From Chromohalobacter beijerinckii (GTDB lineage: Bacteria > Pseudomonadota > Gammaproteobacteria > Pseudomonadales > Halomonadaceae), in NCBI RefSeq assembly GCF_023061185.1, contig NZ_JAKGAK010000002.1, positions 248,001 to 312,000 of the forward strand: 64,000 nt of DNA. The letters are read 5' to 3'. Shown piece after piece: positions 1 through 64,000 of this stretch. Within the stretch, counting starts at the first letter, position 1; every line of letters starts with the position of its first letter. The notes beneath the pieces are model-generated. The model searched no databases. It was not told the origin of the DNA and worked only from the letters and a program-made list of their open reading frames with translations. The translations under genes and the position numbers were made by a program.

Positions 1-168
1 TCTGCCCGCGACATCGGCCGATGCCGTGACGACGTCAGCTGGAGATTGCCCTCGTCATGGCGGCTGACGCAGGCATGCGCGTGTCGTTGGCAGGCAAGTG
101 GTCGGTGCGGGGCGCGCCCACAATGCGTCTGACAGTCAGATACCGCCGCGCGACCAGGTAGCCATCTC

Positions 169-1275
169 ATGAGCTTGAACTTCTTCAATCCCGTCACTAC
201 CCAGACCTGGACCAATGGGCGCCATAACGTGCGTTGCGTGAAGATCATCCAGGAGACCTGGGATGTTCGCACCTTTTGCTTCATGGCCGATCAACCGGTG
301 CTGTTTTTCTTCAAGCCTGGGCAATTCGTGACCCTCGAGCTGGAGATCGACGGCGAGCCGATCATGCGCTCTTATACGATTTCCAGCTCGCCCTCGGTGC
401 CCTACAGCTTCTCGATCACGGTCAAGCGGCTTCCCGATGGACGCGTTTCCAACTGGCTACATGACAACCTGCAGGTCGGTAGCGAGCTTGCCGTCCATGG
501 TCCTGTGGGAGACTTCAACGTCATCGACTATCCCGCCGACAAAGTGCTCATGCTCTCCGGTGGAGTCGGCGTCACGCCATTGATGTCGATGACGCGCTGG
601 TTCTTCGACACCAACGCCAACGTCGACCTGCAGTTCGTGCACAGTGCACGCGAGCCACGCGACATCATCTTTCACCGCGAGCTGGAACATATTTTCTCAC
701 GGATCCCCGATTTCCGGCTGCATATCGTCTGTGAGCGCGGGGATGAAAACGGTGTGGCCTGGGCGGGATTCCGCGGATACCTGGCGCAGGCGATGCTCGA
801 ATTGATGGTGCCGGATTATCTGGAGCGAGAGATCTTCTGTTGCGGCCCCACGCCGTATATGAATGCCGTTAAAAAAGTGCTGAAGAGCAACGGCTTCGAT
901 ATGAGCCATTATCACGAGGAGTCGTTTGGCGCCACACCCGCCGAGGTGCGCGCCGACGTGCAGGAGCTGGCCGAGCAGGCCGAAGCGGAAATGGAAGCCG
1001 TCGACACCGCCGACATGTTGCAGGTCGAATTCAGCTCCAGCGGCAAGAGCATTCGCATTCTGCCCGAGGAGACCGTGCATTCCGCCGCTGCCAAGCTCGG
1101 CCTACATATCCCCAAGGCTTGTGGGATGGGCATCTGCGGCACCTGCAAGGTCAAGAAGCTCTCGGGCGACGTCAACATGGAACACAACGGCGGTATTACC
1201 GAGGACGACGAAGCGGAAGGCTACATTCTGAGCTGCTGCAGCACGCCCAAGAGCCATGTCGCTATCGAGTTTTAA
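169..1275 (+). CDS. gbcB: Glycine betaine monooxygenase reductase subunit (FAD/2Fe-2S)
   Basis: A 368-residue electron-transfer reductase that would pass electrons from NAD(P)H to a Rieske oxygenase (GbcA), which demethylates glycine betaine to dimethylglycine in the cytoplasm. The FAD-binding signature RSYTIS is at residues 67-72, the nucleotide-binding GGVGVTPL at 131-138 and CGPTPY at 225-230. A C-terminal plant-type 2Fe-2S domain has C318, C323, C326 and C356. The order FAD, NAD, ferredoxin is that of GbcB and related hybrid reductases. The partner gbcA is not in the window and may lie just upstream, since the 168 bases before the start hold no other gene I can support. The start is preceded by a modest AGGTAG. 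The family is certain; the betaine substrate is inferred from overall similarity and the halophile setting. Confidence 0.85.
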   Translation: MSLNFFNPVTTQTWTNGRHNVRCVKIIQETWDVRTFCFMADQPVLFFFKPGQFVTLELEIDGEPIMRSYTISSSPSVPYSFSITVKRLPDGRVSNWLHDNLQVGSELAVHGPVGDFNVIDYPADKVLMLSGGVGVTPLMSMTRWFFDTNANVDLQFVHSAREPRDIIFHRELEHIFSRIPDFRLHIVCERGDENGVAWAGFRGYLAQAMLELMVPDYLEREIFCCGPTPYMNAVKKVLKSNGFDMSHYHEESFGATPAEVRADVQELAEQAEAEMEAVDTADMLQVEFSSSGKSIRILPEETVHSAAAKLGLHIPKACGMGICGTCKVKKLSGDVNMEHNGGITEDDEAEGYILSCCSTPKSHVAIEF

Positions 1276-1291
1276 CACCTGACGTTCCTGG

Positions 1292-1308
1292 GCCCGGCAT
1301 GGCCGGGC
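1292..1308. terminator. Hairpin between convergent genes
   Basis: A 7-bp GC-only stem (GCCCGGC / GCCGGGC) with a 3-nt loop lies in the 35-bp gap between the convergent gbcB and cation transporter genes. There is no T-tract on either side, so termination activity is uncertain. Confidence 0.4.
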
Positions 1309-1310
1309 GC

Positions 1311-1964
1311 TCAGCGCGACTCGGTGGCGGTAGTGCCAAGCCGTTCGGCGTCGCGCGCTTCACGTAGCTCACCACGCGCTTGACGGGCGATCTTCCAGCC
1401 GCCGGACAGCGAGAGAAAGGCGAATATCCCGCCGACGATCAAGTCGGGCAGGGCGGTGCCGCTGCCGAAAACACCCAACGCGGCGAGTAGCACCGCGCCG
1501 TTGCCGATGACGTCGTTGCGTGTGCAGATCCACACGCTGCGCATGTTGCTGTCGCCCTCGCGATAGCGCATCAACAGCAGCAGCACCGCGAGATTGGCAA
1601 GCAGTGCCAAGACCCCCACCGCGCCCATGGTCGGCGCATCTGGGTAGCTACCCGCGAACAGGTTATGCAGTGTCACACCCAGCACCACGACGCCGAACCC
1701 GGCTAGAGTCGCAGCTTTAACCAGCGACGCACGAGCGCGCCAGAGCAGGCCCATGCCCAGTACACCGAGGCTGATGGCGTAGTTCGCCGCGTCGCCGAGG
1801 AAATCGAGTGAGTCGGCCATCAGCGAGGTGGAATCGGCTTTCATCCCTGCCAGCATCTCGACGCCGAACATCCCCGCGTTGACCACCAGCGCTATCCACA
1901 GCACGCGCCGGTAACGCGGCGCCGCGTGTGGCGAAGGGGAAGAAGAACCGCAGCAGCATGCCAT
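1311..1964 (-). CDS. Cation diffusion facilitator-type transporter (truncated family form)
   Basis: A 217-residue polytopic inner-membrane protein of the cation efflux (CDF) superfamily, expected to export a divalent metal by proton exchange. The N-terminus is cysteine rich (MACCCGSS). The first membrane segments carry the CDF-like motif MADSLDFLGDAANY, with the paired Asp residues that ligand metal, and a second motif RNDVIGN occurs later. The usual cytoplasmic C-terminal domain is missing, as in the short CDF class. I chose the ATG at 1964 because a MerR-type promoter ends about 30 bases upstream of it; the longer open frame to 2033 would begin inside that promoter. No MerR gene is adjacent. 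Substrate unknown; Zn, Cd, Pb or Cu are possible. Confidence 0.8.
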   Translation of the reverse strand: MACCCGSSSPSPHAAPRYRRVLWIALVVNAGMFGVEMLAGMKADSTSLMADSLDFLGDAANYAISLGVLGMGLLWRARASLVKAATLAGFGVVVLGVTLHNLFAGSYPDAPTMGAVGVLALLANLAVLLLLMRYREGDSNMRSVWICTRNDVIGNGAVLLAALGVFGSGTALPDLIVGGIFAFLSLSGGWKIARQARGELREARDAERLGTTATESR

Positions 1965-2001
1965 GAGAGACCCCGTGGTATTTGTCGACCAATGTATTTC
2001 A

Positions 2002-2033
2002 ATTCTACAACCCTGGAGCGCACTCCAGGGCAA
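2002..2033 (-). promoter_or_regulatory. MerR-type promoter and operator for the cation transporter
   Basis: On the minus strand a -35 TTGCCC (2028-2033) and a -10 TAGAAT (2002-2007) are separated by 20 bases. The spacer is filled by a perfect dyad, CCCTGGAG-4-CTCCAGGG (2011-2030). An overlong 19-20 bp spacer occupied by such a dyad is the hallmark of promoters activated by MerR-family metal sensors (ZntR, CadR, PbrR, CueR). The half-site closely resembles ZntR/CadR operators. This predicts metal-induced expression of the transporter. Confidence 0.8.
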
Positions 2034-2130
2034 GCATCATGCAAATATGACAGTAATTTGAACGTGTAATCAAAATTATGAATAATGGAAAAGGTTTCAT
2101 TGGATAATAAATCAACATCAGAGGGATCTC

Positions 2131-4446
2131 ATGACACATTCTCGATGGCATCTCGCGCCGCTTGCGGCGCTGACCCTAGGGGCAGCCTCGTTAGCCCAGG
2201 CCGATGTCAGCGTTACACGCGGCGCCACCGACATCCCCGATGGCGAGGCCACCCACGCTCAGGACATCACCGTCGCCAATGACAAGCTGGCCTTCGCGTT
2301 GGCCGTCGAGTCACGGCCGCCCTGGGGCGTGCCACGCGGCACTCTGGTCGACTTGGCAGCGGTAAAAGGTGGCGAGATCGATCTCGATCGCGTCGCCTTC
2401 GCTGACTTCATCCCCAATAACTGGTCTGCCTGGCCCAACGACAGCAAGGACGTCGAAGTCGTCGAGAAGTCGCCCGAGCGTGCGGTGATCCGCGTTAGCC
2501 GCAACTTCGGCGAGGCGATGGTCACCACCACTTACACGCTGGACGCCGACAGCGACCGCGTGCATCTGGAAACCGTGTTCGACAATCGGGGTGACGAGCC
2601 GCTGGAAGGCATTCGCTCCGGCTTCACGCTGTGGCCGGATACCGGCTATCTGTTTGGCGTACCCGGCCTGGGCGACGCCAAGGAGACCGAGGCCAGCGAC
2701 GCGCTCACCGACCGCATGGTTGCCTACGATCAGGATTGGGCCTTCGCCCTGCATGCGCCGTATTTCGACCGCATCAACTACGAAGGCCAGGACATGTATC
2801 TCGAACACAGCCTGAAAGCCGGCGAGTCGCGCCGCTTCGAAGGCTGGCTGCAGGTCGTGCCGGAAGGCGATCTGGCCCCGGTGGTCGCCAATGAGATCGA
2901 ACGCAAGAACCTCGATAGCGGCGAGGTTCATGGTCAGCTAAGTGATGGTGACGGCGAGGCGCCCGCCAACGGCCTGGTGATGATCGAGAAGGAAGGCGCG
3001 CCTTACGCCTGGACGCTGGCTGACGATGGCGAGTTCTCGATGTCGCTGCCGGTAGGCGAGTACCAGGCTTACGCCACGGCGGAAGGTTTCGCTAACTCCG
3101 AGCCGGTCGAATTGAATGTCACCGATGGCAGCGAACGCAAGCTTACCTTCGACGGCATGCGCGGGCCCGGTACGCTATCACTGGATATTCACGGCGCCGA
3201 GAGCGACACGCCGCGCGACGCACGCCTGACCATTCTCGACGGTCAGCAGCCGCCGGTAGAATTCCTCGGCAAGCAGACTTTCTTCACCGAGCTGGACCCG
3301 GCCGGTCACGCCGAGCTCAAGCTGGCGCCCGGCGATTACCGCCTGGGTGTCAACGCGGGGGCGGGTTTCACGGCTCGCGAGCAGACGCTGGACGTCAGCC
3401 TCGAGACCGGAGAAGAGATCGACAAGGCCGTCGAGATCGAGCGTCTCGTCGAACCCAACGACGATCACTGGTACGGCGCCGACCTGCATCATCACGCCAA
3501 CGTGCTGGAGGGCACCACGCCGCCGGATACGGTGGTGCGTGCCCAGTTGGCCACGGATCTCGATCTGACCTTCATCAGCGATCACGACTCCACCGCCAAC
3601 CACGACACCTTCCGCAAGCTCTCCGCCGAACGTGGCGTGCCGTTCATTCCCTCCATCGAGATTTCACCCTCGTGGGGCCATATGAACCCGTTTCCCATCG
3701 AGATGAACGGTGAGCTCAAGGTCGATCCCGGCACCGATGACGTGCAGGACATCATCGCCGATGCGCGCCGTCTGGGTGCCGAGGTGATTCCCATGAATCA
3801 CCCGTACAACGCCTATGGTTATCTACAGAACTTGGGCGATGGCAAGGTGCCTGGTGGCTTCACCACCGGCTTCGACTTGCTCGAACTCAATGCCGAGGTG
3901 GATAACGAACCGACCTTGAAGGCCGCGCATCGCTTGTGGGATCAAGGCACGCGCCTGTACTTCACGGCGGGCACGGACACTCACGATGCCTGGAACGACC
4001 TCACCGGCCGCATTCGTATGATGGGCCACGTGCCCGGCGAGTTGACCCCGCGCGCCTTCGCCCGTGCCCTCAAGGACGGCCACGGATACGCGACCCAAGG
4101 GCCGCTGCTGTTCCCCGAGAACCACATGTTCGGCGACAGCCTGCGCCTGGTCGAAGACGCCAAGGGTGAATGGGTCGTGAACGCCACCGCCGTCAACGGC
4201 CTCAAGGAAGCGCGCCTGATTGGCGAGAGTGGCGAGGTGATTGCCACGCAATCCCTCGACGGCACCGATGCGATGTTGACCTTCGAGATTCCTGGCGACG
4301 CCAACGGCTGGATCGCGCTGGAAGTCGACGATGCCGATGGCGATACCGCCTGGACGAACCCGCTGTGGCTCGAACGTTCCAGCAAGGCCGATTACCTCGG
4401 CAGCGGTAGTACCAATGACGGCGGCGCTGACGAGGAAGATGCCTGA
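2131..4446 (+). CDS. CehA/McbA-family PHP-domain metallohydrolase, exported
   Basis: A 771-residue protein with a clear signal peptide (about residues 1-24, ending AQA), so it acts in the periplasm or outside. The first half is beta-rich, with a carboxypeptidase-regulatory-like segment near residues 270-340. The C-terminal half is a PHP-type metal hydrolase domain: DLHHH at 451-455, ISDHDS near 482-487, an NHP histidine near 557, and GTDTHD near 615-619. The family contains carbaryl hydrolase CehA and McbA, but most members have no known substrate, so I assign only a probable phosphoester, amide or ester hydrolase. A good AGAGGGA ribosome site precedes the ATG. It is a single gene ended by a strong terminator. 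Confidence 0.8.
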   Translation: MTHSRWHLAPLAALTLGAASLAQADVSVTRGATDIPDGEATHAQDITVANDKLAFALAVESRPPWGVPRGTLVDLAAVKGGEIDLDRVAFADFIPNNWSAWPNDSKDVEVVEKSPERAVIRVSRNFGEAMVTTTYTLDADSDRVHLETVFDNRGDEPLEGIRSGFTLWPDTGYLFGVPGLGDAKETEASDALTDRMVAYDQDWAFALHAPYFDRINYEGQDMYLEHSLKAGESRRFEGWLQVVPEGDLAPVVANEIERKNLDSGEVHGQLSDGDGEAPANGLVMIEKEGAPYAWTLADDGEFSMSLPVGEYQAYATAEGFANSEPVELNVTDGSERKLTFDGMRGPGTLSLDIHGAESDTPRDARLTILDGQQPPVEFLGKQTFFTELDPAGHAELKLAPGDYRLGVNAGAGFTAREQTLDVSLETGEEIDKAVEIERLVEPNDDHWYGADLHHHANVLEGTTPPDTVVRAQLATDLDLTFISDHDSTANHDTFRKLSAERGVPFIPSIEISPSWGHMNPFPIEMNGELKVDPGTDDVQDIIADARRLGAEVIPMNHPYNAYGYLQNLGDGKVPGGFTTGFDLLELNAEVDNEPTLKAAHRLWDQGTRLYFTAGTDTHDAWNDLTGRIRMMGHVPGELTPRAFARALKDGHGYATQGPLLFPENHMFGDSLRLVEDAKGEWVVNATAVNGLKEARLIGESGEVIATQSLDGTDAMLTFEIPGDANGWIALEVDDADGDTAWTNPLWLERSSKADYLGSGSTNDGGADEEDA

Positions 4447-4524
4447 TCGCGCGATCCGGCCCTCGTCACCATAATCACGATAAATCGCCGCCAAGACCCC
4501 TGTTCAAAGGGGCTTCAAGGGAAT

Positions 4525-4550
4525 GCCACGCCTTCGGGCGTGGCTTTTTT
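4525..4550 (+). terminator. Rho-independent terminator
   Basis: An 8-bp stem GCCACGCC/GGCGTGGC with a stable TTCG tetraloop is followed by six T residues, 79 bases after the PHP hydrolase stop codon. This is a textbook intrinsic terminator. Confidence 0.92.
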
Positions 4551-4655
4551 ATGGGCGGTGGGCAGAAACTGTGTCAGTGTTTCTCCGAAGGCAGCGGCGT
4601 TGCGTAACGGGGCGCCTGGGGCAGTGTCGTCAGTGATCACTGGAGGAGCCAGGGA

Positions 4656-5249
4656 ATGAACGCAAACAAGATACTGCAGCAGTTGATGCAACAAGCCAGT
4701 GGTAGCCAGAAGGGCAGCGGTGTCGATGTAAAAGGCATGCTGGGTGGCCTCTCGAAACAGCTGGGCGGAAGTTCCTCAGACGGCAAGTCCAGTGGGGGAT
4801 CTGCGGGCGGCTTCGATATGAAAAGCCTGCTCGGCGGTGGTGCCATGGGCATGCTGGTTGGCTCCAAGCGCGGTCGCAAACTGGGCGGTAAAGCCCTCAA
4901 GTACGGCGCGATCGCCGGTGTTGGCGTATTGGCCTGGAAAGCATGGCAAAGTTCTCAAAACAAAAGTTCGGGCAGCGAGCCACAAGACGCTGGCGAGGGC
5001 GAACGTGTCGAGGTGCTCGATGGCGAGTACCAGGAGCGGCGTAGTCTGGAACTCTTGCAGGCGATGATCATGGCGGCTCGTGCCGATGGCCACATCGATG
5101 AACAAGAACAGGCGATGATCACCGAACAGATCGATGCGTTAGGGGCCGACGACGAGATGCACCGTTGGGTCGAACAACAACTCAATGCGCCGTTGGATGC
5201 CAAAGCGTTGGCCCGTGAAGCGGACTCGCCCCAAGCGGCGCGAGAAATG
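4656..5249 (+). pseudogene. DUF533 (YebE-like) membrane protein, 3' truncated by deletion
   Basis: The first 198 codons match DUF533/YebE proteins: a Gln/Gly/Ser-rich N-terminus, a glycine-rich membrane segment (KYGAIAGVGVLAWKAW), and the TerB-like helical core with RADGHIDEQEQ. Similarity stops at AAREM (5249), where family members continue with another 25-40 residues. The frame instead runs on as GC-rich nonsense to 5789 through the tail of an AraC gene lying in a different frame. The gene thus appears cut by a deletion that joined it to its neighbour, though a shortened protein with a foreign tail could still be made. The RBS GGAGGAG is intact. Confidence 0.75.
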
Positions 5250-5680
5250 AGCGGGCCGGCGCCGCCGGCATTCTTTCGCGATTGGCCGACGTGGTCGCCG
5301 CTAGCATCGTGCGTGGTTGGGTCGAATGCGGCTGCGCCGACATCGGTGGCTGGATCGAGGCGTTGCGCGATCCGCGTCTGGGCAAGGTCATCGCCGCTGT
5401 CCACCGCGAGCCCGGCCGCGACTGGACGGTCGCCGCCATGGCGGCGGAGATGGGCAGCTCGCGCTCGGTATTCGCCGAACGCTTCCGCGGCTCGCTGGGC
5501 GTGTCACCGCTCGGCTATGTCACCCAGCTTCGCATGCGTCTGGCCACGCAGTGGATCGCCGAGAAGCAATTATCGATCGAGCAGGTCGCCTGGCGCCTGG
5601 GCTATGGCTCTCAGGCCGCATTCAGTCGTGCTTTCAAGCGGTCGACCGGGCAGACGCCGGGTGCGGTGCGTGTATCGTGA
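5250..5680 (+). pseudogene. AraC-family regulator, 5' truncated (C-terminal domain only)
   Basis: In the frame ending at 5680 the protein reads through ILSRLADVV and continues to the end of a typical cupin_6-type AraC regulator. It shows the pattern ALRDPRLGKVIAAVHREPGRDWTV followed by both helix-turn-helix units, SRSVFAERF and QVAWRLGYGSQAAFSRAFKR. The N-terminal ligand-binding cupin half is absent because the frame meets DUF533 coding sequence at about 5249. No start codon with a ribosome site is evident for the remnant, except possibly the TTG at 5282. Confidence 0.7.
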
Positions 5681-5707
5681 AGCGATCCACAGCGTCAATG
5701 GTAGCTG

Positions 5708-5888
5708 TCAGGCCTCGGCCGCTTTCTTCACGCCCTGGGCATCCTTCGCCAATTTGCAGCGCACCAAGGCGGCCATCAGCTTGGGGTAATCTTCCCGCGA
5801 CACCTTGTTGGCGAGCTCCCAGCTCACTGGCAAAAGTTCGACCGTGACGCTGCATCAGCGTCTCGATGATCTGTTTCTGACTGGCCAT
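5708..5888 (-). pseudogene. HhH-GPD DNA glycosylase/endonuclease-like gene with internal deletion
   Basis: The 5' end (MASQKQIIETLMQRHGRTFA) resembles the start of a roughly 190-200-residue HhH-GPD base-excision protein. The 3' end, in another frame (SREDYPKLMAALVRCKLAKD), resembles the same family's C-terminus. The whole catalytic middle is missing and the two pieces meet near 5815-5822. The junction carries a short repeat (GAGCT twice), consistent with a microhomology deletion. The start codon and its GGGAGC ribosome site are intact. The family assignment comes from memory of homologous termini and is moderately secure; loss of function is clear either way. Confidence 0.55.
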
Positions 5889-5938
5889 GCTAGCTCCCGT
5901 AAGCGAAGACGGCGTTTCAATGATGACAGAGCTTCAAC

Positions 5939-5990
5939 ATGGCACTGCCTGGCCAGCTGTCAAAATGGCACTGCCTGGCCAGCTGTCAAA
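5939..5990 (+). repeat. Perfect 26-bp tandem duplication in the poxB upstream region
   Basis: Bases 5939-5964 are repeated exactly at 5965-5990; each unit begins ATGGCACTGCC and ends AGCTGTCAAA. The duplication lies in the 329-bp gap (5889-6217) between the deleted glycosylase gene and poxB. I see no gene in that gap. It creates an artificial longer open frame in phase with poxB, which should not be taken as coding. Confidence 0.9.
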
Positions 5991-6217
5991 CCCGCAACGA
6001 GGTAGCGTCCAAAAAGAAACGCATCGCCTGTCTGCGGCAAGGCAACGACAAGCGGCGCGTCGCTTCTCCGTCGTATCTACACGATGACACCGTCCAGCAA
6101 CACCACCGGGCTTGGAGATCGACCTTCGTCGGGCCTAGAGTGAGAGCGAGGCGCCACGCATTGGCGTGGCGATCACGTTTACGTGCCTCTCAAGGGCACC
6201 GATGCGGAGGGAATCGC

Positions 6218-7941
6218 ATGAGCAGTCACAGTAACGTGGCCGATATCATCGTCGAAACACTGGCAGACGCGGGCGCCAAGCGCTGTTACGGCGTCGTCGG
6301 CGACACCATCAATCACTTCACTGACGCTATTCGGCGCAGCGATGCTTTGGAATGGATTCATGTGCGCCATGAGGAAGTCGGTGGTTTTGCCGCGGGCGGC
6401 GAGGCCTACATGACCCGCGAACTGGCGCTTTGCGCCGGTACCTGCGGCCCCGGCAGCCTGCATTTCGTCAATGGGCTGTTCGAGGCGCATCGCAGCGGCT
6501 CGCCGGTGGTGTTGATTGCCTCACAGGTGGCTACCAAGGACGCTGGCATCGGCTTTCCGCAAGATGTCGATCCCATACCGATCTATTCACAGTACAGCGT
6601 GTTCTGCGAGTCGATCGCCAATCCCGATCAGGCGCGGCGGATGGCCGCCTTGGCCGCGCAAGCCGCCCTGAACAAGAACGGCGTTGCGGTGCTGGTCGTG
6701 CCTGGCGATATATTCACCCAGAAGCCGAGCCAGGATCTACCGTTTCGCGCGCATCGCTTCGATCCCATCGTGCGGCCCAATGCCGAGGAATTCGTCCCCG
6801 CCGTCAAACAGCTCAATAAGGGGGGCAAGATTTCCATCTTCGCCGGATCCGGCTGTGAGCACGCACGCAGCGAAGTCATGGCGTTGGCGGCCAAGCTCAA
6901 CGCGCCGATCGCCTGGACTTCGCGCGCCAAGGACTTCATCGAACCCGACAACCCCTTCGAGGTCGGCATGACCGGCGTGTTCGGCCTGGCGGGCGGCTAT
7001 CACGCCGTGGCCGAATGCGACACGCTCCTGCTGCTGGGCTGCAACTTCGCCTGGGAACAGTTCTACCCCGAGAAAGCGACGATCATTCAGGTGGATATCG
7101 ACCCGCAGCAGATCGGCAAGCGCCATCCAGTAGACATCGGTCTGGTCGGCAGTGTGCGCGATACCTGCCTGGCGCTGGCCAAGATGATCGATGAACAGAC
7201 CGATACCCGGTGGCTGGATAGTTGCCGCAAGCAGTACCAGAAAGCGCTGACGCATGACGCTCATGACTCCCGCGACGACTCGCTGATCCACCCGCAGGAA
7301 CTCACCCTGGCGCTCGACGAGCAGGGCGCCGACGACGCCATTTTTACTGCGGATACCGGTAGCCCTATGGTCTGGATGCTGCGTCACATTCACGCCAATG
7401 GCCAGCGCCGTACGCTTTCTAGCCTGGTCCATGGCACCATGGCCAACGCCTATCCGCAGGCTATCGGCATTCAGAAAGCGTTTCCCAAACGGCAAGTCAT
7501 CGCCATGTGTGGCGATGGCGGCCTGACCATGCTGATGGGCGATCTCCTCACCCTCAAGCAGGAGAAGGTGCCGCTCAAGATCGTCGTCTACAACAAAATA
7601 GCTCGCTGGGCTTCGTCGAATTGGAACAGAAGGTCGAAGGCCTGCTCGACAGCTATACCGATCTCGAGAATCCCGAATTCGATAAGCTGGCACAGGCCAT
7701 GGGCATCTGGGGCAGGCGAGTGGAGGAGTCGCACCAGCTCGAACCTGCCATCATCGAATGGCTCGCCCATGAGGGGCCGGCACTGCTCGACGTCAAGGTC
7801 AACCGTATGGAACTCGTCATGCCGCCCAAGGTAGCTGCCGGTGAAGTCGCCTCCACCGCGCTCTACTCCACTAAAGCAGTTCTCAACGGTCGTATGGAAG
7901 ACGTCGTCGACCTCGTTAAAAGCAACTTTTTCAAACGCTAA
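6218..7941 (+). pseudogene. poxB: PoxB-like thiamine pyrophosphate enzyme (pyruvate oxidase/dehydrogenase), frameshifted
   Basis: The reading frame from 6218 (GGAGGG ribosome site) encodes the three domains of a PoxB/acetolactate-type TPP enzyme. The Glu of the TPP activation motif is visible in HVRHEEVGGFAAGG, and the TPP/Mg motif starts at GDGGLTMLMGDL. At 7591-7600 (an A4 run) the frame breaks exactly where the motif should close with its Asn pair (VVYNN). The rest continues in another frame from NSSLGFVELEQK to NFFKR (end 7941), with a PoxB-like tail (RMELVMPPKV). A one-base loss or two-base gain explains it. A sequencing error in the homopolymer is possible; if real, the TPP site is lost. 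PoxB normally oxidises pyruvate to acetate and CO2 with quinone as acceptor, but the exact substrate here is inferred. Confidence 0.8.
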
Positions 7942-7969
7942 GCCAGGAAAAAGTTAATGCTTACTTTCG

Positions 7970-7996
7970 ACCGGGCGCTTTCAAGCGCCCGGTTTT
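7970..7996 (+). terminator. Rho-independent terminator after poxB
   Basis: A 10-bp stem CCGGGCGCTT/AAGCGCCCGG with a 2-nt minimal loop is followed by TTTT. It sits between the convergent poxB and phnE genes and could serve the rightward gene best. Confidence 0.85.
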
Positions 7997-8124
7997 CGTA
8001 GTGTGGGCAGGCTTCGTCGTGTGTCAGACATAGTGCCCAGCGCCGGTGAGGCGCTATCCCGGCATTCGAGTGGCAGGCTGGGTGACGGATATCGCGACCA
8101 ATCTGATCTCGTAGCGACATGTCA

Positions 8125-8928
8125 TCAGATGACCTTCTTGCGTAGCCAGGCGGCGACAGCTTCACCGGCGATGACGAGCACGATGATCGCGAGCAACACG
8201 GTGGCGACGGTGGGCCAGGCCAAGGTGTCGATGGCGCCCTGGAGAATCACGCCGATACCGCCGGCGCCCACTAGGCCGAGTACGGTGGATTCGCGCAGGT
8301 TGATGTCCCAACGCAGGATGCTGACGGCGAAAAAGGTCGGGATTACCTGCGGCACGATGGCATAGAGGATGACCTTGGCGCGTGACGCGCCGGTCGCTTC
8401 CAGGGCTTCCACCGGGCGGCGATCGATTTCCTCGATGGCCTCGCCCATCAGTTTGCCGAGAAAGCCCAGCGAACGGAACATGATGGCAATGATCCCTGCC
8501 AGCACGCCCGGCCCGAAGATCGCGACAAACAACAGCGCCCAGATCAGCGTATTCACTGAGCGACTGGAAACCAGGATGAAGCGCCCCAGCCACAAGGTGA
8601 ACCGGTTAGGAGTCGTGTTCTGCGCCGAGATATAGGCGATCGGCAGCGACACGAATACTGCCACGAAGGTTGCCAAGGTGGCGATATTGAGTGTTTCGAC
8701 CAGTGCCCAGAAAATCGCCCGCCAGTTACTGAATTCCGGTGGCACCATGCGCCGGAATAAGTCACCGATCTGTACCGGCGCATCCCAGACCCAAGGCCAG
8801 ATGACATCCAGGGTTGCTACCGACCAGGTGACTGCCAGTGCCACCACGATAAGGCCTGCGAAACGTTTCCAACGCTGTTTGGGGGTGTAGCGCGACCAGG
8901 CGCGCTCGGCCACGGATGGTTGTGTCAC
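8125..8928 (-). CDS. phnE: Phosphonate/phosphite-type ABC transporter permease, second subunit
   Basis: A 267-residue inner-membrane permease of the PhnE family, with about six membrane spans. The EAA-type loop that docks on the ATPase is visible as EEIDRRPVEALEATGASRAKV. It is last in the operon phnD-phnC-phnE-phnE, and its ATG overlaps the stop of the preceding permease by 4 bp (ATGA), so translation is probably coupled. Two tandem PhnE subunits suggest a heterodimeric membrane channel. Confidence 0.88.
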   Translation of the reverse strand: MTQPSVAERAWSRYTPKQRWKRFAGLIVVALAVTWSVATLDVIWPWVWDAPVQIGDLFRRMVPPEFSNWRAIFWALVETLNIATLATFVAVFVSLPIAYISAQNTTPNRFTLWLGRFILVSSRSVNTLIWALLFVAIFGPGVLAGIIAIMFRSLGFLGKLMGEAIEEIDRRPVEALEATGASRAKVILYAIVPQVIPTFFAVSILRWDINLRESTVLGLVGAGGIGVILQGAIDTLAWPTVATVLLAIIVLVIAGEAVAAWLRKKVI

Positions 8929-9725
8929 CAGATCGCCCTCCTGATACGTCCACTTATGGCCTCGCTGACTAGAATCACGGCGATGATCACCAGCGTGATG
9001 GCCAGTGCGAAGTCATAATCGTAGCGACCGAAGGCATTCATCAAGGTGGAGCCGATACCCCCCGCGCCTACGATACCCACGACGGCTGAAGCACGCAGAT
9101 TGCTGTCGAGTTGATAGATCGACAGGCCTATCTGACGTGGCATGATTTGCGGCAGCACGGCGAATTGCAGCACCGTGAGATAGCGTGTGCCACTGGCGCG
9201 CAGTGCCTCAACCTGCCCCCAGTCGATTTCCTCGATACGCTCGGCAAGCATCTTGGCGACGAAGCCGATCGAGTAAATGGTGAGCGTCAGGATGCCCGCC
9301 ACCGGGCCGAAGCCGACTGCCTTGACGAACAGAATGGCGACGATCACCGGATGGAAGCTGCGGGTGATGATAATCAGCGCGCGTCCTATCAGGTAGATCG
9401 GTTTGATGGCGATGTTGCGTGCCGCCATGAATGCGATCGGCACGCTCAGCGCGAGCCCTAGCAAGGTGGCAAGAATGGCGATCTGGAGACTCTCCAGGAA
9501 ACCTTTGATCAACAGATCGTGACGCGAGAAATTGGGGGGAAAGGCACCCGAGAATATACGCGCTGCACGTTCCATGCCTTGGCTGACTCGGGTCCAGTCG
9601 AACGGGAGGGTAGAGGCTGCCCAACTCAGATAGATGAGCGCGACGACTATCAGCCCCCAGCGTAGCCACGGATTAGCTATAAAGGGCGGCTTTCGCCAAG
9701 TGCGGGATGGAGTGGCGTCGTTCAT
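8925..9725 (-). CDS. phnE: Phosphonate/phosphite-type ABC transporter permease, first subunit
   Basis: A 266-residue PhnE-family permease with a predicted cytoplasmic N-terminus, membrane spans starting near residue 25, and an EAA loop in EEIDWGQVEALRASGTRYLTVL. It overlaps phnC upstream and the second permease downstream by 4 bp each (ATGA), showing one tightly coupled operon. It is a diverged paralogue of the next gene; the two share the motif VVGIVGAGGIG / VLGLVGAGGIG. Confidence 0.88.
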   Translation of the reverse strand: MNDATPSRTWRKPPFIANPWLRWGLIVVALIYLSWAASTLPFDWTRVSQGMERAARIFSGAFPPNFSRHDLLIKGFLESLQIAILATLLGLALSVPIAFMAARNIAIKPIYLIGRALIIITRSFHPVIVAILFVKAVGFGPVAGILTLTIYSIGFVAKMLAERIEEIDWGQVEALRASGTRYLTVLQFAVLPQIMPRQIGLSIYQLDSNLRASAVVGIVGAGGIGSTLMNAFGRYDYDFALAITLVIIAVILVSEAISGRIRRAIW

Positions 9726-10513
9726 GAGACCACCGCCTTGGATGTGTCCTGTTCGGCCTGTTGCCGGTCTTCCGCCGGTGTGCCGCTGTAAACGGTATCC
9801 ATCGCGGATTGATCGAGGTCCTCGGGCTTGCCATCGAAAATCAGCCGCCCGAAACGCATCCCGACGATGCGCTGCGTATATTCGCGCGCTTCGGCGACAT
9901 TGTGAATGTTGATCAGTACCGGCAGTTGCAGCTCTTGTGCGAGTGTCTGCAGCAATTCCATGATTTGACGTGAGCTGACGGGATCGAGCGAGGCGGTGGG
10001 TTCGTCGGCGAGCAGAATTTCCGGATTTTGCATCAGGGCGCGAACCACACCAACGCGTTGGCGCTCTCCACCGGAGAGTTCATCGGCGCGCTTGTTGGCG
10101 TAATGGGCAATCCCCACGCGTTCCATGAGCGTGTAGGCCCGGTCGATGTCCTCGGTCGAGTATTTGCGTAGCGCGGCGCGCCAGTAGGGGATGTAACCCA
10201 GGCGTCCGCACTGCACGTTCTCCATTACGGTCAAACGATCTACCAAGTTGAAGCCTTGGAAGATCATGCCGATGCGTCGCCGTGCCTTGCGGAGTTCATT
10301 GCCGTGCAAACGGGTCAACTCGGCACCGTTAAGCTCGATACTGCCAGAGGTTGGCTCGACTAGCCGGTTGATGCAGCGTAGCAAGGTACTCTTGCCGGCC
10401 CCTGACGCACCGATGATCGAGACCACCGATTCGTCGGGTACTTCAAGATCCAGCCCCTTCAATACAGGCTCGTCGTGGCCGTAGCGCTTTACGAGCTGTT
10501 GGATTCGCAACAT
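9722..10513 (-). CDS. phnC: Phosphonate-type ABC transporter ATP-binding protein
   Basis: A 263-residue PhnC-family ATPase that powers the two PhnE permeases at the inner membrane. It has Walker A GASGAGKST, the Q-loop in FQGFNLV, the signature LSGGERQRV, Walker B ILLADEPTASLD, and a switch histidine in NIHNVAEA. The ATG at 10513 is preferred because GAGGAGG lies 6 bases upstream. The ATG six bases earlier (10519) abuts that ribosome site directly, and the longer frame to 10582 lacks one. Confidence 0.9.
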   Translation of the reverse strand: MLRIQQLVKRYGHDEPVLKGLDLEVPDESVVSIIGASGAGKSTLLRCINRLVEPTSGSIELNGAELTRLHGNELRKARRRIGMIFQGFNLVDRLTVMENVQCGRLGYIPYWRAALRKYSTEDIDRAYTLMERVGIAHYANKRADELSGGERQRVGVVRALMQNPEILLADEPTASLDPVSSRQIMELLQTLAQELQLPVLINIHNVAEAREYTQRIVGMRFGRLIFDGKPEDLDQSAMDTVYSGTPAEDRQQAEQDTSKAVVS

Positions 10514-10594
10514 ATCCATCCTCCTCGCCCGAGCTCCTGCGATAGAGCCCGGGCGGTCGGTGTCCACGGAAGCCTGGCACACATCTTGTGCGGT

Positions 10595-11650
10595 TTAGCC
10601 ATCCAGGTTGTCGGGGGTGTATTTCACACCGTTGGCTTCTTGGATATCGCGAATGACTTCCCAGTCTTCCTTATATGTCACGGGAACGAACTTGGTAACG
10701 CCCTCGAACTCCTCGCCGAGTTCGGTGCCGCGCATGTCGAAGGTAAAGAACGCTTCCTTGATCTTATCGATCAGCTCGGGCTTCAAGTTGTGGGCGTAGG
10801 TGTAAGCTGTAGTAGGGAATGGCTTGGACTCGTAGATGATCTTGACCTCTTCTGGATCGTAAAGACCGCGATCCGCCATACGGTCGACGACCTCGGAGGC
10901 TACCGGCGCTGCATCGTAGTCGCCGGCGACCACGCCGAGCATCGATTGATCGTGCGACCCTGAGTAAACCACTTCGTAATCTTCGCCCGGTACGATGCCT
11001 TCTTTCGGGAATAGCGCGCGCGGCGCGAGGTTGCCGGAGTTGGAGGTCGGCGAGGTATGGGCTATACGCTTGCCTTCTAGGTCTTCCATGGTGTCGATGC
11101 CGCTATCCTTGCGCGTGTAAAGCTGCAAGGTATAGCCGAATTCGCCTTCTTCCGAGCCCATGATAGCGAATGGCACGGCCCCGGCGAGATTGACCGCGAA
11201 GGGCGTTGGGCCGGTGGAGAATCCCGCAACGTGAATACGATCGCTGCGCATGGCTTCTATCTCGGCGGCATTGGACTGCACGGCATAGAAGCGTACGTCC
11301 TTGCCGGTTACCTCGCTGAGATGCTCTATGAACGGGTCCCAGATATCGGCATAGATGGCCGGATCCTCGACTGGGGTGTAGGCGAAGATCAGCGTCTCGG
11401 GGTCGATGTACTTGCTGGGGTCGCTTGGCGCATCGGCGACCAGATCGCCGTCGGCATCGCAGTAGATCGAGGCCAGCGCACCTCGCTGCGAGCAGTCTTC
11501 GGCAGCCTGAACCGTGAGTGGAAGGGCCGCTAATAGTGCCGTTGCCAAAAGGTTGCGCGGGCGCTGTATGCCACGGAACAAGGCAGAAAGGGCATTGGTG
11601 GAAGTGATGAATGACGCGTATGCGGGCGCTTGAAAAGCATCGTGGGTCAT
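10595..11650 (-). CDS. phnD: Phosphate/phosphite/phosphonate ABC transporter substrate-binding protein
   Basis: A 351-residue periplasmic binding protein and first gene of the phn operon. The N-terminus has a long charged region before the hydrophobic core LLATALLAALPLTVQA (cleavage near residue 50). A PhnD/type 2 periplasmic fold follows, with the SPTSNSG motif that binds the phosphorus oxyanion. A GGAG ribosome site supports the start. No phn lyase or phosphonatase genes are in the window, so the ligand could be phosphonate, phosphite or an organophosphate. The neighbouring HAD phosphatase and MBL hydrolase would fit an organophosphate. Confidence 0.85.
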   Translation of the reverse strand: MTHDAFQAPAYASFITSTNALSALFRGIQRPRNLLATALLAALPLTVQAAEDCSQRGALASIYCDADGDLVADAPSDPSKYIDPETLIFAYTPVEDPAIYADIWDPFIEHLSEVTGKDVRFYAVQSNAAEIEAMRSDRIHVAGFSTGPTPFAVNLAGAVPFAIMGSEEGEFGYTLQLYTRKDSGIDTMEDLEGKRIAHTSPTSNSGNLAPRALFPKEGIVPGEDYEVVYSGSHDQSMLGVVAGDYDAAPVASEVVDRMADRGLYDPEEVKIIYESKPFPTTAYTYAHNLKPELIDKIKEAFFTFDMRGTELGEEFEGVTKFVPVTYKEDWEVIRDIQEANGVKYTPDNLDG

Positions 11651-11743
11651 GGCGTGGACTCCTTGTATCCCTGACTGTGATTGTTCGTGTGGGATTATCT
11701 GGAGGCTAGACTAGCTAAATTGGTATTTACAACAAAAATGCAG

Positions 11744-11772
11744 CATTGTTCGCCAATAGTCGCAATACAATG
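11744..11772. promoter_or_regulatory. Candidate DeoR operator in the divergent intergenic region
   Basis: CATTGT (11744-11749) and ACAATG (11767-11772) form an inverted repeat spanning 29 bp, with partly symmetric inner bases (TTCGC and CGCAA). It lies between phnD (leftward) and the DeoR gene (rightward), where a regulator of both units would bind. Weak evidence: sequence symmetry and position only. Confidence 0.4.
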
Positions 11773-11848
11773 TGGCAAAACACAGATTAAAGTGTGGGAA
11801 ATAGCGACCCAGGTAGCCTTGCTAAATGTGTTAAGGAGTCTTAGCGTC

Positions 11849-12685
11849 ATGAGCCGTAAGCCGCGCAAGGACGAACGTCATGCTCAGATCCTCGAGGTTC
11901 TGCGCTATACGCCCCACGTGCGCATTGCGACGCTTGCCTCGCGCTTTGGGGTGACCGCCGAGACGATACGCCGCGATCTGGATGCACTCAGCGACCAGGA
12001 GTTACTCGACCGTGCCCATGGTGGCGCCGTGGCGCGCCCGATGGGGATTCAGCCGCCCATCGATGAGCGCGAGCAAGCGACGGTCGACGAGCGGCGGGCT
12101 ATTGCTCATACCGCTGCCCGGCTGCTGGAACCCGGTCAGGTCGTGATGATCGACGCCGGCTCCACGACCACTCAGCTTGCTTGGCAGTTGGCGGCCAACG
12201 GACAAGCGCTGACCGTCATCACCAATAGCTACCCCGTAGCGCGCGCGATGGCGTCTTCGGCGTCTCGACTGATCTTGTGCCCCGGCGACTTCAATGCCCG
12301 TGAAGGCGGTGTTTTCGGGCAGGACACGACCGACTATCTGACCCGTTTTCACGCCAACATCGCTTTCATCGGCGCCAGCGGTTTGACGCCAGAAGGCATT
12401 CTCGACGTCAACCGTGACGCTGCTTGGGTCAAGCGCACGCTGATTTCGCGCAGCGAAAGGACCTACCTACTCGTCGACCACACCAAATTCGCCCAGACCG
12501 TACTCGAGCGAGTGGCGCCGCTGAGCGTACTCGATGGCATCGTCACCGACCGAGCGCCATCCGATGCCATGACGCAGCGCTTGGAACGTGCCGGCGTCGC
12601 CGTACATATCGCCACTCTCGAGGCTATCGACAGCGCGCTATCGGCGCGCGCCTCGGACACTACTGCCCGCGAGGATACCGCATGA
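11849..12685 (+). CDS. DeoR/GlpR-family transcriptional regulator
   Basis: A 278-residue repressor-type protein. The N-terminal DeoR helix-turn-helix covers residues about 5-60 (RIATLASRFGVTAETIRRDL). The C-terminal sugar-phosphate sensing domain contains IDAGSTTTQLAWQL. The ATG at 11849 follows a good AAGGAG; the open frame extends 56 codons upstream but through AT-rich promoter sequence. It is transcribed away from phnDCE and overlaps the HAD gene by 4 bp. Because DeoR proteins usually sense phosphorylated sugars, control of phnDCE by a phosphorylated metabolite is a reasonable inference. Confidence 0.85.
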   Translation: MSRKPRKDERHAQILEVLRYTPHVRIATLASRFGVTAETIRRDLDALSDQELLDRAHGGAVARPMGIQPPIDEREQATVDERRAIAHTAARLLEPGQVVMIDAGSTTTQLAWQLAANGQALTVITNSYPVARAMASSASRLILCPGDFNAREGGVFGQDTTDYLTRFHANIAFIGASGLTPEGILDVNRDAAWVKRTLISRSERTYLLVDHTKFAQTVLERVAPLSVLDGIVTDRAPSDAMTQRLERAGVAVHIATLEAIDSALSARASDTTAREDTA

Positions 12686-13518
12686 GCGCTCCCCAGCCGT
12701 TGCAATGTGCGCCACGTGAGACGTTGGCCGGTGTGTCGGTGGTGCTGACCGATGTCGATGATACCTTGACTCGCCATGGTCGCCTTGCGAGTACAACGCT
12801 GGCTGCACTGGAGCGACTCGATGCCGCCGGTATTACGGTGATTCCGGTCACCGGCGGTTGCGCTGGCTGGTGCGATCATCTCGTTCGCGCCTGGCCGGTC
12901 GCGGCAGTCATCGGCGAAAGCGGGGCCTTCCGGTTTCGGCGCACGCTGTCGGGTGGACTGGACATTCACAGCGTGCGACCGCTGACAGCACTGCATGAAG
13001 AACAGCACCAACTGCTAGCGATTGCCGAGCAAGCGATGCGCGCCGTACCCGGATCCCGATTGGCCGCCGACCAGCGTTACCGCCTGGCCGATGTGGCTGT
13101 CGACCATGGACAAGATGTAGCGCCCCTTGATGATGACGCAATTGCACGTCTAATCGCGGCTTTTCATGACGCTGGTGCTAGTGCTCGAGCCAGTTCGATT
13201 CACGTCAATGCCTGGTTCGGCGATCATGATAAGGCCACCATGGCGGATTGGGTGCTTGAGCATGATCTTGGCCTTCGTCCCGAAGAACGCCGAGATCGTG
13301 TTTTGTTCATCGGTGATGCGCCCAATGATGCGTCTCTTTTCCAGCGCCACCCGCTGAGTGTGGGCGTTGCCAACTTAGTCACGCGCCTCGATCAATTGCC
13401 TCGGCCTCCACGCTGGCTATGTAATGCCAGCCATGGTGACGGCTTCGTGGAAATGGCGGAGGCGCTGCTCGCCGCCAAAGCGTGGACAAGCGCTAACACG
13501 AGGGAGAGGGACGGATGA
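12682..13518 (+). CDS. HAD-superfamily phosphatase (HAD-IIB, mannosyl-3-phosphoglycerate phosphatase-like)
   Basis: A 278-residue cytoplasmic hydrolase. Motif I is LTDVDDTLT, with the nucleophile and acid Asp pair (near residues 24 and 26), motif II VTGG, and motif IV FIGDAPNDASLF. The large cap between motifs II and III places it in the Cof/HAD-IIB group, which acts on sugar phosphates. The ATG overlaps the DeoR stop, and its own stop overlaps the MBL start, giving a three-gene translationally coupled operon. A role in dephosphorylating a product of the phn-imported compound is plausible but unproven. Confidence 0.75.
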   Translation: MSAPQPLQCAPRETLAGVSVVLTDVDDTLTRHGRLASTTLAALERLDAAGITVIPVTGGCAGWCDHLVRAWPVAAVIGESGAFRFRRTLSGGLDIHSVRPLTALHEEQHQLLAIAEQAMRAVPGSRLAADQRYRLADVAVDHGQDVAPLDDDAIARLIAAFHDAGASARASSIHVNAWFGDHDKATMADWVLEHDLGLRPEERRDRVLFIGDAPNDASLFQRHPLSVGVANLVTRLDQLPRPPRWLCNASHGDGFVEMAEALLAAKAWTSANTRERDG

Positions 13519-14324
13519 TGTTACCGGGGTTTCTGTGTGCAACATGCGGGGTGCAATATCCCGCGAGCGAGGCGCCGCCGGCGCGGTGTCCGGTATGCGA
13601 GGACGAGCGGCAGTACGTGCCGGCATCGGGCCAGCAGTGGACGACGCCTACGGCGCTTGCGGCGGGGCATACCAATACCTTTCGCGAGATGGCGCCGGGA
13701 CTACTGGCGCTGGGCACGGTGCCGAAATTCGCCATTGGCCAGCGGGCGTTCTTGCTGCGCACGCCCCACGGCAATGTGTTGTGGGATTGCCTTAGCCTGC
13801 TGGATGCGGCGACGATCACGTTGATCGAGGCGCTGGGCGGGCTAAAGGCCATCGTCATTTCGCACCCACATTACTACGCCACCATGGCGAGCTGGGGCCG
13901 TGCGTTTAAGTGCCCAGTGTATGTGCATGCAGCGGATCGCGAATGGATCATGGTGCCTGATGAAGCGCTCACTCCGTGGGAGGGCGAGACGCTGGAGGTG
14001 CTGCCCGGAGTGACGGTGCACCGTTTGGGCGGGCATTTCCCCGGTGCCAGCGTGCTGCATTGGGAAGCGCACGGTACATTGTTGACCGGAGACACGCTGC
14101 TAGTCACGCCGGATCGCATGGCGTCGTTCATGTGGTCGTACCCCAACAATATTCCGTTGCCTGCCGACGAGGTGACACGCATCGGCGAGCGTTTGCATGC
14201 ACTGGAATTCGAGACCGCCTACGCGGCATTCTGGGGCAGCGAGATCACCACCGATGCCAGCGCCGTTGTGGCGCTGTCGGTAGCGCGTCATTGCCAGGCA
14301 TTGAAAGCGCCTCGGGCGAAGTGA
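13515..14324 (+). CDS. MBL-fold hydrolase with N-terminal rubredoxin-like zinc ribbon
   Basis: A 269-residue protein. Residues 1-36 contain two CxxC knuckles (CATC and CPVC), predicted to bind one zinc or iron. The rest is metallo-beta-lactamase-like, but the usual HxHxDH motif is degenerate (SHPHYYATM). Metal ligands are still suggested by GGHFPGASVLHW and by TGDTLL. It overlaps the HAD gene by 4 bp. Members of this group are found across proteobacteria without a proven substrate, so I name only the fold. The altered metal motif may mean one metal or none. Confidence 0.7.
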   Translation: MMLPGFLCATCGVQYPASEAPPARCPVCEDERQYVPASGQQWTTPTALAAGHTNTFREMAPGLLALGTVPKFAIGQRAFLLRTPHGNVLWDCLSLLDAATITLIEALGGLKAIVISHPHYYATMASWGRAFKCPVYVHAADREWIMVPDEALTPWEGETLEVLPGVTVHRLGGHFPGASVLHWEAHGTLLTGDTLLVTPDRMASFMWSYPNNIPLPADEVTRIGERLHALEFETAYAAFWGSEITTDASAVVALSVARHCQALKAPRAK

Positions 14325-14369
14325 GCGCACACCTTTAAAACCCAATAGGACAATCATGGAGCGCATGAC

Positions 14370-14975
14370 ATGAAGCTGTATCTCAAGCCGGGTAGCTGCG
14401 CGATGGCCGTGCACATCGCGCTGGAAGAGGCGGAGTTGACCTACGAGATCGAGAAAGTGGATCTGGCTGCCAAGAAAACGGAGCGCGGCGAGGATTATCG
14501 GGCGATCAGTCCCAATGGGTACGTGCCCGCCTTGGTGTTGGACGACGGTGAGGTGATGACCGAGGCGGCGGCGATTCTTCTCTACGTCGCCAATCTCGCA
14601 CCGGAGGCCGAGATGGCGCCTTCCCCGGGTAGCAAGGCGTATTTCGAACTATTGAGCCAACTGGTCTTCATCTCCACCGAGCTGCACAAGAACTTCAGTC
14701 CGTTCTTCAAGCCCAATAGCGGCGAGACCTGGCGTGGTATCGCTCAGAAAAATCTCGAGACGCGGCTATCGCTGATGAACGAGCGCCTGACGTCGCGTGA
14801 ATACGTGATGGGCGAGCGCTTCAGCGTGGCGGACGCTTACCTATTTACGGTGCTCAGTTGGGCGCAGGTGGTGGATGTCTCGCTGGACGCGTGGCCCCAT
14901 TTGCAGCGTTTCGTGGCGCGCATCGCCGAACGGGACTCGGTTCAGCGCGCCATGCAGGCCGAAGGCTTGAAGTGA
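14370..14975 (+). CDS. Glutathione S-transferase
   Basis: A 201-residue cytosolic beta/bacterial-class GST. The thioredoxin-like N-terminal domain carries the catalytic Ser/Cys region KPGSCAMAVHIAL, the cis-proline in GYVPALV, and the gamma-Glu-binding site EAAAILLY. The all-helical C-terminal domain has the N-capping box SVADAYLF. It probably conjugates or reduces electrophiles with glutathione. A GGAG lies upstream. It stands 45 bp after the MBL gene and might be co-transcribed with it. Confidence 0.88.
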   Translation: MKLYLKPGSCAMAVHIALEEAELTYEIEKVDLAAKKTERGEDYRAISPNGYVPALVLDDGEVMTEAAAILLYVANLAPEAEMAPSPGSKAYFELLSQLVFISTELHKNFSPFFKPNSGETWRGIAQKNLETRLSLMNERLTSREYVMGERFSVADAYLFTVLSWAQVVDVSLDAWPHLQRFVARIAERDSVQRAMQAEGLK

Positions 14976-15003
14976 GCAATCGCTTGCGCTAGGCCCGTCT
15001 TAC

Positions 15004-16188
15004 TCAGCCGTGATCGCGCGGTTCGGCGTCGCTGACGTCGATATCTACCTCGACCATCATCCCAGGGCCGATCAGCTCGGTCGGCCCATCGTCGAATTGG
15101 ATGCGCACCGGCAGGCGTTGGGTGATCTTGGTGAAGTTGCCGGAAGGGTTGGGGTCCGGCAGTAGCGCGAACTGGCTGGTCGCGGCGCGCCCAATGACGC
15201 TGACATGGCCCTTGAAGGTGGCGTCCGGGAAAGCGTCGACGGTGATCGACACCGGCTGGCCTTCGCGTAGCTCGCCGATGTCGGTCTCCTTGACGTTGGC
15301 CTCGACCCACAGCTTGTCGGGGTCGTGCATCATCAGGATCGGTTGCCCGGCACTGATGTACTCGCCCTGATCGGCCAATGTCTTGTTGATTACGCCGTCG
15401 CTGGGGCTCGTGATATGCAGGTCGTCGAGGCGTAGACGTTCCTCGTCACGCTTGGCCCGGGCGGCGGCGAGATTTTGTTCGGCGATTCCCACCTGTTTTT
15501 TCAACACGTCGGGGTTGGGCAGTGGCATCTGCGAGCCGTTTATGAAGCCCACCTGGGCGTTGTCGGCCAGCGCCTGGCTGACTTCCACTTCTTGTTGCGC
15601 CTGGGCGTGCTCGGCCTTGGCGGCCTGATAGGCGTAATAATCCTGATCGCGGCGCTGTTCGGAGACCGACTTCTTCTTGTACAACGTGTCGGCGCGCTTG
15701 AACTCGCGTTCGGCCTCGGTGAGTCGTGCCTGCGCGGCCTCCTCGGCGGCTTGGCTGGCCTCGAGGTCTTGATGGGTCAAGTTCATGCCGCCTTCAAGCT
15801 GCTTTTGGGCCATCGCCAAACGTGCCTTCTCGTAGTCGAGCTGAGCCTGCTGCGCGGCGACGTTGGCCTCGAGCGATGCCATCTTGCGCTCATCGGGCTT
15901 ACTGTACAGCGATGCCACGGCGTCACCTTGCTTCAGGGTATCGCCCTCGGTGAGCGTGAAGTCGGTGATGCGACCGTCCAGGCGGCTACTGACCGTGATC
16001 TGATCGGCCATGACGCGGGCGTCCTGAGCGCTGACGTGGGTCACGCGATGAGCGATGGCGAAGCCGAGCCAGATCAAACAGAGCACGACGAGAATCGCCA
16101 GAATTAGCCACTTGCCGCGTGGCGGCAGGCGGCGTTTGTCGGTTGCCTGTGGTGTTGTGTCGTCGGTCATGGTGGTGTCGTTGGTCAT
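15004..16188 (-). CDS. HlyD/EmrA-family membrane fusion protein
   Basis: A 394-residue periplasmic adaptor. A short cytoplasmic N-terminus and one membrane helix (about residues 26-46) are followed by a lipoyl/barrel-sandwich domain. A long coiled coil (about residues 100-250, rich in Ala/Glu/Gln) and a beta-barrel complete it. It would link the adjacent 14-span MFS pump to an outer-membrane channel. The ATG at 16188 has AAGGACA upstream; the longer frame to 16320 overlaps the intergenic region and lacks a ribosome site. It is second in a two-gene operon. Confidence 0.88.
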   Translation of the reverse strand: MTNDTTMTDDTTPQATDKRRLPPRGKWLILAILVVLCLIWLGFAIAHRVTHVSAQDARVMADQITVSSRLDGRITDFTLTEGDTLKQGDAVASLYSKPDERKMASLEANVAAQQAQLDYEKARLAMAQKQLEGGMNLTHQDLEASQAAEEAAQARLTEAEREFKRADTLYKKKSVSEQRRDQDYYAYQAAKAEHAQAQQEVEVSQALADNAQVGFINGSQMPLPNPDVLKKQVGIAEQNLAAARAKRDEERLRLDDLHITSPSDGVINKTLADQGEYISAGQPILMMHDPDKLWVEANVKETDIGELREGQPVSITVDAFPDATFKGHVSVIGRAATSQFALLPDPNPSGNFTKITQRLPVRIQFDDGPTELIGPGMMVEVDIDVSDAEPRDHG

Positions 16189-16231
16189 GACAGTGTCCTT
16201 GGTCGAAACGTGCGTTACGTAGACGTCGTGG

Positions 16232-17785
16232 TCACTTGGGCGTCGTGGCGCGCCAGCGGCTGAGCAGAAGCGAGGGGATCGCGACGATGAACAGGCTCCC
16301 CGTGAGCACCCAGAAGCCATCTTGATAAGCGAGGATCGATGCCCAGATCGTCTCGATACGTTCCATCAGATATCCGGCCATGGCACCTTGCTGGGTGGCG
16401 GCGGTGCCGAGATGGCCAGCCAGCTCGGCGAGCTGGTGGAGTTGCTGCTGGGCGAGGGCGTTATCGGCGTTGACGCCCGCGTTGAGCGCTTGTCCATGCT
16501 GTGCCGTTTGCCGGTCGAGCAGGATGACCAACGCCGCCGTGCCCAGTGCACCGCCGAGCTGCAACGCGAAGTTGATAGCGCCGGAACCGTGGCCGGTCAG
16601 GTGCCGGGGCAGGCCGGCGATGGCGTTGGAAAGTGTTGGTGGGGGAAACGCGGCCATGCCGATGGACAGAATGCCCATCGCCGTCGCCAGGTATGCGAAC
16701 GAGGTATTCCAGTCCATTTGTGCCATCAACCACACCGCATACATCGTGCAGGCCAGCCCCGGCATGGTGAGTCGGTGCGGTGGGTGACGGTCGCTCAACC
16801 AACCCACCAGTGGCACTAGCACTCCCAGCACGGCGGTGGAGGGCAGAAAGATCTGTCCGGCGGTGATCGGGCTGTAATGCAGCACCGACTGCACGAACTG
16901 CGGCAGCAAATACATGATGCCGTAGAAGGTGCCACCGAACAGGAACATCGCCAGGGTGCCGACCACGAACACGCGATTGCGGAAAATCGCCAGTTCCATC
17001 AACGGATGCGCGGTGCGCTTCTGCCAAACCACGAACGCGGTGCCACAGACGAGGGCGATGAGGATCAAGCCCGGCACGCGCGGGTCATACCAGCCCCAGC
17101 GCTGGCCGTTGGAAAGCGCCGCGAGCAGTGAGAAAACCGCAACGAATAGCAGCACGACGCCGGCCCAGTCGAAGGGCGGGCGCGGGCCCTTTTGTTCTCG
17201 CGAGGGCAGGAAGAAGTAGCCCATCACCGCCGCCGCCACGCAGATCGGTAGGGTCACGAAGAAGACGTAACGCCAGGTGAAATGCTCGACCAGCCAGCCG
17301 CCGATCACCGTGGCCAGCGTCAGCGGCAGTCCCAGGCACATGCCGTACATCGCTGTCGCCATGCCGCGTCCTTCGGGCGGATAGGCCGCGAACAACGCCT
17401 GCATTGCCACCGGACGGATCAGCCCTGTCATTCCGCCCTGAATGACGCGTGCAGCGATGAGCATGCCCATGCCTTGTCCCAGGCCACCGAGGATTGAGGC
17501 GGCGATGAACACGATCAACAAACCGATGAAGGTGGCGCGCTGGCCGACGGCGGAGACCAGCCACGGCGCGACGAGCAGCGAAACGGTCGTCGAGGCCAGA
17601 AAGCCGGTCGACAGCCACTGGACCTGGGAATCGCTCATGCCGAACGCGCCTTTTATATAAGGCACCGCTACATTGACGATGGTGATCGACATGCCGAGTG
17701 CCACGAGTCCCAGCATCACGGTCAGGGTGACCCACAGGCGGTAGCGGGGGCCGTAGCGTTCGAAGAGCCGGTCGACCTGCGTCAT
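16232..17785 (-). CDS. EmrB/QacA-family (DHA2) MFS efflux transporter
   Basis: A 517-residue, 14-span drug:H+ antiporter. The DHA2 motif C region (ATVIGGWLVEHFTWRYVFFVTLPI) and motif A-like loops are visible, and the 14-span layout fits the length. It is first in the operon with the EmrA-like adaptor 43 bp downstream. The start is uncertain: ATG at 17785 is used, while a GTG at 17818 would add 11 residues; neither has a convincing ribosome site. Substrates are probably hydrophobic toxicants. The 244 bases upstream (17786-18029) contain no gene. Confidence 0.87.
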   Translation of the reverse strand: MTQVDRLFERYGPRYRLWVTLTVMLGLVALGMSITIVNVAVPYIKGAFGMSDSQVQWLSTGFLASTTVSLLVAPWLVSAVGQRATFIGLLIVFIAASILGGLGQGMGMLIAARVIQGGMTGLIRPVAMQALFAAYPPEGRGMATAMYGMCLGLPLTLATVIGGWLVEHFTWRYVFFVTLPICVAAAVMGYFFLPSREQKGPRPPFDWAGVVLLFVAVFSLLAALSNGQRWGWYDPRVPGLILIALVCGTAFVVWQKRTAHPLMELAIFRNRVFVVGTLAMFLFGGTFYGIMYLLPQFVQSVLHYSPITAGQIFLPSTAVLGVLVPLVGWLSDRHPPHRLTMPGLACTMYAVWLMAQMDWNTSFAYLATAMGILSIGMAAFPPPTLSNAIAGLPRHLTGHGSGAINFALQLGGALGTAALVILLDRQTAQHGQALNAGVNADNALAQQQLHQLAELAGHLGTAATQQGAMAGYLMERIETIWASILAYQDGFWVLTGSLFIVAIPSLLLSRWRATTPK

Positions 17786-18029
17786 GCGCGGCCACCGACG
17801 CAGAGGGAGCGATGGCACCGGGAAGCGGGTGCCAGCGAGAGAGGATGCAAAGCCTTTTCCTTGTGTGTCGTGGGCGTTACCGGAAGCGGATGCGACGTCG
17901 CTGAGGACGAAAGCAGGCGAATCGATAACGTGACGATATTTTGTTGGCTAAGGGATTATGACGGCTTTGCAGGTCGTCTTTCAACGGGCTGATCGTCGGA
18001 GGTGGCAAGTCAGGGTGACGGGGGCGTGA

Positions 18030-19133
18030 TCAACGCGGAGCCAGCGTCTGGAGTCGTGCCAGCGTCTCGTCGCCCAGTCGGCGCGTGAGAGTCTCGGCGT
18101 CGCCGTGGGGCGACAGTGCCGCTGCCTGGCCGGCCCACAGCGATGAGAAGTCGCCACGTCCTTGGGCCTCGGCGGCTTGCTTGAGCGGAGCGAGCGCGCC
18201 ACCGGCGGTGGGGAAGGGCGGGGCGGCTGGAGAGAGCGGGCCGAGCTCGCGAATCACTCGATTGACGAGGCTGCGCGCCGGGCGGCCGGAGAACAGGCGG
18301 GTGACGACAGTGTTGTCGTCGCGGGCCTTGGTCAGGGCAGCGCGATGAATGTCGCTGATCAGACTTTCCGGCGTGGACAGGTAGTAGCTGCCGAGCTGCA
18401 CGCCACAGGCACCCAACGCGAAGGCGGCGGCGACGCCGCGTGCGTCGCCGATGCCGCCGGCGGCGATGACGGGCCGGTCGATGGCATCGACGAGCTGCGG
18501 CACCAGCGCGAAGGTGCCGGGCTGGCGGGCCATGGCGTCGGCCACCGTGTCCGCGCGGGTATCCTCCAGAAAAACACCACGGTGTCCGCCGGCTTCGAGC
18601 CCCTGGGCGATGATGATGTCCGCACCGTTGGTGGCCAGCCAGCGGCCCTCGGCGACGGTGGTGGCACTGGCCATGACCGTGGCGCCGGTGGCTTTAACGC
18701 GGGCCAGCAAGGGCGCGTCCGGCAAGCCGAAATGAAAGCTCACGACCTCGGGACGCAGACGCTCGACCAGCGCGCACTGGACCTCGTCGAAGGGCGTGCG
18801 TTGGGCGGCCGGGGCGGCATCCTCGGGGTCGAGTCCCGCCTCGCGATAAAACGGTGCCAAGCGCTCGCGCCAGGCAGCTTCGGCGCAGGGATCGGGCGGT
18901 GACGGCAAGTGGCAGAAAAAGTTGAGATTGAGCGGGCCGGTGGCATGCTCGCGAAACCGTGCGACTTCCTGCTCGATTCGCTTGGGGGCGAGCGTGGCGC
19001 AAGGGATGGAGCCCAGCGCGCCCCCTCGACTAGCGGCGATGGCCAGTGTCGCGTCGTTGGCGCCAGCCATGGGAGCCTGGACGATGGGCAGTTCGATGGC
19101 GAGGCGGTCGAGCAGTTCACGTTGCGGCCACAT
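18030..19133 (-). CDS. Nitronate monooxygenase-like FMN enzyme (2-nitropropane dioxygenase family)
   Basis: A 367-residue TIM-barrel flavoprotein. It has the N-terminal IVQAPMAGANDATLAIA, GLEAGGHRG for FMN phosphate, and PVIAAGGIGDARGVAAAFALGA, all family hallmarks. The family oxidises alkyl nitronates such as propionate-3-nitronate and protects against them, but many members are of unknown specificity. I chose the ATG at 19133 because GGGAG lies 6 bases upstream; the GTG at 19154 has none. Monocistronic. Confidence 0.85.
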   Translation of the reverse strand: MWPQRELLDRLAIELPIVQAPMAGANDATLAIAASRGGALGSIPCATLAPKRIEQEVARFREHATGPLNLNFFCHLPSPPDPCAEAAWRERLAPFYREAGLDPEDAAPAAQRTPFDEVQCALVERLRPEVVSFHFGLPDAPLLARVKATGATVMASATTVAEGRWLATNGADIIIAQGLEAGGHRGVFLEDTRADTVADAMARQPGTFALVPQLVDAIDRPVIAAGGIGDARGVAAAFALGACGVQLGSYYLSTPESLISDIHRAALTKARDDNTVVTRLFSGRPARSLVNRVIRELGPLSPAAPPFPTAGGALAPLKQAAEAQGRGDFSSLWAGQAAALSPHGDAETLTRRLGDETLARLQTLAPR

Positions 19134-19475
19134 GGCGATGCTCCCGAGTATCACGGTAAGGAGGCGGCGACCCTGGTATCAGGACCGGCACGACCCATGA
19201 TCGAATGAGCGGGTCGGGGTTGCAAGCACACTAATATGGATGTCATATCGCACTACTTTGGTATCACGCCTTTGGTCTTGGGTGTGCAGGGTGGCATCCG
19301 TTTATTAGGGGGCATGCGAATATGATAATCGAATAGATATCGCTTTTAGCCACGAAACGCATTAGATGGCTATCGGCGCACGCAGTAGGTTGGCGTCGGG
19401 CTATGCGGCAGTCTGTTAACGGGCAGGCCTGATATACTCCTTCGTCATGATGCTGCGACCCAATAAGGCTAACGC
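19134..19475. other. Non-coding divergent region upstream of mtgA
   Basis: This 342-bp gap between the divergent flavoenzyme and mtgA genes holds no supportable gene. An extended -10 (TGATATACT, 19430-19438) lies 37 bp before mtgA and may be its promoter. A small inverted repeat ATATG-5-CATAT is present around 19235. Nothing else stands out. Confidence 0.5.
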
Positions 19476-20180
19476 ATGACGCGGGATTGGTTGCGCAGGG
19501 GACTGCGCTTTTTGTTGTTCGTGATACTCGGCTTCGTCGGGCTGTCGGTATTGCTGGTGCTGGTGTTTCGTGTGGTGCCGGTCTTCGGTTCGACGGTGAT
19601 GCTGGAGCGTAAGATCGAGTCCTGGGTGAGTGGCGAGCCGATCTCGATCCAGCAGCAGTGGCGGCCGTGGGCATCGCTTTCCGACAATGCCAAGCTGGCG
19701 GTGATCGCCTCAGAGGACCAGCGCTTTCCCATGCATCACGGCTTCGATTTCAATCAGATGCAGAAGGCACTAGACGCCTGGTTCAGCGGCGACAGCCTGC
19801 GCGGTGCCAGCACCATCAGCCAACAGACCGCCAAGAACCTGTTCCTGTGGACCGGACGCACCTGGGTGCGCAAGGGCTTCGAAGCCTGGTTCACGGTATT
19901 GATCGAACTGCTGTGGCCCAAGGAGCGCATCCTCGAGGTGTATCTCAATGTGGTGGAGTGGGATAGCGGCGTGTTCGGTCTCGAAGCCGCCGCGCAGCAT
20001 TATTTTGGCGTGCACGCTGATCAGCTCACCGCAGCGCAGGCCAGCCGTCTGGCGGCGATTCTGCCCAATCCGCGCGAGTGGAGTGCGTCGCGGCCGTCGG
20101 CGTACATTCAGCAACGCAGCCAGTGGATTCGGCAGCAAATGCGTCAACTGGGCGGCAGCGCCTACCTCGAGCGCTTATGA
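19476..20180 (+). CDS. mtgA: Monofunctional biosynthetic peptidoglycan transglycosylase
   Basis: A 234-residue GT51 glycosyltransferase that polymerises lipid II glycan strands on the outer face of the inner membrane. There is one N-terminal membrane helix (residues 11-32). The catalytic Glu is in ASEDQRFPMHHGFD, the second motif is RGASTISQQTAKNLFLW, and ELLWPKERILEVYLN and AARLAAILPNP-like motifs follow. There is no transpeptidase domain, as expected for MtgA. The length is normal for the family. Confidence 0.93.
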   Translation: MTRDWLRRGLRFLLFVILGFVGLSVLLVLVFRVVPVFGSTVMLERKIESWVSGEPISIQQQWRPWASLSDNAKLAVIASEDQRFPMHHGFDFNQMQKALDAWFSGDSLRGASTISQQTAKNLFLWTGRTWVRKGFEAWFTVLIELLWPKERILEVYLNVVEWDSGVFGLEAAAQHYFGVHADQLTAAQASRLAAILPNPREWSASRPSAYIQQRSQWIRQQMRQLGGSAYLERL

Positions 20181-20239
20181 GCGGGTGGCGCGGCATGGCC
20201 TCACCCTCGCGCGGATGATTCATCGGATAAGGAGCCTTC

Positions 20240-21166
20240 ATGAATTCCACTTCCATTGCCATCGTCGGATTCGGCAAGATAGCACGCGACCAGCACGTCC
20301 CTGCGCTACACGATAATGCCGCGTTCACGCTCGATGCGGTGGCTAGCCGCAATGCCTCACTTGAGGGTGTCGCGCATTTTCGCGATATCCAGACCCTGCT
20401 CGATGAGCGTCCGGACATCCAGGCGATCTCGCTGTGCGCGCCCCCGCAAGTGCGTTATCGCCAGGCGCGCGCGGCTATCGCCGCAGGCAAGCATGTGATG
20501 CTGGAAAAACCGCCGGGCGCGACGCTGAGCGAGGTGGAAGATCTACGTGCCCAGGCCGAACGTGCCGGCGTGACGCTGTTCGCGACCTGGCATTCGCGTT
20601 ACGCGGCGGGGGTTGCCCAGGCCCGTGAGTGGCTGAGTGAGCGTCGCGTGCGTTCGGTCAACGTGCGATGGAAGGAAGACGTGCGGCGTTGGCACCCTGG
20701 CCAGGAATGGATCTGGGAAGCCGGTGGTCTGGGCGTGTTCGACCCCGGCATCAACGCGCTGTCGATCATCACTGCGATTCTGCCCGACCCGTTCTTTCTC
20801 ACCCAGGGCGAGCTTGCAGTGCCGGCCAATCGGCAGGGACCGATCGCGGCGACGCTGGCGTTTCGCGATGCGCATGATGCCGACATTCGGGCCGAGTTCG
20901 ACTGGCGTCAGACCGGACCACAGACCTGGGACATTCACATCGAGACCGATGCCGGGCCGCTGTCGCTGACTCAAGGTGGCAGTCGCTTGACCATCGGTGA
21001 TGAGGTGATGATGGAAGGCGGCGATGCCGAGTATCCTGGACTCTACGCACGCTTTGCCGAACTCATCGCCAATGGCGAGAGCGATGTCGATGTCGCGCCG
21101 CTACGGCATGTCGCCGATGCTTTCCTGCTTGGCCAGCGCGTCAGCGTCGATGCCTTCCACGAATAA
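20240..21166 (+). CDS. Gfo/Idh/MocA-type aldose 1-dehydrogenase (L-arabinose/D-galactose)
   Basis: A 308-residue NAD(P)-dependent oxidoreductase with the dinucleotide motif IVGFGKIARDQHVPAL at residues 8-23 and the family motif EKPPGATLSEVEDL. Its overall sequence is that of bacterial L-arabinose/D-galactose 1-dehydrogenases, which form the aldonolactone as the first step of the non-phosphorylative pathway. The neighbouring LysR regulator, araFGH transporter, SDR and AraD1 protein support that role. A good AAGGAG ribosome site is present. Which pentose or hexose is preferred cannot be read from sequence. Confidence 0.75.
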   Translation: MNSTSIAIVGFGKIARDQHVPALHDNAAFTLDAVASRNASLEGVAHFRDIQTLLDERPDIQAISLCAPPQVRYRQARAAIAAGKHVMLEKPPGATLSEVEDLRAQAERAGVTLFATWHSRYAAGVAQAREWLSERRVRSVNVRWKEDVRRWHPGQEWIWEAGGLGVFDPGINALSIITAILPDPFFLTQGELAVPANRQGPIAATLAFRDAHDADIRAEFDWRQTGPQTWDIHIETDAGPLSLTQGGSRLTIGDEVMMEGGDAEYPGLYARFAELIANGESDVDVAPLRHVADAFLLGQRVSVDAFHE

Positions 21167-21189
21167 GCGTGCGTTGCTGAGGGCGTGAC

Positions 21190-22101
21190 TCATCGCCCAC
21201 GGATGATCTCGCGCAGGGTCGACATCAACGCCGCCGCGCCGGGCGAAAGCCGCTGCTCGCGCAGGCTGACCAGCCCGTAGGGCTGCACGCTCAGCGCCTC
21301 TGGGAATGGCAGAATGCGAAAGCGCGGCTGGTCGCAGAGCAGGTCCGCTACCTGCTGCGTGGTAACCGTCACGGTATCTGACTTGTCGACCATGGCCAGC
21401 GCCACCAGGATGTCCGGCGTGTCGACGATTTGACGCGGCAACGCCACACCATGGTGCAGGAACAGGTGATCGACCCGCTGGCGCATCAAGGCACCGGGCG
21501 GCTGCAATACCCAAGGGTAGTCGACCATCGCCGCCAGGTTCAGTGACTCGCGTTGGGCCAGTGGATGGTCGGCGCGACACACGAAACACAACGCCTCCTC
21601 GCCGATCTCCTCGAAGACGAAATCGCCCGCCGGAAGCGTCGAGGGAATTCGCGCGATGGCGAAGTCGAACTCACCCTCCATGAGGCGCGGGATCAGCTCG
21701 TGGCTGACATCCACATCGATGCTGACCTTGAGGTTGGGACGGTCGCGATGCACACGCTCCACCGCGCTGGTCAGCAGCGTGACGGCAGGCGCCATCACCG
21801 TCCCCACCGAGACACTCCCCGCACTGCCCGCATGCAATGCATTCAATTCGTCGCCGGCCTGGTGAAGCGACGACATGATGCCGCGCGCGTGTCGGATTAC
21901 CGTCTCGCCGTACCAGTTGGGGGCGATGCCTCGCGGGTGACGGTCGAACAGCACGAGGCCGAGCTGGCTCTCTAGCTCTCCCAGCAGTTTGGATGCCGCC
22001 GGCTGACTCATACCCAGGCGCTCGGCGGCACGGTGCAGGTTGCGAAGCTCATCCAATGCGATGAATAGCTGCAAATGGCGCAACTTTAGTCGCACCTTCA
22101 T
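21190..22101 (-). CDS. LysR-family regulator, GbpR-like
   Basis: A 303-residue LysR-type activator/repressor. The winged helix-turn-helix is at residues 3-62 (LKLRHLQLFIALDELRNLHRAAERL...QPAASKLLGELE), followed by a periplasmic-binding-like effector domain. GbpR-type regulators control sugar-binding protein and ABC transporter genes and respond to arabinose or galactose. It is convergent with the aldose dehydrogenase. The ATG at 22101 is used; the TTG at 22128 falls inside the insertion sequence terminus and so cannot be ancestral. An IS3 element begins 22 bases upstream, which probably removed the native promoter. Confidence 0.8.
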   Translation of the reverse strand: MKVRLKLRHLQLFIALDELRNLHRAAERLGMSQPAASKLLGELESQLGLVLFDRHPRGIAPNWYGETVIRHARGIMSSLHQAGDELNALHAGSAGSVSVGTVMAPAVTLLTSAVERVHRDRPNLKVSIDVDVSHELIPRLMEGEFDFAIARIPSTLPAGDFVFEEIGEEALCFVCRADHPLAQRESLNLAAMVDYPWVLQPPGALMRQRVDHLFLHHGVALPRQIVDTPDILVALAMVDKSDTVTVTTQQVADLLCDQPRFRILPFPEALSVQPYGLVSLREQRLSPGAAALMSTLREIIRGR

Positions 22102-22146
22102 GAACCAGTCAGTGGCGATGACTGTCAAGCTTGTTGGAACCTGGAA

Positions 22147-23211
22147 TCAGGCGGCTTCTAATCGCTGATCCTGTTGAACCAGCGGGTCTTCCTGGTCGGG
22201 GTTCAGCCAGACTGTCCGGCGCGGTGTCCAGTTGCGGGTGGCACTGCTCCACCGCCCGGGATGTTGCCGTTTCGCCTCGGCATAGATGGCGCCTCGCCTT
22301 GCCAGCACCTCGTTATCCAGGCCGGCATGCCGCTCACCCGGGGTGACGAACCGTATGGCGCTGTGGCGGTGTTCGTGGTTGTACCAGTGCACGAAGCGCG
22401 TCACCCACTGCTGCGCCGCTAACAGGCTCTCGTAGCCGTCCATCGGGTAGTCGGGCCGGTACTTGCAGGTCCTGAACAGCGACTCCGAGAAGGCGTTGTC
22501 ATTGGAGACCCGAGGGCGGCTGTACGATGGGGTGATGTTTAACCGCTGCAGCGTCGCCTGAAGCGTCGAGCCTTTCATGGCGGAGCCATTATCGGCGTGC
22601 AATACCAGTGGCTGGTTGATGCAGCCTTCCCGCAGTACGGCACGCTGGATTACCTCGCTGCTGTTGGCCATGGATTCCTGGTCGAAGACCTCGGCATCGA
22701 CGATTTTGCGGCTGTAGATGTCGATGATCATGTACAGGTAGTAGAACTGCCCACGCACCTGGGTCGGTAAGTAGGTCACGTCCCAGCTCCAGCAAGCATT
22801 GGGGCGTGTCACCCGGTGTCGCTGTGGGTCGCCCTTGGGACGTGGAGCGCGAGCGCGGCCACGGTGGTGCTGCTCACCATGCTCCCGGAGGATGCGGTAG
22901 TAGCTGGACTCTGACGCCACGTAGCGGCCTTCTTCGTCCAGCAGCCGCGGCACGATCTGTCCGGGCGGCAGGCTGGCGAACTCAGGACGATGGCAAATCT
23001 CCAGCACCTGCTGACGTTCCTCCGGCGATAGGGCATGGCGCGGGACAGGCCTCACCGCTTTAGGCCGGCGATCCTGATCACCCCGCACCCAGCGGCGATA
23101 CGTGTTGGTACCGATGCCGAGCTCTGCACACGCGGCTTGCAGGCGGGCTCCTTCGGCGAGGGCCTCATCGATCAGCTGTATGGCGTCCTGGCGATCTGAA
23201 GTGCTGATCAT
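22147..23211 (-). CDS. IS3-family transposase OrfB (DDE integrase)
   Basis: A 354-residue protein with an N-terminal helix-turn-helix-like segment (AACAELGIGTNTYRRW) and an rve integrase core. The first Asp is in WSWDVTYL, the second in LHADNGSAMKG, and the Glu in SNDNAFSESLF. The usual IS3 C-terminal WYNHEHRHSAI follows. Its start overlaps the OrfA stop by 4 bp (ATGA), so expression is by coupling, not the programmed frameshift used by many IS3 elements. It appears intact. Confidence 0.93.
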   Translation of the reverse strand: MISTSDRQDAIQLIDEALAEGARLQAACAELGIGTNTYRRWVRGDQDRRPKAVRPVPRHALSPEERQQVLEICHRPEFASLPPGQIVPRLLDEEGRYVASESSYYRILREHGEQHHRGRARAPRPKGDPQRHRVTRPNACWSWDVTYLPTQVRGQFYYLYMIIDIYSRKIVDAEVFDQESMANSSEVIQRAVLREGCINQPLVLHADNGSAMKGSTLQATLQRLNITPSYSRPRVSNDNAFSESLFRTCKYRPDYPMDGYESLLAAQQWVTRFVHWYNHEHRHSAIRFVTPGERHAGLDNEVLARRGAIYAEAKRQHPGRWSSATRNWTPRRTVWLNPDQEDPLVQQDQRLEAA

Positions 23212-23699
23212 TCGTCCTCGTCCCCCCAGATCGCTCGTGCCTTTTTTCGCAATGTCAGTAGTGCAGCGGTTTCCGCCAGCGCGGCCTCCTTGCGGCGGAG
23301 CTCGCGCTTGAGTGCTTTGTTCTCCTGGCGCTCCGCCTTGCGTGCCTCACTCTGCTGCTTGGTGGCGGCATCGCTTCGGTCGTTAGCGCCTTCACAGCTC
23401 GCACGCCAGCGCTGGACCTGCTCGGGATAGAGGCCACGCTGCCGGCAGTATTCGGCACGCTCAGCCTCGCTGAGGGCCGCCGTCTCCAGAACGGCGTGGA
23501 ACTTGTCCTGCGAGCTCCAGCCTTCGGGATCATCGCTCTGGTCAGGTAGCAAACGGCCTGCTTGTCGAGCCTTCTTGCGCCAGTTGTACAGTGTCGCAGC
23601 GGAGATGCCTTCTTCCTGGGCCACTTCTGCCACCGTGCGGTTGTGCGGTGGGAGCAGCTTCTTGAGGATGGCTTCCCGGCGCTCGTCGGAGTACTTCAT
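23208..23699 (-). CDS. IS3-family transposase OrfA
   Basis: A 163-residue protein. The helix-turn-helix TVAEVAQEEGISAATLYNWRKKAR lies near residues 21-44, with a leucine/charged coiled coil toward the C-terminus (KAERQENKALKRELRRKEAALAET). It would bind the terminal repeats. The ATG at 23699 is preferred over 23720 because GAGG lies just upstream. Confidence 0.88.
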   Translation of the reverse strand: MKYSDERREAILKKLLPPHNRTVAEVAQEEGISAATLYNWRKKARQAGRLLPDQSDDPEGWSSQDKFHAVLETAALSEAERAEYCRQRGLYPEQVQRWRASCEGANDRSDAATKQQSEARKAERQENKALKRELRRKEAALAETAALLTLRKKARAIWGDEDE

Positions 23700-23949
23700 C
23701 GGAACCTCATCACGCCCCATATGGTTCAGAGTCTAACAGCCGCTGAAACTCCAACTAGCGTGACAGTGGGGGGTGGGCAAGGAGCTCATGGTGTCTGGCC
23801 TCAGGAGAAAACAATAACAAAATGGATATCGTTCTTCCTGTCAAGTGGCATTAGTAGGTTATTTCGCTGATGCCTATTGTTCAGACTGTTAAGGAACCTG
23901 TTCTGTAACACAACAACAATCCCTCACAAGGGACACAGGAGGACGCCGG

Positions 23950-24957
23950 ATGTCATTTACAACACCGATGACGCGCACGCTACTTGGTATGGCCGTGGGC
24001 TTGGCGCTGAGCGCGGGGCCTCTGACGGCACAAGCCCAGAGCGATGAGGACGTCAAGATGGGCTTCATCGTCAAGAAGCCCGAGCAGGCGTGGTTCATCA
24101 ATGAGCAAGAGGCCGCGACCGCATTGGGTGAAGAGAAAGGCTTCGAAGTGGTGCGCTTGTCGGGCGAGGATGGCCAGGAAGTGCTGAGCGCCATCGATAA
24201 TCTCAACTCGCAAGGTGCCCAGGGCTTCGTGATCTGTCCGCCGGATGTGCGGCTGGGGCCAGCGATCATGAACCGTGCCAAGCAATATGGCATGAAAGTG
24301 GTGACAGTCGACGATCGCTTTATCGGCAGCGATGGCGAGCCGATGGAGAACGTGCCGCACTTGGGGATGTCCGGCTACAAAATTGGCGAACAAGTGGGTA
24401 ACGCCATCGCCGAGGAGATGGACAATCGCGGCTGGGATCCGGACGAGGTCGCAGCGTTGCGTATCACCAACTATGAACTGCCTACCGCAAAAGAGCGTAC
24501 CGATGGCGCCACGGCCGCGTTGCTCGAGTCCGGTTTCAAGAAGGACAACATCTTCGATGCGCCGCAGCAGAATACCGATACCAGCAGCGCCTTTTCGGCG
24601 GCATCGCCGGTGTTCTCCAAGCGTGGCGATTTCGAGCACTGGGTGATCTATGCGCTCAACGAAGAGAGCGTGCTGGGCGGCGTACGCGCGAGCGAGCAGT
24701 ACGGACTCGATCCAGACCAAGTCATTGGCGTAGGCATCAACGGCTCCGGCGCGGCGTTCGCAGAATTCTCGCGTGAGAAGCCTACTGGCTTCCACGGTAC
24801 CGTCGCCGTGAGCTCGACCATGCATGGGCGCCAGTCGGCGGACAACCTCTATCAGTGGATCACCGACGGCGAGAAGCCCAAAGCCAATACCGAGACCACC
24901 GGCAAGCTGATGACGCGGGACAACTGGCAAGACGTACGGGAAGAACTGGGCTTGTAA
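23950..24957 (+). CDS. araF: L-arabinose ABC transporter substrate-binding protein
   Basis: A 335-residue periplasmic protein with a signal peptide (residues 1-29, LTAQAQA-like end). Sequence landmarks closely follow E. coli AraF: VKMGFIVKKPEQAWF, GFVICPPDVRLGPAI, VTVDDRFI, and NEESVLGGVRASEQ. It binds L-arabinose and perhaps galactose. A strong ribosome site CAGGAGG precedes the ATG. In the 184 bases upstream, up to the IS end, there is a small TCCCT/AAGGGA hairpin and no gene. An intrinsic terminator follows, separating it from araG. Confidence 0.9.
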   Translation: MSFTTPMTRTLLGMAVGLALSAGPLTAQAQSDEDVKMGFIVKKPEQAWFINEQEAATALGEEKGFEVVRLSGEDGQEVLSAIDNLNSQGAQGFVICPPDVRLGPAIMNRAKQYGMKVVTVDDRFIGSDGEPMENVPHLGMSGYKIGEQVGNAIAEEMDNRGWDPDEVAALRITNYELPTAKERTDGATAALLESGFKKDNIFDAPQQNTDTSSAFSAASPVFSKRGDFEHWVIYALNEESVLGGVRASEQYGLDPDQVIGVGINGSGAAFAEFSREKPTGFHGTVAVSSTMHGRQSADNLYQWITDGEKPKANTETTGKLMTRDNWQDVREELGL

Positions 24958-24964
24958 GACCGAT

Positions 24965-24997
24965 GCCCGCGCCCCGGTGCGCGGGCAGCTTTTTTTC
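24965..24997 (+). terminator. Intercistronic attenuator between araF and araG
   Basis: An 8-bp stem GCCCGCGC/GCGCGGGC with a 6-nt loop is followed by AG and then CTTTTTTT. It lies 8 bp after araF and 15 bp before the araG start. Partial termination here would give much more binding protein than membrane components, as is common in ABC operons. Confidence 0.85.
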
Positions 24998-25011
24998 TTC
25001 AGGAGTGCCGT

Positions 25012-26505
25012 ATGTCCGAGGCTTTTCTTCGTTTCGACGATATTACCGTCGAGTTCCCTGGGGTAAGGGCGCTCGACGGTGTGAGTTTTGCCGCGAAGGC
25101 CGGCGAGGTACATGCCTTGATGGGCGAGAACGGTGCGGGGAAGTCGACCTTGCTCAAGGTGCTCAGCGGCGTCAATCGTCCCACCTCGGGCCAGCTTTGG
25201 ATCAACGATCAGTCGCATGTTTTTGCCAATGCCCGTGAGGCGTTGTCCCATGGCATCGCGATCATTTATCAAGAACTCACTCTGTCACCCAACTTATCGG
25301 TGGCCGAGAACCTGTTGCTGGGACAGCTGCCGGAGCGTCACGGCTTCATCGATCGGCGCACCATGAAGGCGCGTGCTCGGGAGATTCTCGAAGAACTCGG
25401 CGAAGGCGAGATCGATCCGGCCACCAAGGTGCGAGAGCTTTCCATCGGTCAGCAGCAAATGATCGAGATCGGCCGTGCATTATTACGTGACGCCAAGATC
25501 ATCGCCTTCGACGAGCCCACCAGTAGTCTTTCGGTGCAAGAGACACGGCAACTCAAACGCATCGTTGCGCGGCTACGCGAGGAGGGGCGCGTGGTGCTGT
25601 ACGTCACGCACCGCATGGAAGAGGTCTTCGAGATGTGCGATGCGCTGACGGTGTTCCGTGATGGTCGCCATATTCGTACGCATGAAACGCTGGAAGGCGT
25701 CGATCAAGACATCTTGGTCGGCGAGATGGTGGGACGTCAGATCGAGGACGTTTATGGCTTCAGGCAGCGCGCCATGGGCGATGTGTTGATGCGTATCGAT
25801 GACCTTCAGGGGCGCGGCGTGAACGAGCCGGTCAGTCTGGAGGTGAAACGCGGCGAAGTGTTTGGTCTCTTTGGGCTTGTCGGCGCAGGACGCAGCGAGT
25901 TGATGCGTCTGGTGTGTGGCGTGGAAAAGGCGAGCCAGGGGCAGGTGACGTTTCGCGACAAGACCGGCGTCTTTACCTCGCCTCAACAAGCGATTCGCGC
26001 GGGCATCGCCATGTGTCCCGAGGACCGTAAATCCCAGGGGATCTTCCCCGTGGCGAGCGTCTCCGACAATCTGAACATCAGCTGCCGGCGTTTCTTCAAG
26101 CGTTGGGGCGTGTTCCGGCATACGGCGCGCGAATCCGAGAACGCCAAGACCTATATCCAGCGTTTGAGTATCAAGACGCCGAACCATCGCACACCGATCA
26201 ATACCCTCTCGGGGGGGAATCAGCAGAAGGTGATTGTCGGTCGCTGGCTCGCGGAGGAGATCGACTTGTTCGTGATGGACGAGCCCACGCGGGGCATTGA
26301 TGTAGGGGCTCGACGCGATATTTACACCTTGCTGTATGACCTGGCGGAACAGGGGAAGGGTGTGATCGTGATTTCCAGCGACCTCGCCGAGGTCAGCTCG
26401 ATCTGCGATCGCATCGGCGTCATGCGCGATGGCGTTCTAGTCGATATCGTACCGCGCGAGCAGGCGACCCAAGAGCGCCTGCTGGGGCTGGCGCTTCCGG
26501 CTTGA
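25012..26505 (+). CDS. araG: L-arabinose ABC transporter ATP-binding protein
   Basis: A 497-residue tandem ATPase of the sugar CUT2 class. The first domain has Walker [10 protein letters not shown], signature LSIGQQQM and Walker [13 protein letters not shown]. The second has a degenerate GLVGAGRSE in place of a full P-loop, LSGGNQQK, and [14 protein letters not shown]. This intact-plus-degenerate layout is normal for AraG/RbsA. It acts with AraH at the inner membrane. An AGGAG ribosome site is present. Confidence 0.93.
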
Positions 26506-26557
26506 GTTGCCACCAATCGCGTTGCTCACCCGCTAACAACATGAAGAGATTGACCAC

Positions 26558-27559
26558 ATGAGCACAGACAAACTGGCCGCTACCGACACCTCGCCGACGG
26601 CGCCAAAACCGCGGGCCAAGGCATTGCGCACGTTGCTCGACACCTCCGGGTTGATTGCGATTTTTTTCGTCCTCTTTATCGCTTTGGCGATATTCGTGCC
26701 GGACTTTCTGACCGGCCGCAATATCGTCGGATTGCTACTCTCGGTAACACTGATCGGGACCATCGCGACCACCATGATGATGGTGCTGGCACTCGGCGAG
26801 GTGGACTTGTCGGTCGCCTCCATCGTCGCCTTTACTGGCGTGGTGGCTGCCGTTGTGACCTCAACCTCGGGCAGCGTTTTCATCGGCGTACTCGTGGGGA
26901 TCGCCGCCGGCGGCGCGGTAGGGGCCTTTAATGGCTTCGTGGTATCCAAATTCGGCATCAATTCGTTGATTGCCACGTTGGCGGCGATGGAGTTCGTGCG
27001 TGGGTTGGCCTACATCACCTCTGGCGGTGATGCGGTCATGGTCACGGTGCCGAGCTTCTTCGACCTGGGCAGTGCCTCATTTCTGGGACTGACGCTGCCG
27101 GTATGGACCATGATCGTGTGTTTCGTGGTCTTCGGTATCGTGCTCAATATGACGGCATTCGGGCGTAATACGCTAGCCACCGGGGGCAACGCCGAGGCGG
27201 CGAGCTTGGCTGGGGTCAATGTCCGGCGTCTCAAGATTACCGTGTTCGCCCTGCAGGGCGTCGTCGCGGGCATCGCCGGGGTACTGCTGGCCTCGCGCAT
27301 GGGACTTGGCGACCCCAACACTTCGATGGGGCTAGAGCTGGCGGTGATTTCCGCCTGTGTGCTGGGTGGCGTCTCGCTGTCTGGTGGGGTTGCCTCGATC
27401 ACCGGCGTGCTAGTCGGCGTTTTGATCATGGGCTGCGTACAGAATGCGATGGGGCTACTCAACGTGCCCACCTTCTATCAATATCTGGTACGCGGGGCGA
27501 TCCTGCTGCTGGCGGTGATGTTCGACCGCTGGAAACAAACGCGACGCGCCAAGGGGTGA
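26558..27559 (+). CDS. araH: L-arabinose ABC transporter permease
   Basis: A 333-residue CUT2-family permease with 8-10 membrane helices and the family motif LALGEVDLSVASIVAFTGVVAA. The late segment GRNTLATGGNAEAASLAGV is the ATPase-contact loop. It is the third gene of araFGH, 52 bp after araG, and SDR coding starts 6 bp downstream, implying one transcript. Confidence 0.92.
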   Translation: MSTDKLAATDTSPTAPKPRAKALRTLLDTSGLIAIFFVLFIALAIFVPDFLTGRNIVGLLLSVTLIGTIATTMMMVLALGEVDLSVASIVAFTGVVAAVVTSTSGSVFIGVLVGIAAGGAVGAFNGFVVSKFGINSLIATLAAMEFVRGLAYITSGGDAVMVTVPSFFDLGSASFLGLTLPVWTMIVCFVVFGIVLNMTAFGRNTLATGGNAEAASLAGVNVRRLKITVFALQGVVAGIAGVLLASRMGLGDPNTSMGLELAVISACVLGGVSLSGGVASITGVLVGVLIMGCVQNAMGLLNVPTFYQYLVRGAILLLAVMFDRWKQTRRAKG

Positions 27560-27565
27560 CGTGCG

Positions 27566-28351
27566 ATGTCGGAAAGAGCGCCGCGCCTGCATGACAAACA
27601 TGTCTTCATTACCGGGGCTGCGGCCGGCATCGGTCGGGCCATGGCCGAGGCTTGTGTCGAAGAAGGTGCGCGCGTATCGCTGGCCGATATTGACCTCGAA
27701 GGCGCGCAAGCCGTCGCCCGGCAACTGCGCGATACCGGCGGCGTGGCTGTGGCGGTGAGCTGCGATATCGCCGAGCCCGCGTCGGTGGACGCGGCGCTCG
27801 AGACGGCACGCGGGGCGCATGGGCCGGTTACGACGCTGATCAACAACGCCGGGCGCAACGTCTTCCACACGCCGCTTGAAATGCCCGAGGCTGCTTGGCA
27901 GCGCTGCATGTCGGTGGACCTGGAAGGCGCCTGGCATTGCGCGCGGGGAGTGTTGCCGGACATGCTCGCGCAGGCGAGCGGCAGCATCATCAACGTGGCC
28001 TCGACTCATGCGTTTTCCATCCTGCCAGGATGCTTTCCCTATGCGGTTGCCAAGCATGGCTTGATGGGGCTGACGCGGTCGTTGGGAATCGAATATGCTC
28101 GGCAAGGTGTTCGCGTCAACGCCATCGCGCCGGGGTATATCGCCACGCCCGCGGTCGAGGCACACTGGCAAGGGTTCGACGATCCGAAGGCGGCCAGGCA
28201 GCGGATCGAGGCGCTGTTGCCGCCGGGGCGCCTGGGAACGCCGCGGGAGGTCGCCATGACGGCGGTTTTTCTCGCCTCCGACGAGGCACCGTTCATCAAC
28301 GCAAGCTGTATCACCATTGATGGCGGGCGCAGCGTGGTCTATCACGATTGA
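27566..28351 (+). CDS. Short-chain dehydrogenase/reductase in the arabinose operon
   Basis: A 261-residue classical SDR. The cofactor motif TGAAAGIG is at residues 16-23, NNAG follows near 92, and the catalytic Tyr-Lys pair is in YAVAKHG. An Asp after beta-2 (LADIDLEG) indicates NAD preference. It sits between araH and araD1. Likely jobs are a second sugar dehydrogenase or oxidation of a keto-deoxy-aldonate in the oxidative arabinose/galactose route; sequence alone does not decide. Confidence 0.8.
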   Translation: MSERAPRLHDKHVFITGAAAGIGRAMAEACVEEGARVSLADIDLEGAQAVARQLRDTGGVAVAVSCDIAEPASVDAALETARGAHGPVTTLINNAGRNVFHTPLEMPEAAWQRCMSVDLEGAWHCARGVLPDMLAQASGSIINVASTHAFSILPGCFPYAVAKHGLMGLTRSLGIEYARQGVRVNAIAPGYIATPAVEAHWQGFDDPKAARQRIEALLPPGRLGTPREVAMTAVFLASDEAPFINASCITIDGGRSVVYHD

Positions 28352-28392
28352 GCGACCCACCGTCACCGACTCGACCTTCAGGAGCCCATAAC

Positions 28393-29400
28393 ATGCAACT
28401 CGCACAAGCTCGGAACGACAATGGCGAGCGTTTCGTCCTGGTCATCGAAGACGATCCGACACAGGCGCGTCGTCTAGATGACGTGGATAGCGTGCTAGCC
28501 CTGGCACTCACGGCGCTCGATCGCAATGTCGGGCTTGCCGCGTTGGTTGCCGAGTGGCCGGGAGAGGCCCGTATCGACGCCGCGGTATTGTCCGATCAAG
28601 GCCGCCTATTGGCACCGCTCGATCATCCCGACCCGGCGCACTTGCTGGTCACCGGCACCGGGTTGACGCATCTCGGTAGTGCCGAGGGGCGCGACAAGAT
28701 GCACCGCCAAATGAACGAGGCAGATCAGAGCGAAGCGCCGCTCACCGACTCGATGAAAATGTTCCGCAAGGGGCTCGAGGGCGGTAAACCGACCGGCGAT
28801 GATTTCGGCGTGCAGCCGGAGTGGTTCTACAAGGGCGATGGCGGCATCGTCATGGCCCCAGGCGAGGCGCTGCGCATGCCACATTTCGCGCTGGATGGCG
28901 GCGAAGAGCCCGAAATCGCCGGGCTGTATCTGATCGACAACGACGGCGCGCCGCGTCGCATCGGCTATGCGCTGGGCAACGAGTTCTCGGATCATGTCAC
29001 CGAGCGCGAGAACTACCTGTACCTGGCGCATTCCAAGCTGCGTGCCTGTTCCTTCGGCCCGACGTTGCTCGTCGACGAACTGCCCGACGACGTGCAGGGC
29101 ACATCGCGCATCCGGCGCGACGGCGGTGTGCTATGGGAGAAACCGTTCATCTCCGGCGAAGACAACATGTGCCACAGCCTCGCCAATCTCGAGGCGCATC
29201 ATTTCAAGTACGCGCAGTTCTGTCGGCCGGGTGACGTTCATGTGCACTTCTTCGGCACTGCGACACTGAGCTTCAGCGACGGCGTCAGCCCCCAGCCGGG
29301 AGATGTGTTCGAAATCGACGCCAAGCCATTCGCCCTACCATTGCGTAATCCGCTGGCAAAGGACGCCACCGCACCGGTGCCGAGCGTCAAACCTCTGTAA
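28393..29400 (+). CDS. AraD1/GguC-family protein (fumarylacetoacetate hydrolase-like fold)
   Basis: A 335-residue protein of the AraD1/GguC family, which accompanies sugar ABC transporters (in Agrobacterium the gguABC set). Family members have a C-terminal FAH-type fold with metal-binding acids; here E-x-E-like residues occur around YLYLAHSKLRACSFGP. It probably acts on a 2-keto-3-deoxy-aldonate intermediate, for example as a dehydratase, but experimental function is limited. The ATG at 28393 follows AGGAG; the upstream frame to 28348 overlaps the SDR. It ends the operon at a large hairpin. Confidence 0.75.
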   Translation: MQLAQARNDNGERFVLVIEDDPTQARRLDDVDSVLALALTALDRNVGLAALVAEWPGEARIDAAVLSDQGRLLAPLDHPDPAHLLVTGTGLTHLGSAEGRDKMHRQMNEADQSEAPLTDSMKMFRKGLEGGKPTGDDFGVQPEWFYKGDGGIVMAPGEALRMPHFALDGGEEPEIAGLYLIDNDGAPRRIGYALGNEFSDHVTERENYLYLAHSKLRACSFGPTLLVDELPDDVQGTSRIRRDGGVLWEKPFISGEDNMCHSLANLEAHHFKYAQFCRPGDVHVHFFGTATLSFSDGVSPQPGDVFEIDAKPFALPLRNPLAKDATAPVPSVKPL

Positions 29401-29423
29401 GTCTTTCAGGCTATTTTGACCCG

Positions 29424-29465
29424 AACCCCAACGGCCGCTGGAGCATACCAGCGGCCGTTGGGGTT
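29424..29465. terminator. Perfect 18-bp hairpin at the end of the ara operon
   Basis: Bases 29424-29441 and 29448-29465 are exact inverted complements (arm beginning AACCCCAACGG), closing a 6-nt loop. There is no T-tract, so it may terminate poorly. It could equally protect the 3' end of the ara transcript from exonucleases. Confidence 0.7.
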
Positions 29466-29501
29466 GTGGCGGGTTGGCGTTGTGCTGAGGGAGTATGTCG
29501 G

Positions 29502-29594
29502 TCAGTTCATCGCTTGCGGTAGATACAATGCGATCCCAGGGAACAGGTGCAATAGCACCACGGCGAGGATCATTAGCAAGAAAAACGGCGCTTA
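29502..29594 (-). pseudogene. TRAP transporter large permease (DctM), 3'-terminal scrap
   Basis: A minus-strand frame of about 29 residues (APFFLLMILAVVLLHLFP then GIALYLPQAMN and stop) reads as the very end of a DctM-type TRAP permease, whose last helix normally ends in YxPxLxLxLP. Nothing else of the gene remains; the frame is closed upstream by a stop at 29592. It is probably the residue of a deletion beside the VOC gene. The identification rests on a short hydrophobic match. Confidence 0.45.
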
Positions 29595-29596
29595 GG

Positions 29597-30034
29597 TTAT
29601 GTCTTCTTGAAAAGCTGGGCCTCGCGGTCCTTGAAGGCCTTGAACTCCAGGGCATTGCCGGAGGGATCGTAGAAGAACATGGTGGCTTGCTCGCCGGGTT
29701 CGCCCTTGAAGCGTACGTAGGGCTCTATTTCGAAGGCGATGCCATGAGCGCTTAGCTTGTCGGCCAGGGCCTGCCAGGCCTGCATCTCGAGAACCACGCC
29801 GAAATGCGGCACCGGCACGCCATGACCGTCCACCGGATTCTTGTGACTGGCCACGGCGGTGTCCTTCAGGGCAGGGTTGAGATGGCAGACGAACTGGTGG
29901 CCGAAGAGGTCGAAGTCGACCCAGCTCTCCGATGAGCGGCCCTCGGGGCAGCCTAGGAAGTCGCCGTAGAAACGCCGGGCTTCGTCGATGTCGCGCACCT
30001 GCACGGCGAGATGGAAGGGATCGCTTACGGCCAT
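29597..30034 (-). CDS. VOC-family protein (glyoxalase/dioxygenase fold)
   Basis: A 145-residue protein with two beta-alpha-beta-beta-beta modules of the vicinal oxygen chelate fold. It opens DPFHLAVQVRDIDEARRFYGDFLG, has a probable metal His early and a Glu at the end (FFYDPSGNALEFKAF). Such proteins include glyoxalases, ring-cleavage dioxygenases and resistance proteins; no function can be assigned. I chose the ATG at 30034 because the fold starts 7 residues later; the frame open to 30229 runs through the divergent promoter region. Confidence 0.8.
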   Translation of the reverse strand: MAVSDPFHLAVQVRDIDEARRFYGDFLGCPEGRSSESWVDFDLFGHQFVCHLNPALKDTAVASHKNPVDGHGVPVPHFGVVLEMQAWQALADKLSAHGIAFEIEPYVRFKGEPGEQATMFFYDPSGNALEFKAFKDREAQLFKKT

Positions 30035-30246
30035 GGGAGCATCCTCGGTGTCAGTTGTGATTGGCATTCGTGAGCCTCGATTCTTTAGCCCGGCGCTGTG
30101 CGGCGTCAACTCGTTTTCCCGCGCCGCGCTGAAAGGTTCCACCGATATCGTGCATCGCGAAAAACGATTGGACCGCGCCTCGTGGGCTTTCTTAGAGTGA
30201 AATATCCAAACCGTGAAAGCCGACGACAATAAAAGAGGTCACGTTC

Positions 30247-30999
30247 ATGTCCCTTCCGCTCCTCAACTGCGACATGGGAGAGAGCTTCGGCAACTGGAAA
30301 ATGGGCCTCGATGACGAGGTCATGCCCTATGTCGATTGCGCCAATATCGCCTGTGGCTTTCATGCCTCCGACCCCGACATCATGCGGCGTACCGTGGCGT
30401 TGGCCGTGCAACACGGCGTGCGTGTCGGCGCGCATCCCGCCTATCCCGATCTACAAGGCTTCGGGCGTCGCTCATTGGCTTGTTCGCCGCGCGAAGTCGA
30501 GGACATGATGCTGTACCAGATCGGCGCGCTGGAGGGCATGTGCCGCGCCGAGGGCACGACCGTGAGCTACGTCAAACCCCATGGCGCACTGTACAACGAC
30601 ATGGCCCGCGATCCGGAGCTTTTGCGCGGCGCCATGCGCGCCGTGCTGGCCTATGATCGCACCTTGCCGCTACTCGCCATGGCCACGGCGGACCCGGCGC
30701 CGATGCGGGCGCTGGCCGAGGAAATGGGCGTCACGCTGTGGTTCGAGACCTTCGCCGATCGAGCCTACGACTCCCAGGGACGGCTGGTGTCGCGGCGCGA
30801 GCCGGGTGCCGTCCACCATGATCGCGAGACCATCGTGGCGCAGGCGGTGACGCTCGCCAAGGGCGAAGCGCTGACCGCCAACGACGGCAGCACGCTGCGT
30901 CTAGCCGCCGATACGCTTTGCGTCCACGGCGATAATGCTGAGTCGGTGGCCGCTGTGCGCGCCATTCGTGACGCCTTCGATGGTCTGGCACGGGAGTGA
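30247..30999 (+). CDS. pxpA: 5-oxoprolinase subunit A
   Basis: A 250-residue LamB/YcsF-family protein. With PxpB and PxpC it hydrolyses 5-oxoproline to glutamate using ATP in the cytoplasm. Hallmarks are the opening [32 protein letters not shown] and [10 protein letters not shown], all intact. A GAGG ribosome site lies before the ATG. It is first in the pxpABC operon, with 212 bases to the divergent VOC gene. Confidence 0.93.
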
Positions 31000-31003
31000 G
31001 CCG

Positions 31004-31735
31004 GTGAGCGACCCAAGTATCGAAACGGTGGGCATGGACAGTCTCATCGTGCGCCTTTTCGACAACATCGACGAAGAGAATATGCCGTGGATGCTAGCCG
31101 CCGACCGAGCCTTGCGCGAGGCCTTCGGCGAGGCGCTGATCGATCTGGTGCCGTCCTACACCACGCTGCTGGTGCATTACGATATCCAACGCCTTGATCT
31201 GCAGGCCGCTCGAGCCCGGGTGAGCGAGGCGCTGAAAGGCCTCACGCCCGTGACGAGTGGCGAAGGCCAGCGGCATGTGATTCCGGTGTGGTACGACGTT
31301 AGTGTCGGGCCGGAGCTCGAGCGCATTGCCGAGCGTCTGGGGGGCAGCCAAGAGGACGTCATCGCGCGGCATTGCGCGCGGGATTACAGCGTCTTCGCGT
31401 TGGGTTTCGCACCCGGTTACGCCTTTATGGGGCGTCTCGACGATGCGTTGGCCACGCCGCGCCTGAAGACTCCGCGTCAGAAAGTCGCCGCCGGTAGCGT
31501 GGCCATCGCCGAGCGCCAGACGGCGGTTTATCCCACGCTCTCGCCGGGCGGCTGGAACATCGTCGGACGTACGGCTGTGGCACTGTTCGGGCGCGACCGG
31601 GAAGGCTATAGCCTATTTCGCCCCGGCGATAAGGTGCGTTTCGAGGCTATCTCCCGCGAGGCATTCATTGAACAGGGTGGCGATCCGACGCCACTGGCCG
31701 AGCGCGGCGACACCCCCACGGAGGCCCAGGCATGA
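31004..31735 (+). CDS. pxpB: 5-oxoprolinase subunit B
   Basis: A 243-residue KipI-like subunit. The domain ends with the typical GFAPGYAFMGRLD and AAGSVAIAERQTAVYPTLSPGGWN. The GTG at 31004 is taken as the start because GGGAG lies 7 bases upstream and it begins just after the pxpA stop; an open frame to 30935 would overlap pxpA. It overlaps pxpC by 4 bp. Confidence 0.9.
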   Translation: MSDPSIETVGMDSLIVRLFDNIDEENMPWMLAADRALREAFGEALIDLVPSYTTLLVHYDIQRLDLQAARARVSEALKGLTPVTSGEGQRHVIPVWYDVSVGPELERIAERLGGSQEDVIARHCARDYSVFALGFAPGYAFMGRLDDALATPRLKTPRQKVAAGSVAIAERQTAVYPTLSPGGWNIVGRTAVALFGRDREGYSLFRPGDKVRFEAISREAFIEQGGDPTPLAERGDTPTEAQA

Positions 31736-32655
31736 AGGGATTGATCGTCGAACGTGCGGGACCGCTGGCACTGATACAAGATGGAGGACGCTTTGGGGTA
31801 CGCCATCTCGGCGTGACTCAGGGCGGTGCCGCCGATTGGGTGTCGCTGGGATGGGCCAATTGGCTGCTGGGTAACGCGCCGCAAGCCCCCGGCGTGGAAA
31901 TTACCGTGGGCGGCCTGACCCTATACGCTGAGGCTCCGGCGACGCTGGCCCTGACGGGGGCTGATCTAGGCGCGACCCTCGACGATGAGCCATTAGTGCC
32001 AGGGTGCCGCTTTACGATCGCTGCCGGGCAGCGCCTGGCGTTCGAGAGTCCTCGGGCCGGTCTGCGTGCCTATCTCGCCTTTCCGGGCGGACTCGATGCC
32101 ACGCCGGTGCTGGGCAGCGTGGCCAGCACGGTGCGCGAAAGCCTGGGTGGGCTCGATGGCCAGGGGCGCGTGCTGACCGAAGGCGATTGCCTGACATGGT
32201 CGGGCGGTGCCGGCCCCGAGCGAACGTTGCCCTCGGGGGTGGGCACGTTACCCGGCGATGGAGAGCGCGTGACGTTGGCGCTGGTCGGCGGCGCGCAAAT
32301 TGCCGATTTCAGCGGCACCAGCGTATTCGAGGCCTTCAATACCGCTTGGACAATCGATCAACGCACCGACCGCATGGGCGTGCGCCTGACCGGCCCCGAG
32401 CTGCATTATCAGGGCGAGGGAATGGTCTCCGAGGGAATTCCGCTGGGTGCCGTCCAGGTGCCCGCCGATGGGCAGCCCATCATTTTGCTCAACGACCGCC
32501 AGACCATTGGGGGTTATCCGCGACTCGGTGCGCTGACGCCGCTGGCCTGCTCGCGCTTGGCGCAATGCCAGCCGGGCACCGAGGTATGGCTGACACCGGT
32601 GGCGGCGGGGCAGGCGCGTGATGTCCACCTGCGTCAGTTGGCGTGCTGGGGCTGA
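31732..32655 (+). CDS. pxpC: 5-oxoprolinase subunit C (biotin-dependent carboxyltransferase-like)
   Basis: A 307-residue KipA/AHS2-family protein beginning with VERAGPLALIQDGGRFGVRHLGVTQGG and ending with LNDRQTIGGYPRLGALTPL, both diagnostic. It completes the ATP-dependent 5-oxoprolinase. Translation is coupled to pxpB by ATGA overlap. Confidence 0.92.
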   Translation: MKGLIVERAGPLALIQDGGRFGVRHLGVTQGGAADWVSLGWANWLLGNAPQAPGVEITVGGLTLYAEAPATLALTGADLGATLDDEPLVPGCRFTIAAGQRLAFESPRAGLRAYLAFPGGLDATPVLGSVASTVRESLGGLDGQGRVLTEGDCLTWSGGAGPERTLPSGVGTLPGDGERVTLALVGGAQIADFSGTSVFEAFNTAWTIDQRTDRMGVRLTGPELHYQGEGMVSEGIPLGAVQVPADGQPIILLNDRQTIGGYPRLGALTPLACSRLAQCQPGTEVWLTPVAAGQARDVHLRQLACWG

Positions 32656-32692
32656 CGGACAATCTATAAGCGGCGAGCTCGATATTTTATTT

Positions 32693-32722
32693 CCCGTATT
32701 GCAAATTAATTTGCAATACGGG
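32693..32722. promoter_or_regulatory. Perfect 30-bp palindrome, probable RpiR operator
   Basis: A 15-base half beginning CCCGTATTGCAAATT is followed immediately by its exact reverse complement. It lies 38 bp after pxpC and 60 bp before the RpiR gene start, in locally AT-rich DNA (GATATTTTATTT precedes it). Size, symmetry and place suggest an operator, probably for autoregulation by the RpiR protein. As RNA it would also form a 15-bp hairpin, but without a T-tract. Confidence 0.8.
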
Positions 32723-32782
32723 AGGCGGATGCCTAATCTGGAAGCAGAACCCTTTCAGGGAATGGTGTCAGGAGCCCGCCCC

Positions 32783-33700
32783 ATGTCCGCCGAGAATGTC
32801 GACTTGCCTCCCCGGCGCTATGCCGACCTGCAACTGCTGGCGCTGCGTGCTCGACGTGGTGACGCCGCCGACCTGAAGCTTTCCGCTAAGGGACTCGCTT
32901 TGCTCGAGGCCCTATTGGCCCAGCCCGAGGCCGTGAGCCTGTCGGGTATCTCGCAATTGGCGCAGCACCACGGCGTGAACCCTTCGCGCCTGACGCGGTT
33001 GGCGCACGCCCTCGGCCTGGAGGGGTTCAAGGCGCTACAGGCGCTATTTCGTGAGGATCTTAGCGATAGCGCCTTCTATTCCACGCGTGCCCAGCGTTTG
33101 CTGGATTTCGGCGAGACGCCTCGGGCAGAAGGCGACGCGCTGTCCGACGACCGCGCGCTATGGCAGCAAGAGATGCAAAATCTCTCGGCCACCGTGGAGG
33201 CGCTGGACACGACGCAACTGGCAGCGGCAGTGGCTAGCATCCAGCGGGCCCGGCGTGTCCACGTCATCGGCCTGCGGGCCAGCTTCGGGGCCGCGCATTA
33301 CCTGGCGTATTACCTGGATTATCTGCGCGATGGTGTGCACCTGGTCTCGGGACACGCCGGTGTCAGCATCGAGCAGGCATTACGGCTGGGCGAAGACGAT
33401 CTAGTGATCGGCATTGCCTTTAGGCCCGAGTCGCGGATGAGCATCGACTACTGCCGGCTGGCGGTGGAGCAGGGCGCCTCGCTGCTGGCGTTGACGAACC
33501 ATTCCAACTCGCAGCTGGCCGCGTTGAGCGAATCGACGCTGCTTGCGCCGGCCGAGGGCGCCTTCTTCTTCAACCCCATGAGTAGCCTGTTCATGCTCGT
33601 CGAGCTGTTGCTGTCCCGCGTGGCTCGAGAGATGGGGCATGACGCAGTGCTTGCCTTGCGTCAGCGCGAGGCGCTGATCTCGCGTCTGCACGTCGAGTGA
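32783..33700 (+). CDS. MurR/RpiR-family transcriptional regulator
   Basis: A 305-residue regulator with an N-terminal HTH_6 domain (SLSGISQLAQHHGVNPSRLTRLAHALGL, about residues 40-68) and a C-terminal SIS sugar-phosphate domain (RARRVHVIGLRASFGAAHYL). The ATG at 32783 follows AGGAG by 8 bases; a start at 32729 right behind the palindrome is an alternative and would add 18 residues. It precedes an aminotransferase by 46 bp. Together with pxpABC, this suggests control of an amino-acid or amino-sugar catabolic set. Confidence 0.85.
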   Translation: MSAENVDLPPRRYADLQLLALRARRGDAADLKLSAKGLALLEALLAQPEAVSLSGISQLAQHHGVNPSRLTRLAHALGLEGFKALQALFREDLSDSAFYSTRAQRLLDFGETPRAEGDALSDDRALWQQEMQNLSATVEALDTTQLAAAVASIQRARRVHVIGLRASFGAAHYLAYYLDYLRDGVHLVSGHAGVSIEQALRLGEDDLVIGIAFRPESRMSIDYCRLAVEQGASLLALTNHSNSQLAALSESTLLAPAEGAFFFNPMSSLFMLVELLLSRVAREMGHDAVLALRQREALISRLHVE

Positions 33701-33746
33701 CGTGTTCGTTTACACCGCTTCTTTTGCCGCTTCTCTGGAGTTTGCC

Positions 33747-35078
33747 ATGACCACTTCTGTCTCTGCCTCCGATGTCCCAGGGCCCGCTCCCAGCGCTGCC
33801 GAATGGCTGGACCGGGGCTACGCCGACGATCACAACGCCACCGCCGCCTCGGATACGCTCTTGATCAACGAGCAGTCGCGTCTACTCGAAACGCAGGGGC
33901 GGCGCATCACCAAGTTCGGTTTCGGCCAGTCGCCATTTCCGGTCTTTCCCCCTGCGGTGGAGACGCTGGCCGAACACGCCGCCGACAAAGCCTACCTGCC
34001 GGTGCAGGGTATGGCGGCGCTGCGCGAACAGGTGGCGGCTTTCCATCGCCACCTGGAGGGCACCGATTGGCGAGCCGAACGCGTGTTGATCGCCCCGGGG
34101 AGCAAGCTGCTGCTGTTTGCACTGATGAAGGCCCTGCCACGTGCCGAAGTGCTCATTCCGGCGCCGGCCTGGGTCTCCTATGCGCCACAAGCGCGACTCG
34201 CGGGACAGCCGGCGGTGAGGCTGGAAACAAGCTTCGATAGCCGCTGGCTGGTTACGCCGGCACAGCTCGACCGGCATTGCCGTGAGCATGGCCCGAGTCT
34301 AAGGCTGCTGATCCTCAATGCGCCTGGCAACCCCACGGGGCTGTCGTATGAGCCCGAGATGCAGCGTGAACTGGCCGCGGTCGCCAAGCGCCATGGCGTG
34401 CTGGTGCTCTCCGACGAGATCTACGGGCCGCTTCATCACCGCGGAGAACATCGTCCCTTCGCACTCGATTACCCCGAGGGTACGTTGACCACTAGCGGGC
34501 TTTCCAAGTGGTGTGGTGCCGGGGGGTGGCGCTTGGGTGTGTTGAATGTGCCCGAAGCGCTGGGCGATGCATTGTTAACGCGCTTGCTGGGGCTCGCCTC
34601 GGAAACGTGGTCGAGCGTGGCGAGTCCGGTCCAAGCGGCGGCGATCACCGCGTATAGCGTGACGCCGGCGCTGGAAGCGTATCTCGAGGCCCAGCGGCAA
34701 TGGTTGAGTGCGATCGGACGCTGGTGCGCGCAACGTCTTGAGGCGGCTGGAATTCGCACGCACGCGCCGGATGGAGGCTTTTATCTGTTCCCCGATTTCA
34801 GTGCATATCGCGAGATACTACGAGCGCGTGGGATTGCCACCAGCGCCGAGTTGACCGCCAGGTTGCTCGAAGAGGCCGGCATCGCGCTCTTGCCGGGCAG
34901 CGCATTTGGCTGCGAATCGACGCAACTGACGGCGCGCTTGGCCTATGTGGACTTCGATGGCGGGGCGCTTTTGGAACGCGACTACCCCGACGATCTCGAA
35001 TCGGCGATGGCCGTGCCTGAGCTTGCCACGGTGCGTCATGGAATCGAGGCGTTGGTGGCCTGGTTGAATGGCGCGTGA
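33747..35078 (+). CDS. PLP-dependent aminotransferase, class I/II
   Basis: A 443-residue fold-type I enzyme. It has NAPGNPTG, the Asp-x-Ile-Tyr pair in LSDEIYGPLHH, the PLP lysine in SGLSKWCGAGGWRLG, and a C-terminal Arg in TARLAYVDF. The N-terminus is about 40 residues longer than in AspC-like enzymes. Substrate not readable from sequence; amino acid or kynurenine-type transamination are possible. A GGAG precedes the ATG at 33747. Likely co-transcribed with the RpiR gene. Confidence 0.82.
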   Translation: MTTSVSASDVPGPAPSAAEWLDRGYADDHNATAASDTLLINEQSRLLETQGRRITKFGFGQSPFPVFPPAVETLAEHAADKAYLPVQGMAALREQVAAFHRHLEGTDWRAERVLIAPGSKLLLFALMKALPRAEVLIPAPAWVSYAPQARLAGQPAVRLETSFDSRWLVTPAQLDRHCREHGPSLRLLILNAPGNPTGLSYEPEMQRELAAVAKRHGVLVLSDEIYGPLHHRGEHRPFALDYPEGTLTTSGLSKWCGAGGWRLGVLNVPEALGDALLTRLLGLASETWSSVASPVQAAAITAYSVTPALEAYLEAQRQWLSAIGRWCAQRLEAAGIRTHAPDGGFYLFPDFSAYREILRARGIATSAELTARLLEEAGIALLPGSAFGCESTQLTARLAYVDFDGGALLERDYPDDLESAMAVPELATVRHGIEALVAWLNGA

Positions 35079-35168
35079 GCATTTACACTCTGTTACAGGA
35101 AAAATGTGAACTCACCCACTACAGTGGCGTCACAATGGCTACGCACACGCAATAACCTGGAGGTATTC

Positions 35169-35564
35169 ATGCAACGGATCACTGCTCTTGTTTCAGCGGC
35201 TATGCTGACGACCGGAATGGTAGCGGCACAGGCCGCCATGGCACAGCAGGAAGACCCGGCAGCAAGCGGGACAACCCAGACTCAAGGTGCGTCCTCTCAA
35301 GATTTTTCTGACGAACAGCTTCAGCAGTTCGCCGATGCGTCTGAGGAAATCGCTCAAGTTTCCCAGAAGTACACCAAGCAGCTTCAGAACGCGGATGACG
35401 AAGCCAAGCAGAAAGAGCTTCGTGAAAAAGCCAATGAAGAGATGGTCAGCGTTGTCGAAGACAGCGGCATGAGTGTCGAAGAGTTCAACTCCATTGGCCA
35501 GGCGATCCAGCAAGATCCTGAGCTTATGAAGCGCGTTCAGGGCATGGTCCAAGGCCAGCAGTAA
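35169..35564 (+). CDS. DUF4168 exported protein
   Basis: A 131-residue protein with a signal peptide (residues 1-25, ending AMAQ). The mature part is helical and rich in Gln/Glu/Asp, matching DUF4168, a small periplasmic family of unknown function. GGAGG lies 6-7 bases before the ATG. It is monocistronic with its own terminator. Confidence 0.8.
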   Translation: MQRITALVSAAMLTTGMVAAQAAMAQQEDPAASGTTQTQGASSQDFSDEQLQQFADASEEIAQVSQKYTKQLQNADDEAKQKELREKANEEMVSVVEDSGMSVEEFNSIGQAIQQDPELMKRVQGMVQGQQ

Positions 35565-35631
35565 GCGAGCCAGGTATTGCGGTATCGCCGCGCTTTGCGT
35601 CGGTGCCAAGTGATATAAGCTTCGCGGAATG

Positions 35632-35654
35632 GGCCACCTTCGGGTGGCCTTTTT
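35632..35654 (+). terminator. Rho-independent terminator after the DUF4168 gene
   Basis: A 7-bp stem GGCCACC/GGTGGCC with TTCG tetraloop is followed by five T residues. Confidence 0.9.
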
Positions 35655-35720
35655 CGTGTTGGACTTTCTCAAGGACGTCTCGAGAGCGGCTCGTTAGTTC
35701 CGTTGCCGCTAAGTCGACAT

Positions 35721-35749
35721 GAAAAAGGCTCGCCATCATGGCGAGCCTT
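35721..35749 (-). terminator. Rho-independent terminator for the PRC-barrel gene
   Basis: On the minus strand the stem AAGGCTCGCC/GGCGAGCCTT is followed by TTTC, 39 bases past the stop of the leftward gene. Confidence 0.85.
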
Positions 35750-35787
35750 CTCATGCCTTCACCCGTTATGGGCGGAGAGTCTGACGA

Positions 35788-36312
35788 TCAGTCGCTGATG
35801 GCATCGCTGGCATCGTCCAGCAGGTCGGCGGTAGCCGACTTGGTGCTTTGCCAAGCGCTTTCGGCGCCTTGCTTGGTGTCTTTCCATGCTTGGCGGGCCT
35901 GCCCTTTGGCATCCTGCCACCAGTCGTTATCGTACTCAGGTAGCTTGGCGACATCATCGCGCGTCATGTCGAGCGTGACGCGATAGTCCAAGTCGTCGAG
36001 GTCATCGGCGTTCTGTGTCTCGAGGGTAAAGTTGTCGCGATCGATAACACGATGTGTATCGCCGAGGTCGAGTACGCCCCCGGTTTCGATGACCAAGGCT
36101 TGAACGCTCATGTCTTCGCCTAGCAGCACGTCCTCGACATCACCCACATCTTCATTGGGGTTTTCAGTGAGAAAGACGTCAGCATCCATCAATTCATCGG
36201 CCGAGTACAGCCCTTGAGGCTGCGTCTCGGACTGCGCGAGGGCAACCCCTGTCAGGCTCAGGCCGCCGATGAGAATGGCGGTTTGCGTCATACGATGCAG
36301 TGAATGGCGCAT
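35788..36312 (-). CDS. PRC-barrel domain protein, exported
   Basis: A 174-residue protein with a signal peptide (about residues 1-26, ending ALAQ), a PRC-barrel-like beta domain (VFLTENPNEDVGDVEDVLLG through HRVIDRDNFTL), and a C-terminal amphipathic helical stretch (KGQARQAWKDTKQGAESAW) with CsbD/apolipoprotein-like character. It is highly acidic, as usual for periplasmic proteins of halophiles. Probably a stress or envelope protein; function unknown. It neighbours a CsbD gene on the same strand. Confidence 0.75.
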   Translation of the reverse strand: MRHSLHRMTQTAILIGGLSLTGVALAQSETQPQGLYSADELMDADVFLTENPNEDVGDVEDVLLGEDMSVQALVIETGGVLDLGDTHRVIDRDNFTLETQNADDLDDLDYRVTLDMTRDDVAKLPEYDNDWWQDAKGQARQAWKDTKQGAESAWQSTKSATADLLDDASDAISD

Positions 36313-36378
36313 TGAGAAGCTCCTTCTTCGTCGGTTCTATCTATTCGATGGGTGTCGAATCGCTGGCAGGATGGGTAA

Positions 36379-36576
36379 TTAGATCGAACGAGCCCAGTCA
36401 TCGGCGCGCTTTTCGGCTTCTTCCTTGGTGATCCCGTATTTGGCTTGCAGCTTGCCGATCAATTGATCGCGCTTGCCGGCGACTTGGTCGAGTTCGTCGT
36501 CGGTCATTTCGCCCCAGGACGCTTTGGCCTTGCCTTTGATCTCGGTCCAACGGCCTTCTATCTGATCCCAATTCAT
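36379..36576 (-). CDS. CsbD-family stress-response protein
   Basis: A 65-residue protein beginning MNWDQIEGRWTEIKGKAKASWGEMTDDEL, diagnostic of the CsbD family, general stress proteins of unknown biochemical role. GGAGG lies just upstream of the ATG. A 66-bp gap separates it from the PRC-barrel gene; the two may form an operon. Confidence 0.9.
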   Translation of the reverse strand: MNWDQIEGRWTEIKGKAKASWGEMTDDELDQVAGKRDQLIGKLQAKYGITKEEAEKRADDWARSI

Positions 36577-36695
36577 GGCGGTTCCTCCTGAACGTTTGCC
36601 AACAACGCGCGCGCTTCCTGCACGTCGCGTTCATTACGAAGAATAACAGAGATGTGTGCTTTGACAATTACACGCCATGCGCCAGGGCTCACCCG

Positions 36696-37571
36696 CTACA
36701 TGAACAGCGCCAGTAGCAGCGGCACGTAGATGAAGGCCAGTAAAGTGGAACAGAACACCAGGCTGGCGACATATTGCGGTTCGCGCCGTGAACGTTGCGC
36801 GAAGAGATAGTTGTAGACGGCCACCGGCATGCTCATTTGCAGCACGAGCACGCTCTGCGCCAGGGGCGGGAGGTTTAGAAGCCACCCCACGCCGAAGGCC
36901 ACGCAAACGGCGAGTACCGTGCGTAGTAGGCTGAAGGCGAGCCCCGAGGACAAGCTGCGCACCTGTATGTTGGCCAGCGAGACGCCGAGGGTGATCAGCA
37001 TCAAGGGCACGGTGAAGCCGGAGATCAACTCCACGGTGTTGTCGATCCACAACGGCAGGTCGGTATCCGTCAGCAGGATGGCCACCGATAGCAGGATGCT
37101 ATACACGGTGGGCGTACGCAGCAGACTCTTCAGCGGATTGCTGCGGCTGATCATCATCACGCCGAAGGTGAACTGCACCAGGGCGACCGTCACCATCACG
37201 GTAATGGCGTAGGCGAAGCCCTCGCTGCCAAACGCATAAAGCGCCACCGGTAAGCCCATATTGCCGGTGTTGGGATACATCATGGGCGCCAATAGCACGC
37301 GCCAGTTCTTGCGCAGTAGGATCGCCATCAGCCAGGTCGCCAGCGCCATGACCAGGAGCACGCCCAGCGTGCTCAGCATGGTACGCCCGAAGGTATGGGC
37401 ATCGATGTTGGCGCCGGAGAGCGAGGCGAGGATCAACGACGGCGTGCCGACATTGAAGACCAGCTTGGTGACGAAGTCGGTGGGATACGTGTATCCCAGG
37501 CGTATCCAGAAAAATCCGATACTGGCGCCCACGAACACGGGGGCCATGACAGCGAAGAGTTGGGCGAGCAT
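36696..37571 (-). CDS. AEC-family (auxin efflux carrier-like) transporter
   Basis: A 291-residue inner-membrane protein with about ten hydrophobic segments and the AEC opening LFAVMAPVFVGASIGFFWIRLG; MYPNTGNMGLPVALYAFG is the characteristic middle motif. Bacterial members often move dicarboxylates or related acids, substrate here unknown. I chose the ATG at 37571; the extra 10 codons to 37601 lack a ribosome site. The 264 bases upstream, to the divergent ABC exporter, contain no gene. Confidence 0.85.
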   Translation of the reverse strand: MLAQLFAVMAPVFVGASIGFFWIRLGYTYPTDFVTKLVFNVGTPSLILASLSGANIDAHTFGRTMLSTLGVLLVMALATWLMAILLRKNWRVLLAPMMYPNTGNMGLPVALYAFGSEGFAYAITVMVTVALVQFTFGVMMISRSNPLKSLLRTPTVYSILLSVAILLTDTDLPLWIDNTVELISGFTVPLMLITLGVSLANIQVRSLSSGLAFSLLRTVLAVCVAFGVGWLLNLPPLAQSVLVLQMSMPVAVYNYLFAQRSRREPQYVASLVFCSTLLAFIYVPLLLALFM

Positions 37572-37835
37572 GCGCGAGCCTGATTCAGGGTCTGCGTCCA
37601 CGGTGCGGAGGTGGACGGGACGATGTTGAACGCGACTGTTAGGGTCGCGGAAAGTGCCATATGGGGGCTATTGTCGCCAATCGTGGTGAATCGTTGCAAC
37701 GTGCATACGAAAACGAGAATCCTTTACCTTGACGTGGCGCGAGAATTGGCAAGAATCATGGGCCACGCTGACATTCATCGGCGTCGCGTATAACGCGGCG
37801 CGTCGCCACTTTCAAAAATACGTTTAGAGAATTGC

Positions 37836-39509
37836 ATGGAACTTTTGCGCGTCGTCTATCGCGATTACCGCTGGCCGTTCATCGGCGTCATGGTGTTGAG
37901 CCTGGCCAGCGCGGGGCTCGGTATCGGGGTCATCGCCTTCATCAACCAGTACTTGATCGAGGCCCAAGGCGACCCGCTACTGGTGCTACCCCAGTTCCTG
38001 GGGCTGATCGCCTTGCTGCTGGCGGTCACGCTCGGTTCGCAATTGGCGCTGACTGTGCTCGGCCACCATTTCGTCTATCGACTGCGCGGGCGTCTCATCA
38101 AGCGAATTCTGGATACCGACATCGAGCGTATCGAGCGTCTGGGCAGCGCGCATCTGCTGGCAAGCTTATCCAGCGACATTCGTAATATCACCATCGCCTT
38201 CGTGCGACTTCCCGAGCTGGTACAGGGTGTGATCCTGACACTGGGCTCGGCTGCTTATCTGGCCTGGCTCTCGCCGGGGATGCTATTCATCACTGCGCTT
38301 TGGGTGGCGGTGACCGTGGTGGGGGGTTGGTATCTGGTATCGCATGTGTATCGCCATTTGGGGCAGGTGCGCGAGACAGAGGATCGGCTCTACAAGGATT
38401 ACGAGGCGGTGATCGACGGTCGCAAGGAATTGGCGCTCAACCGCGACCGTGCCAAGACGCTGTACGAGGATGTCTACGAGCGCGACGCCAAGGCCTATCG
38501 GCATCACATCATCCGCTCTGACACCTTCCATCTGAGTGCGGTGAACTGGTCGAACATCATGATGCTGGGCGCCATTGGCATGGTGTTCTTCCTCGCCAAT
38601 GGTCTCGGTTGGGCCAATACCAACGTGGCGGCGACCTATTCGCTGACGCTTTTGTTCCTGCGTACGCCCCTGATTCAGGCGGTGGGGGCGTTGCCCACGC
38701 TGCTCAGTGCCCAGGTCGCCTTCGATAAGCTCAAGACGCTGGCGTTGACCGAGTATCGCGCCGAGTTCGGCGAGAGCGCCGCGCACGGCGACTGGCAGAC
38801 ACTGGAGCTGCGCGGCGTGACCTTTGCCTATGCAGCGGGCGAGCATGGCAAGGGATTCGAAGTGGGGCCGGTCGATCTCACCTTATCGCGTGGTGAACTG
38901 GTGTTTCTGATCGGTGGCAACGGCAGCGGAAAATCGACGCTGGCGCGCCTGTTGACCGGGCTCTACCAGCCCCGCAGCGGTGAAATTCTCATCGATGGCG
39001 CCCCGGTGAACGAGGCCGGCTGGCAGGCGTTTCGTAGCCGCTTCGCCGCCGTATTCACCGACTTTCATCTCTTCGATCAGGTGATCGGCCCTGATGGCGA
39101 GGCACCGGACACGGCCCTGGCCGACGCCTGGATCGCGCGCCTGGGCATGGGCGAGAAGCTGCATTTCGATGGGTGGCGGGTGACCGACACGCAGCTCTCC
39201 CAGGGGCAGCGCAAGCGCCTGGCGTTGCTGCTGGCGGTGGCCGAGCAGCGCGATATCCTACTACTCGACGAATGGGCGGCGGACCAGGACCCGCAGTTCC
39301 GGCGCATCTTCTACCGCGAGCTGCTGCCCTTGCTGCGCGAACACGGCAAGACCGTCTTCGCCATCAGCCACGACGATCACTACTTCCAGCACGCCGATCG
39401 ACTACTGGAAATGCGCGCGGGGCAGTTGAGCGAACTGACCGGCGAGATGCGCGAGCGCGTCAGCCGCGACGCCGTGGCACGGCTCGAGAACACATCAGGC
39501 GAGGTGTGA
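37836..39509 (+). CDS. Cyclic-peptide/siderophore export ABC transporter (PvdE/SyrD/YojI type)
   Basis: A 557-residue half-transporter: an N-terminal membrane domain with six helices (residues about 10-310) and a C-terminal ATPase with Walker [10 protein letters not shown], signature LSQGQRKR and Walker [13 protein letters not shown]. The family exports nonribosomal peptides or siderophore precursors across the inner membrane. Lying next to siderophore receptors, it most likely handles a siderophore. No peptide synthetase is in the window. The ribosome site is weak (AGAG). Confidence 0.8.
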
Positions 39510-39540
39510 TGGCGAGCAGGGGCAGCGTTGAACGTTCGTC

Positions 39541-39575
39541 ATTGTGAAAACAAATCACAATTCTTATCATATGCG
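39541..39575 (+). promoter_or_regulatory. Candidate Fur-controlled promoter of the first TonB receptor
   Basis: The AT-rich stretch CACAATTCTTATCATATGC lies about 75 bp before the receptor start and matches the Fur consensus at about 11 of 19 positions. Position and gene function suggest iron control, but the match alone is weak. Confidence 0.35.
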
Positions 39576-39638
39576 ATAGGATTTGCTTGACGCGTATGCT
39601 CCCGGCCGTCTGCTAATAAAATGTCACAAGGAAACCTC

Positions 39639-41714
39639 ATGTCCCGCTCCCGCCCCTCACCTCAACCTTTCAACGTGCTGTCGTCACCGGCCCGCCGCGT
39701 GGCGATGGCAACGCTGCTGCTCGGCTGCCCGCTAGCGGTGCAGGCACAAGACGACGTCCCCCAGAGCGATACCGTGGTCGTGACCGCGACGGCGCTGAAG
39801 GTTGCCATGCCGCTTGCCGAGACGCCGCGTTCGGTATCCAGCGTGAATCGTGAAGACCTCGATGAACGTAACGTCCAGAGCCTCGACGAAAGCTTCCGTT
39901 ATCGCTCCGGTGTGCTGTCGGGTCATTTTGGTGCGGATAACAACACCGACTGGCTCAAGGTGCGCGGTTTCGATCAGGCGACCTATTTGAATGGATTGCG
40001 TCTTTACTCACCTGGGTATTACAAATGGACGCCCGAGCCTTATGGCTTAGAGAGTGTCGATGTCTTTAAAGGGCCAGCGTCGATTCTCTACGGCGAAGCA
40101 CCCTCGGGTGGGATAGTCAATGCCGTCAGTAAACGTCCCACCGCCGAGAAGCGTGGTGAGATCGAGATCCAGGCCGGTAACCGTAATCACCGCCAATTCG
40201 GAATCGATACATCAGGACCCGTCACCGAAAGCGGTGATGTACGCTATCGGATGGTGGGGCTATATAAAGAACGCGATGGTGATTTGAATGACACGGATAA
40301 CGAGCGTGTCTACTTCGCGCCGAGCCTCGAGTGGGATATCTCCGATGACACCCAGTTGACTGTGCTGGCCAGTTATCAGAAGGACGACGGCGTCCCTGAA
40401 AACCCCTTCAAACTAGCTTACAGTACGCTGGAAGATACCCCCTATGGCAAAGTCGATCCCGAGACTAATTACGGTGCTTCGGACTACGATAAAGATGAGC
40501 ATACCCAGTTCGGTATCGGTTATGAACTTCAGCATCAGCTCGATGACACTTGGAAGTTCGAGCAAAACTTTCGTTACAGCCACTTAGATCTGGATCTGCG
40601 TAGTACGTACCTGATGTCGTATCGCAATGATGATCGGACGGCATATCGTGGCCATCTGCAGCGTGACGGTGAGATTGACAGCTTTACCATCGATAACCGT
40701 ATGGTTGGCAAGTGGTATACCGAACGCACGGAAAATACGCTGCTGTTCGGTGTCGACTATCAGGACCTGAGCCTTGATGGCAAGGAATATGACAATTACA
40801 CCTACGATACCGTCGATATCTTCAACCCTAACACGACCGCTACGCCGGTACCTGACAGCCAACTGATAGGCCGGCAGATCGATAAACAGCAGCTTGGCGT
40901 TTATGTACAGGACCAACTGCGCATCGATGATCGCTGGGTGCTGCTGGGCAGTGTTCGTCATGATAGTGCCGATGTGAAGAATACGAATCAGGATTCGGAT
41001 GTCACAGTCGATGAGACCCAGTCCGAGACCTCCTTCTCCGGCGGCCTGATGTACTTAGGTGATAACGGGGTGAGCCCGTATCTCAGCTATACCGAGTCGT
41101 TCAGGCCGCAAGCTCAGACTGACGCTCAGGGTGCGGTTTTCGAAGAAATCGAAGGTAAACAGTGGGAGGCGGGGGTTAAGTACGCGCCTTCTTCCTGGGA
41201 TGGTTACGTGAGTGCGGCGGTGTTTGACATCGAAGAATCCAACTCCTTTGTCACCCAGCCGACCGGAGATCAACAGCAAGGCGGTGAAACGACTTCTACT
41301 GGGTTTGAACTCGAGGGCGTGGGCTATCTCACGGATTCACTCCAGTTGACGGCCGCATATACGTATACGGATGCACGCAACCAAAGTGACCAGCGCAAGG
41401 AACTTATCCCGCGTCATCAGGCTTCCGCGTGGCTGGATTACGACTTCACCAAAGGAGCCGTTAAAGGGCTGAAAGTGGGTGGCGGTGTGCGCTACGTGGG
41501 CAAGTCCGTGGCTAGCCCGGGGAGTAGCATCGATAGTGACGTGCCGTCCTATACTCTGTATGACGCCATGGCAAGCTACGACTTCAATACGCACTGGACT
41601 GCTCAGATCAATGCCAATAACCTCACCGATGAAGAGTACGTCGCCAGCTGCGACTATTACTGCTACTACGGCGAGTCGCGCAGCGTGATCGGCAGCCTCA
41701 AGTATCGTTGGTAA
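39639..41714 (+). CDS. TonB-dependent siderophore receptor (FhuA/FoxA-like)
   Basis: A 691-residue outer-membrane receptor: signal peptide (residues 1-37, AVQAQ end), TonB-box-like DTVVVTATAL, plug domain (LDESFRYRSGVLSGHFG; VDVFKGPASILYGEAPSGG), then a 22-strand barrel ending in aromatic RW. The plug motif and barrel resemble ferric hydroxamate receptors, matching the fhuCDB genes that follow on the other strand. The ATG at 39639 has AAGGAA upstream; an ATG 18 bases earlier lacks one. Codon use is slightly more AT-rich than neighbours, as often in receptors. Confidence 0.88.
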   Translation: MSRSRPSPQPFNVLSSPARRVAMATLLLGCPLAVQAQDDVPQSDTVVVTATALKVAMPLAETPRSVSSVNREDLDERNVQSLDESFRYRSGVLSGHFGADNNTDWLKVRGFDQATYLNGLRLYSPGYYKWTPEPYGLESVDVFKGPASILYGEAPSGGIVNAVSKRPTAEKRGEIEIQAGNRNHRQFGIDTSGPVTESGDVRYRMVGLYKERDGDLNDTDNERVYFAPSLEWDISDDTQLTVLASYQKDDGVPENPFKLAYSTLEDTPYGKVDPETNYGASDYDKDEHTQFGIGYELQHQLDDTWKFEQNFRYSHLDLDLRSTYLMSYRNDDRTAYRGHLQRDGEIDSFTIDNRMVGKWYTERTENTLLFGVDYQDLSLDGKEYDNYTYDTVDIFNPNTTATPVPDSQLIGRQIDKQQLGVYVQDQLRIDDRWVLLGSVRHDSADVKNTNQDSDVTVDETQSETSFSGGLMYLGDNGVSPYLSYTESFRPQAQTDAQGAVFEEIEGKQWEAGVKYAPSSWDGYVSAAVFDIEESNSFVTQPTGDQQQGGETTSTGFELEGVGYLTDSLQLTAAYTYTDARNQSDQRKELIPRHQASAWLDYDFTKGAVKGLKVGGGVRYVGKSVASPGSSIDSDVPSYTLYDAMASYDFNTHWTAQINANNLTDEEYVASCDYYCYYGESRSVIGSLKYRW

Positions 41715-41773
41715 TCCAGGCGTTATAAGAAGTCAGAGATAAGCTGAAAGAAAGTAAAGCAAAGTAGAAGAAG

Positions 41774-41812
41774 AAAATGGCCCGGGGGCAGCTCATGCTC
41801 CCGGGCCATTTT
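41774..41812. terminator. Bidirectional terminator between the receptor and fhuB
   Basis: A 13-bp stem AAAATGGCCCGGG/CCCGGGCCATTTT lies between convergent genes. The A-run on one side and T-run on the other allow termination in both directions. Confidence 0.9.
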
Positions 41813-41846
41813 GTTTGATCGTCATATTTCACATGCCGAGACTATT

Positions 41847-41915
41847 GTCTTCCATCTTCCATCTTCCATCTTCCGTCTTCCGTCTTCCGTCTTCCGTCTT
41901 CCGTCTTCCGTCTTC
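41847..41915. repeat. Heptanucleotide tandem repeat (GTCTTCC/ATCTTCC), about 9.9 copies
   Basis: Nine complete 7-bp units and one partial occupy 41847-41915: one GTCTTCC, three ATCTTCC, five GTCTTCC, then GTCTTC. On the minus strand the unit is GGAAGAC or GGAAGAT. The array begins 3 bases past the fhuB stop codon (stop at 41919-41921), so it lies in the 3' untranslated part of fhuB. Confidence 0.95.
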
Positions 41916-41918
41916 TTC

Positions 41919-43928
41919 CTACAGCCGCCGCAGCGTCCACATGAAGTAGGCGCCGCCGAGTAGGGAGGACATCAAGCCGGCGGGAATTTCCTGGGGGAAC
42001 AGCCACTGGCGTCCCAGCCAGTCGGCCAGCACCATCAAGAGCGCCCCCAGCAGGGCGGCGGCGAGCAGGTGCGCGCGTGCTCGCGCCGCGCCGAGCAGGC
42101 GTGCCATGTGCGGTGCGAGAAGGCCGACGAAGGAAAGCGGCCCGACCACCAGGGTGGCGGCGGCGGTGAGCAAGGCGACGACGCCCAGCAGCGCGAGACG
42201 CGCCCGGTCGACATTGACGCCCAGCGCGCGGGCGCTGGAGTTGCCCATCGGCAACAGGTCCAGCCAGCGCGATAGGCATTGCATCGCGAGTGTCAAGATC
42301 ACGGCGCTTGCCGCCACGGCGACGGCCAGCACGGTGTCGACGTAATAGGTCGAGCCGGACATCCAGGCGAGCAGTTGCTGCGTGCGCGGGTCGCCGTTGG
42401 CCAGCACGATGCTGCGCAGGGGGTCGAACAGAGCGGTGATGGCGATCCCCGTCAGCAGCACGCGCTCCGGTTGAAAGCCGCTGCGGCGGTTGATCAGCAG
42501 CAGTACCCCGAGCGTCGCCAAGGCGCTCAGGGTGCCGGCGATCAGTAGCATCGGCAGGCCCACACCGGGCACGAGCATGACCACACCGATCAGGCCGATG
42601 GCGGTGCCGCCACTGATCCCGACGACTTCCGGACTGGCCATGGGATTGCCGGTGACGCGCTGGATCAGCGTGCCGGCCAGGGCCAATAACGTGCCGGCAC
42701 CTGCCGCTGCCAGGGTGCGCGGCAAGCGCCATTCATGTGTGGCTTGCCAAATTGCCCACGAGGGCCAGGCCCATCCCTCGCTATTCTGGCCGAGCAACAG
42801 AGAGGCCGCGAGCGCGACCGTGAGTGCCAGCCCCAAGGCCATCAGCAAGCGGCCGGGATGCCGACGACGCGGCGCCGTCAGCATGGGCGCGGCATGTGGG
42901 CGATCACCTCCCAGCTTGAGACGCGGAATCAGCCATAACAGCAGCGGCGCCCCCAGGGCGGCGGTCGTCGCACCAGTGGGGATCATGGTCGGTAGCGCAC
43001 CGGAAAACCGCTGCAAGAGTTGGTCGGTCGTGGTCAGCAGCAAGGCGCCCAATATCGGCGCCCATAGCAAGCGCTGGGGCAGCGTGCGCGCGCCCAGCAA
43101 GCGGACGATGGCCGGTGCCGCCAGGCCAATGAAACCAATGATGCCGATCACGCTGACCACGCAGGCGGTGATGAAGACTGCTAGCCCCAGGCTCATCAGG
43201 CGCAGATGCTTGAGCGAGACACCCAGGCTGCGGGCGTTGACGTCGTCGAGCTCGAGGATCGCCAGCGGGCGCAGCATGAGCCCGGCCAGCACCAGCGCGA
43301 TGGCCAGGCGCGGGAGCAGATAGAGCACGCCGTCCCAGCTGTTTTGCGAGAGCGACCCCGCGCCCCACACCATCAAGCCTCGCAACTCTTCCTGGTGAAA
43401 GAGAATCAGCGTGGTGCTGACCGCGCCCAGGTAGAGATTGACCACCAATCCGGCGAGTACCACCACCATGGGCGCGAGGCCGCGTCGCCACGCCAGGGCG
43501 AACACCAGCCCCATGGCCAGACCGCCGCCCACCAGAGCCACCCATTCGCGGCCGAGAACGAGCAGCCCCGGCGCGAACAGCGTGGCGAGCAGCAAGGCAA
43601 GTTGTGCACCCGTCGCGACGCCAAGGGTCGTGGGCGCGGCCAGGGGATTGCGCAGCACTTGCTGCATCAAGACCCCGGCGATGCCCAGGGCGCCACCGGC
43701 CAGCAGGGCGATCGTCCAGCGTGGCAGCCAGCTGTAGTGCGTCAGTAGCTGATCGATGTTGCCTTCGTCGGGGGCGAACAGCGCCTGCGCCCACTGCGCG
43801 ACGGGCAGTTGCGTTGCCAGTGAGAGACCGCTCAGAGCAAGACACACCAGCGCGAGCAGTGTGCAGAGACGCGCAGGGGTCAGCACGAAATGCGGGAACG
43901 GCAAGGAACGGGAGATCCAGTCACTCAT
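41919..43928 (-). CDS. fhuB: Ferric hydroxamate ABC transporter permease, fused double FecCD domain
   Basis: A 669-residue inner-membrane permease made of two FecCD modules in one chain (residues about 1-335 and 340-669), about 20 helices in total, as in FhuB. Each half has the family motifs, for example GALGIAGVLMQQVLRNPLAAP and GTLLALAGTLIQRVTGNPMASP, and the paired GFIGL/GLLAPH segments. It starts inside the end of fhuD (8-bp overlap). It is last in the order fhuC-fhuD-fhuB. Confidence 0.92.
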   Translation of the reverse strand: MSDWISRSLPFPHFVLTPARLCTLLALVCLALSGLSLATQLPVAQWAQALFAPDEGNIDQLLTHYSWLPRWTIALLAGGALGIAGVLMQQVLRNPLAAPTTLGVATGAQLALLLATLFAPGLLVLGREWVALVGGGLAMGLVFALAWRRGLAPMVVVLAGLVVNLYLGAVSTTLILFHQEELRGLMVWGAGSLSQNSWDGVLYLLPRLAIALVLAGLMLRPLAILELDDVNARSLGVSLKHLRLMSLGLAVFITACVVSVIGIIGFIGLAAPAIVRLLGARTLPQRLLWAPILGALLLTTTDQLLQRFSGALPTMIPTGATTAALGAPLLLWLIPRLKLGGDRPHAAPMLTAPRRRHPGRLLMALGLALTVALAASLLLGQNSEGWAWPSWAIWQATHEWRLPRTLAAAGAGTLLALAGTLIQRVTGNPMASPEVVGISGGTAIGLIGVVMLVPGVGLPMLLIAGTLSALATLGVLLLINRRSGFQPERVLLTGIAITALFDPLRSIVLANGDPRTQQLLAWMSGSTYYVDTVLAVAVAASAVILTLAMQCLSRWLDLLPMGNSSARALGVNVDRARLALLGVVALLTAAATLVVGPLSFVGLLAPHMARLLGAARARAHLLAAALLGALLMVLADWLGRQWLFPQEIPAGLMSSLLGGAYFMWTLRRL

Positions 43929-44853
43929 CAGGCGTCTCATGGGTCGGCGGTGTTGCGGCCGCGTCGATGAGCGTCTGGCTAAGATGATCGGCGAAGCGTG
44001 CCGCGGAGGGGGCGCCGCCGAAACTCCATACCGGTGGCAGCGTGAGCACGTCGTCGCGACGTACGGACGGCAAGTGTTGCCACAGAGCGCTCGATTCGAG
44101 GCGCTCTTCGACGCCGACGGGCAGCGGCTCGATCACGACCAGGCGTGCATCATCGAGCTTGGCCAATGTTTCCAGTCCCACGGTGGAGAATCCCCAGTAA
44201 TTGGTGTTGTCCTGCCAGGCGTTTTCCAGGCCCAGGCGCTGCATGACAGCGTTATAGAGACTATTTTCGCCGAACACGCGCACATGACGGTCGTCGACGA
44301 ACTGCACGACGAGCAAGGGCCGGTCGCCGATCTCCCGGCTAGCGAGCGTTTGCCGCAAGAGCGCGAGGTGAACGTCCAGCCAGGCGAGCAGTGTGTCCGC
44401 CTCCGCCTTGCGGTTGGCAATGGCGCCGATCTCGCGGGTGGCACTTTTCAGCCGCGTCCACAGATCGCTGCCGGGGGTATAAAGCGCGACGGTGTCGGTC
44501 GGGGCGATACGTTCGAGGCTGGGCGACAGGGTGCTGAACATCGGCGAGAGCAGAATGCGATCAGGCGCGAGCTGGGCCAGCAGTTCACGGTTGGGTTGCG
44601 CACGCAGGCCGATATCGACCACGTCGTCGGGTAGCGGCGGTGCGCCTACCCATTCGCGGTAGGCATCCGTTTGCGCCACACCCACGGGCGTCACGCCGAG
44701 TGCCAGCAGCGTTTCGGCGATGGTCCAGTCGACGGTGGCGATACGCGGCGTGTCAGCGGCGCTGGCGGTATGCGGCCCGGCGAGAAGCACCAGCAATGCC
44801 AAGGCAAGGAGGTGAAAGCGGAGAGTGTCTCCGCGCATCGACAACGGCGTCAC
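43921..44853 (-). CDS. fhuD: Iron-siderophore ABC transporter substrate-binding protein
   Basis: A 310-residue periplasmic binding protein of the FhuD/FepB fold: signal peptide (ending TASAAD), RIATVDWTIAETLLALGVTPVG at the start of the mature part, then a long central helix. I chose the GTG at 44853 because GGAG lies 5 bases before it and it begins 10 bp after fhuC; an internal ATG at 44838 is the alternative. It delivers ferric hydroxamate to FhuB. Confidence 0.87.
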   Translation of the reverse strand: MTPLSMRGDTLRFHLLALALLVLLAGPHTASAADTPRIATVDWTIAETLLALGVTPVGVAQTDAYREWVGAPPLPDDVVDIGLRAQPNRELLAQLAPDRILLSPMFSTLSPSLERIAPTDTVALYTPGSDLWTRLKSATREIGAIANRKAEADTLLAWLDVHLALLRQTLASREIGDRPLLVVQFVDDRHVRVFGENSLYNAVMQRLGLENAWQDNTNYWGFSTVGLETLAKLDDARLVVIEPLPVGVEERLESSALWQHLPSVRRDDVLTLPPVWSFGGAPSAARFADHLSQTLIDAAATPPTHETPDE

Positions 44854-44863
44854 AGCGACTCCA

Positions 44864-45631
44864 TCAATGCAGCACGGCGATGGGGTGCTCGCCGCCGGGG
44901 TGGGACATGACCCGCATGGGGATGCCGTAGATGGCTTCCAGGGTGGCATCGCACATCAAGTCGCTGGGCGCGCCTTGGGCAAGCACTTGCCCGCTGTGCA
45001 GGGCGATCAGATGATCGCAATAACGCGCCGCCATGTTGACGTCGTGAAGGACGATGACGACGCCTAGCCCCAACTCACGACACAGTGATCGCACCAAGGC
45101 CAGCACTTCCACCTGATGGGCGATGTCCAGCGCCGCCAGCGGTTCGTCCAGCAGCAGAAACCGGCTTTCCTGGGCCAGCAGCATGGCGAGCCACACCCGC
45201 TGCCGCTCGCCACCGGAGAGCGTATCGACCAGCCGGTCGGCGAAGGCTTCGGTGTGGGTCAGCGCGATGGCGCGATCGATCTGCGTCTTGTCCTTATCGT
45301 TGAGACGCCCCAGAAGGCCATGCCAGGGATAGCGTCCGAAGCCCACCAGCTCGCGGCCGGTGAGGTTGTCGGCGCCGGGCAGATGCTGGGGCAGATACGC
45401 CACGTGGCGAGCGAACTCGCGTGTGCCCCAGTCGGCTAGAGGGCGCTTGTCGAGGCGGATCTCGCCTCGGCTCGGGGCTTGCTGCTGCGCGAGAAGCTTG
45501 AGCAGGGTCGACTTGCCCGAGCCATTGTGGCCGATCAGCCCATACACCTTGCCTTCCTCGAAGGCGAGGTCGGTGGGGTGCAACAGGCACTGGCCGTTGA
45601 CCTCGAAGCTGGCAGCGTCGACGTTGAACAT
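44864..45631 (-). CDS. fhuC: Iron-siderophore ABC transporter ATP-binding protein
   Basis: A 255-residue ATPase with Walker A GHNGSGKST, signature LSGGERQRV, Walker B FLLLDEPLAALD and switch His in VLHDVNMAARY, typical of the FecE/FhuC class. It is first in fhuCDB. The ATG at 45631 is used, and the frame open to 45667 runs into the putative promoter region. Confidence 0.92.
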   Translation of the reverse strand: MFNVDAASFEVNGQCLLHPTDLAFEEGKVYGLIGHNGSGKSTLLKLLAQQQAPSRGEIRLDKRPLADWGTREFARHVAYLPQHLPGADNLTGRELVGFGRYPWHGLLGRLNDKDKTQIDRAIALTHTEAFADRLVDTLSGGERQRVWLAMLLAQESRFLLLDEPLAALDIAHQVEVLALVRSLCRELGLGVVIVLHDVNMAARYCDHLIALHSGQVLAQGAPSDLMCDATLEAIYGIPMRVMSHPGGEHPIAVLH

Positions 45632-45671
45632 CAGGTGGACCCCAAGCGGGAAAAGCGTAGGGCGCAATCGT

Positions 45672-45707
45672 AATTCAAATAAGAACGGTTATCAAAACTC
45701 TCGGCGC
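45672..45707 (-). promoter_or_regulatory. Candidate Fur site upstream of fhuC
   Basis: On the minus strand TTGATAACCGTTCTTATTTG lies about 50 bp before fhuC. It retains the GATAA and TTATT parts of a Fur box but matches under half to two-thirds of the consensus. Function is inferred from the operon's role. Confidence 0.3.
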
Positions 45708-45735
45708 CGTCATGACGCGGGGTAAGCGTAGTGAA

Positions 45736-45760
45736 ACGGCCCGCCTGGGCAGCGGGCCGT
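45736..45760 (-). terminator. Hairpin terminator after the second receptor gene
   Basis: A 9-bp stem ACGGCCCGC/GCGGGCCGT with a 7-nt loop is followed on the minus strand by TTTC, 69 bases past the receptor stop. Confidence 0.7.
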
Positions 45761-45772
45761 CGTGAGCGTGCG

Positions 45773-45812
45773 GTCTTGAGATGTAGTGGTCTTGAGGTGC
45801 AGTGGTCTTGGG
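45773..45812. repeat. Imperfect 16-bp tandem repeat, 2.5 copies
   Basis: GTCTTGAGATGTAGTG, GTCTTGAGGTGCAGTG and a partial GTCTTGGG follow each other between the receptor gene and its terminator hairpin. Two differences separate the full units. Confidence 0.8.
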
Positions 45813-45828
45813 AAGCGGCGCCGAATGC

Positions 45829-47925
45829 CTAGTAGGCGTGCGACCAGGTCAGAGTATAGGTGCGCCCACGTCCCTGGAGATCCCACAGGGATTGCGCGTC
45901 ATAGGCTTCATAGAACACGGCGGCGCGTTGCCCCCAGATCGTCACGTAGCTCTCGTCGAGCAGGTTTTCGACGCCCAGGCTGAAGGTGCCGTAGGCCGTG
46001 TCCTGGCTGGCGGTGGCATCCACCGTGGTGAAGCCGTCGATCTCGTTGCCCGAGGCGTCGTCGATGCCGAAGGCACGGTTGACCTGCAGGCGCGCGCGGG
46101 TATCGACGTCCGACCATTCGCCATACAGGGTGGCGGTGGGCAGGCTGGCCTCGGTGACGCTGGTATCGACCCATTCACCGCCGACCTTCTCCTCGGACTT
46201 GACCCAGTTGAAGGCCGAGCCGAACAGCCAGTTGGCGCCGACGAAGCGTTCGACCTTGCCTTCCAGGCCGTACGTTCTCACGTCCTTGTCGATGGTGGTC
46301 ACCCCGATCTCGAGTTCGCCATCGTTGGTATAGAGATAGTCGATCGCCTTGTCCGACCAGCTGTAATACGCGGCGATCTGCGATTGCCAATCGCGCCCGG
46401 TGAGGCGCCAGCCGGCCTCGAGCTGCTGGGTCTTGATGCCGTCCACGGGGTTGTCGGAGATGTCGAAGCTGACGTCGCGATACGCCTTGGCGATATCCGG
46501 AATCTCGAAGCCCTGGGTATACGCCAGCCAGGTCTGCTGCCCGTTCTGGAAGTCGTAGAGCGCCTTGAGATTGAACAGCGAGACGTCGTAGTCGTTGGAG
46601 CCGCCGTCGTTGCCGCCCTGAGGCTCGACCTCGACATCGGTTTGCTCCACCCGCGCGCCGCCGGACAGCTGCAGGTTCGAGGTGAGCTGATAATCCGCCT
46701 GCACGAACGCGGCCAGGGTGTCGGCCTGGAACGACGGATAATACGGGTCGAGCACGTCGGTCCGGTCGAGTTCCAGGCCGCCCTCGGAAGGCGCCAGCGT
46801 ATAGCGCTTGGAATCGAATTCCTCCCGCGAGGCGTCGAGCCCGTAGGTCACGCTCAGCGGGTCGCTCGGTGATGCCGTGAAGACCGCCTTGGCGCCGGTC
46901 AAGTCGGTGTTCTGTTCCGAGACGGTGAAGGTGCTGCCGCCGGGGAACGGGTTGAAGACCGAGGACTCTTCGCGGTGGTAGGCCTGGAAATAGAAGCGCT
47001 GGCCGAGCAGGGCATCGTGATGGTAGTTGGCGTTGAGATACAGCCGCTCGGTCTCGGGGTCGACGTCCGAGTCGTAGCCGTCGCGGACCTCGCTGTTCTG
47101 GATCTTGTCCGAATATTCCGCGCCGCTCTCGTAATTCGGGTAGTAGAGCCCCTTGTCGCCCACGTAGGAGGAGTCGTAATACTGGGCGGTGATATCCAGG
47201 CGCTCATGATCGCTCAGCTTGGCCTCGATATTGCCCATCAGGTCGACGGAGCGGTTTTCCTGGAGTCCCGTCTGGGCGATGTCGGGCTTGATGATGTCCC
47301 CGTCGGCATCGTAGAACGAGCCGTTTTCCTGCACCGCCACGGCCAGTCGCCCCTGAACGCGCTCGTTGCCGCCCGAGACCGATTGCGCGGCGCGCCGAGA
47401 CAGGTCGTCCGAGGCATTGAAGCCGCTGGTGAGGCCCAGCTCGCTTTCGAAATGCGGGCCGCCTTGCTCACCCTTCTTGGTGATGATGTTGATGATGCCG
47501 CCGGTGGCGCCGCCCCCGTAGAGGCTGCTCGCGCCGGAGAGCACCTCGATGCGCGCGATGTTGAAAGGATCGATGGAATCGAACTGACGCGACAGACTGC
47601 GCGAGTTGTTCAACGACACACCGTTGATCATCACCAGCGCATCGCGGCCCCGGAAGTTCTGGGCGTAGCTGGTGCGATTGGTGCTCGAACCGAAGTCGAA
47701 CCCCGGAATCAGCCGCCCCAGGGCTGATTTCAGAGATTGTCCCGAGCGCAGTTGCTGCTGGATCTGCGCTTCTTCCACGATCCAGACCGCCCCGGGGATC
47801 TGACTGATCTCCGTAGGCGTGCGCGCGCCGACCACCACCATGGTGTCTTGTGCTTCCTGTGCCTGGGCATTCAGCGCCACGCCCCCAGTGGCGATGACCA
47901 GGCCGAGTGAGAATGTCTTCTTCAT
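45829..47925 (-). CDS. TonB-dependent siderophore receptor, IutA-like
   Basis: A 698-residue outer-membrane receptor with a signal peptide (AQAQEAQ), TonB-box DTMVVVGAR, a plug domain with LIPGFDFGSSTNRTSYAQNFRGRD and LSGASSLYGGGATGGIINIITKKG, and a barrel ending FTWSHAY-like in an aromatic residue. The plug wording is characteristic of the aerobactin receptor IutA and close relatives. The ATG at 47925 has AAGGG 8 bases upstream. A good Fur box lies about 72 bp upstream. Ligand (carboxylate/hydroxamate siderophore) is inferred. Confidence 0.87.
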   Translation of the reverse strand: MKKTFSLGLVIATGGVALNAQAQEAQDTMVVVGARTPTEISQIPGAVWIVEEAQIQQQLRSGQSLKSALGRLIPGFDFGSSTNRTSYAQNFRGRDALVMINGVSLNNSRSLSRQFDSIDPFNIARIEVLSGASSLYGGGATGGIINIITKKGEQGGPHFESELGLTSGFNASDDLSRRAAQSVSGGNERVQGRLAVAVQENGSFYDADGDIIKPDIAQTGLQENRSVDLMGNIEAKLSDHERLDITAQYYDSSYVGDKGLYYPNYESGAEYSDKIQNSEVRDGYDSDVDPETERLYLNANYHHDALLGQRFYFQAYHREESSVFNPFPGGSTFTVSEQNTDLTGAKAVFTASPSDPLSVTYGLDASREEFDSKRYTLAPSEGGLELDRTDVLDPYYPSFQADTLAAFVQADYQLTSNLQLSGGARVEQTDVEVEPQGGNDGGSNDYDVSLFNLKALYDFQNGQQTWLAYTQGFEIPDIAKAYRDVSFDISDNPVDGIKTQQLEAGWRLTGRDWQSQIAAYYSWSDKAIDYLYTNDGELEIGVTTIDKDVRTYGLEGKVERFVGANWLFGSAFNWVKSEEKVGGEWVDTSVTEASLPTATLYGEWSDVDTRARLQVNRAFGIDDASGNEIDGFTTVDATASQDTAYGTFSLGVENLLDESYVTIWGQRAAVFYEAYDAQSLWDLQGRGRTYTLTWSHAY

Positions 47926-47996
47926 GGCGATACCCTTGATATTGAGTGTTATTCGTATGCGCGTGACAGCATACGCATGCGAAATCAAAACTCAAC

Positions 47997-48013
47997 GATA
48001 ATCATTATGATTA
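47997..48013 (-). promoter_or_regulatory. Fur box upstream of the IutA-like receptor
   Basis: GATAATCATTATGATTA matches two overlapping Fur registers: 12 consecutive bases equal to the consensus core GATAATCATTAT, giving about 13-14 of 19 in either frame. Its place between the phosphopantetheinyl transferase gene and the receptor predicts iron repression of the receptor. Confidence 0.8.
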
Positions 48014-48062
48014 GAGAGGGTTCAACAAGGAGGCAGGCAGGTGGCGTCAGGCTCAGGCTAGC

Positions 48063-48815
48063 TCAAGGATGCCCGGGGCACTCATGCTCGTTGGGTAACG
48101 CGATCACACTCAAGAGCCGGCGTGGATCCGCCACGTACTGGCCATGGCACGGCGTGCCGGCGGGCCAAGCAGGGGCGAGTGTGGTGAGCAGATGAAGCGT
48201 GACGCGGCCTTCCTCGGGCTGCCAGTCCGCGAGTTCGGCATCCTGAAAGTAAAAGCGTCGCTGCACTAGCGGGAACAGTGCCTTGAACAGGCTTTCTTTA
48301 CAGGAGAAAACTAGGGTGGTGAACAATGCCTGATCCTCGGCGGGGAGCCGGTCGCGCCAGTCGCGTTCCCGGGGCGTGAGAATCTGCGGCGAGAGACGCG
48401 TCGCGCGTGCCGCCGGCATCAGTGTTTCGGCATCCAACCCCAGCCCCTGCCAATGGCGAGCCGGCGCCGCCAGGGCGGCGGCGAAACCGGCACTGTGCGT
48501 GATGCTTCCGACTGTGCCCGCTGGCCAGCAAGGCGCCCGTGTCTCCGCGATTCCCGGCACTTCGGCATGGCCCGTCACGGCGCGCAGGGCATCGCGAGCG
48601 CACAGGCGTCCGGCGAGAAATTCCGCGCGGCGCTTGGCAATGGCCGAGCTAAGCCCTGTTGGCAGGGCGATGCCGTGCTCGGTAAAAGTCGCTTCGCATA
48701 TTGCGTCTGCCGTGAAATTCACCCCCCGCCAGGCGACATGGGGTAGCGTATGCGGCCAGGGCCACGCCTGCTGCCAGTCCTGACAGCCGGCGGGGAGATC
48801 GAGCGTTTCCTGCAT
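48063..48815 (-). CDS. 4'-phosphopantetheinyl transferase, EntD type
   Basis: A 250-residue Sfp/EntD-family enzyme that loads the phosphopantetheine arm onto carrier proteins of peptide or polyketide synthetases. Motifs are intact: GSITHS, the Mg-binding GLDAE, and FSCKESLFKAL. It starts 3 bp after the YceI-like gene. Since EntD-type enzymes serve siderophore synthetases, it hints at a peptide siderophore made from genes outside the window. Confidence 0.88.
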   Translation of the reverse strand: MQETLDLPAGCQDWQQAWPWPHTLPHVAWRGVNFTADAICEATFTEHGIALPTGLSSAIAKRRAEFLAGRLCARDALRAVTGHAEVPGIAETRAPCWPAGTVGSITHSAGFAAALAAPARHWQGLGLDAETLMPAARATRLSPQILTPRERDWRDRLPAEDQALFTTLVFSCKESLFKALFPLVQRRFYFQDAELADWQPEEGRVTLHLLTTLAPAWPAGTPCHGQYVADPRRLLSVIALPNEHECPGHP

Positions 48816-48818
48816 GCG

Positions 48819-49427
48819 TCAGCGATCCACCAGCACAGCGTCGAGTTCGATCGGCACTTCGTCGTCGATCTGCTGATAGCCGAGCAGGCCGAGCACCGTG
48901 CGCGCGGTCTGGTTCTGCATGATGACCTGGCCATCCAGGGCCACCGCCTCGGCATTGCGCACGCGTATTTCGTCTTCGCTCTCACGCGTGAAACGCACCT
49001 TCAGCGGCTCCTGCTGCGAGGCATCACCATCCTTCACGCTGAGCATCAGCGTCTCGGTACGGGACTCGCCGACGGGTAGGTTTTCGAGCACGCTCGGGTC
49101 CAGTTGCGTGACCACTGTGGTCAGCTCGGTATCCGACAAGCTCTCCATCCACGGCGGGAGGTCTCCCAATTGATCCAAGACATCGGTTTGATTGAGCCGT
49201 ACGGGCAGGCGCAGTGTGCCATCCTCGGCGATATGGCCGTTCATGCGCTTCAATGCATGGCGATGTGCCACCGACTCGCCGGACGACGTGATCTCGGTGA
49301 TCGTCGCCTCGACGCGTGACTTCTCTGGATCCAACTGCCAATCCGCCTGCGCCACGCAAGGCAGCGCGACCACGCCCAATGCCGCCGCCCAAGCAACACG
49401 ACGCACCATTCGCTTCATCTGATACAT
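48819..49427 (-). CDS. YceI-like periplasmic protein
   Basis: A 202-residue protein with a signal peptide (ending CVAQA) followed by WQLDPEKSRVEATITEI and an alternating beta pattern typical of the YceI lipocalin-like fold, which binds isoprenoid or lipid molecules. It is longer and more diverged than classical YceI. I use the ATG at 49427, 7-8 bases after GGAGGG; the ATG at 49442 is upstream of that site. Confidence 0.7.
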   Translation of the reverse strand: MYQMKRMVRRVAWAAALGVVALPCVAQADWQLDPEKSRVEATITEITSSGESVAHRHALKRMNGHIAEDGTLRLPVRLNQTDVLDQLGDLPPWMESLSDTELTTVVTQLDPSVLENLPVGESRTETLMLSVKDGDASQQEPLKVRFTRESEDEIRVRNAEAVALDGQVIMQNQTARTVLGLLGYQQIDDEVPIELDAVLVDR

Positions 49428-49522
49428 CACCAAACCCTCCATGGGATGGAATTACATTCCAGGGGCCAATCACCCCTAGTCTCGTTTATCGGCTTCCGCT
49501 ATGATACTGCCCCGTTGCGATA

Positions 49523-49599
<77 letters not shown>

Positions 49600-49711
49600 A
49601 ATGCTTTGATAGTCGACTGACGTACTGCCTGGCCTATAGCCTAGAATTGACCGTACGAATACAGGCTAGCTTGGACACTTCTTGTATGTGCCCATTCAGG
49701 AGGGATGCGCA

Positions 49712-50034
49712 GTGGCCCATAACGTTCGTAGAGCGACTTGTTGGATTGTTGCGGGGCCCAATGGAGCGGGCAAGACAACCTTTGCTCTTAACTATCTTCC
49801 CCACGTGGCCAATTGTACTCGCTTCATCAACGCAGACCTTATTGCTGCGGGTCTTTCCCCGTTGGCTCCAGAACGTGAACTCCTTGCTGCTAGCCGTATT
49901 TTCCTTCAAGAAATTGAAGAAGCCATTGGTATATCGGTGGGGCGCCGGAACCTGTATTTGAACAGTGCGGTGCAGATCGGCAAGTTCTTAATGAAAGGCT
50001 GTTTAATGTTCTCACTCGGGAGGCGCGATCATGA
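49712..50034 (+). pseudogene. Zeta-toxin-like kinase gene, internally deleted and frameshifted
   Basis: The GTG at 49712 (AGGAGGG upstream) opens a frame with [20 protein letters not shown] (Walker A) and [16 protein letters not shown], the start of a zeta-toxin/AAA P-loop kinase of about 190-200 residues. After EEAIG (about 49928) the match stops. A different frame then gives the typical end, [12 protein letters not shown] to LTREARS, with stop at 50032-50034 overlapping the next gene's ATG. Around 250 bases of the middle appear lost. The remaining protein should be inactive. Confidence 0.75.
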
Positions 50035-50222
50035 CTCAGCTCACACCTGATACTCAGGAAATGTTGGATAGCCTCCGTGCTGCTGTGTCGGAGACCTTGG
50101 AGCGCAAGCAGCGTTTGGGTCACTATGCTGTTATCTGGCAGGACGATAAGCCTATGTTAATTGGCGAAGACGCCCCTGATCAGGTTGATCGACAATCACC
50201 TGGCGGCCAGGCACTGGACTGA
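50031..50222 (+). CDS. Small protein partnered with the zeta-like gene (possible antitoxin)
   Basis: A 63-residue acidic/basic protein ([21 protein letters not shown]...). It overlaps the end of the zeta remnant by 4 bp and has GGGAGG before its ATG, so it was the second gene of that operon. Small proteins of this kind commonly follow zeta-like kinases; an antitoxin role is an inference. It has outlived its partner. Confidence 0.6.
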
Positions 50223-50400
50223 TTTCTTTCCAAGTGTGCAGTTTCGCAGCGCGTCGGCATCTATTTTGCGCGACACTCAAAGGCTGCCACTAGCCACTCA
50301 TCTCCTACCATAGAACATCGATCATGCCTCCCGTCGAGCAGGTTCTTTTAACAGTTTGGTGCTATCATTGATTGCATTGAGATCGTATGGAGAGGCTAGT

Positions 50401-50643
50401 ATGGCATCGATCACGATTCGCAATTTGGACGAGCAAATAAAGGCTCAGCTTCGTATGGAAGCGGCCAAGCATGGCCACTCCATGGAAGAGGAGGTGCGTA
50501 TTATTCTTCGCGGCGCCTTGAACCAGCCTCAAAAAGGGGGATTAGGCAGCCGTATACGAGAGCGCTTTGCAACAGCGGGAGGTGTCGAGCTGGAGATGCC
50601 AGCCAGGTCTGACAAGCCTCGCGCTCCGGACCTCGACGTATGA
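50401..50643 (+). CDS. FitA-like ribbon-helix-helix antitoxin
   Basis: An 80-residue protein. The N-terminal RHH fold MASITIRNLDEQIKAQLRMEAAKHGHSMEEEVRIIL binds operator DNA, and the C-terminal tail (VELEMPARSDKPRAPD) would block the toxin. The ATG at 50401 has GGAGAGG upstream. It overlaps the PIN toxin by 4 bp. The 178 bases upstream carry the presumed promoter and no gene. Confidence 0.88.
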   Translation: MASITIRNLDEQIKAQLRMEAAKHGHSMEEEVRIILRGALNQPQKGGLGSRIRERFATAGGVELEMPARSDKPRAPDLDV

Positions 50644-51077
50644 TCGTCCTGGATACCAATGTGCTATCAGAGCTTATGCGGCCCACACCAGACGCGTGCG
50701 TTGTCGACTGGTTGGATAGCCAAGATGCGAGTGAAGTGACTATTACCGCTATTACCGTGGCGGAAATACTCTATGGCATCGAGCGCTTGCCCAGTGGCAA
50801 GCGCCAACGCCGTTTCGCCGCCATGGCAGCAGCGATGTTCGAGGAAGATTTTGCAGGCCGCATTCTGCCGTTCGATGAGGTGGCGGCGGTGCACTACGCA
50901 GAATCAGTAGCAATCAGTGAGCGTGCAGGCAGGGTGGTGCATACCGCTGACGCTCAAATCGCCGCGATCTGTCGGCAGCATCACGCGACGCTGGCGACAC
51001 GCAACGTGAAGGACTTCGAGGCGCTTGGCATCGATATACTCAATCCGTGGGAGCATCGCTCAGTGCCAAGACCTTAA
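50640..51077 (+). CDS. FitB/VapC-like PIN-domain RNase toxin
   Basis: A 145-residue PIN protein with the acidic quartet in place: Asp in MIVLDTNVLSELM, Glu in TVAEILYGIE, and Asp in HTADAQIAA and RNVKDFEALG. It cleaves RNA when freed from its antitoxin. The gene pair looks intact and active. Confidence 0.9.
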   Translation: MIVLDTNVLSELMRPTPDACVVDWLDSQDASEVTITAITVAEILYGIERLPSGKRQRRFAAMAAAMFEEDFAGRILPFDEVAAVHYAESVAISERAGRVVHTADAQIAAICRQHHATLATRNVKDFEALGIDILNPWEHRSVPRP

Positions 51078-51266
51078 ACGCCGGGGTGCTCTCTCCTGAC
51101 CTGCACGCCTCGACCTCCCTGTTCATCGCCAGCACAAGCGCCAGGACGTTCGTGTTTAGACAAAAGTCTTTCTAGGCGTTCCATATAGTGAATACTAGTA
51201 TATTAGAAGGCTCCGTAGAGAGCCTTCGATGCCAGCACCTGTATCAGCGAACGGGGAGCACAACAA

Positions 51267-51563
51267 ATGACATACTCACTCTCAGCCATCATAAACCGCG
51301 CTCTGGTTGGTTCACCGGGGCCAATAGTTTTGTCTTGATGGCCATTCCTTTTTCATCCTGGCCGGCGTGATCTTTGCTGGGTTATCCAGCTCCGCCGTTG
51401 CGATACCGCAGTGCTGGGGTCGATTCCTATTCCCATGGCTTCTGCGGTCACGGTAGAGCAAGCTCCCACCCAGATTGTAGGAGGGCTTACGAGCATTGCG
51501 GATAGCCCGACACTGATTCTCTTCCCCGAGATCGTGACCTATCCCTTAAGTATTCTTGAATGA
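51267..51563 (+). pseudogene. TRAP transporter large permease (DctM) remnants in several frames
   Basis: The start-like piece MTYSLSAI (ATG at 51267, GGGGAG upstream) is followed in a shifted frame by GANSFVLMAIPF, which with one added base continues FILAGVIFAG, a DctM signature. Further on, a frame from about 51435 reads VTVEQAPTQIVGGLTSIADS to SILE with stop at 51561-51563, like the protein's C-terminus. At least two deletions and frameshifts separate them. The gap 51078-51573 holds nothing else except a small hairpin (51207-51226). Confidence 0.6.
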
Positions 51564-51573
51564 TGGAGCTGAC

Positions 51574-52773
51574 ATGAAAAGAAGCATGCCGCGCAGACGG
51601 CGCTACGATCAGGCACTGAGCATCGCGGAGCTTGCCGAGATCGCACGCCGGCGACTTCCGAACTTCGTCTATGAATACATTCATGGTGGCGCCGACGACG
51701 AAGTCAGCCTGCGCAACAATCGGGCCGTCTTCAACCGCTACCGGTTCACGCCCAAGACGCTGACCGATGTCAGTCAGCGGGATCTCGGCCGAGACCTGCT
51801 GGGCCACAGGGTGAGCATGCCGGTCGTGATCGGGCCGACGGGGTTCAACGGCATGATCACCCAGGACGGGGACTCCAAGTTGGCCCGGGCTGCGGCGGAC
51901 CGGGGGATTCCGTTCACGCTGAGCAATGCCTCGACCGAGCCGCTGGAGGAGATCGCCAAGGTCCCCGGTGGATGGCCATGGATGCAGATCTACTTCTATC
52001 GCGACCATGACTATGTGAAGAACCTGGTCGACCGCTGCCGGGCGTCGGGTTACGACACCATCGTCGTGACCACGGACAGCGCCATCTACGGCAACCGGGA
52101 GTGGGACACGCGCAATTACGCGCGCCCCTTCGTGCTCAACTGGCGCAACAAGCTGCATGTATTGAGCAGGCCCGGTTGGATGAAGGATGTGCTGTATCCG
52201 CATGGCGTGCCGACTTTCAAGAACCTGGGGGATCTCCTGCCGCCCGAGGATTCCTCCGTGCAGGGCGCGGCCGCCGAGATTGGCAAGCACTTGATGCCTT
52301 CCCTGAACTGGGAGGACATTCGCTGGCTGCGGGACAACTGGTCCGGCAACCTGCTGATCAAGGGCATCCTGTCGGTGGAAGAAGCCCGCACGGCGGTGGA
52401 ATACGGCATCGACGGCATCGTGCTGTCCAACCATGGCGGACGCCAACTGGACAGCTCCGTCTCGCCGATGGAGATTCTCCCCGAGGTCAGGGCCGCCGTC
52501 GGCGATGCGCTCACCATCTTGCTGGACGGTGGCTTCAGGCGCGGCAGCGACATTCTCAAGGCGGTGCTGCTGGGGGCGGACGCGGTGCTGCTCGGCCGCA
52601 CGACCCTCTACGGGCTCGGCGCGGGCGGCCAGGCGGGCGTCGAGCATGCACTTGGCTTACTGCACAAGGAGATGGACCGTACCCTGGGGCTTCTCGGATG
52701 CAGCAACCTGCAGGAGCTTGATCGCTCCTTGATACGCGATACCTGCGCGCCGCCAACGGTTAGCCCCGCCTAG
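51574..52773 (+). CDS. FMN-dependent alpha-hydroxy acid dehydrogenase (LldD-like)
   Basis: A 399-residue flavoenzyme of the L-lactate dehydrogenase/glycolate oxidase family. It has FVYEYIHGGADDE near residue 30, the catalytic His-Gly-Gly in VLSNHGGRQLD, and the FMN phosphate site LDGGFRRGSDILKA. It oxidises an L-2-hydroxy acid, with quinone or oxygen as acceptor. The ATG at 51574 has GGAG upstream. It stands directly behind the wrecked TRAP permease gene, which probably once imported its substrate. Confidence 0.85.
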   Translation: MKRSMPRRRRYDQALSIAELAEIARRRLPNFVYEYIHGGADDEVSLRNNRAVFNRYRFTPKTLTDVSQRDLGRDLLGHRVSMPVVIGPTGFNGMITQDGDSKLARAAADRGIPFTLSNASTEPLEEIAKVPGGWPWMQIYFYRDHDYVKNLVDRCRASGYDTIVVTTDSAIYGNREWDTRNYARPFVLNWRNKLHVLSRPGWMKDVLYPHGVPTFKNLGDLLPPEDSSVQGAAAEIGKHLMPSLNWEDIRWLRDNWSGNLLIKGILSVEEARTAVEYGIDGIVLSNHGGRQLDSSVSPMEILPEVRAAVGDALTILLDGGFRRGSDILKAVLLGADAVLLGRTTLYGLGAGGQAGVEHALGLLHKEMDRTLGLLGCSNLQELDRSLIRDTCAPPTVSPA

Positions 52774-52836
52774 GGCGGCAGGGTAGGATGGGCGGTAACA
52801 GAGCGTAATCTGCCGGGTCAGCCAGGAGCCAAAAGC

Positions 52837-53505
52837 ATGATGAAAGGGGTGCAGGAACGGTCGTCGAGTGATCGTGCCTATAGCGATATACGCGACAAGA
52901 TCATCACCACCGTACTGAAACCCGGTGAAAGGATTCATGAAAAAGCGCTGTCGGAAGAGTTCGGCATCAGCCGCACGCCGATTCGCGAAGCCCTGATACG
53001 ACTGCGCTACGACGGCTTCGTCGATATCTTCGCCCAGCGCGGCACCTTCGTGACGCCCATCCGCCTCGACGTCATCAAGGCGGCTCACTACACGCGCTCG
53101 GTGCTGGAATGCGCCCTGATACGCGACGCCGCCATGCAATGCAGCGACCGCGATGCTCGAGATCTGTACGACAATCTTGAGCATCAGCGGCTCGTGTATC
53201 GGCAAGGGCAGTACTACAAGATCGAAACCCTCGACGAAGAGCTTCATCAGAAGATTGCCGACATCGCTGGGCAACCCTCAGTCTGGCAAATCATTTACCA
53301 CGTTCAGCTGCATATCAACCGAGTGCGGATGCTGTTTCTCAACGAACAGCGCGTGCCCGCCATCGTCGAGGAACACACGCGGATCATCGACGCCATCGCC
53401 AACCGCGATCCTGACGCTGCGGAAAGCGCCATGAAAGCGCATTTGCAGTACATGGACGAGAACATCCAGAAGCTGGCCGAAAGCTACTCGGAATATCTTT
53501 CTTGA
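52837..53505 (+). CDS. GntR-family (FCD) transcriptional regulator
   Basis: A 222-residue regulator with an N-terminal winged helix (LKPGERIHEKALSEEFGISRTPIREALIRL) and a helical FCD effector domain with metal-binding Asp/His residues (ELHQKIADIAG; EEHTRIIDAIANRD). It probably controls the hydroxy-acid dehydrogenase locus upstream. CAGGAG lies 8 bases before the ATG. Confidence 0.85.
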   Translation: MMKGVQERSSSDRAYSDIRDKIITTVLKPGERIHEKALSEEFGISRTPIREALIRLRYDGFVDIFAQRGTFVTPIRLDVIKAAHYTRSVLECALIRDAAMQCSDRDARDLYDNLEHQRLVYRQGQYYKIETLDEELHQKIADIAGQPSVWQIIYHVQLHINRVRMLFLNEQRVPAIVEEHTRIIDAIANRDPDAAESAMKAHLQYMDENIQKLAESYSEYLS

Positions 53506-53620
53506 GGGGGTAGGGCCTGGGCTCACCATCGAGCGAGGGCGGACCGTAGACTCCCCGTTACCGTGCCTGGCTGTGTATGATGTTGCCCATAATTCAGCAT
53601 CAAGCACGCGGGGAAGCACC

Positions 53621-55600
53621 TTGAATACGGAGAGTCACTCTCAGTTGGCCGCCTTCATCTGGTCCGTGGCGGACCTGCTACGCGGCAATTTCCGGCAATC
53701 CCAGTATGGTCGCATTATCCTGCCGTTTGCGCTGTTGCGGCGCCTGGAATGTGTGCTCGAGCCTTCCAAGGAGGCCGTGCTGACGGCGGCGCATACCCAC
53801 CAGACGAAGCCCGACCCCGTCCGCGAGAAACTGCTGCTGCGCGCGGCTGAACACCCCTTCTTCAACGCATCACCGCTGAGTCTGGGGACGCTGTCCGATA
53901 CCCAAACCGCCGATGACCTGCTGAGCTATGTGCAGTCCTTCAGTCAGGACGCACGGGAAATCTTCGAGCACTTCGAGTTCGAGAACTTCGTCCAGCAGCT
54001 CGGCGCCGGAGACTTGCTCTATCAAGTCGTGCAGCGCTTTGCTGCCATAGACCTGAGTCCTCAGCGGCTTTCCCACTACGGCATGGGGCTGGTGTTCGAG
54101 GAACTGATTCGCAAGTTCGCCGAAAGCTCCAACGACACTGCCGGGGAACACTTCACCCCGCGCGATATCGTCCACCTGACGACCTCGCTGGTGCTTACCG
54201 GGCAGGATGACAAGCTCACTCATGACGGCATCGTGAAAGTTTACGATCCGACGGCGGGGACGGGAGGCTTTCTTTCCGAAAGCGACGAGTACATGCAGCA
54301 GGTCAGCGGCGGCATGAGCGTTTCACCACATGGACAAGAGCTCAACCCCGAGTCCTACGCGATCTGCAAGGCCGACATGCTGATCAAGGGCCAAGAGGTC
54401 AATCAGATCAAGCTGGGCAATACGCTCTCCAATGACCAACTGGCCGGTGAACGTTTCGACTTCATGCTCTCCAACCCGCCGTTCGGGGTGGAGTGGAAGA
54501 ATGTACAGAAGGTGATCACCGACGAGCACAAGCACAAGGGCTACGATGGCCGCTTTGGTCCTGGCTTGCCGCGCGTTTCGGATGGTTCGCTGCTGTTCTT
54601 GATGCACCTGGTGAGCAAGATGCGCCCCCGGCAGGAAGGCGGCTCACGCATCGGCATCATCTTAAACGGCTCGCCGCTGTTCACTGGCGGCGCCGGCAGC
54701 GGCGAATCCGAAATTCGTCGCTACCTACTGCAGCATGATCTGGTGGAAGCCATCGTCGGTCTGCCCACGGACATGTTCTACAACACCGGCATCGCCACCT
54801 ACGTATGGATTCTCTCTAACAATAAGTCCGCCGAGCGCCGGGGCCAGGTACAACTGATCGATGCCACCGGTCGCGCCAGCAAGATGCGTAAGTCTCTGGG
54901 CAGCAAGCGCCAGTTCGTCGCCGACCGGGATATCGAGGAGATCGTACGGCTCTACGGCGCCTTTCAGGAAAGCGAGGAGGGCAAGCTGTTCCCGGTCGAG
55001 GCCTTCGGCTACCGCCGCATCACGGTGGAGCGCCCGTTGCGCCTCAACTTCCAGGCCAGCCCAGAGCGCCTGGCACGGCTCGATGACGAGAAGGCTATCC
55101 AGAAACTCGACGTGGGAGAGCGCGAAGCGCTCAAGGATGCCTGCGCGACTTTCGACCCTGAGCAGGTCTATGCCAACCGCGACGCCTTCACCCAGGCACT
55201 GAAAGCCGCCTTGACGGAGGCCGGGTTGAAGATCGGCGCGCCAGTACAAAAAGCTATTCTCAACGCCCTCTCCGAGCGCGACCCCGAGGCGGATATCTGC
55301 CGTGACAAGAAGGGCAACCCCGAGCCCGACAGCGGCCTGCGCGACTTTGAAAACGTGCCGCTGGACGAGTCGGTATTCGACTACTTCGAGCGCGAGGTGA
55401 AGCCCCACGTCCCCGACGCCTGGGTCGACGAGGAGAAGCGTGACCCGCTGGACGGCCGTATCGGCATCGTCGGCTTCGAGATTCCCTTCAGCCGGCATTT
55501 CTACCAGTTCACGCCGCCGCGCCCACTGGAGGAGATCGACGCCGACCTCAAGACCTGTACAGACCGTATCAAGCAGATGATCGAGGAGCTGTCGGCATGA
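53621..55600 (+). CDS. hsdM: Type I restriction-modification methyltransferase subunit
   Basis: A 659-residue N6-adenine methyltransferase subunit. The N-terminal helical HsdM_N domain (LAAFIWSVADLLRGNFRQSQYGRIILPFALLRRLE) is followed by the catalytic core: TPRDIVHLT, motif I DPTAGTGGFL, and motif IV NPPFGVEW. It modifies host DNA together with HsdS. I chose the TTG at 53621 because GGGGAAG lies upstream; the ATG at 53573 has no ribosome site. It opens the RM island; its own promoter is not obvious. Confidence 0.92.
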   Translation: MNTESHSQLAAFIWSVADLLRGNFRQSQYGRIILPFALLRRLECVLEPSKEAVLTAAHTHQTKPDPVREKLLLRAAEHPFFNASPLSLGTLSDTQTADDLLSYVQSFSQDAREIFEHFEFENFVQQLGAGDLLYQVVQRFAAIDLSPQRLSHYGMGLVFEELIRKFAESSNDTAGEHFTPRDIVHLTTSLVLTGQDDKLTHDGIVKVYDPTAGTGGFLSESDEYMQQVSGGMSVSPHGQELNPESYAICKADMLIKGQEVNQIKLGNTLSNDQLAGERFDFMLSNPPFGVEWKNVQKVITDEHKHKGYDGRFGPGLPRVSDGSLLFLMHLVSKMRPRQEGGSRIGIILNGSPLFTGGAGSGESEIRRYLLQHDLVEAIVGLPTDMFYNTGIATYVWILSNNKSAERRGQVQLIDATGRASKMRKSLGSKRQFVADRDIEEIVRLYGAFQESEEGKLFPVEAFGYRRITVERPLRLNFQASPERLARLDDEKAIQKLDVGEREALKDACATFDPEQVYANRDAFTQALKAALTEAGLKIGAPVQKAILNALSERDPEADICRDKKGNPEPDSGLRDFENVPLDESVFDYFEREVKPHVPDAWVDEEKRDPLDGRIGIVGFEIPFSRHFYQFTPPRPLEEIDADLKTCTDRIKQMIEELSA

Positions 55601-55635
55601 GGAAGGGCGCGGCTCAGCATTGCTTTAGACAGTCA

Positions 55636-55664
55636 TTGACAGTTAAAGGGATATTCCATAGCAT
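55636..55664 (+). promoter_or_regulatory. Strong sigma70 promoter of leader RNA 1
   Basis: Consensus -35 TTGACA (55636-55641), exactly 17 bp, then -10 TAGCAT (55659-55664). The predicted start is near 55671, at the beginning of the conserved leader element. It lies 36 bp after the hsdM stop, inside the RM island. Confidence 0.8.
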
Positions 55665-55670
55665 GCTGGG

Positions 55671-55719
55671 TAACACACCCGCCATGCCTCTCACTGAAGC
55701 ACACTTTGGCGGGTTTTTT
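55671..55719 (+). ncRNA. Putative small RNA 1 upstream of the Abi_2/HEPN gene
   Basis: The predicted transcript is about 49 nt. It has the stem ACCCGCCA (55677-55684)/TGGCGGGT (55707-55714), a 22-nt loop containing GCCTCTCACTGAAGC, and then TTTTTT to 55719. The loop and architecture recur at 59117-59170 before the second Abi gene, with one compensatory base-pair change in the stem. Within the loop GC/GC and TC/GA can pair as a small inner stem. The T-tract ends 6 bases before the Abi ribosome site, so the gene is read only past this terminator. An RNA antitoxin or attenuator role is inferred. Confidence 0.75.
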
Positions 55720-55736
55720 GTGTCCGGAGGTCGTGT

Positions 55737-56717
55737 ATGAGCGACTTCCACAAGCCCGCACACAGCATTGACGAACAGATCGCCACGCTATGCAGTCGTG
55801 GCCTGGCGATTCCCGACGAGGCTCGGGTGCGTCACTACCTGGCCAATATCAGCTATTTCCGCCTTTCAGCCTACACGCGCCCCTTCTACCAGCCAGGCCT
55901 TCAGGAGCATTGTTTTCTGGAGGGCACCTCTTTCGACGATGTGCTGAGGCTCTATGTGTTCGATCGTGAGCTTCGTCTGCTGCTGCTTGATGCCATTGAA
56001 AGGCTGGAAGTCGCGCTACGCGCCCAGTTGACCAATACCCTGGCCGAGCACCATGGCCCGCATGGCTACCTGGACCCCGGCATCTTCGACACCCGCTACA
56101 ACCATGACTGGTTGCTGGACAGGCTGGAGAACGCGGCCAAGGGGCGAGAGATCGAGACCTTCCTGGCGCACTATCGCACGAAGTACCGATCAGCCCCCAA
56201 TCAGCCGCCCATCTGGATGGCCGTGGAGCTGCTGACCTTCAAGGAAGTCTCGACCCTTCTAGCCAAGCTGCGGCTTCCCAAGGATACTCAGCGCATCGAG
56301 CGACATTTCGGCTGGAAGATGCCAGTGCTGCGATCCTGGTTCCGCAGCCTGTCCGACCTGCGCAACGTCTGCGCCCACCATGGCCGAGTGTGGAACCGTG
56401 AATTCGGTAGCCGCCCCGAGATGCCGAGAAAGGTTCCGGCCGGTTGGCCAAGCGTCCCTGGTAGCATCGAGACGGGGTCTCATGAGCACCCCGAGCAGCA
56501 TCTCAACCCTCGAAGGCGTCTGTATCTCCAGCTCGTAGTGATCGAGTCGCTGATGCAGGTCGTGTCGCCTACTAGCCAATGGGCCGAGCGACTGGTGGCA
56601 CTGCTGGATCGCCACCCCCAGGTCTCACGTCCGCACATGGGATTTCCTGGGCATTGGGACACGGAACCTTTCTGGCGAGAAGCAGTGATGAACGCAAGGG
56701 AGGGAGCAAAGGCATGA
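55737..56717 (+). CDS. Abi_2 (AbiD/F)-family HEPN protein 1
   Basis: A 326-residue protein of the Abi_2 abortive-infection family. The opening HSIDEQIATLCSRGLAIPDEARVRHYLANISYFRLSAY and LYVFDRELRLLLLDAIERLEVALRAQL are diagnostic. The HEPN RNase motif is intact as RNVCAHHGRVWNREF (R-N-x-C-A-H). Such proteins cleave RNA and arrest growth. The ATG is preceded by GGAGGTCG, shared with the second Abi gene. Its stop overlaps the hsdS start (ATGA). Phage defence or toxin role within the RM system is expected from the family. Confidence 0.88.
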   Translation: MSDFHKPAHSIDEQIATLCSRGLAIPDEARVRHYLANISYFRLSAYTRPFYQPGLQEHCFLEGTSFDDVLRLYVFDRELRLLLLDAIERLEVALRAQLTNTLAEHHGPHGYLDPGIFDTRYNHDWLLDRLENAAKGREIETFLAHYRTKYRSAPNQPPIWMAVELLTFKEVSTLLAKLRLPKDTQRIERHFGWKMPVLRSWFRSLSDLRNVCAHHGRVWNREFGSRPEMPRKVPAGWPSVPGSIETGSHEHPEQHLNPRRRLYLQLVVIESLMQVVSPTSQWAERLVALLDRHPQVSRPHMGFPGHWDTEPFWREAVMNAREGAKA

Positions 56718-58084
56718 CTTTCCCGAAATACCCCGAATACAAGGACTCCGGCGTCGAATGGTTGGGAGAGGTGCCGGCGCATTGGGAAATAAAGCCCCTA
56801 AAGTACGTTGCGACGTACAATGATGAGGTGTTGCCGGAAAGCACGCCTGACGACTACCCCATTAAGTATGTAGAGATTTCGGATGTAGATGACCAGCTAG
56901 GTATCACCGGTTGGTCGGAACATTCTTTTTCATCAGCACCATCAAGGGCGCGTCGGGTTCTGAAAAATGGAGATGTTCTGATCTCGACTGTGCGCACTTA
57001 CCTCCGTGCTATTGCTCCGGTGATAGAGCCACCTGAGAATCTTGTGGGTTCCACAGGATTTGCTGCCATTCGGCCCGTGCTTGGTGTCTATCATTTCGCA
57101 TTACTGGGATACACGCTCAGAGCTGAGTGGTTCATTTCACATATCATCGCTCGCTCTGTTGGCGTTAGCTACCCAGCGATCAATGCGTCGGACTTGGCAG
57201 CGTTGCCTCTCCCTGTCCCGCCATGGAAAGAGCAGCAGAGCATAGCCGCCTTCCTCGACCACGAAACCGCTCGCATCGACGCTTTGGTGAAGGAGCAGCA
57301 GCGTTTGATCGAGCTTCTCAAGGATAAGCGCCAGGCAGTGATCTCCCATGCCGTCACCAAGGGGCTGGACCCCGATGCGCCGATGAAGGACTCTGGGGTG
57401 GAGTGGCTTGGCGAGGTGCCGGCGCATTGGGGAATAGTGAAGTTCTTGCGTTGTGTAAAGATAGCTGAAGGTCAAGTAGATCCAAAGCTGGAAGAGTACC
57501 GTGAAAAAATTTTGATTGCCCCCAACCACGTTGAGTCCGCAACAGGACGGGTTCTAAGTCTGGAAACTGCGGAATCCCAAGGGGCGGAGAGCGGTAAATA
57601 CGTCTGTCGAGCTGGCGATGTAGCCTACAGCAAGATCAGGCCTGCCCTTAGGAAAGCATGCGTCGTTGATAAAGAGGTTCTTTGCAGTGCTGATATGTAC
57701 CCACTTCGCCCACTAATTAATCTAACCAGCGACTACTTGTTGTGGAGTATTCTTTCAGAGCCATTCTCTCGTCTGACTGCCCTAGAGTCGGAGAGGGTGG
57801 CTATGCCTAAAATAAACCGGGAGTCGCTGAATGAAATTTATATGGCAGTGCCGCCTCTAGAGGAACAAGCAAGCATTAGTGATCACATTTCTCAAGAAAC
57901 CCAGCGGCTAGACCAGCTTACTTCTATCGCAACTGAGGCCATTGAGCTCCTTTCTGAACGTCGCTCCGCCCTAATCTCTGCCGCGGTCACCGGCAAGATC
58001 GACGTACGTGGTTGGAAGGCTGAAAAACACTCCGAGCAGCCTGAGGTGCTTATGGCCGCCGAGGAACGTGCCACTTACGCTTAA
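56714..58084 (+). CDS. hsdS: Type I restriction-modification specificity subunit
   Basis: A 456-residue protein with two target-recognition domains, each opening with KDSGVEWLGEVPAHW (residues about 9-23 and about 225-239) and closing with a conserved helical spacer (EQQSIAAFLDHETARIDALV; EEQASISDHISQETQRLDQL). It sets the bipartite DNA target. The recognition domains are more AT-rich than the shared parts, suggesting exchange. The ATG at 56714 overlaps the Abi stop, with GGGAGGGAG upstream. Confidence 0.92.
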   Translation: MTFPKYPEYKDSGVEWLGEVPAHWEIKPLKYVATYNDEVLPESTPDDYPIKYVEISDVDDQLGITGWSEHSFSSAPSRARRVLKNGDVLISTVRTYLRAIAPVIEPPENLVGSTGFAAIRPVLGVYHFALLGYTLRAEWFISHIIARSVGVSYPAINASDLAALPLPVPPWKEQQSIAAFLDHETARIDALVKEQQRLIELLKDKRQAVISHAVTKGLDPDAPMKDSGVEWLGEVPAHWGIVKFLRCVKIAEGQVDPKLEEYREKILIAPNHVESATGRVLSLETAESQGAESGKYVCRAGDVAYSKIRPALRKACVVDKEVLCSADMYPLRPLINLTSDYLLWSILSEPFSRLTALESERVAMPKINRESLNEIYMAVPPLEEQASISDHISQETQRLDQLTSIATEAIELLSERRSALISAAVTGKIDVRGWKAEKHSEQPEVLMAAEERATYA

Positions 58085-58099
58085 TAACAAGGAACCAAA

Positions 58100-59071
58100 A
58101 TGACCCAAGGACGCAGCATTCGCTTGTTTCTGGTCGATGGCGCACCTAATGGTTTGCTTACCGCCGAGATCATGAATTGGACTGGCCACGTGCTCACCGG
58201 GCCGCGCAGCAAGCTGAGCGAGTTAGTGCAGCGTCCCGAGTGCGGGCGCACCGGTATCTATTTTCTGGTCGGTACGGACCCCGATGGCGATCTGAGGCCC
58301 CTGGTCTACATCGGTGAAAGTGACGATGTAGCAACGCGGCTGAAACAGCACAATCGTCCGGAGGAAAAAGGGGGCAAGGACTTTTGGGAAAAGGTCTGTC
58401 TTGTCACGAGAAAAGACCAGAACCTGACCAAGGCTCACGTGAAGTTTTTGGAAAGCTTGCTGATCCAAAATGCCGGTGCCATGGGACGCTGTAAGCTGTC
58501 CAATGGCACGGCGCATGAGTATATCGGCCTTCCAGAATCCGACCGTGCCGATATGGCATTTTTCATGGAGCAGATTCGTACGGTATTGCCCGTTCTCGGT
58601 CTAGATTTTCTTCGCGGTATCGGGAGACCTTCCTCGAACCAGCAGCCAGAGCCTTTCACGCCAACGCAACCTGAAACGTATCCGCTGGCGGGGGCGGAAA
58701 ATCCCCGGCTGAAAATGGAGGTCAAAAAGCACAATATCGTGGCCTTTGCTCAAGAGCTCGATGGTGAGTTCGTTGTCCTCGAGGGTTCCCTGGCCAGAGG
58801 AGAGTGGATAGACCTAAAACATAACTATCGTCATCTCTATAAGCAGCTCTGCGATGAGGGCGTGCTCGTGGACGACGGTAATGGCTTCAAGACGTTTGTC
58901 CGCGACTATGGCTTCACGAGCCCCAGCCCGGCTGCAGCCGTTGTTGCCGGACGTGCTGCCAATGGTCGTTTTGATTGGAAAATCGAAGCGACGGGACAGT
59001 CTTATGCCGACTGGCAGGATCAGCAGGTGAGTGCCGCTGCGGCGCAGTCCGAGGAGATGGAGCCTACCTGA
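58100..59071 (+). CDS. GIY-YIG nuclease with C-terminal DUF4357
   Basis: A 323-residue protein. The GIY-YIG domain has TGIYFLVG (GIY) and LVYIGESDDVATRLKQH (YIG, then Arg), near residues 50-95. The C-terminus (LYKQLCDEGVLVDD, FTSPSPAAAVVAGRAANGRFDWK) is a DUF4357 domain. Such proteins are frequent passengers in RM and defence loci; their target is unknown. AAGGAA precedes the ATG, 15 bp after hsdS. Confidence 0.82.
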   Translation: MTQGRSIRLFLVDGAPNGLLTAEIMNWTGHVLTGPRSKLSELVQRPECGRTGIYFLVGTDPDGDLRPLVYIGESDDVATRLKQHNRPEEKGGKDFWEKVCLVTRKDQNLTKAHVKFLESLLIQNAGAMGRCKLSNGTAHEYIGLPESDRADMAFFMEQIRTVLPVLGLDFLRGIGRPSSNQQPEPFTPTQPETYPLAGAENPRLKMEVKKHNIVAFAQELDGEFVVLEGSLARGEWIDLKHNYRHLYKQLCDEGVLVDDGNGFKTFVRDYGFTSPSPAAAVVAGRAANGRFDWKIEATGQSYADWQDQQVSAAAAQSEEMEPT

Positions 59072-59081
59072 TAAATGAGAC

Positions 59082-59110
59082 TTGGCAGTGGGTCTTTGCG
59101 TCCTTATACT
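59082..59110 (+). promoter_or_regulatory. Strong sigma70 promoter of leader RNA 2
   Basis: -35 TTGGCA (59082-59087), 17 bp, -10 TATACT (59105-59110), predicted start near 59117. It begins 10 bp after the nuclease gene's stop. Spacing and distance to the leader match those of the first promoter at 55636-55664. Confidence 0.8.
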
Positions 59111-59116
59111 ACTTCG

Positions 59117-59170
59117 TAACAACACCCCCCACGCCTCTCACTGAAGCGCACCTTGGGGGGTTACTTTTTT
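59117..59170 (+). ncRNA. Putative small RNA 2 upstream of the second Abi_2/HEPN gene
   Basis: The predicted transcript is about 54 nt. It has the stem ACCCCCCA (59124-59131)/TGGGGGGT (59154-59161), a 22-nt loop that differs from that of RNA 1 at only three positions (all transitions), then TTACTTTTTT. Relative to RNA 1 one G-C pair has become C-G, preserving the stem. The T-tract ends 2 bases before GGAGGTCG, the Abi ribosome site. Confidence 0.75.
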
Positions 59171-59183
59171 CTGGAGGTCGGTT

Positions 59184-60095
59184 TTGCAGTTCAATAAGCC
59201 CCCATTGAGCTTAGATGACCAGCTCGACCGGCTCATCCAGCGGGGGTTGACGGTGCCGGACCGTCAGAGGGCACTCCACTACCTGCGCCATCTCAACTAT
59301 TACCGGCTGGGCGCTTACTGGCTACCCTTCGAGGCCGAACACCAGACGCATCGCCTGCGGCCTGGCACTACCCTAGACGACGTGTTGAATCTCTATGTGT
59401 TCGATCGGGAGTTCCGGCTTCTGGTCATGGATGCCATTGAGCGCATCGAGGTCTCTATTCGCACTTGCTGGGCCTACCACATGGCCCACACGCACGGGCC
59501 TCACTGCCACCTTGACCCGGCGCTATTCAAGTCTCCGCATCGTTCATGGCGCTACGAGGAGCGGCTTCGTGCCCTGGAAGGGGAAGTGCGACGCAGCCAG
59601 GAAACGTTCATCCGCCACCTTAGTACCACCTACGATGAGCCGTTGCCTCCGATATGGGCTCTGGTGGAAATCATGACGTTTGGCCAACTGTCTCAGTGGT
59701 ATGCCAACACGCGCCAGCGCCGGGATCGTAATTCTGTAGCACGTGAGTACGACTTCGACGAGAGCGTTCTGACCTCGGTGCTGCATCATCTGAGTACGGT
59801 GCGCAACCAGTGTGCCCACCATGCACGATTGTGGAACCGGGAGTTCACCTTCCTTCCCAAGCTGCCAAAGAAGCGTCCGGCAGCAGTTCTGGACACACTG
59901 TCCTCCGGTGCCTCGCGCCGTATCTATAATACACTCACCTTGATGCTGCACCTGATGGATGTGGTGAACCCTCACCACCATTGGCGGGAGCGGCTGATTG
60001 GCTTGATCGACCGCCATGCGATCGATGTTGCCGAAATGGGCTTCCCTGACGATTGGCGAGACCGTCCCCTATGGACGATGCACTGTCCTAAGTAG
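59184..60095 (+). CDS. Abi_2 (AbiD/F)-family HEPN protein 2
   Basis: A 303-residue paralogue of the protein at 55737. It has PLSLDDQLDRLIQRGLTVPDRQRALHYLRHLNYYRLGAYWLPF, LYVFDREFRLLVMDAIERIEVSIRTCW, and the HEPN motif RNQCAHHARLWNREF. The start is TTG at 59184, 6 bases past GGAGGTCG. TTG is a weak start and may keep levels low. It precedes hsdR by 65 bp. Role as for the first: probable RNA-cleaving toxin or anti-phage effector. Confidence 0.88.
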   Translation: MQFNKPPLSLDDQLDRLIQRGLTVPDRQRALHYLRHLNYYRLGAYWLPFEAEHQTHRLRPGTTLDDVLNLYVFDREFRLLVMDAIERIEVSIRTCWAYHMAHTHGPHCHLDPALFKSPHRSWRYEERLRALEGEVRRSQETFIRHLSTTYDEPLPPIWALVEIMTFGQLSQWYANTRQRRDRNSVAREYDFDESVLTSVLHHLSTVRNQCAHHARLWNREFTFLPKLPKKRPAAVLDTLSSGASRRIYNTLTLMLHLMDVVNPHHHWRERLIGLIDRHAIDVAEMGFPDDWRDRPLWTMHCPK

Positions 60096-60160
60096 ACTTC
60101 TCCTTATGTTCCCAAACCGTTAGGCTGTTTCAAAAGATTACGCCGAGCGCAGGGAATAAT

Positions 60161-63100
60161 ATGGCGGACAGCCGGGAACACCGATTCCAGCAGGACATCA
60201 TTGAGGCCATGACCGAGGCGGGGTGGCAAGTCGGCACCTCCAGAGGCTATGACCGTGCCACGGCGCTCTACACGGAAGACGTGATTGCCTATCAACGGGA
60301 AGCGTGGCCCGAGCGCTGGGAAAAGTTCTGCCAGGCCAATCCCCGCGCGCCGGAGACCGTGCTGATCCAGAAGCTCGTCCGCGAGCTGGAAAAGGCCGAT
60401 ACGCTCGACGTATTGCGCCATGGCTTCAAGGTGCCGGGGGTGAAGCTCGACCTATGCAGCTTCAAGCCCGACCATGCCATGAACCCCGACTCCCTGGCCC
60501 GCTATCGCGCCAACCGCCTGCGCGTGGTGCCGGAGGTCTCCTACTCCCCGCATGCCCGTGAGCAAGGCAAGGGCGGGCAGGCCTATAATCCCCGCCTCGA
60601 CCTTGTACTGTTCGTCAACGGCATTCCCACCGCGACGCTGGAACTCAAGAGCGCATTCAAGCAGTCCGTGGAGAACGCCAAACGCCAGTATCGCTTCGAC
60701 CGCCCGATCAAGGACCCGGTCACGCGCAAGGCTGAGCCTCTGCTTACCTTCAAGCGTGGTGCTCTGGTGCATTTCGCCGTCAGTCAGTCGGAAGTCGCCA
60801 TGACGACTCGGCTGTCGGGTAAGGACACCTTTTTCTTGCCCTTCAATCGGGGCACCGAAGATGGCGGCGCGGGAAACCCACCGCCCGAGGATGAACGCCG
60901 CTACGCAACCGATTACCTCTGGCGGGAAGTGCTTCAACCGGATGCCTGGCTGAAAATCCTGGGGCGTTTTCTGCACCTGGAGAAAAAGACCAGCGAGGAT
61001 TTCCACGGCCGCCGCCACACCAAGGAAACCCTCATCTTTCCGCGCTATCACCAGTGGGAAGCGGTCAACCGGCTGATTCACGCCACGCGCGAGGAGGGCG
61101 CTGGCGAGCGATACCTGGTGCAGCACAGCGCGGGCTCCGGTAAGTCCAACTCCATTGCCTGGTGTGCTCACCAGCTGGCCAACCTCTATTCCGAGGACGG
61201 TGCCAAGCTCTTCAACTCGGTGATCGTGGTGACCGACCGCACCGTGCTCGACAGCCAGTTGCAGAACACCATCTATCAGTTCGAGCATGCCCACGGCGTG
61301 GTGTGTCCGATCACACGTGACGTTGGTAGTCAGAGTAAATCCGAGCAGCTTGCCGAGGCTTTGGCCAGCAACACGCGGATCATCATCGTCACCATCCAGA
61401 CCTTCCCGGCGCTCTTCGATGCCCTGGACAAGCGGCCCAAGCTCGCCGAGGGCCGCTACGCGGTGATCGCCGACGAGGCTCACTCTTCGCAGACCGGCAG
61501 TTCGGCCAGCAAGCTCAAGGCCCTACTGGCGGCAGCGGGAGAAAACCTGGCAGATGAAGAAGAAGTGAGTTCAGAAGCGCTGATGGATGCCGCCGTGGCG
61601 GCTCGTCGCCCGAGTGAACGCATCAGCTATTACGCGTTTACCGCCACCCCCAAGGCCAAGACACTGGAGCTGTTCGGCCGGTCGTCCGATCCGACACTGC
61701 CCGCAGGTGACGATAACAAGCCCGAACCGTTCCACCTCTACTCCATGCGGCAGGCCATCGAGGAAGGTTTCATTCTCGATGTGCTCAAGAATTACGTTAC
61801 CTACGGTACCGCGTGGAGACTGGCCCACCCGGAGGCCGACGCCCAGGAGGTGGAGTCCAAGAAGGCGTCTCGAACCCTGGCACGTTGGGTGCGTCTGCAT
61901 CCCTACAATATCTCCCAGCGGGTCGAGATCATCGTCGAGCATTTTCGTGCCAATGTACGCCACCTGCTGGATCGCCAAGCCAAGGCCATGGTGGTCACCG
62001 CCAGTCGACAAGAGGCCGTGCGCTATCAACTGGCCATGCGCGATTACATCGCTGATAAGGGCTATGACAACGTGTATCCGCTGGTGGCCTTCTCGGGTAG
62101 CGTGCCGCCTGATGAGGTGATTCCCGAGGAGGTCACCGAGACCAGTCAGCGACTCAACCCAGGGCTCAATGGCCGCGATCTGGCCGAAGCGTTCGATACC
62201 GATGACTACAACGTCATGATCGCCGCCAACAAGTTTCAGACCGGCTTCGATCAGCCCAAGTTGTGCGCCATGTACGTGGACAAGAAGCTCCAGGGCGTGG
62301 ACTGCGTACAGACCCTCTCGCGGCTCAACCGGCTGTATCCCGGCAAGGAAACCTTCGTTCTCGACTTCTACAACGATGCCAAGGATATTCTCGATGCCTT
62401 CGCGCCGTATTACCGGCAGGCCGAGCTGGAGGGCGTCTCCGACCCTCAGGTGGTTTTCGATCTCAAGCGCACGCTGGACGCTGCCGGTATCTACCATTGG
62501 GAGGAAGTCGATGCCTTCGCCAAGGCTTTCTATGACTCCAAGGCGCCGGCTTCCAGCCTGAGCTACCATTGTCAGCCCGCGCAGGACCGTTTTCAGAAGC
62601 GTTATAGCGCGCTGCTCGATCAGATCGACACCTGGACCGAGGCGCGACAACAGGCCGAGCAAAACGATGATGAAAAAGGCCGCCTACGCGCCGAGCAGGA
62701 GCTAAAGGACGCCGGCACCTCCCTCGACGAGCTCGATCTCTTTCGCAAGAACCTCACCAGCTTCGTACGTTCCTACGAGTTTCTCAGCCAGATCATCACC
62801 TTCGACGACCTCGAACTGGAACAACTGTGCGTTTACGCCAAGCACCTCCAGCCGCTACTGCGGAGTGAGCGACTGACGGACGAAGACCCGGTCGATGTCA
62901 GCGAACTGGAACTGACCCACTACCGCATGACCAAGCGTGCCGAACAACAACTGAAGCTGGAAGTCGCCGAGGGGAAGCCGCTCAAACCCGGCACCGACGT
63001 TGGCTCCGGCAAGCCCCACGACCCCGAGAAGCAGCGCCTAGCCGAGATCATCGAACGGCTCAACGATCTTTATGGGTCTGAAGTCAGCGACGACGACAAG

Positions 63101-63391
63101 CTGCACTTCGCCAATGGCATCGCCGACCGCATCGAACGCGACGAAGCGGTGATGGCCCAAGTGCGCAATCACAGCGAAGACCAAGTGATGCACGGCCTAT
63201 TTCCGAAGAAGGTTACCGACGCCGTACTCGACAGCATGAGCGATCAAGAAAAGCTCAGCATGCCGCTGCTGGAGAATGAGGAGACGGGCAGGCAGTTTGC
63301 GCTGTTGATTCTCAAGCTATTGGCGGGGAGATCGAGTCGTGAAGTGTATGCTGGAAAGCCATCTACTGAAGGGTTCAACTATAACCGCTAA
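60161..63391 (+). CDS. hsdR: Type I restriction endonuclease/translocase subunit
   Basis: A 1076-residue subunit. The N-terminal PD-(D/E)XK nuclease is seen in RLDLVLFVNGIPTATLELKS, the SF2 motor has Walker A HSAGSGKSNSIAW, DEAH in VIADEAHSSQTG and YYAFTATPKAKT, and the later Q-x-x-x-F-D type motif is NKFQTGFDQPKLC. It pumps and cuts unmodified DNA in complex with M and S. AGGGA precedes the ATG. All motifs look intact, so restriction is probably active. Confidence 0.93.
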   Translation: MADSREHRFQQDIIEAMTEAGWQVGTSRGYDRATALYTEDVIAYQREAWPERWEKFCQANPRAPETVLIQKLVRELEKADTLDVLRHGFKVPGVKLDLCSFKPDHAMNPDSLARYRANRLRVVPEVSYSPHAREQGKGGQAYNPRLDLVLFVNGIPTATLELKSAFKQSVENAKRQYRFDRPIKDPVTRKAEPLLTFKRGALVHFAVSQSEVAMTTRLSGKDTFFLPFNRGTEDGGAGNPPPEDERRYATDYLWREVLQPDAWLKILGRFLHLEKKTSEDFHGRRHTKETLIFPRYHQWEAVNRLIHATREEGAGERYLVQHSAGSGKSNSIAWCAHQLANLYSEDGAKLFNSVIVVTDRTVLDSQLQNTIYQFEHAHGVVCPITRDVGSQSKSEQLAEALASNTRIIIVTIQTFPALFDALDKRPKLAEGRYAVIADEAHSSQTGSSASKLKALLAAAGENLADEEEVSSEALMDAAVAARRPSERISYYAFTATPKAKTLELFGRSSDPTLPAGDDNKPEPFHLYSMRQAIEEGFILDVLKNYVTYGTAWRLAHPEADAQEVESKKASRTLARWVRLHPYNISQRVEIIVEHFRANVRHLLDRQAKAMVVTASRQEAVRYQLAMRDYIADKGYDNVYPLVAFSGSVPPDEVIPEEVTETSQRLNPGLNGRDLAEAFDTDDYNVMIAANKFQTGFDQPKLCAMYVDKKLQGVDCVQTLSRLNRLYPGKETFVLDFYNDAKDILDAFAPYYRQAELEGVSDPQVVFDLKRTLDAAGIYHWEEVDAFAKAFYDSKAPASSLSYHCQPAQDRFQKRYSALLDQIDTWTEARQQAEQNDDEKGRLRAEQELKDAGTSLDELDLFRKNLTSFVRSYEFLSQIITFDDLELEQLCVYAKHLQPLLRSERLTDEDPVDVSELELTHYRMTKRAEQQLKLEVAEGKPLKPGTDVGSGKPHDPEKQRLAEIIERLNDLYGSEVSDDDKLHFANGIADRIERDEAVMAQVRNHSEDQVMHGLFPKKVTDAVLDSMSDQEKLSMPLLENEETGRQFALLILKLLAGRSSREVYAGKPSTEGFNYNR

Positions 63392-63533
63392 CGACCCAAA
63401 GCGGCCATCCCGGCAGAAGCGGCATGCTGGTTCAGCCGTGTCATGCAGCCGACAAGATAATCTATGCTATATCATCAATTCATACTTAATTTTATTTTAA
63501 TTTCAATGGTGTAGGTCGTGAATGAAGGGCTGT

Positions 63534-63573
63534 ATAACCTGAATGAACGCGTCGCCGGGTTCATTCAGGTTAT
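63534..63573. repeat. 15-bp perfect inverted repeat downstream of hsdR
   Basis: ATAACCTGAATGAAC (63534-63548) and its exact complement (63559-63573) flank a 10-nt spacer. No T-tract follows. It lies in the AT-rich, gene-free 63392-63609, 37 bp before the next gene, and could be an operator or an RNA hairpin. Confidence 0.8.
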
Positions 63574-63609
63574 GTAGAGGGGAATATAATCACAGTTAGA
63601 ACGGGAAAA

Positions 63610-64000
63610 ATGATGCCGGAAAGTCAGACTGTCCAGTTCTCACATGTCCGTTTGTATGCTGTCACGGGCGTCCACTTAAGGGACGAAGAACATCGTCAGT
63701 TATTAGCATGTTCGGATGACAGAACGGAGGTGTACTTAACTACGAAGCCGGGGGATCTTTGCCAAGATGCCTACGTGGTTCAGGCGAGTTCCCGGTTGCT
63801 AATCGGCGCGTTTACAGGAGCTCCGCAACACGGCTCATTCGAGGCGCGGTTGCAAGAGCAGACCGAAGCTCTTAAGTCGGATATCGAGAGCAAAGGGTCT
63901 ACCTTCTTGTTAATCCGGAGAACCGGATCCATTGAAGAATGGGAGAGTAGATCCGAAAATGAGATTGAGGGGTATATCCTTCGCCTTAATGGTTCTCCTG
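63610..64000 (+). CDS. Unknown protein, N-terminal part (runs off the window)
   Basis: An open frame starts with ATGATG at 63610 and continues without a stop to the end of the window (130 codons). It begins MMPESQTVQFSHVRLYAV and is mostly charged and polar with no signal peptide, membrane segment or motif I recognise. Base composition is lower in GC than the RM genes. The ribosome site is poor (ACGGGA). Coding is likely but not certain. Confidence 0.55.
   Translation, partial: MMPESQTVQFSHVRLYAVTGVHLRDEEHRQLLACSDDRTEVYLTTKPGDLCQDAYVVQASSRLLIGAFTGAPQHGSFEARLQEQTEALKSDIESKGSTFLLIRRTGSIEEWESRSENEIEGYILRLNGSP

Follow-up and report, generated by a model that had tools for sequence, protein, structure and literature searches.

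What is the role of a long perfect palindrome standing between the 5-oxoprolinase genes pxpABC and a gene for an RpiR-family regulator, and does all of its symmetry reflect recognition by a protein? This question arose from a preliminary description of a 64,000-nucleotide stretch of Chromohalobacter beijerinckii DNA (hereafter the window, i.e., the whole stretch analysed), which had proposed the palindrome as the operator of the RpiR gene and as a possible connection between 5-oxoproline use and a nearby aminotransferase. Our comparative analysis points, with high probability, to an autoregulatory operator that governs an rpiR-aminotransferase operon. The kind of operator is an ordinary one, and the symmetry of its arms is its one unexpected evolutionary feature.

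A single long palindrome upstream of rpiR

The 30-bp palindrome reported at positions 32693-32722 is present, and one further complementary pair extends it to a perfect 32-bp palindrome, TCCCGTATTGCAAATTAATTTGCAATACGGGA (32692-32723, without strand, zero spacer, centre at 32707.5). No other zero-spacer palindrome of the window comes near this length, the runner-up measuring 16 bp, and the longest one in 100 first-order Markov control sequences of the window's length reached 22 bp. A chance origin had been considered very unlikely, in agreement with our analytic estimate that 16 consecutive pairs are expected ~3e-5 times per 64 kb. The inner 18-mer, TTGCAAATTAATTTGCAA, has a single match in the window at up to 3 mismatches; a search of the whole genome, as suggested in the preliminary description, found it exactly once in 3.34 Mb, and the sole other place within 3 mismatches of it lies inside a 443-codon open frame. 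A dispersed repeat (REP/MITE) was rejected, since the palindrome is single-copy and the closest further matches, with 2 mismatches each, all fall within open frames of at least 120 codons; an RNA family was rejected as well, since the palindrome has no Rfam family at gathering score. Elsewhere in the window, between a DUF4168 gene and the next gene, the sequence AAGGCTCGCCATCATGGCGAGCCTT (35725-35749) forms a perfect inverted repeat of 25 bp around a single central base and is probably a two-way terminator.

The palindrome lies, as described, between pxpABC and rpiR, 36 bp past the pxpC stop codon and 59 bp ahead of the likely rpiR start. The pxpABC genes (5-oxoprolinase; 30247-32655, + strand) are neighbours outside the regulatory unit that we infer. 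The first gene of this unit, rpiR (32783-33700, + strand), encodes a 305-aa MurR/RpiR-family regulator with an N-terminal HTH_6 domain (PF01418, 3.2e-8) and a C-terminal SIS domain (PF01380, 1.4e-16), both matches exceeding Pfam's cut-off. This protein is the likely binder of the palindrome. An alternative in-frame ATG at 32729 has a Shine-Dalgarno-like stretch, but we favour the start at 32783 because 32729 would precede the predicted -10 box (see below). The second gene, 46 bp past rpiR, encodes a 443-aa class I/II PLP-dependent aminotransferase (33747-35078, + strand), for which the NCBIfam models, among the best 25 matches listed, fell far under their cut-offs.

The inner 16 base pairs are conserved in four genera

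A 16-bp operator core with the consensus TGCAAATWWATTTGCA, represented in the window by TGCAAATTAATTTGCA (32700-32715, without strand), is kept upstream of the rpiR orthologues of Chromohalobacter, Modicisalibacter/Halomonas and Salinicola and, in a weaker form, of Onishia. We compared 38 RpiR orthologues (protein identity 54-100%), scoring the core by its matches to 14 fixed positions and retaining the best score within 200 bp upstream of the start. The best score was 14 in 19 orthologues, 13 in 4 and 12 in 9, followed by 11 in 3 (Salinicola G034, G060 and G011), 10 in 1 (Onishia G019) and 9 in 2 (G086 and G119). The preliminary description had named the absence of the site upstream of orthologous genes as evidence against an operator; instead, at least 12 of the 14 core bases were found in 33/38 cases, although these are related sequences and not independent trials, the four genera being nearer to independent units. 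This count includes genome G086, where the core occurs further upstream at 13/14, displaced because of an apparent insertion of >100 bp between the -10 box and the rpiR start (loci L123 and L077). In Salinicola rhizosphaerae (G119; L076, L142), rpiR is kept (56% identity) and both the operator core and the neighbouring aminotransferase are absent.

In control stretches taken from these loci, a core score of 11 was attained in 35/7,091 cases and one of 12 in 0/7,091, and dinucleotide shuffles of the same 130 bp scored at least 12 in ~0.2%. Upstream of the orthologues, the dyad is therefore better conserved than the DNA around it, as would be expected of an autoregulatory operator. The outer arms of the palindrome vary among orthologues. 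The earlier idea of an operator of the RpiR gene has thus gained comparative support for the inner 16 bp, but the full half with its exact complement is not the conserved unit.

Within the genus (congeners compared include G001, G002, G003, G004, G007, G008 and G009), the sequence TTGCAAATWWATTTGCAA occurs exactly and in single copy in 9/10 Chromohalobacter genomes, always just upstream of the rpiR orthologue. The tenth genome, G005, has neither rpiR (no match at E 1e-20) nor the palindrome; because both are missing there, the aminotransferase gene directly follows pxpC at a distance of ~70 bp (L187). As a separate observation, three loci (L029, L031 and L034) carry, ~150-220 bp ahead of rpiR, a further dyad, ACATAC...GTATGT, followed by TTTAGCAAA. 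This dyad, upstream of the operator, has the appearance of a binding site for some other regulator.

The core overlaps a predicted promoter

The right arm of the palindrome contains a predicted -35 box, TTGCAA (32711-32716, + strand), with 4/6 matches to the consensus, and a predicted -10 box, TAATCT (32734-32739, + strand; 3/6), follows it after 17 bp. Transcription would then be expected to start near 32746, placing the centre of the dyad at ~-38.5 from that start. This spacing is conserved: among the 35 orthologues with a core score of at least 11, the best -10-like hexamer after the right-arm TTGCNN (36 positions searched, with hexamer weights of our own) stands at 17 bp in 24, at 16 bp in 5 and at 18 bp in 5, and in the remaining one, G093, the best score is shared by a hexamer at 17 bp. 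G086, G119 and G019, with cores below 11/14 within 200 bp, are outside this count and outside that of the outer arms. A generic promoter scan called no promoter at rpiR. It is by the conserved spacing alone that the right arm is predicted to be the -35 box of the rpiR-aminotransferase operon and that the operator overlaps the rpiR promoter.

A degenerate third half-site, ATTTCC (32689-32694, + strand), overlaps the outer left arm; the right-arm half-site ATTTGC (32709-32714) follows it at a distance of 20 bp. When we scanned 34 collapsed sequences (from 42 with a core score of at least 11) for an upstream copy of ATTTGC in the same orientation, the score at distance 20 was 3.47/6, against an average of 1.65 for distances 12-44; the score at distance 12 was 3.79, but a copy there overlaps the left arm. 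In 13 distant homologues the peaks were at 40 (3.46) and 30 (3.38), i.e., further away by roughly two helical turns and one, respectively. An extra degenerate half-site at a fixed distance, here 20 bp, is thus found, which resembles in kind the SpNanR system discussed below.

Position alone would fit repression or activation. Activation by RpiR might be suspected from the weak hexamers, with 4/6 and 3/6 matches, and from the A+T-rich, partly conserved flank upstream of the core, and SpNanR of Streptococcus pneumoniae is described as an activator of the RpiR family whose half palindrome lies beside an UP element (preprint PMC12713135). Nevertheless, we regard it as unlikely because the core, centred ~-38.5 from the inferred start, covers the -35 box, so that a dimer bound there should obstruct the polymerase; moreover, in the same source, the sites of EcMurR overlap the -35 and -10 boxes, and both EcMurR and VvNanR are repressors (PMC12713135). 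Autoregulation is probably by repression. The two HTH domains of an RpiR dimer would contact the 16-bp core, with a tetramer additionally reaching the third half-site; by covering the -35 box, the protein would keep RNA polymerase off and repress both rpiR and the aminotransferase gene, until a metabolite bound to the SIS domain ended the repression.

The outer arms vary in sequence and are complementary all or none

Of the 32 bp in the window, 16 belong to the core, which leaves outer arms of 8 bp per side. Comparison of the 28 distinct arm pairs found in the 35 orthologues revealed a contiguous complementary run past the core of 8, 7, 6, 6 and 6 bases in 5/28 and of at most 2 in 23/28. The five paired cases (the window's type, G008, G009, G077 and G049) have arms that all differ in sequence (ATACGGGA, ATAAAGG, AACAGG, TAGATG and GAAATG), and permutations that re-paired the arms produced five such cases in 0/20,000 trials (mean 0.35, maximum 4). 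Long dyads of 28-40 bp, some with one inner mismatch, occur in Chromohalobacter, in one Modicisalibacter/Halomonas lineage and in one Salinicola lineage: the full length is 28 bp in G077, 38 bp in G006 and 40 bp in G001, and a single inner position is unpaired in the dyads of G007, G008, G009 and G049. The left flank tatttcctttat is identical in G008 and G104, which belong to different genera, whereas their right flanks differ and only that of G008 is complementary. Since G104 shares the left flank and has an unrelated right one, the right arm of G008 looks rewritten as a copy of its left arm.

Because the paired arms differ in sequence, sequence-specific contacts do not easily explain them, and the outer arms would add no specific contacts to the binding of RpiR. 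It has been described that template switching at quasipalindromes can turn an imperfect inverted repeat into a perfect or more perfect one in a single event, giving multibase compensatory changes (PMC7202029, PMC8794818). The all-or-none pattern of the arms is what such events, as presented in these sources, would lead one to expect. Arms extended to perfect complementarity independently of their sequence were seen in 5/28 arm pairs, three of which come from one genus and may not be independent. This pattern suggests a template-switch "palindrome perfecting", in which template switching during replication, at an already imperfect inverted repeat, would have made the outer arms complementary. 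We give an even chance to the broader proposition that the operator seeds template switching and that, with no selective pressure for contact with the protein, its flanks have been rewritten in three or more lineages. The likeness with the published cases lies in the perfecting of an imperfect inverted repeat; the difference is that those concern lacZ reporters and RNA genes, whereas in the present case an operator for a transcription factor would act as the seed (PMC7202029, PMC8794818).

Selection for a DNA cruciform or an RNA hairpin might also have kept the outer arms perfect, and the covariation of arms that differ in sequence yet remain complementary would suit it. We find this distinctly improbable, given that 23/28 arm pairs, including some from the same genera, have no contiguous pairing beyond 2 bases and that the element corresponds to no terminator-like site and to no Rfam family at gathering score; in addition, the element would be absent from the rpiR mRNA because it lies upstream of the inferred transcription start, which counts against a hairpin. 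If palindrome perfecting by template switching is the right reading, long perfect operator palindromes would overstate the protein footprint and record mutation rather than recognition; the all-or-none arms would then be a clear natural case, relevant to the inference of binding motifs from dyad symmetry.

The aminotransferase gene accompanies the probable operator more widely than pxpABC

The neighbourhoods beyond 1.5 kb covered 35 of the 38 orthologues (with only 2.9 kb upstream in G099). The aminotransferase gene lies directly downstream of rpiR in 34/35 of these loci, the exception being G119; the count includes G003, whose contig breaks inside rpiR, and is 33 without it. The core has no good match upstream of the aminotransferase gene itself (at most 9/14 in 33/33 loci), so its control would run through the rpiR promoter. 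We infer that it is the conserved second gene of the operon and a co-transcribed target of the operator. More distant relatives gave mixed indications. In G156, G125 and G032, homologues of RpiR (30-36% identity) and of the aminotransferase (50-57%) are divergent neighbours, with weaker core matches (11, 10 and 11 of 14, respectively), an arrangement that supports a functional pair. Counting against it, the order-level aminotransferase homologues in G127 and G139 had no rpiR in the flanks fetched. Likewise, the class-level homologues (38-50% identity) had none in 14/14 loci, with flanks of at most 1.5 kb, some shortened by contig ends; the substrate of the aminotransferase is therefore not readable from its context.

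A second target in the window's own genome was searched for with the core at up to 3 mismatches, and none was found. The search returned 44 places, against 33 for a reversed control pattern; one was exact, none had 1 mismatch and three had 2, all three inside open frames of at least 120 codons, which are common in this G+C-rich DNA.

Joint control of pxpABC and the aminotransferase gene by the site would agree with the presence of pxpABC upstream of rpiR in 9/9 Chromohalobacter and 9/9 Salinicola loci, with possible read-through from pxpC in this genome and with the adjacency of pxpC and the aminotransferase gene in G005. It has little likelihood in our view: the core was found upstream of pxpA in 0/18 loci (best match at most 9/14), a reverse-strand open frame separates pxpC from rpiR in some loci, and pxpABC adjoins rpiR in 0/12 Modicisalibacter/Halomonas and 0/5 Onishia loci, where the aminotransferase gene is adjacent to it. 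The suggested tie between 5-oxoproline use and the aminotransferase through this site consequently finds no support, as pxpA lacks the site and pxpABC is not next to rpiR in two genera. Upstream of pxpA itself, the best weak match to the core (8/14) is the same stretch, CGAAAAACGATTGGAC (30158-30173), in 14/18 Chromohalobacter and Salinicola loci; this stretch is thus itself conserved in two genera and possibly represents a separate pxpABC promoter or the site of another regulator.

The site follows rpiR beyond close orthologues

The autoregulatory reading, in which the site belongs to the rpiR-aminotransferase operon, can be set against one in which the operator serves another, unlinked regulator and RpiR is merely encoded downstream. 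A single-copy site would fit the dedicated operator of any regulator. Several observations make this second possibility very improbable. In 10/10 Chromohalobacter genomes, the exact site and the rpiR orthologue either both occur or are both lacking, and in G005 both are gone while the aminotransferase gene stays. Of 24 RpiR proteins related more distantly (30-37% identity), 10 carry an upstream core of 12/14, compared with 0.07/24 predicted from shuffles of these stretches; 11, on the other hand, score at most 10. A 22-mer searched at up to 3 mismatches matched in 14/196 genomes, and in 12/14 the match sits just upstream of rpiR. The other two matches, in G168 and G193, have no rpiR homologue within 16 kb and were taken as chance; that of G168 is inside an open frame which we take to resemble a membrane acyltransferase. 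Finally, in 648,924 bp of neighbourhood from 41 loci, core sites scoring at least 12 occur only upstream of rpiR homologues, except for two loci that had been fetched because of a pattern match.

The least credible alternative, an intrinsic terminator of pxpABC suggested by the position 36 bp beyond the pxpC stop in this genome, can be dismissed, since the palindrome lacks both a loop and, on either strand, a T-run (0 sites with a terminator-like stem-loop and T-run in 32560-32860) and since it still accompanies rpiR in loci where pxpABC is missing or lies ~500 bp further off.

Effector and comparison with known RpiR systems

The autoregulatory operator that we propose would respond to a metabolite through the SIS domain of RpiR, whose aligned sequence differs from those of solved relatives. 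The phosphate loop S-x-S-G, seen as ISQSGRSK in RccR, VSSSGSTK in VvNanR and ISYSGSKK in MurR, is replaced here by IAFRPESR (residues 211-218, the AFRPESR region), and R214, P215, E216 and R218 are invariant in 17/17 aligned RpiR orthologues. Because structure 3sho likewise lacks the motif (VSVWRYLR), S-x-S-G does not define the whole RpiR family. In four RpiR members compared in PMC12713135, the effectors described are phosphorylated carbohydrates that occupy the same binding site. Given an SIS domain without the phosphate loop, a different kind of effector may therefore be expected here, possibly an amino acid or 2-oxo acid related to the aminotransferase. We found no literature linking RpiR with 5-oxoproline, and no study of a halophile RpiR-aminotransferase locus was evident (Halomonas, Chromohalobacter, TGCAAAT), in searches that covered subscription papers thinly. 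The predicted operator and its partner gene provide something concrete and testable for this halophile pair.

Among the characterized members of the family, Pseudomonas RccR recognizes TGTAGT/ACTACA sites in 15-bp and 28-bp forms and HexR recognizes TTGT-N7-8-ACAA (PMC5489143). They share with our system the RpiR family and short palindromic sites and, in the case of RccR, a 28-bp site that encloses a 15-bp one ahead of rccR itself; by contrast, these regulators are described as controlling several operons and responding to KDPG (PMC5489143), whereas we find one strong site per genome, and the S-x-S-G loop of RccR is not kept in this RpiR protein. EcMurR, an RpiR repressor for which a tetramer has been proposed to bridge two adjacent sites overlapping the -35 and -10 boxes, resembles the present case in its family, its promoter-overlapping sites and the proposed bridging; it differs in that its two sites are 17 bp apart and control cell-wall recycling (PMC12713135), and its SIS loop is unlike the one found here. 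SpNanR binds an 18-bp near-palindrome and a degenerate half palindrome at a distance of ~23 bp, and a tetramer bridging the two has likewise been proposed (PMC12713135). The half-sites are not the same (TCTGAAA versus TGCAAAT here), the half palindrome stands ~23 bp downstream in SpNanR and 20 bp upstream here, and SpNanR activates sialic acid genes, whereas here the core covers the predicted -35 box and the partner gene is an aminotransferase gene (PMC12713135 for SpNanR). Both systems nevertheless combine an RpiR protein, a near-palindrome with a central TpA step and a nearby degenerate half palindrome (PMC12713135).
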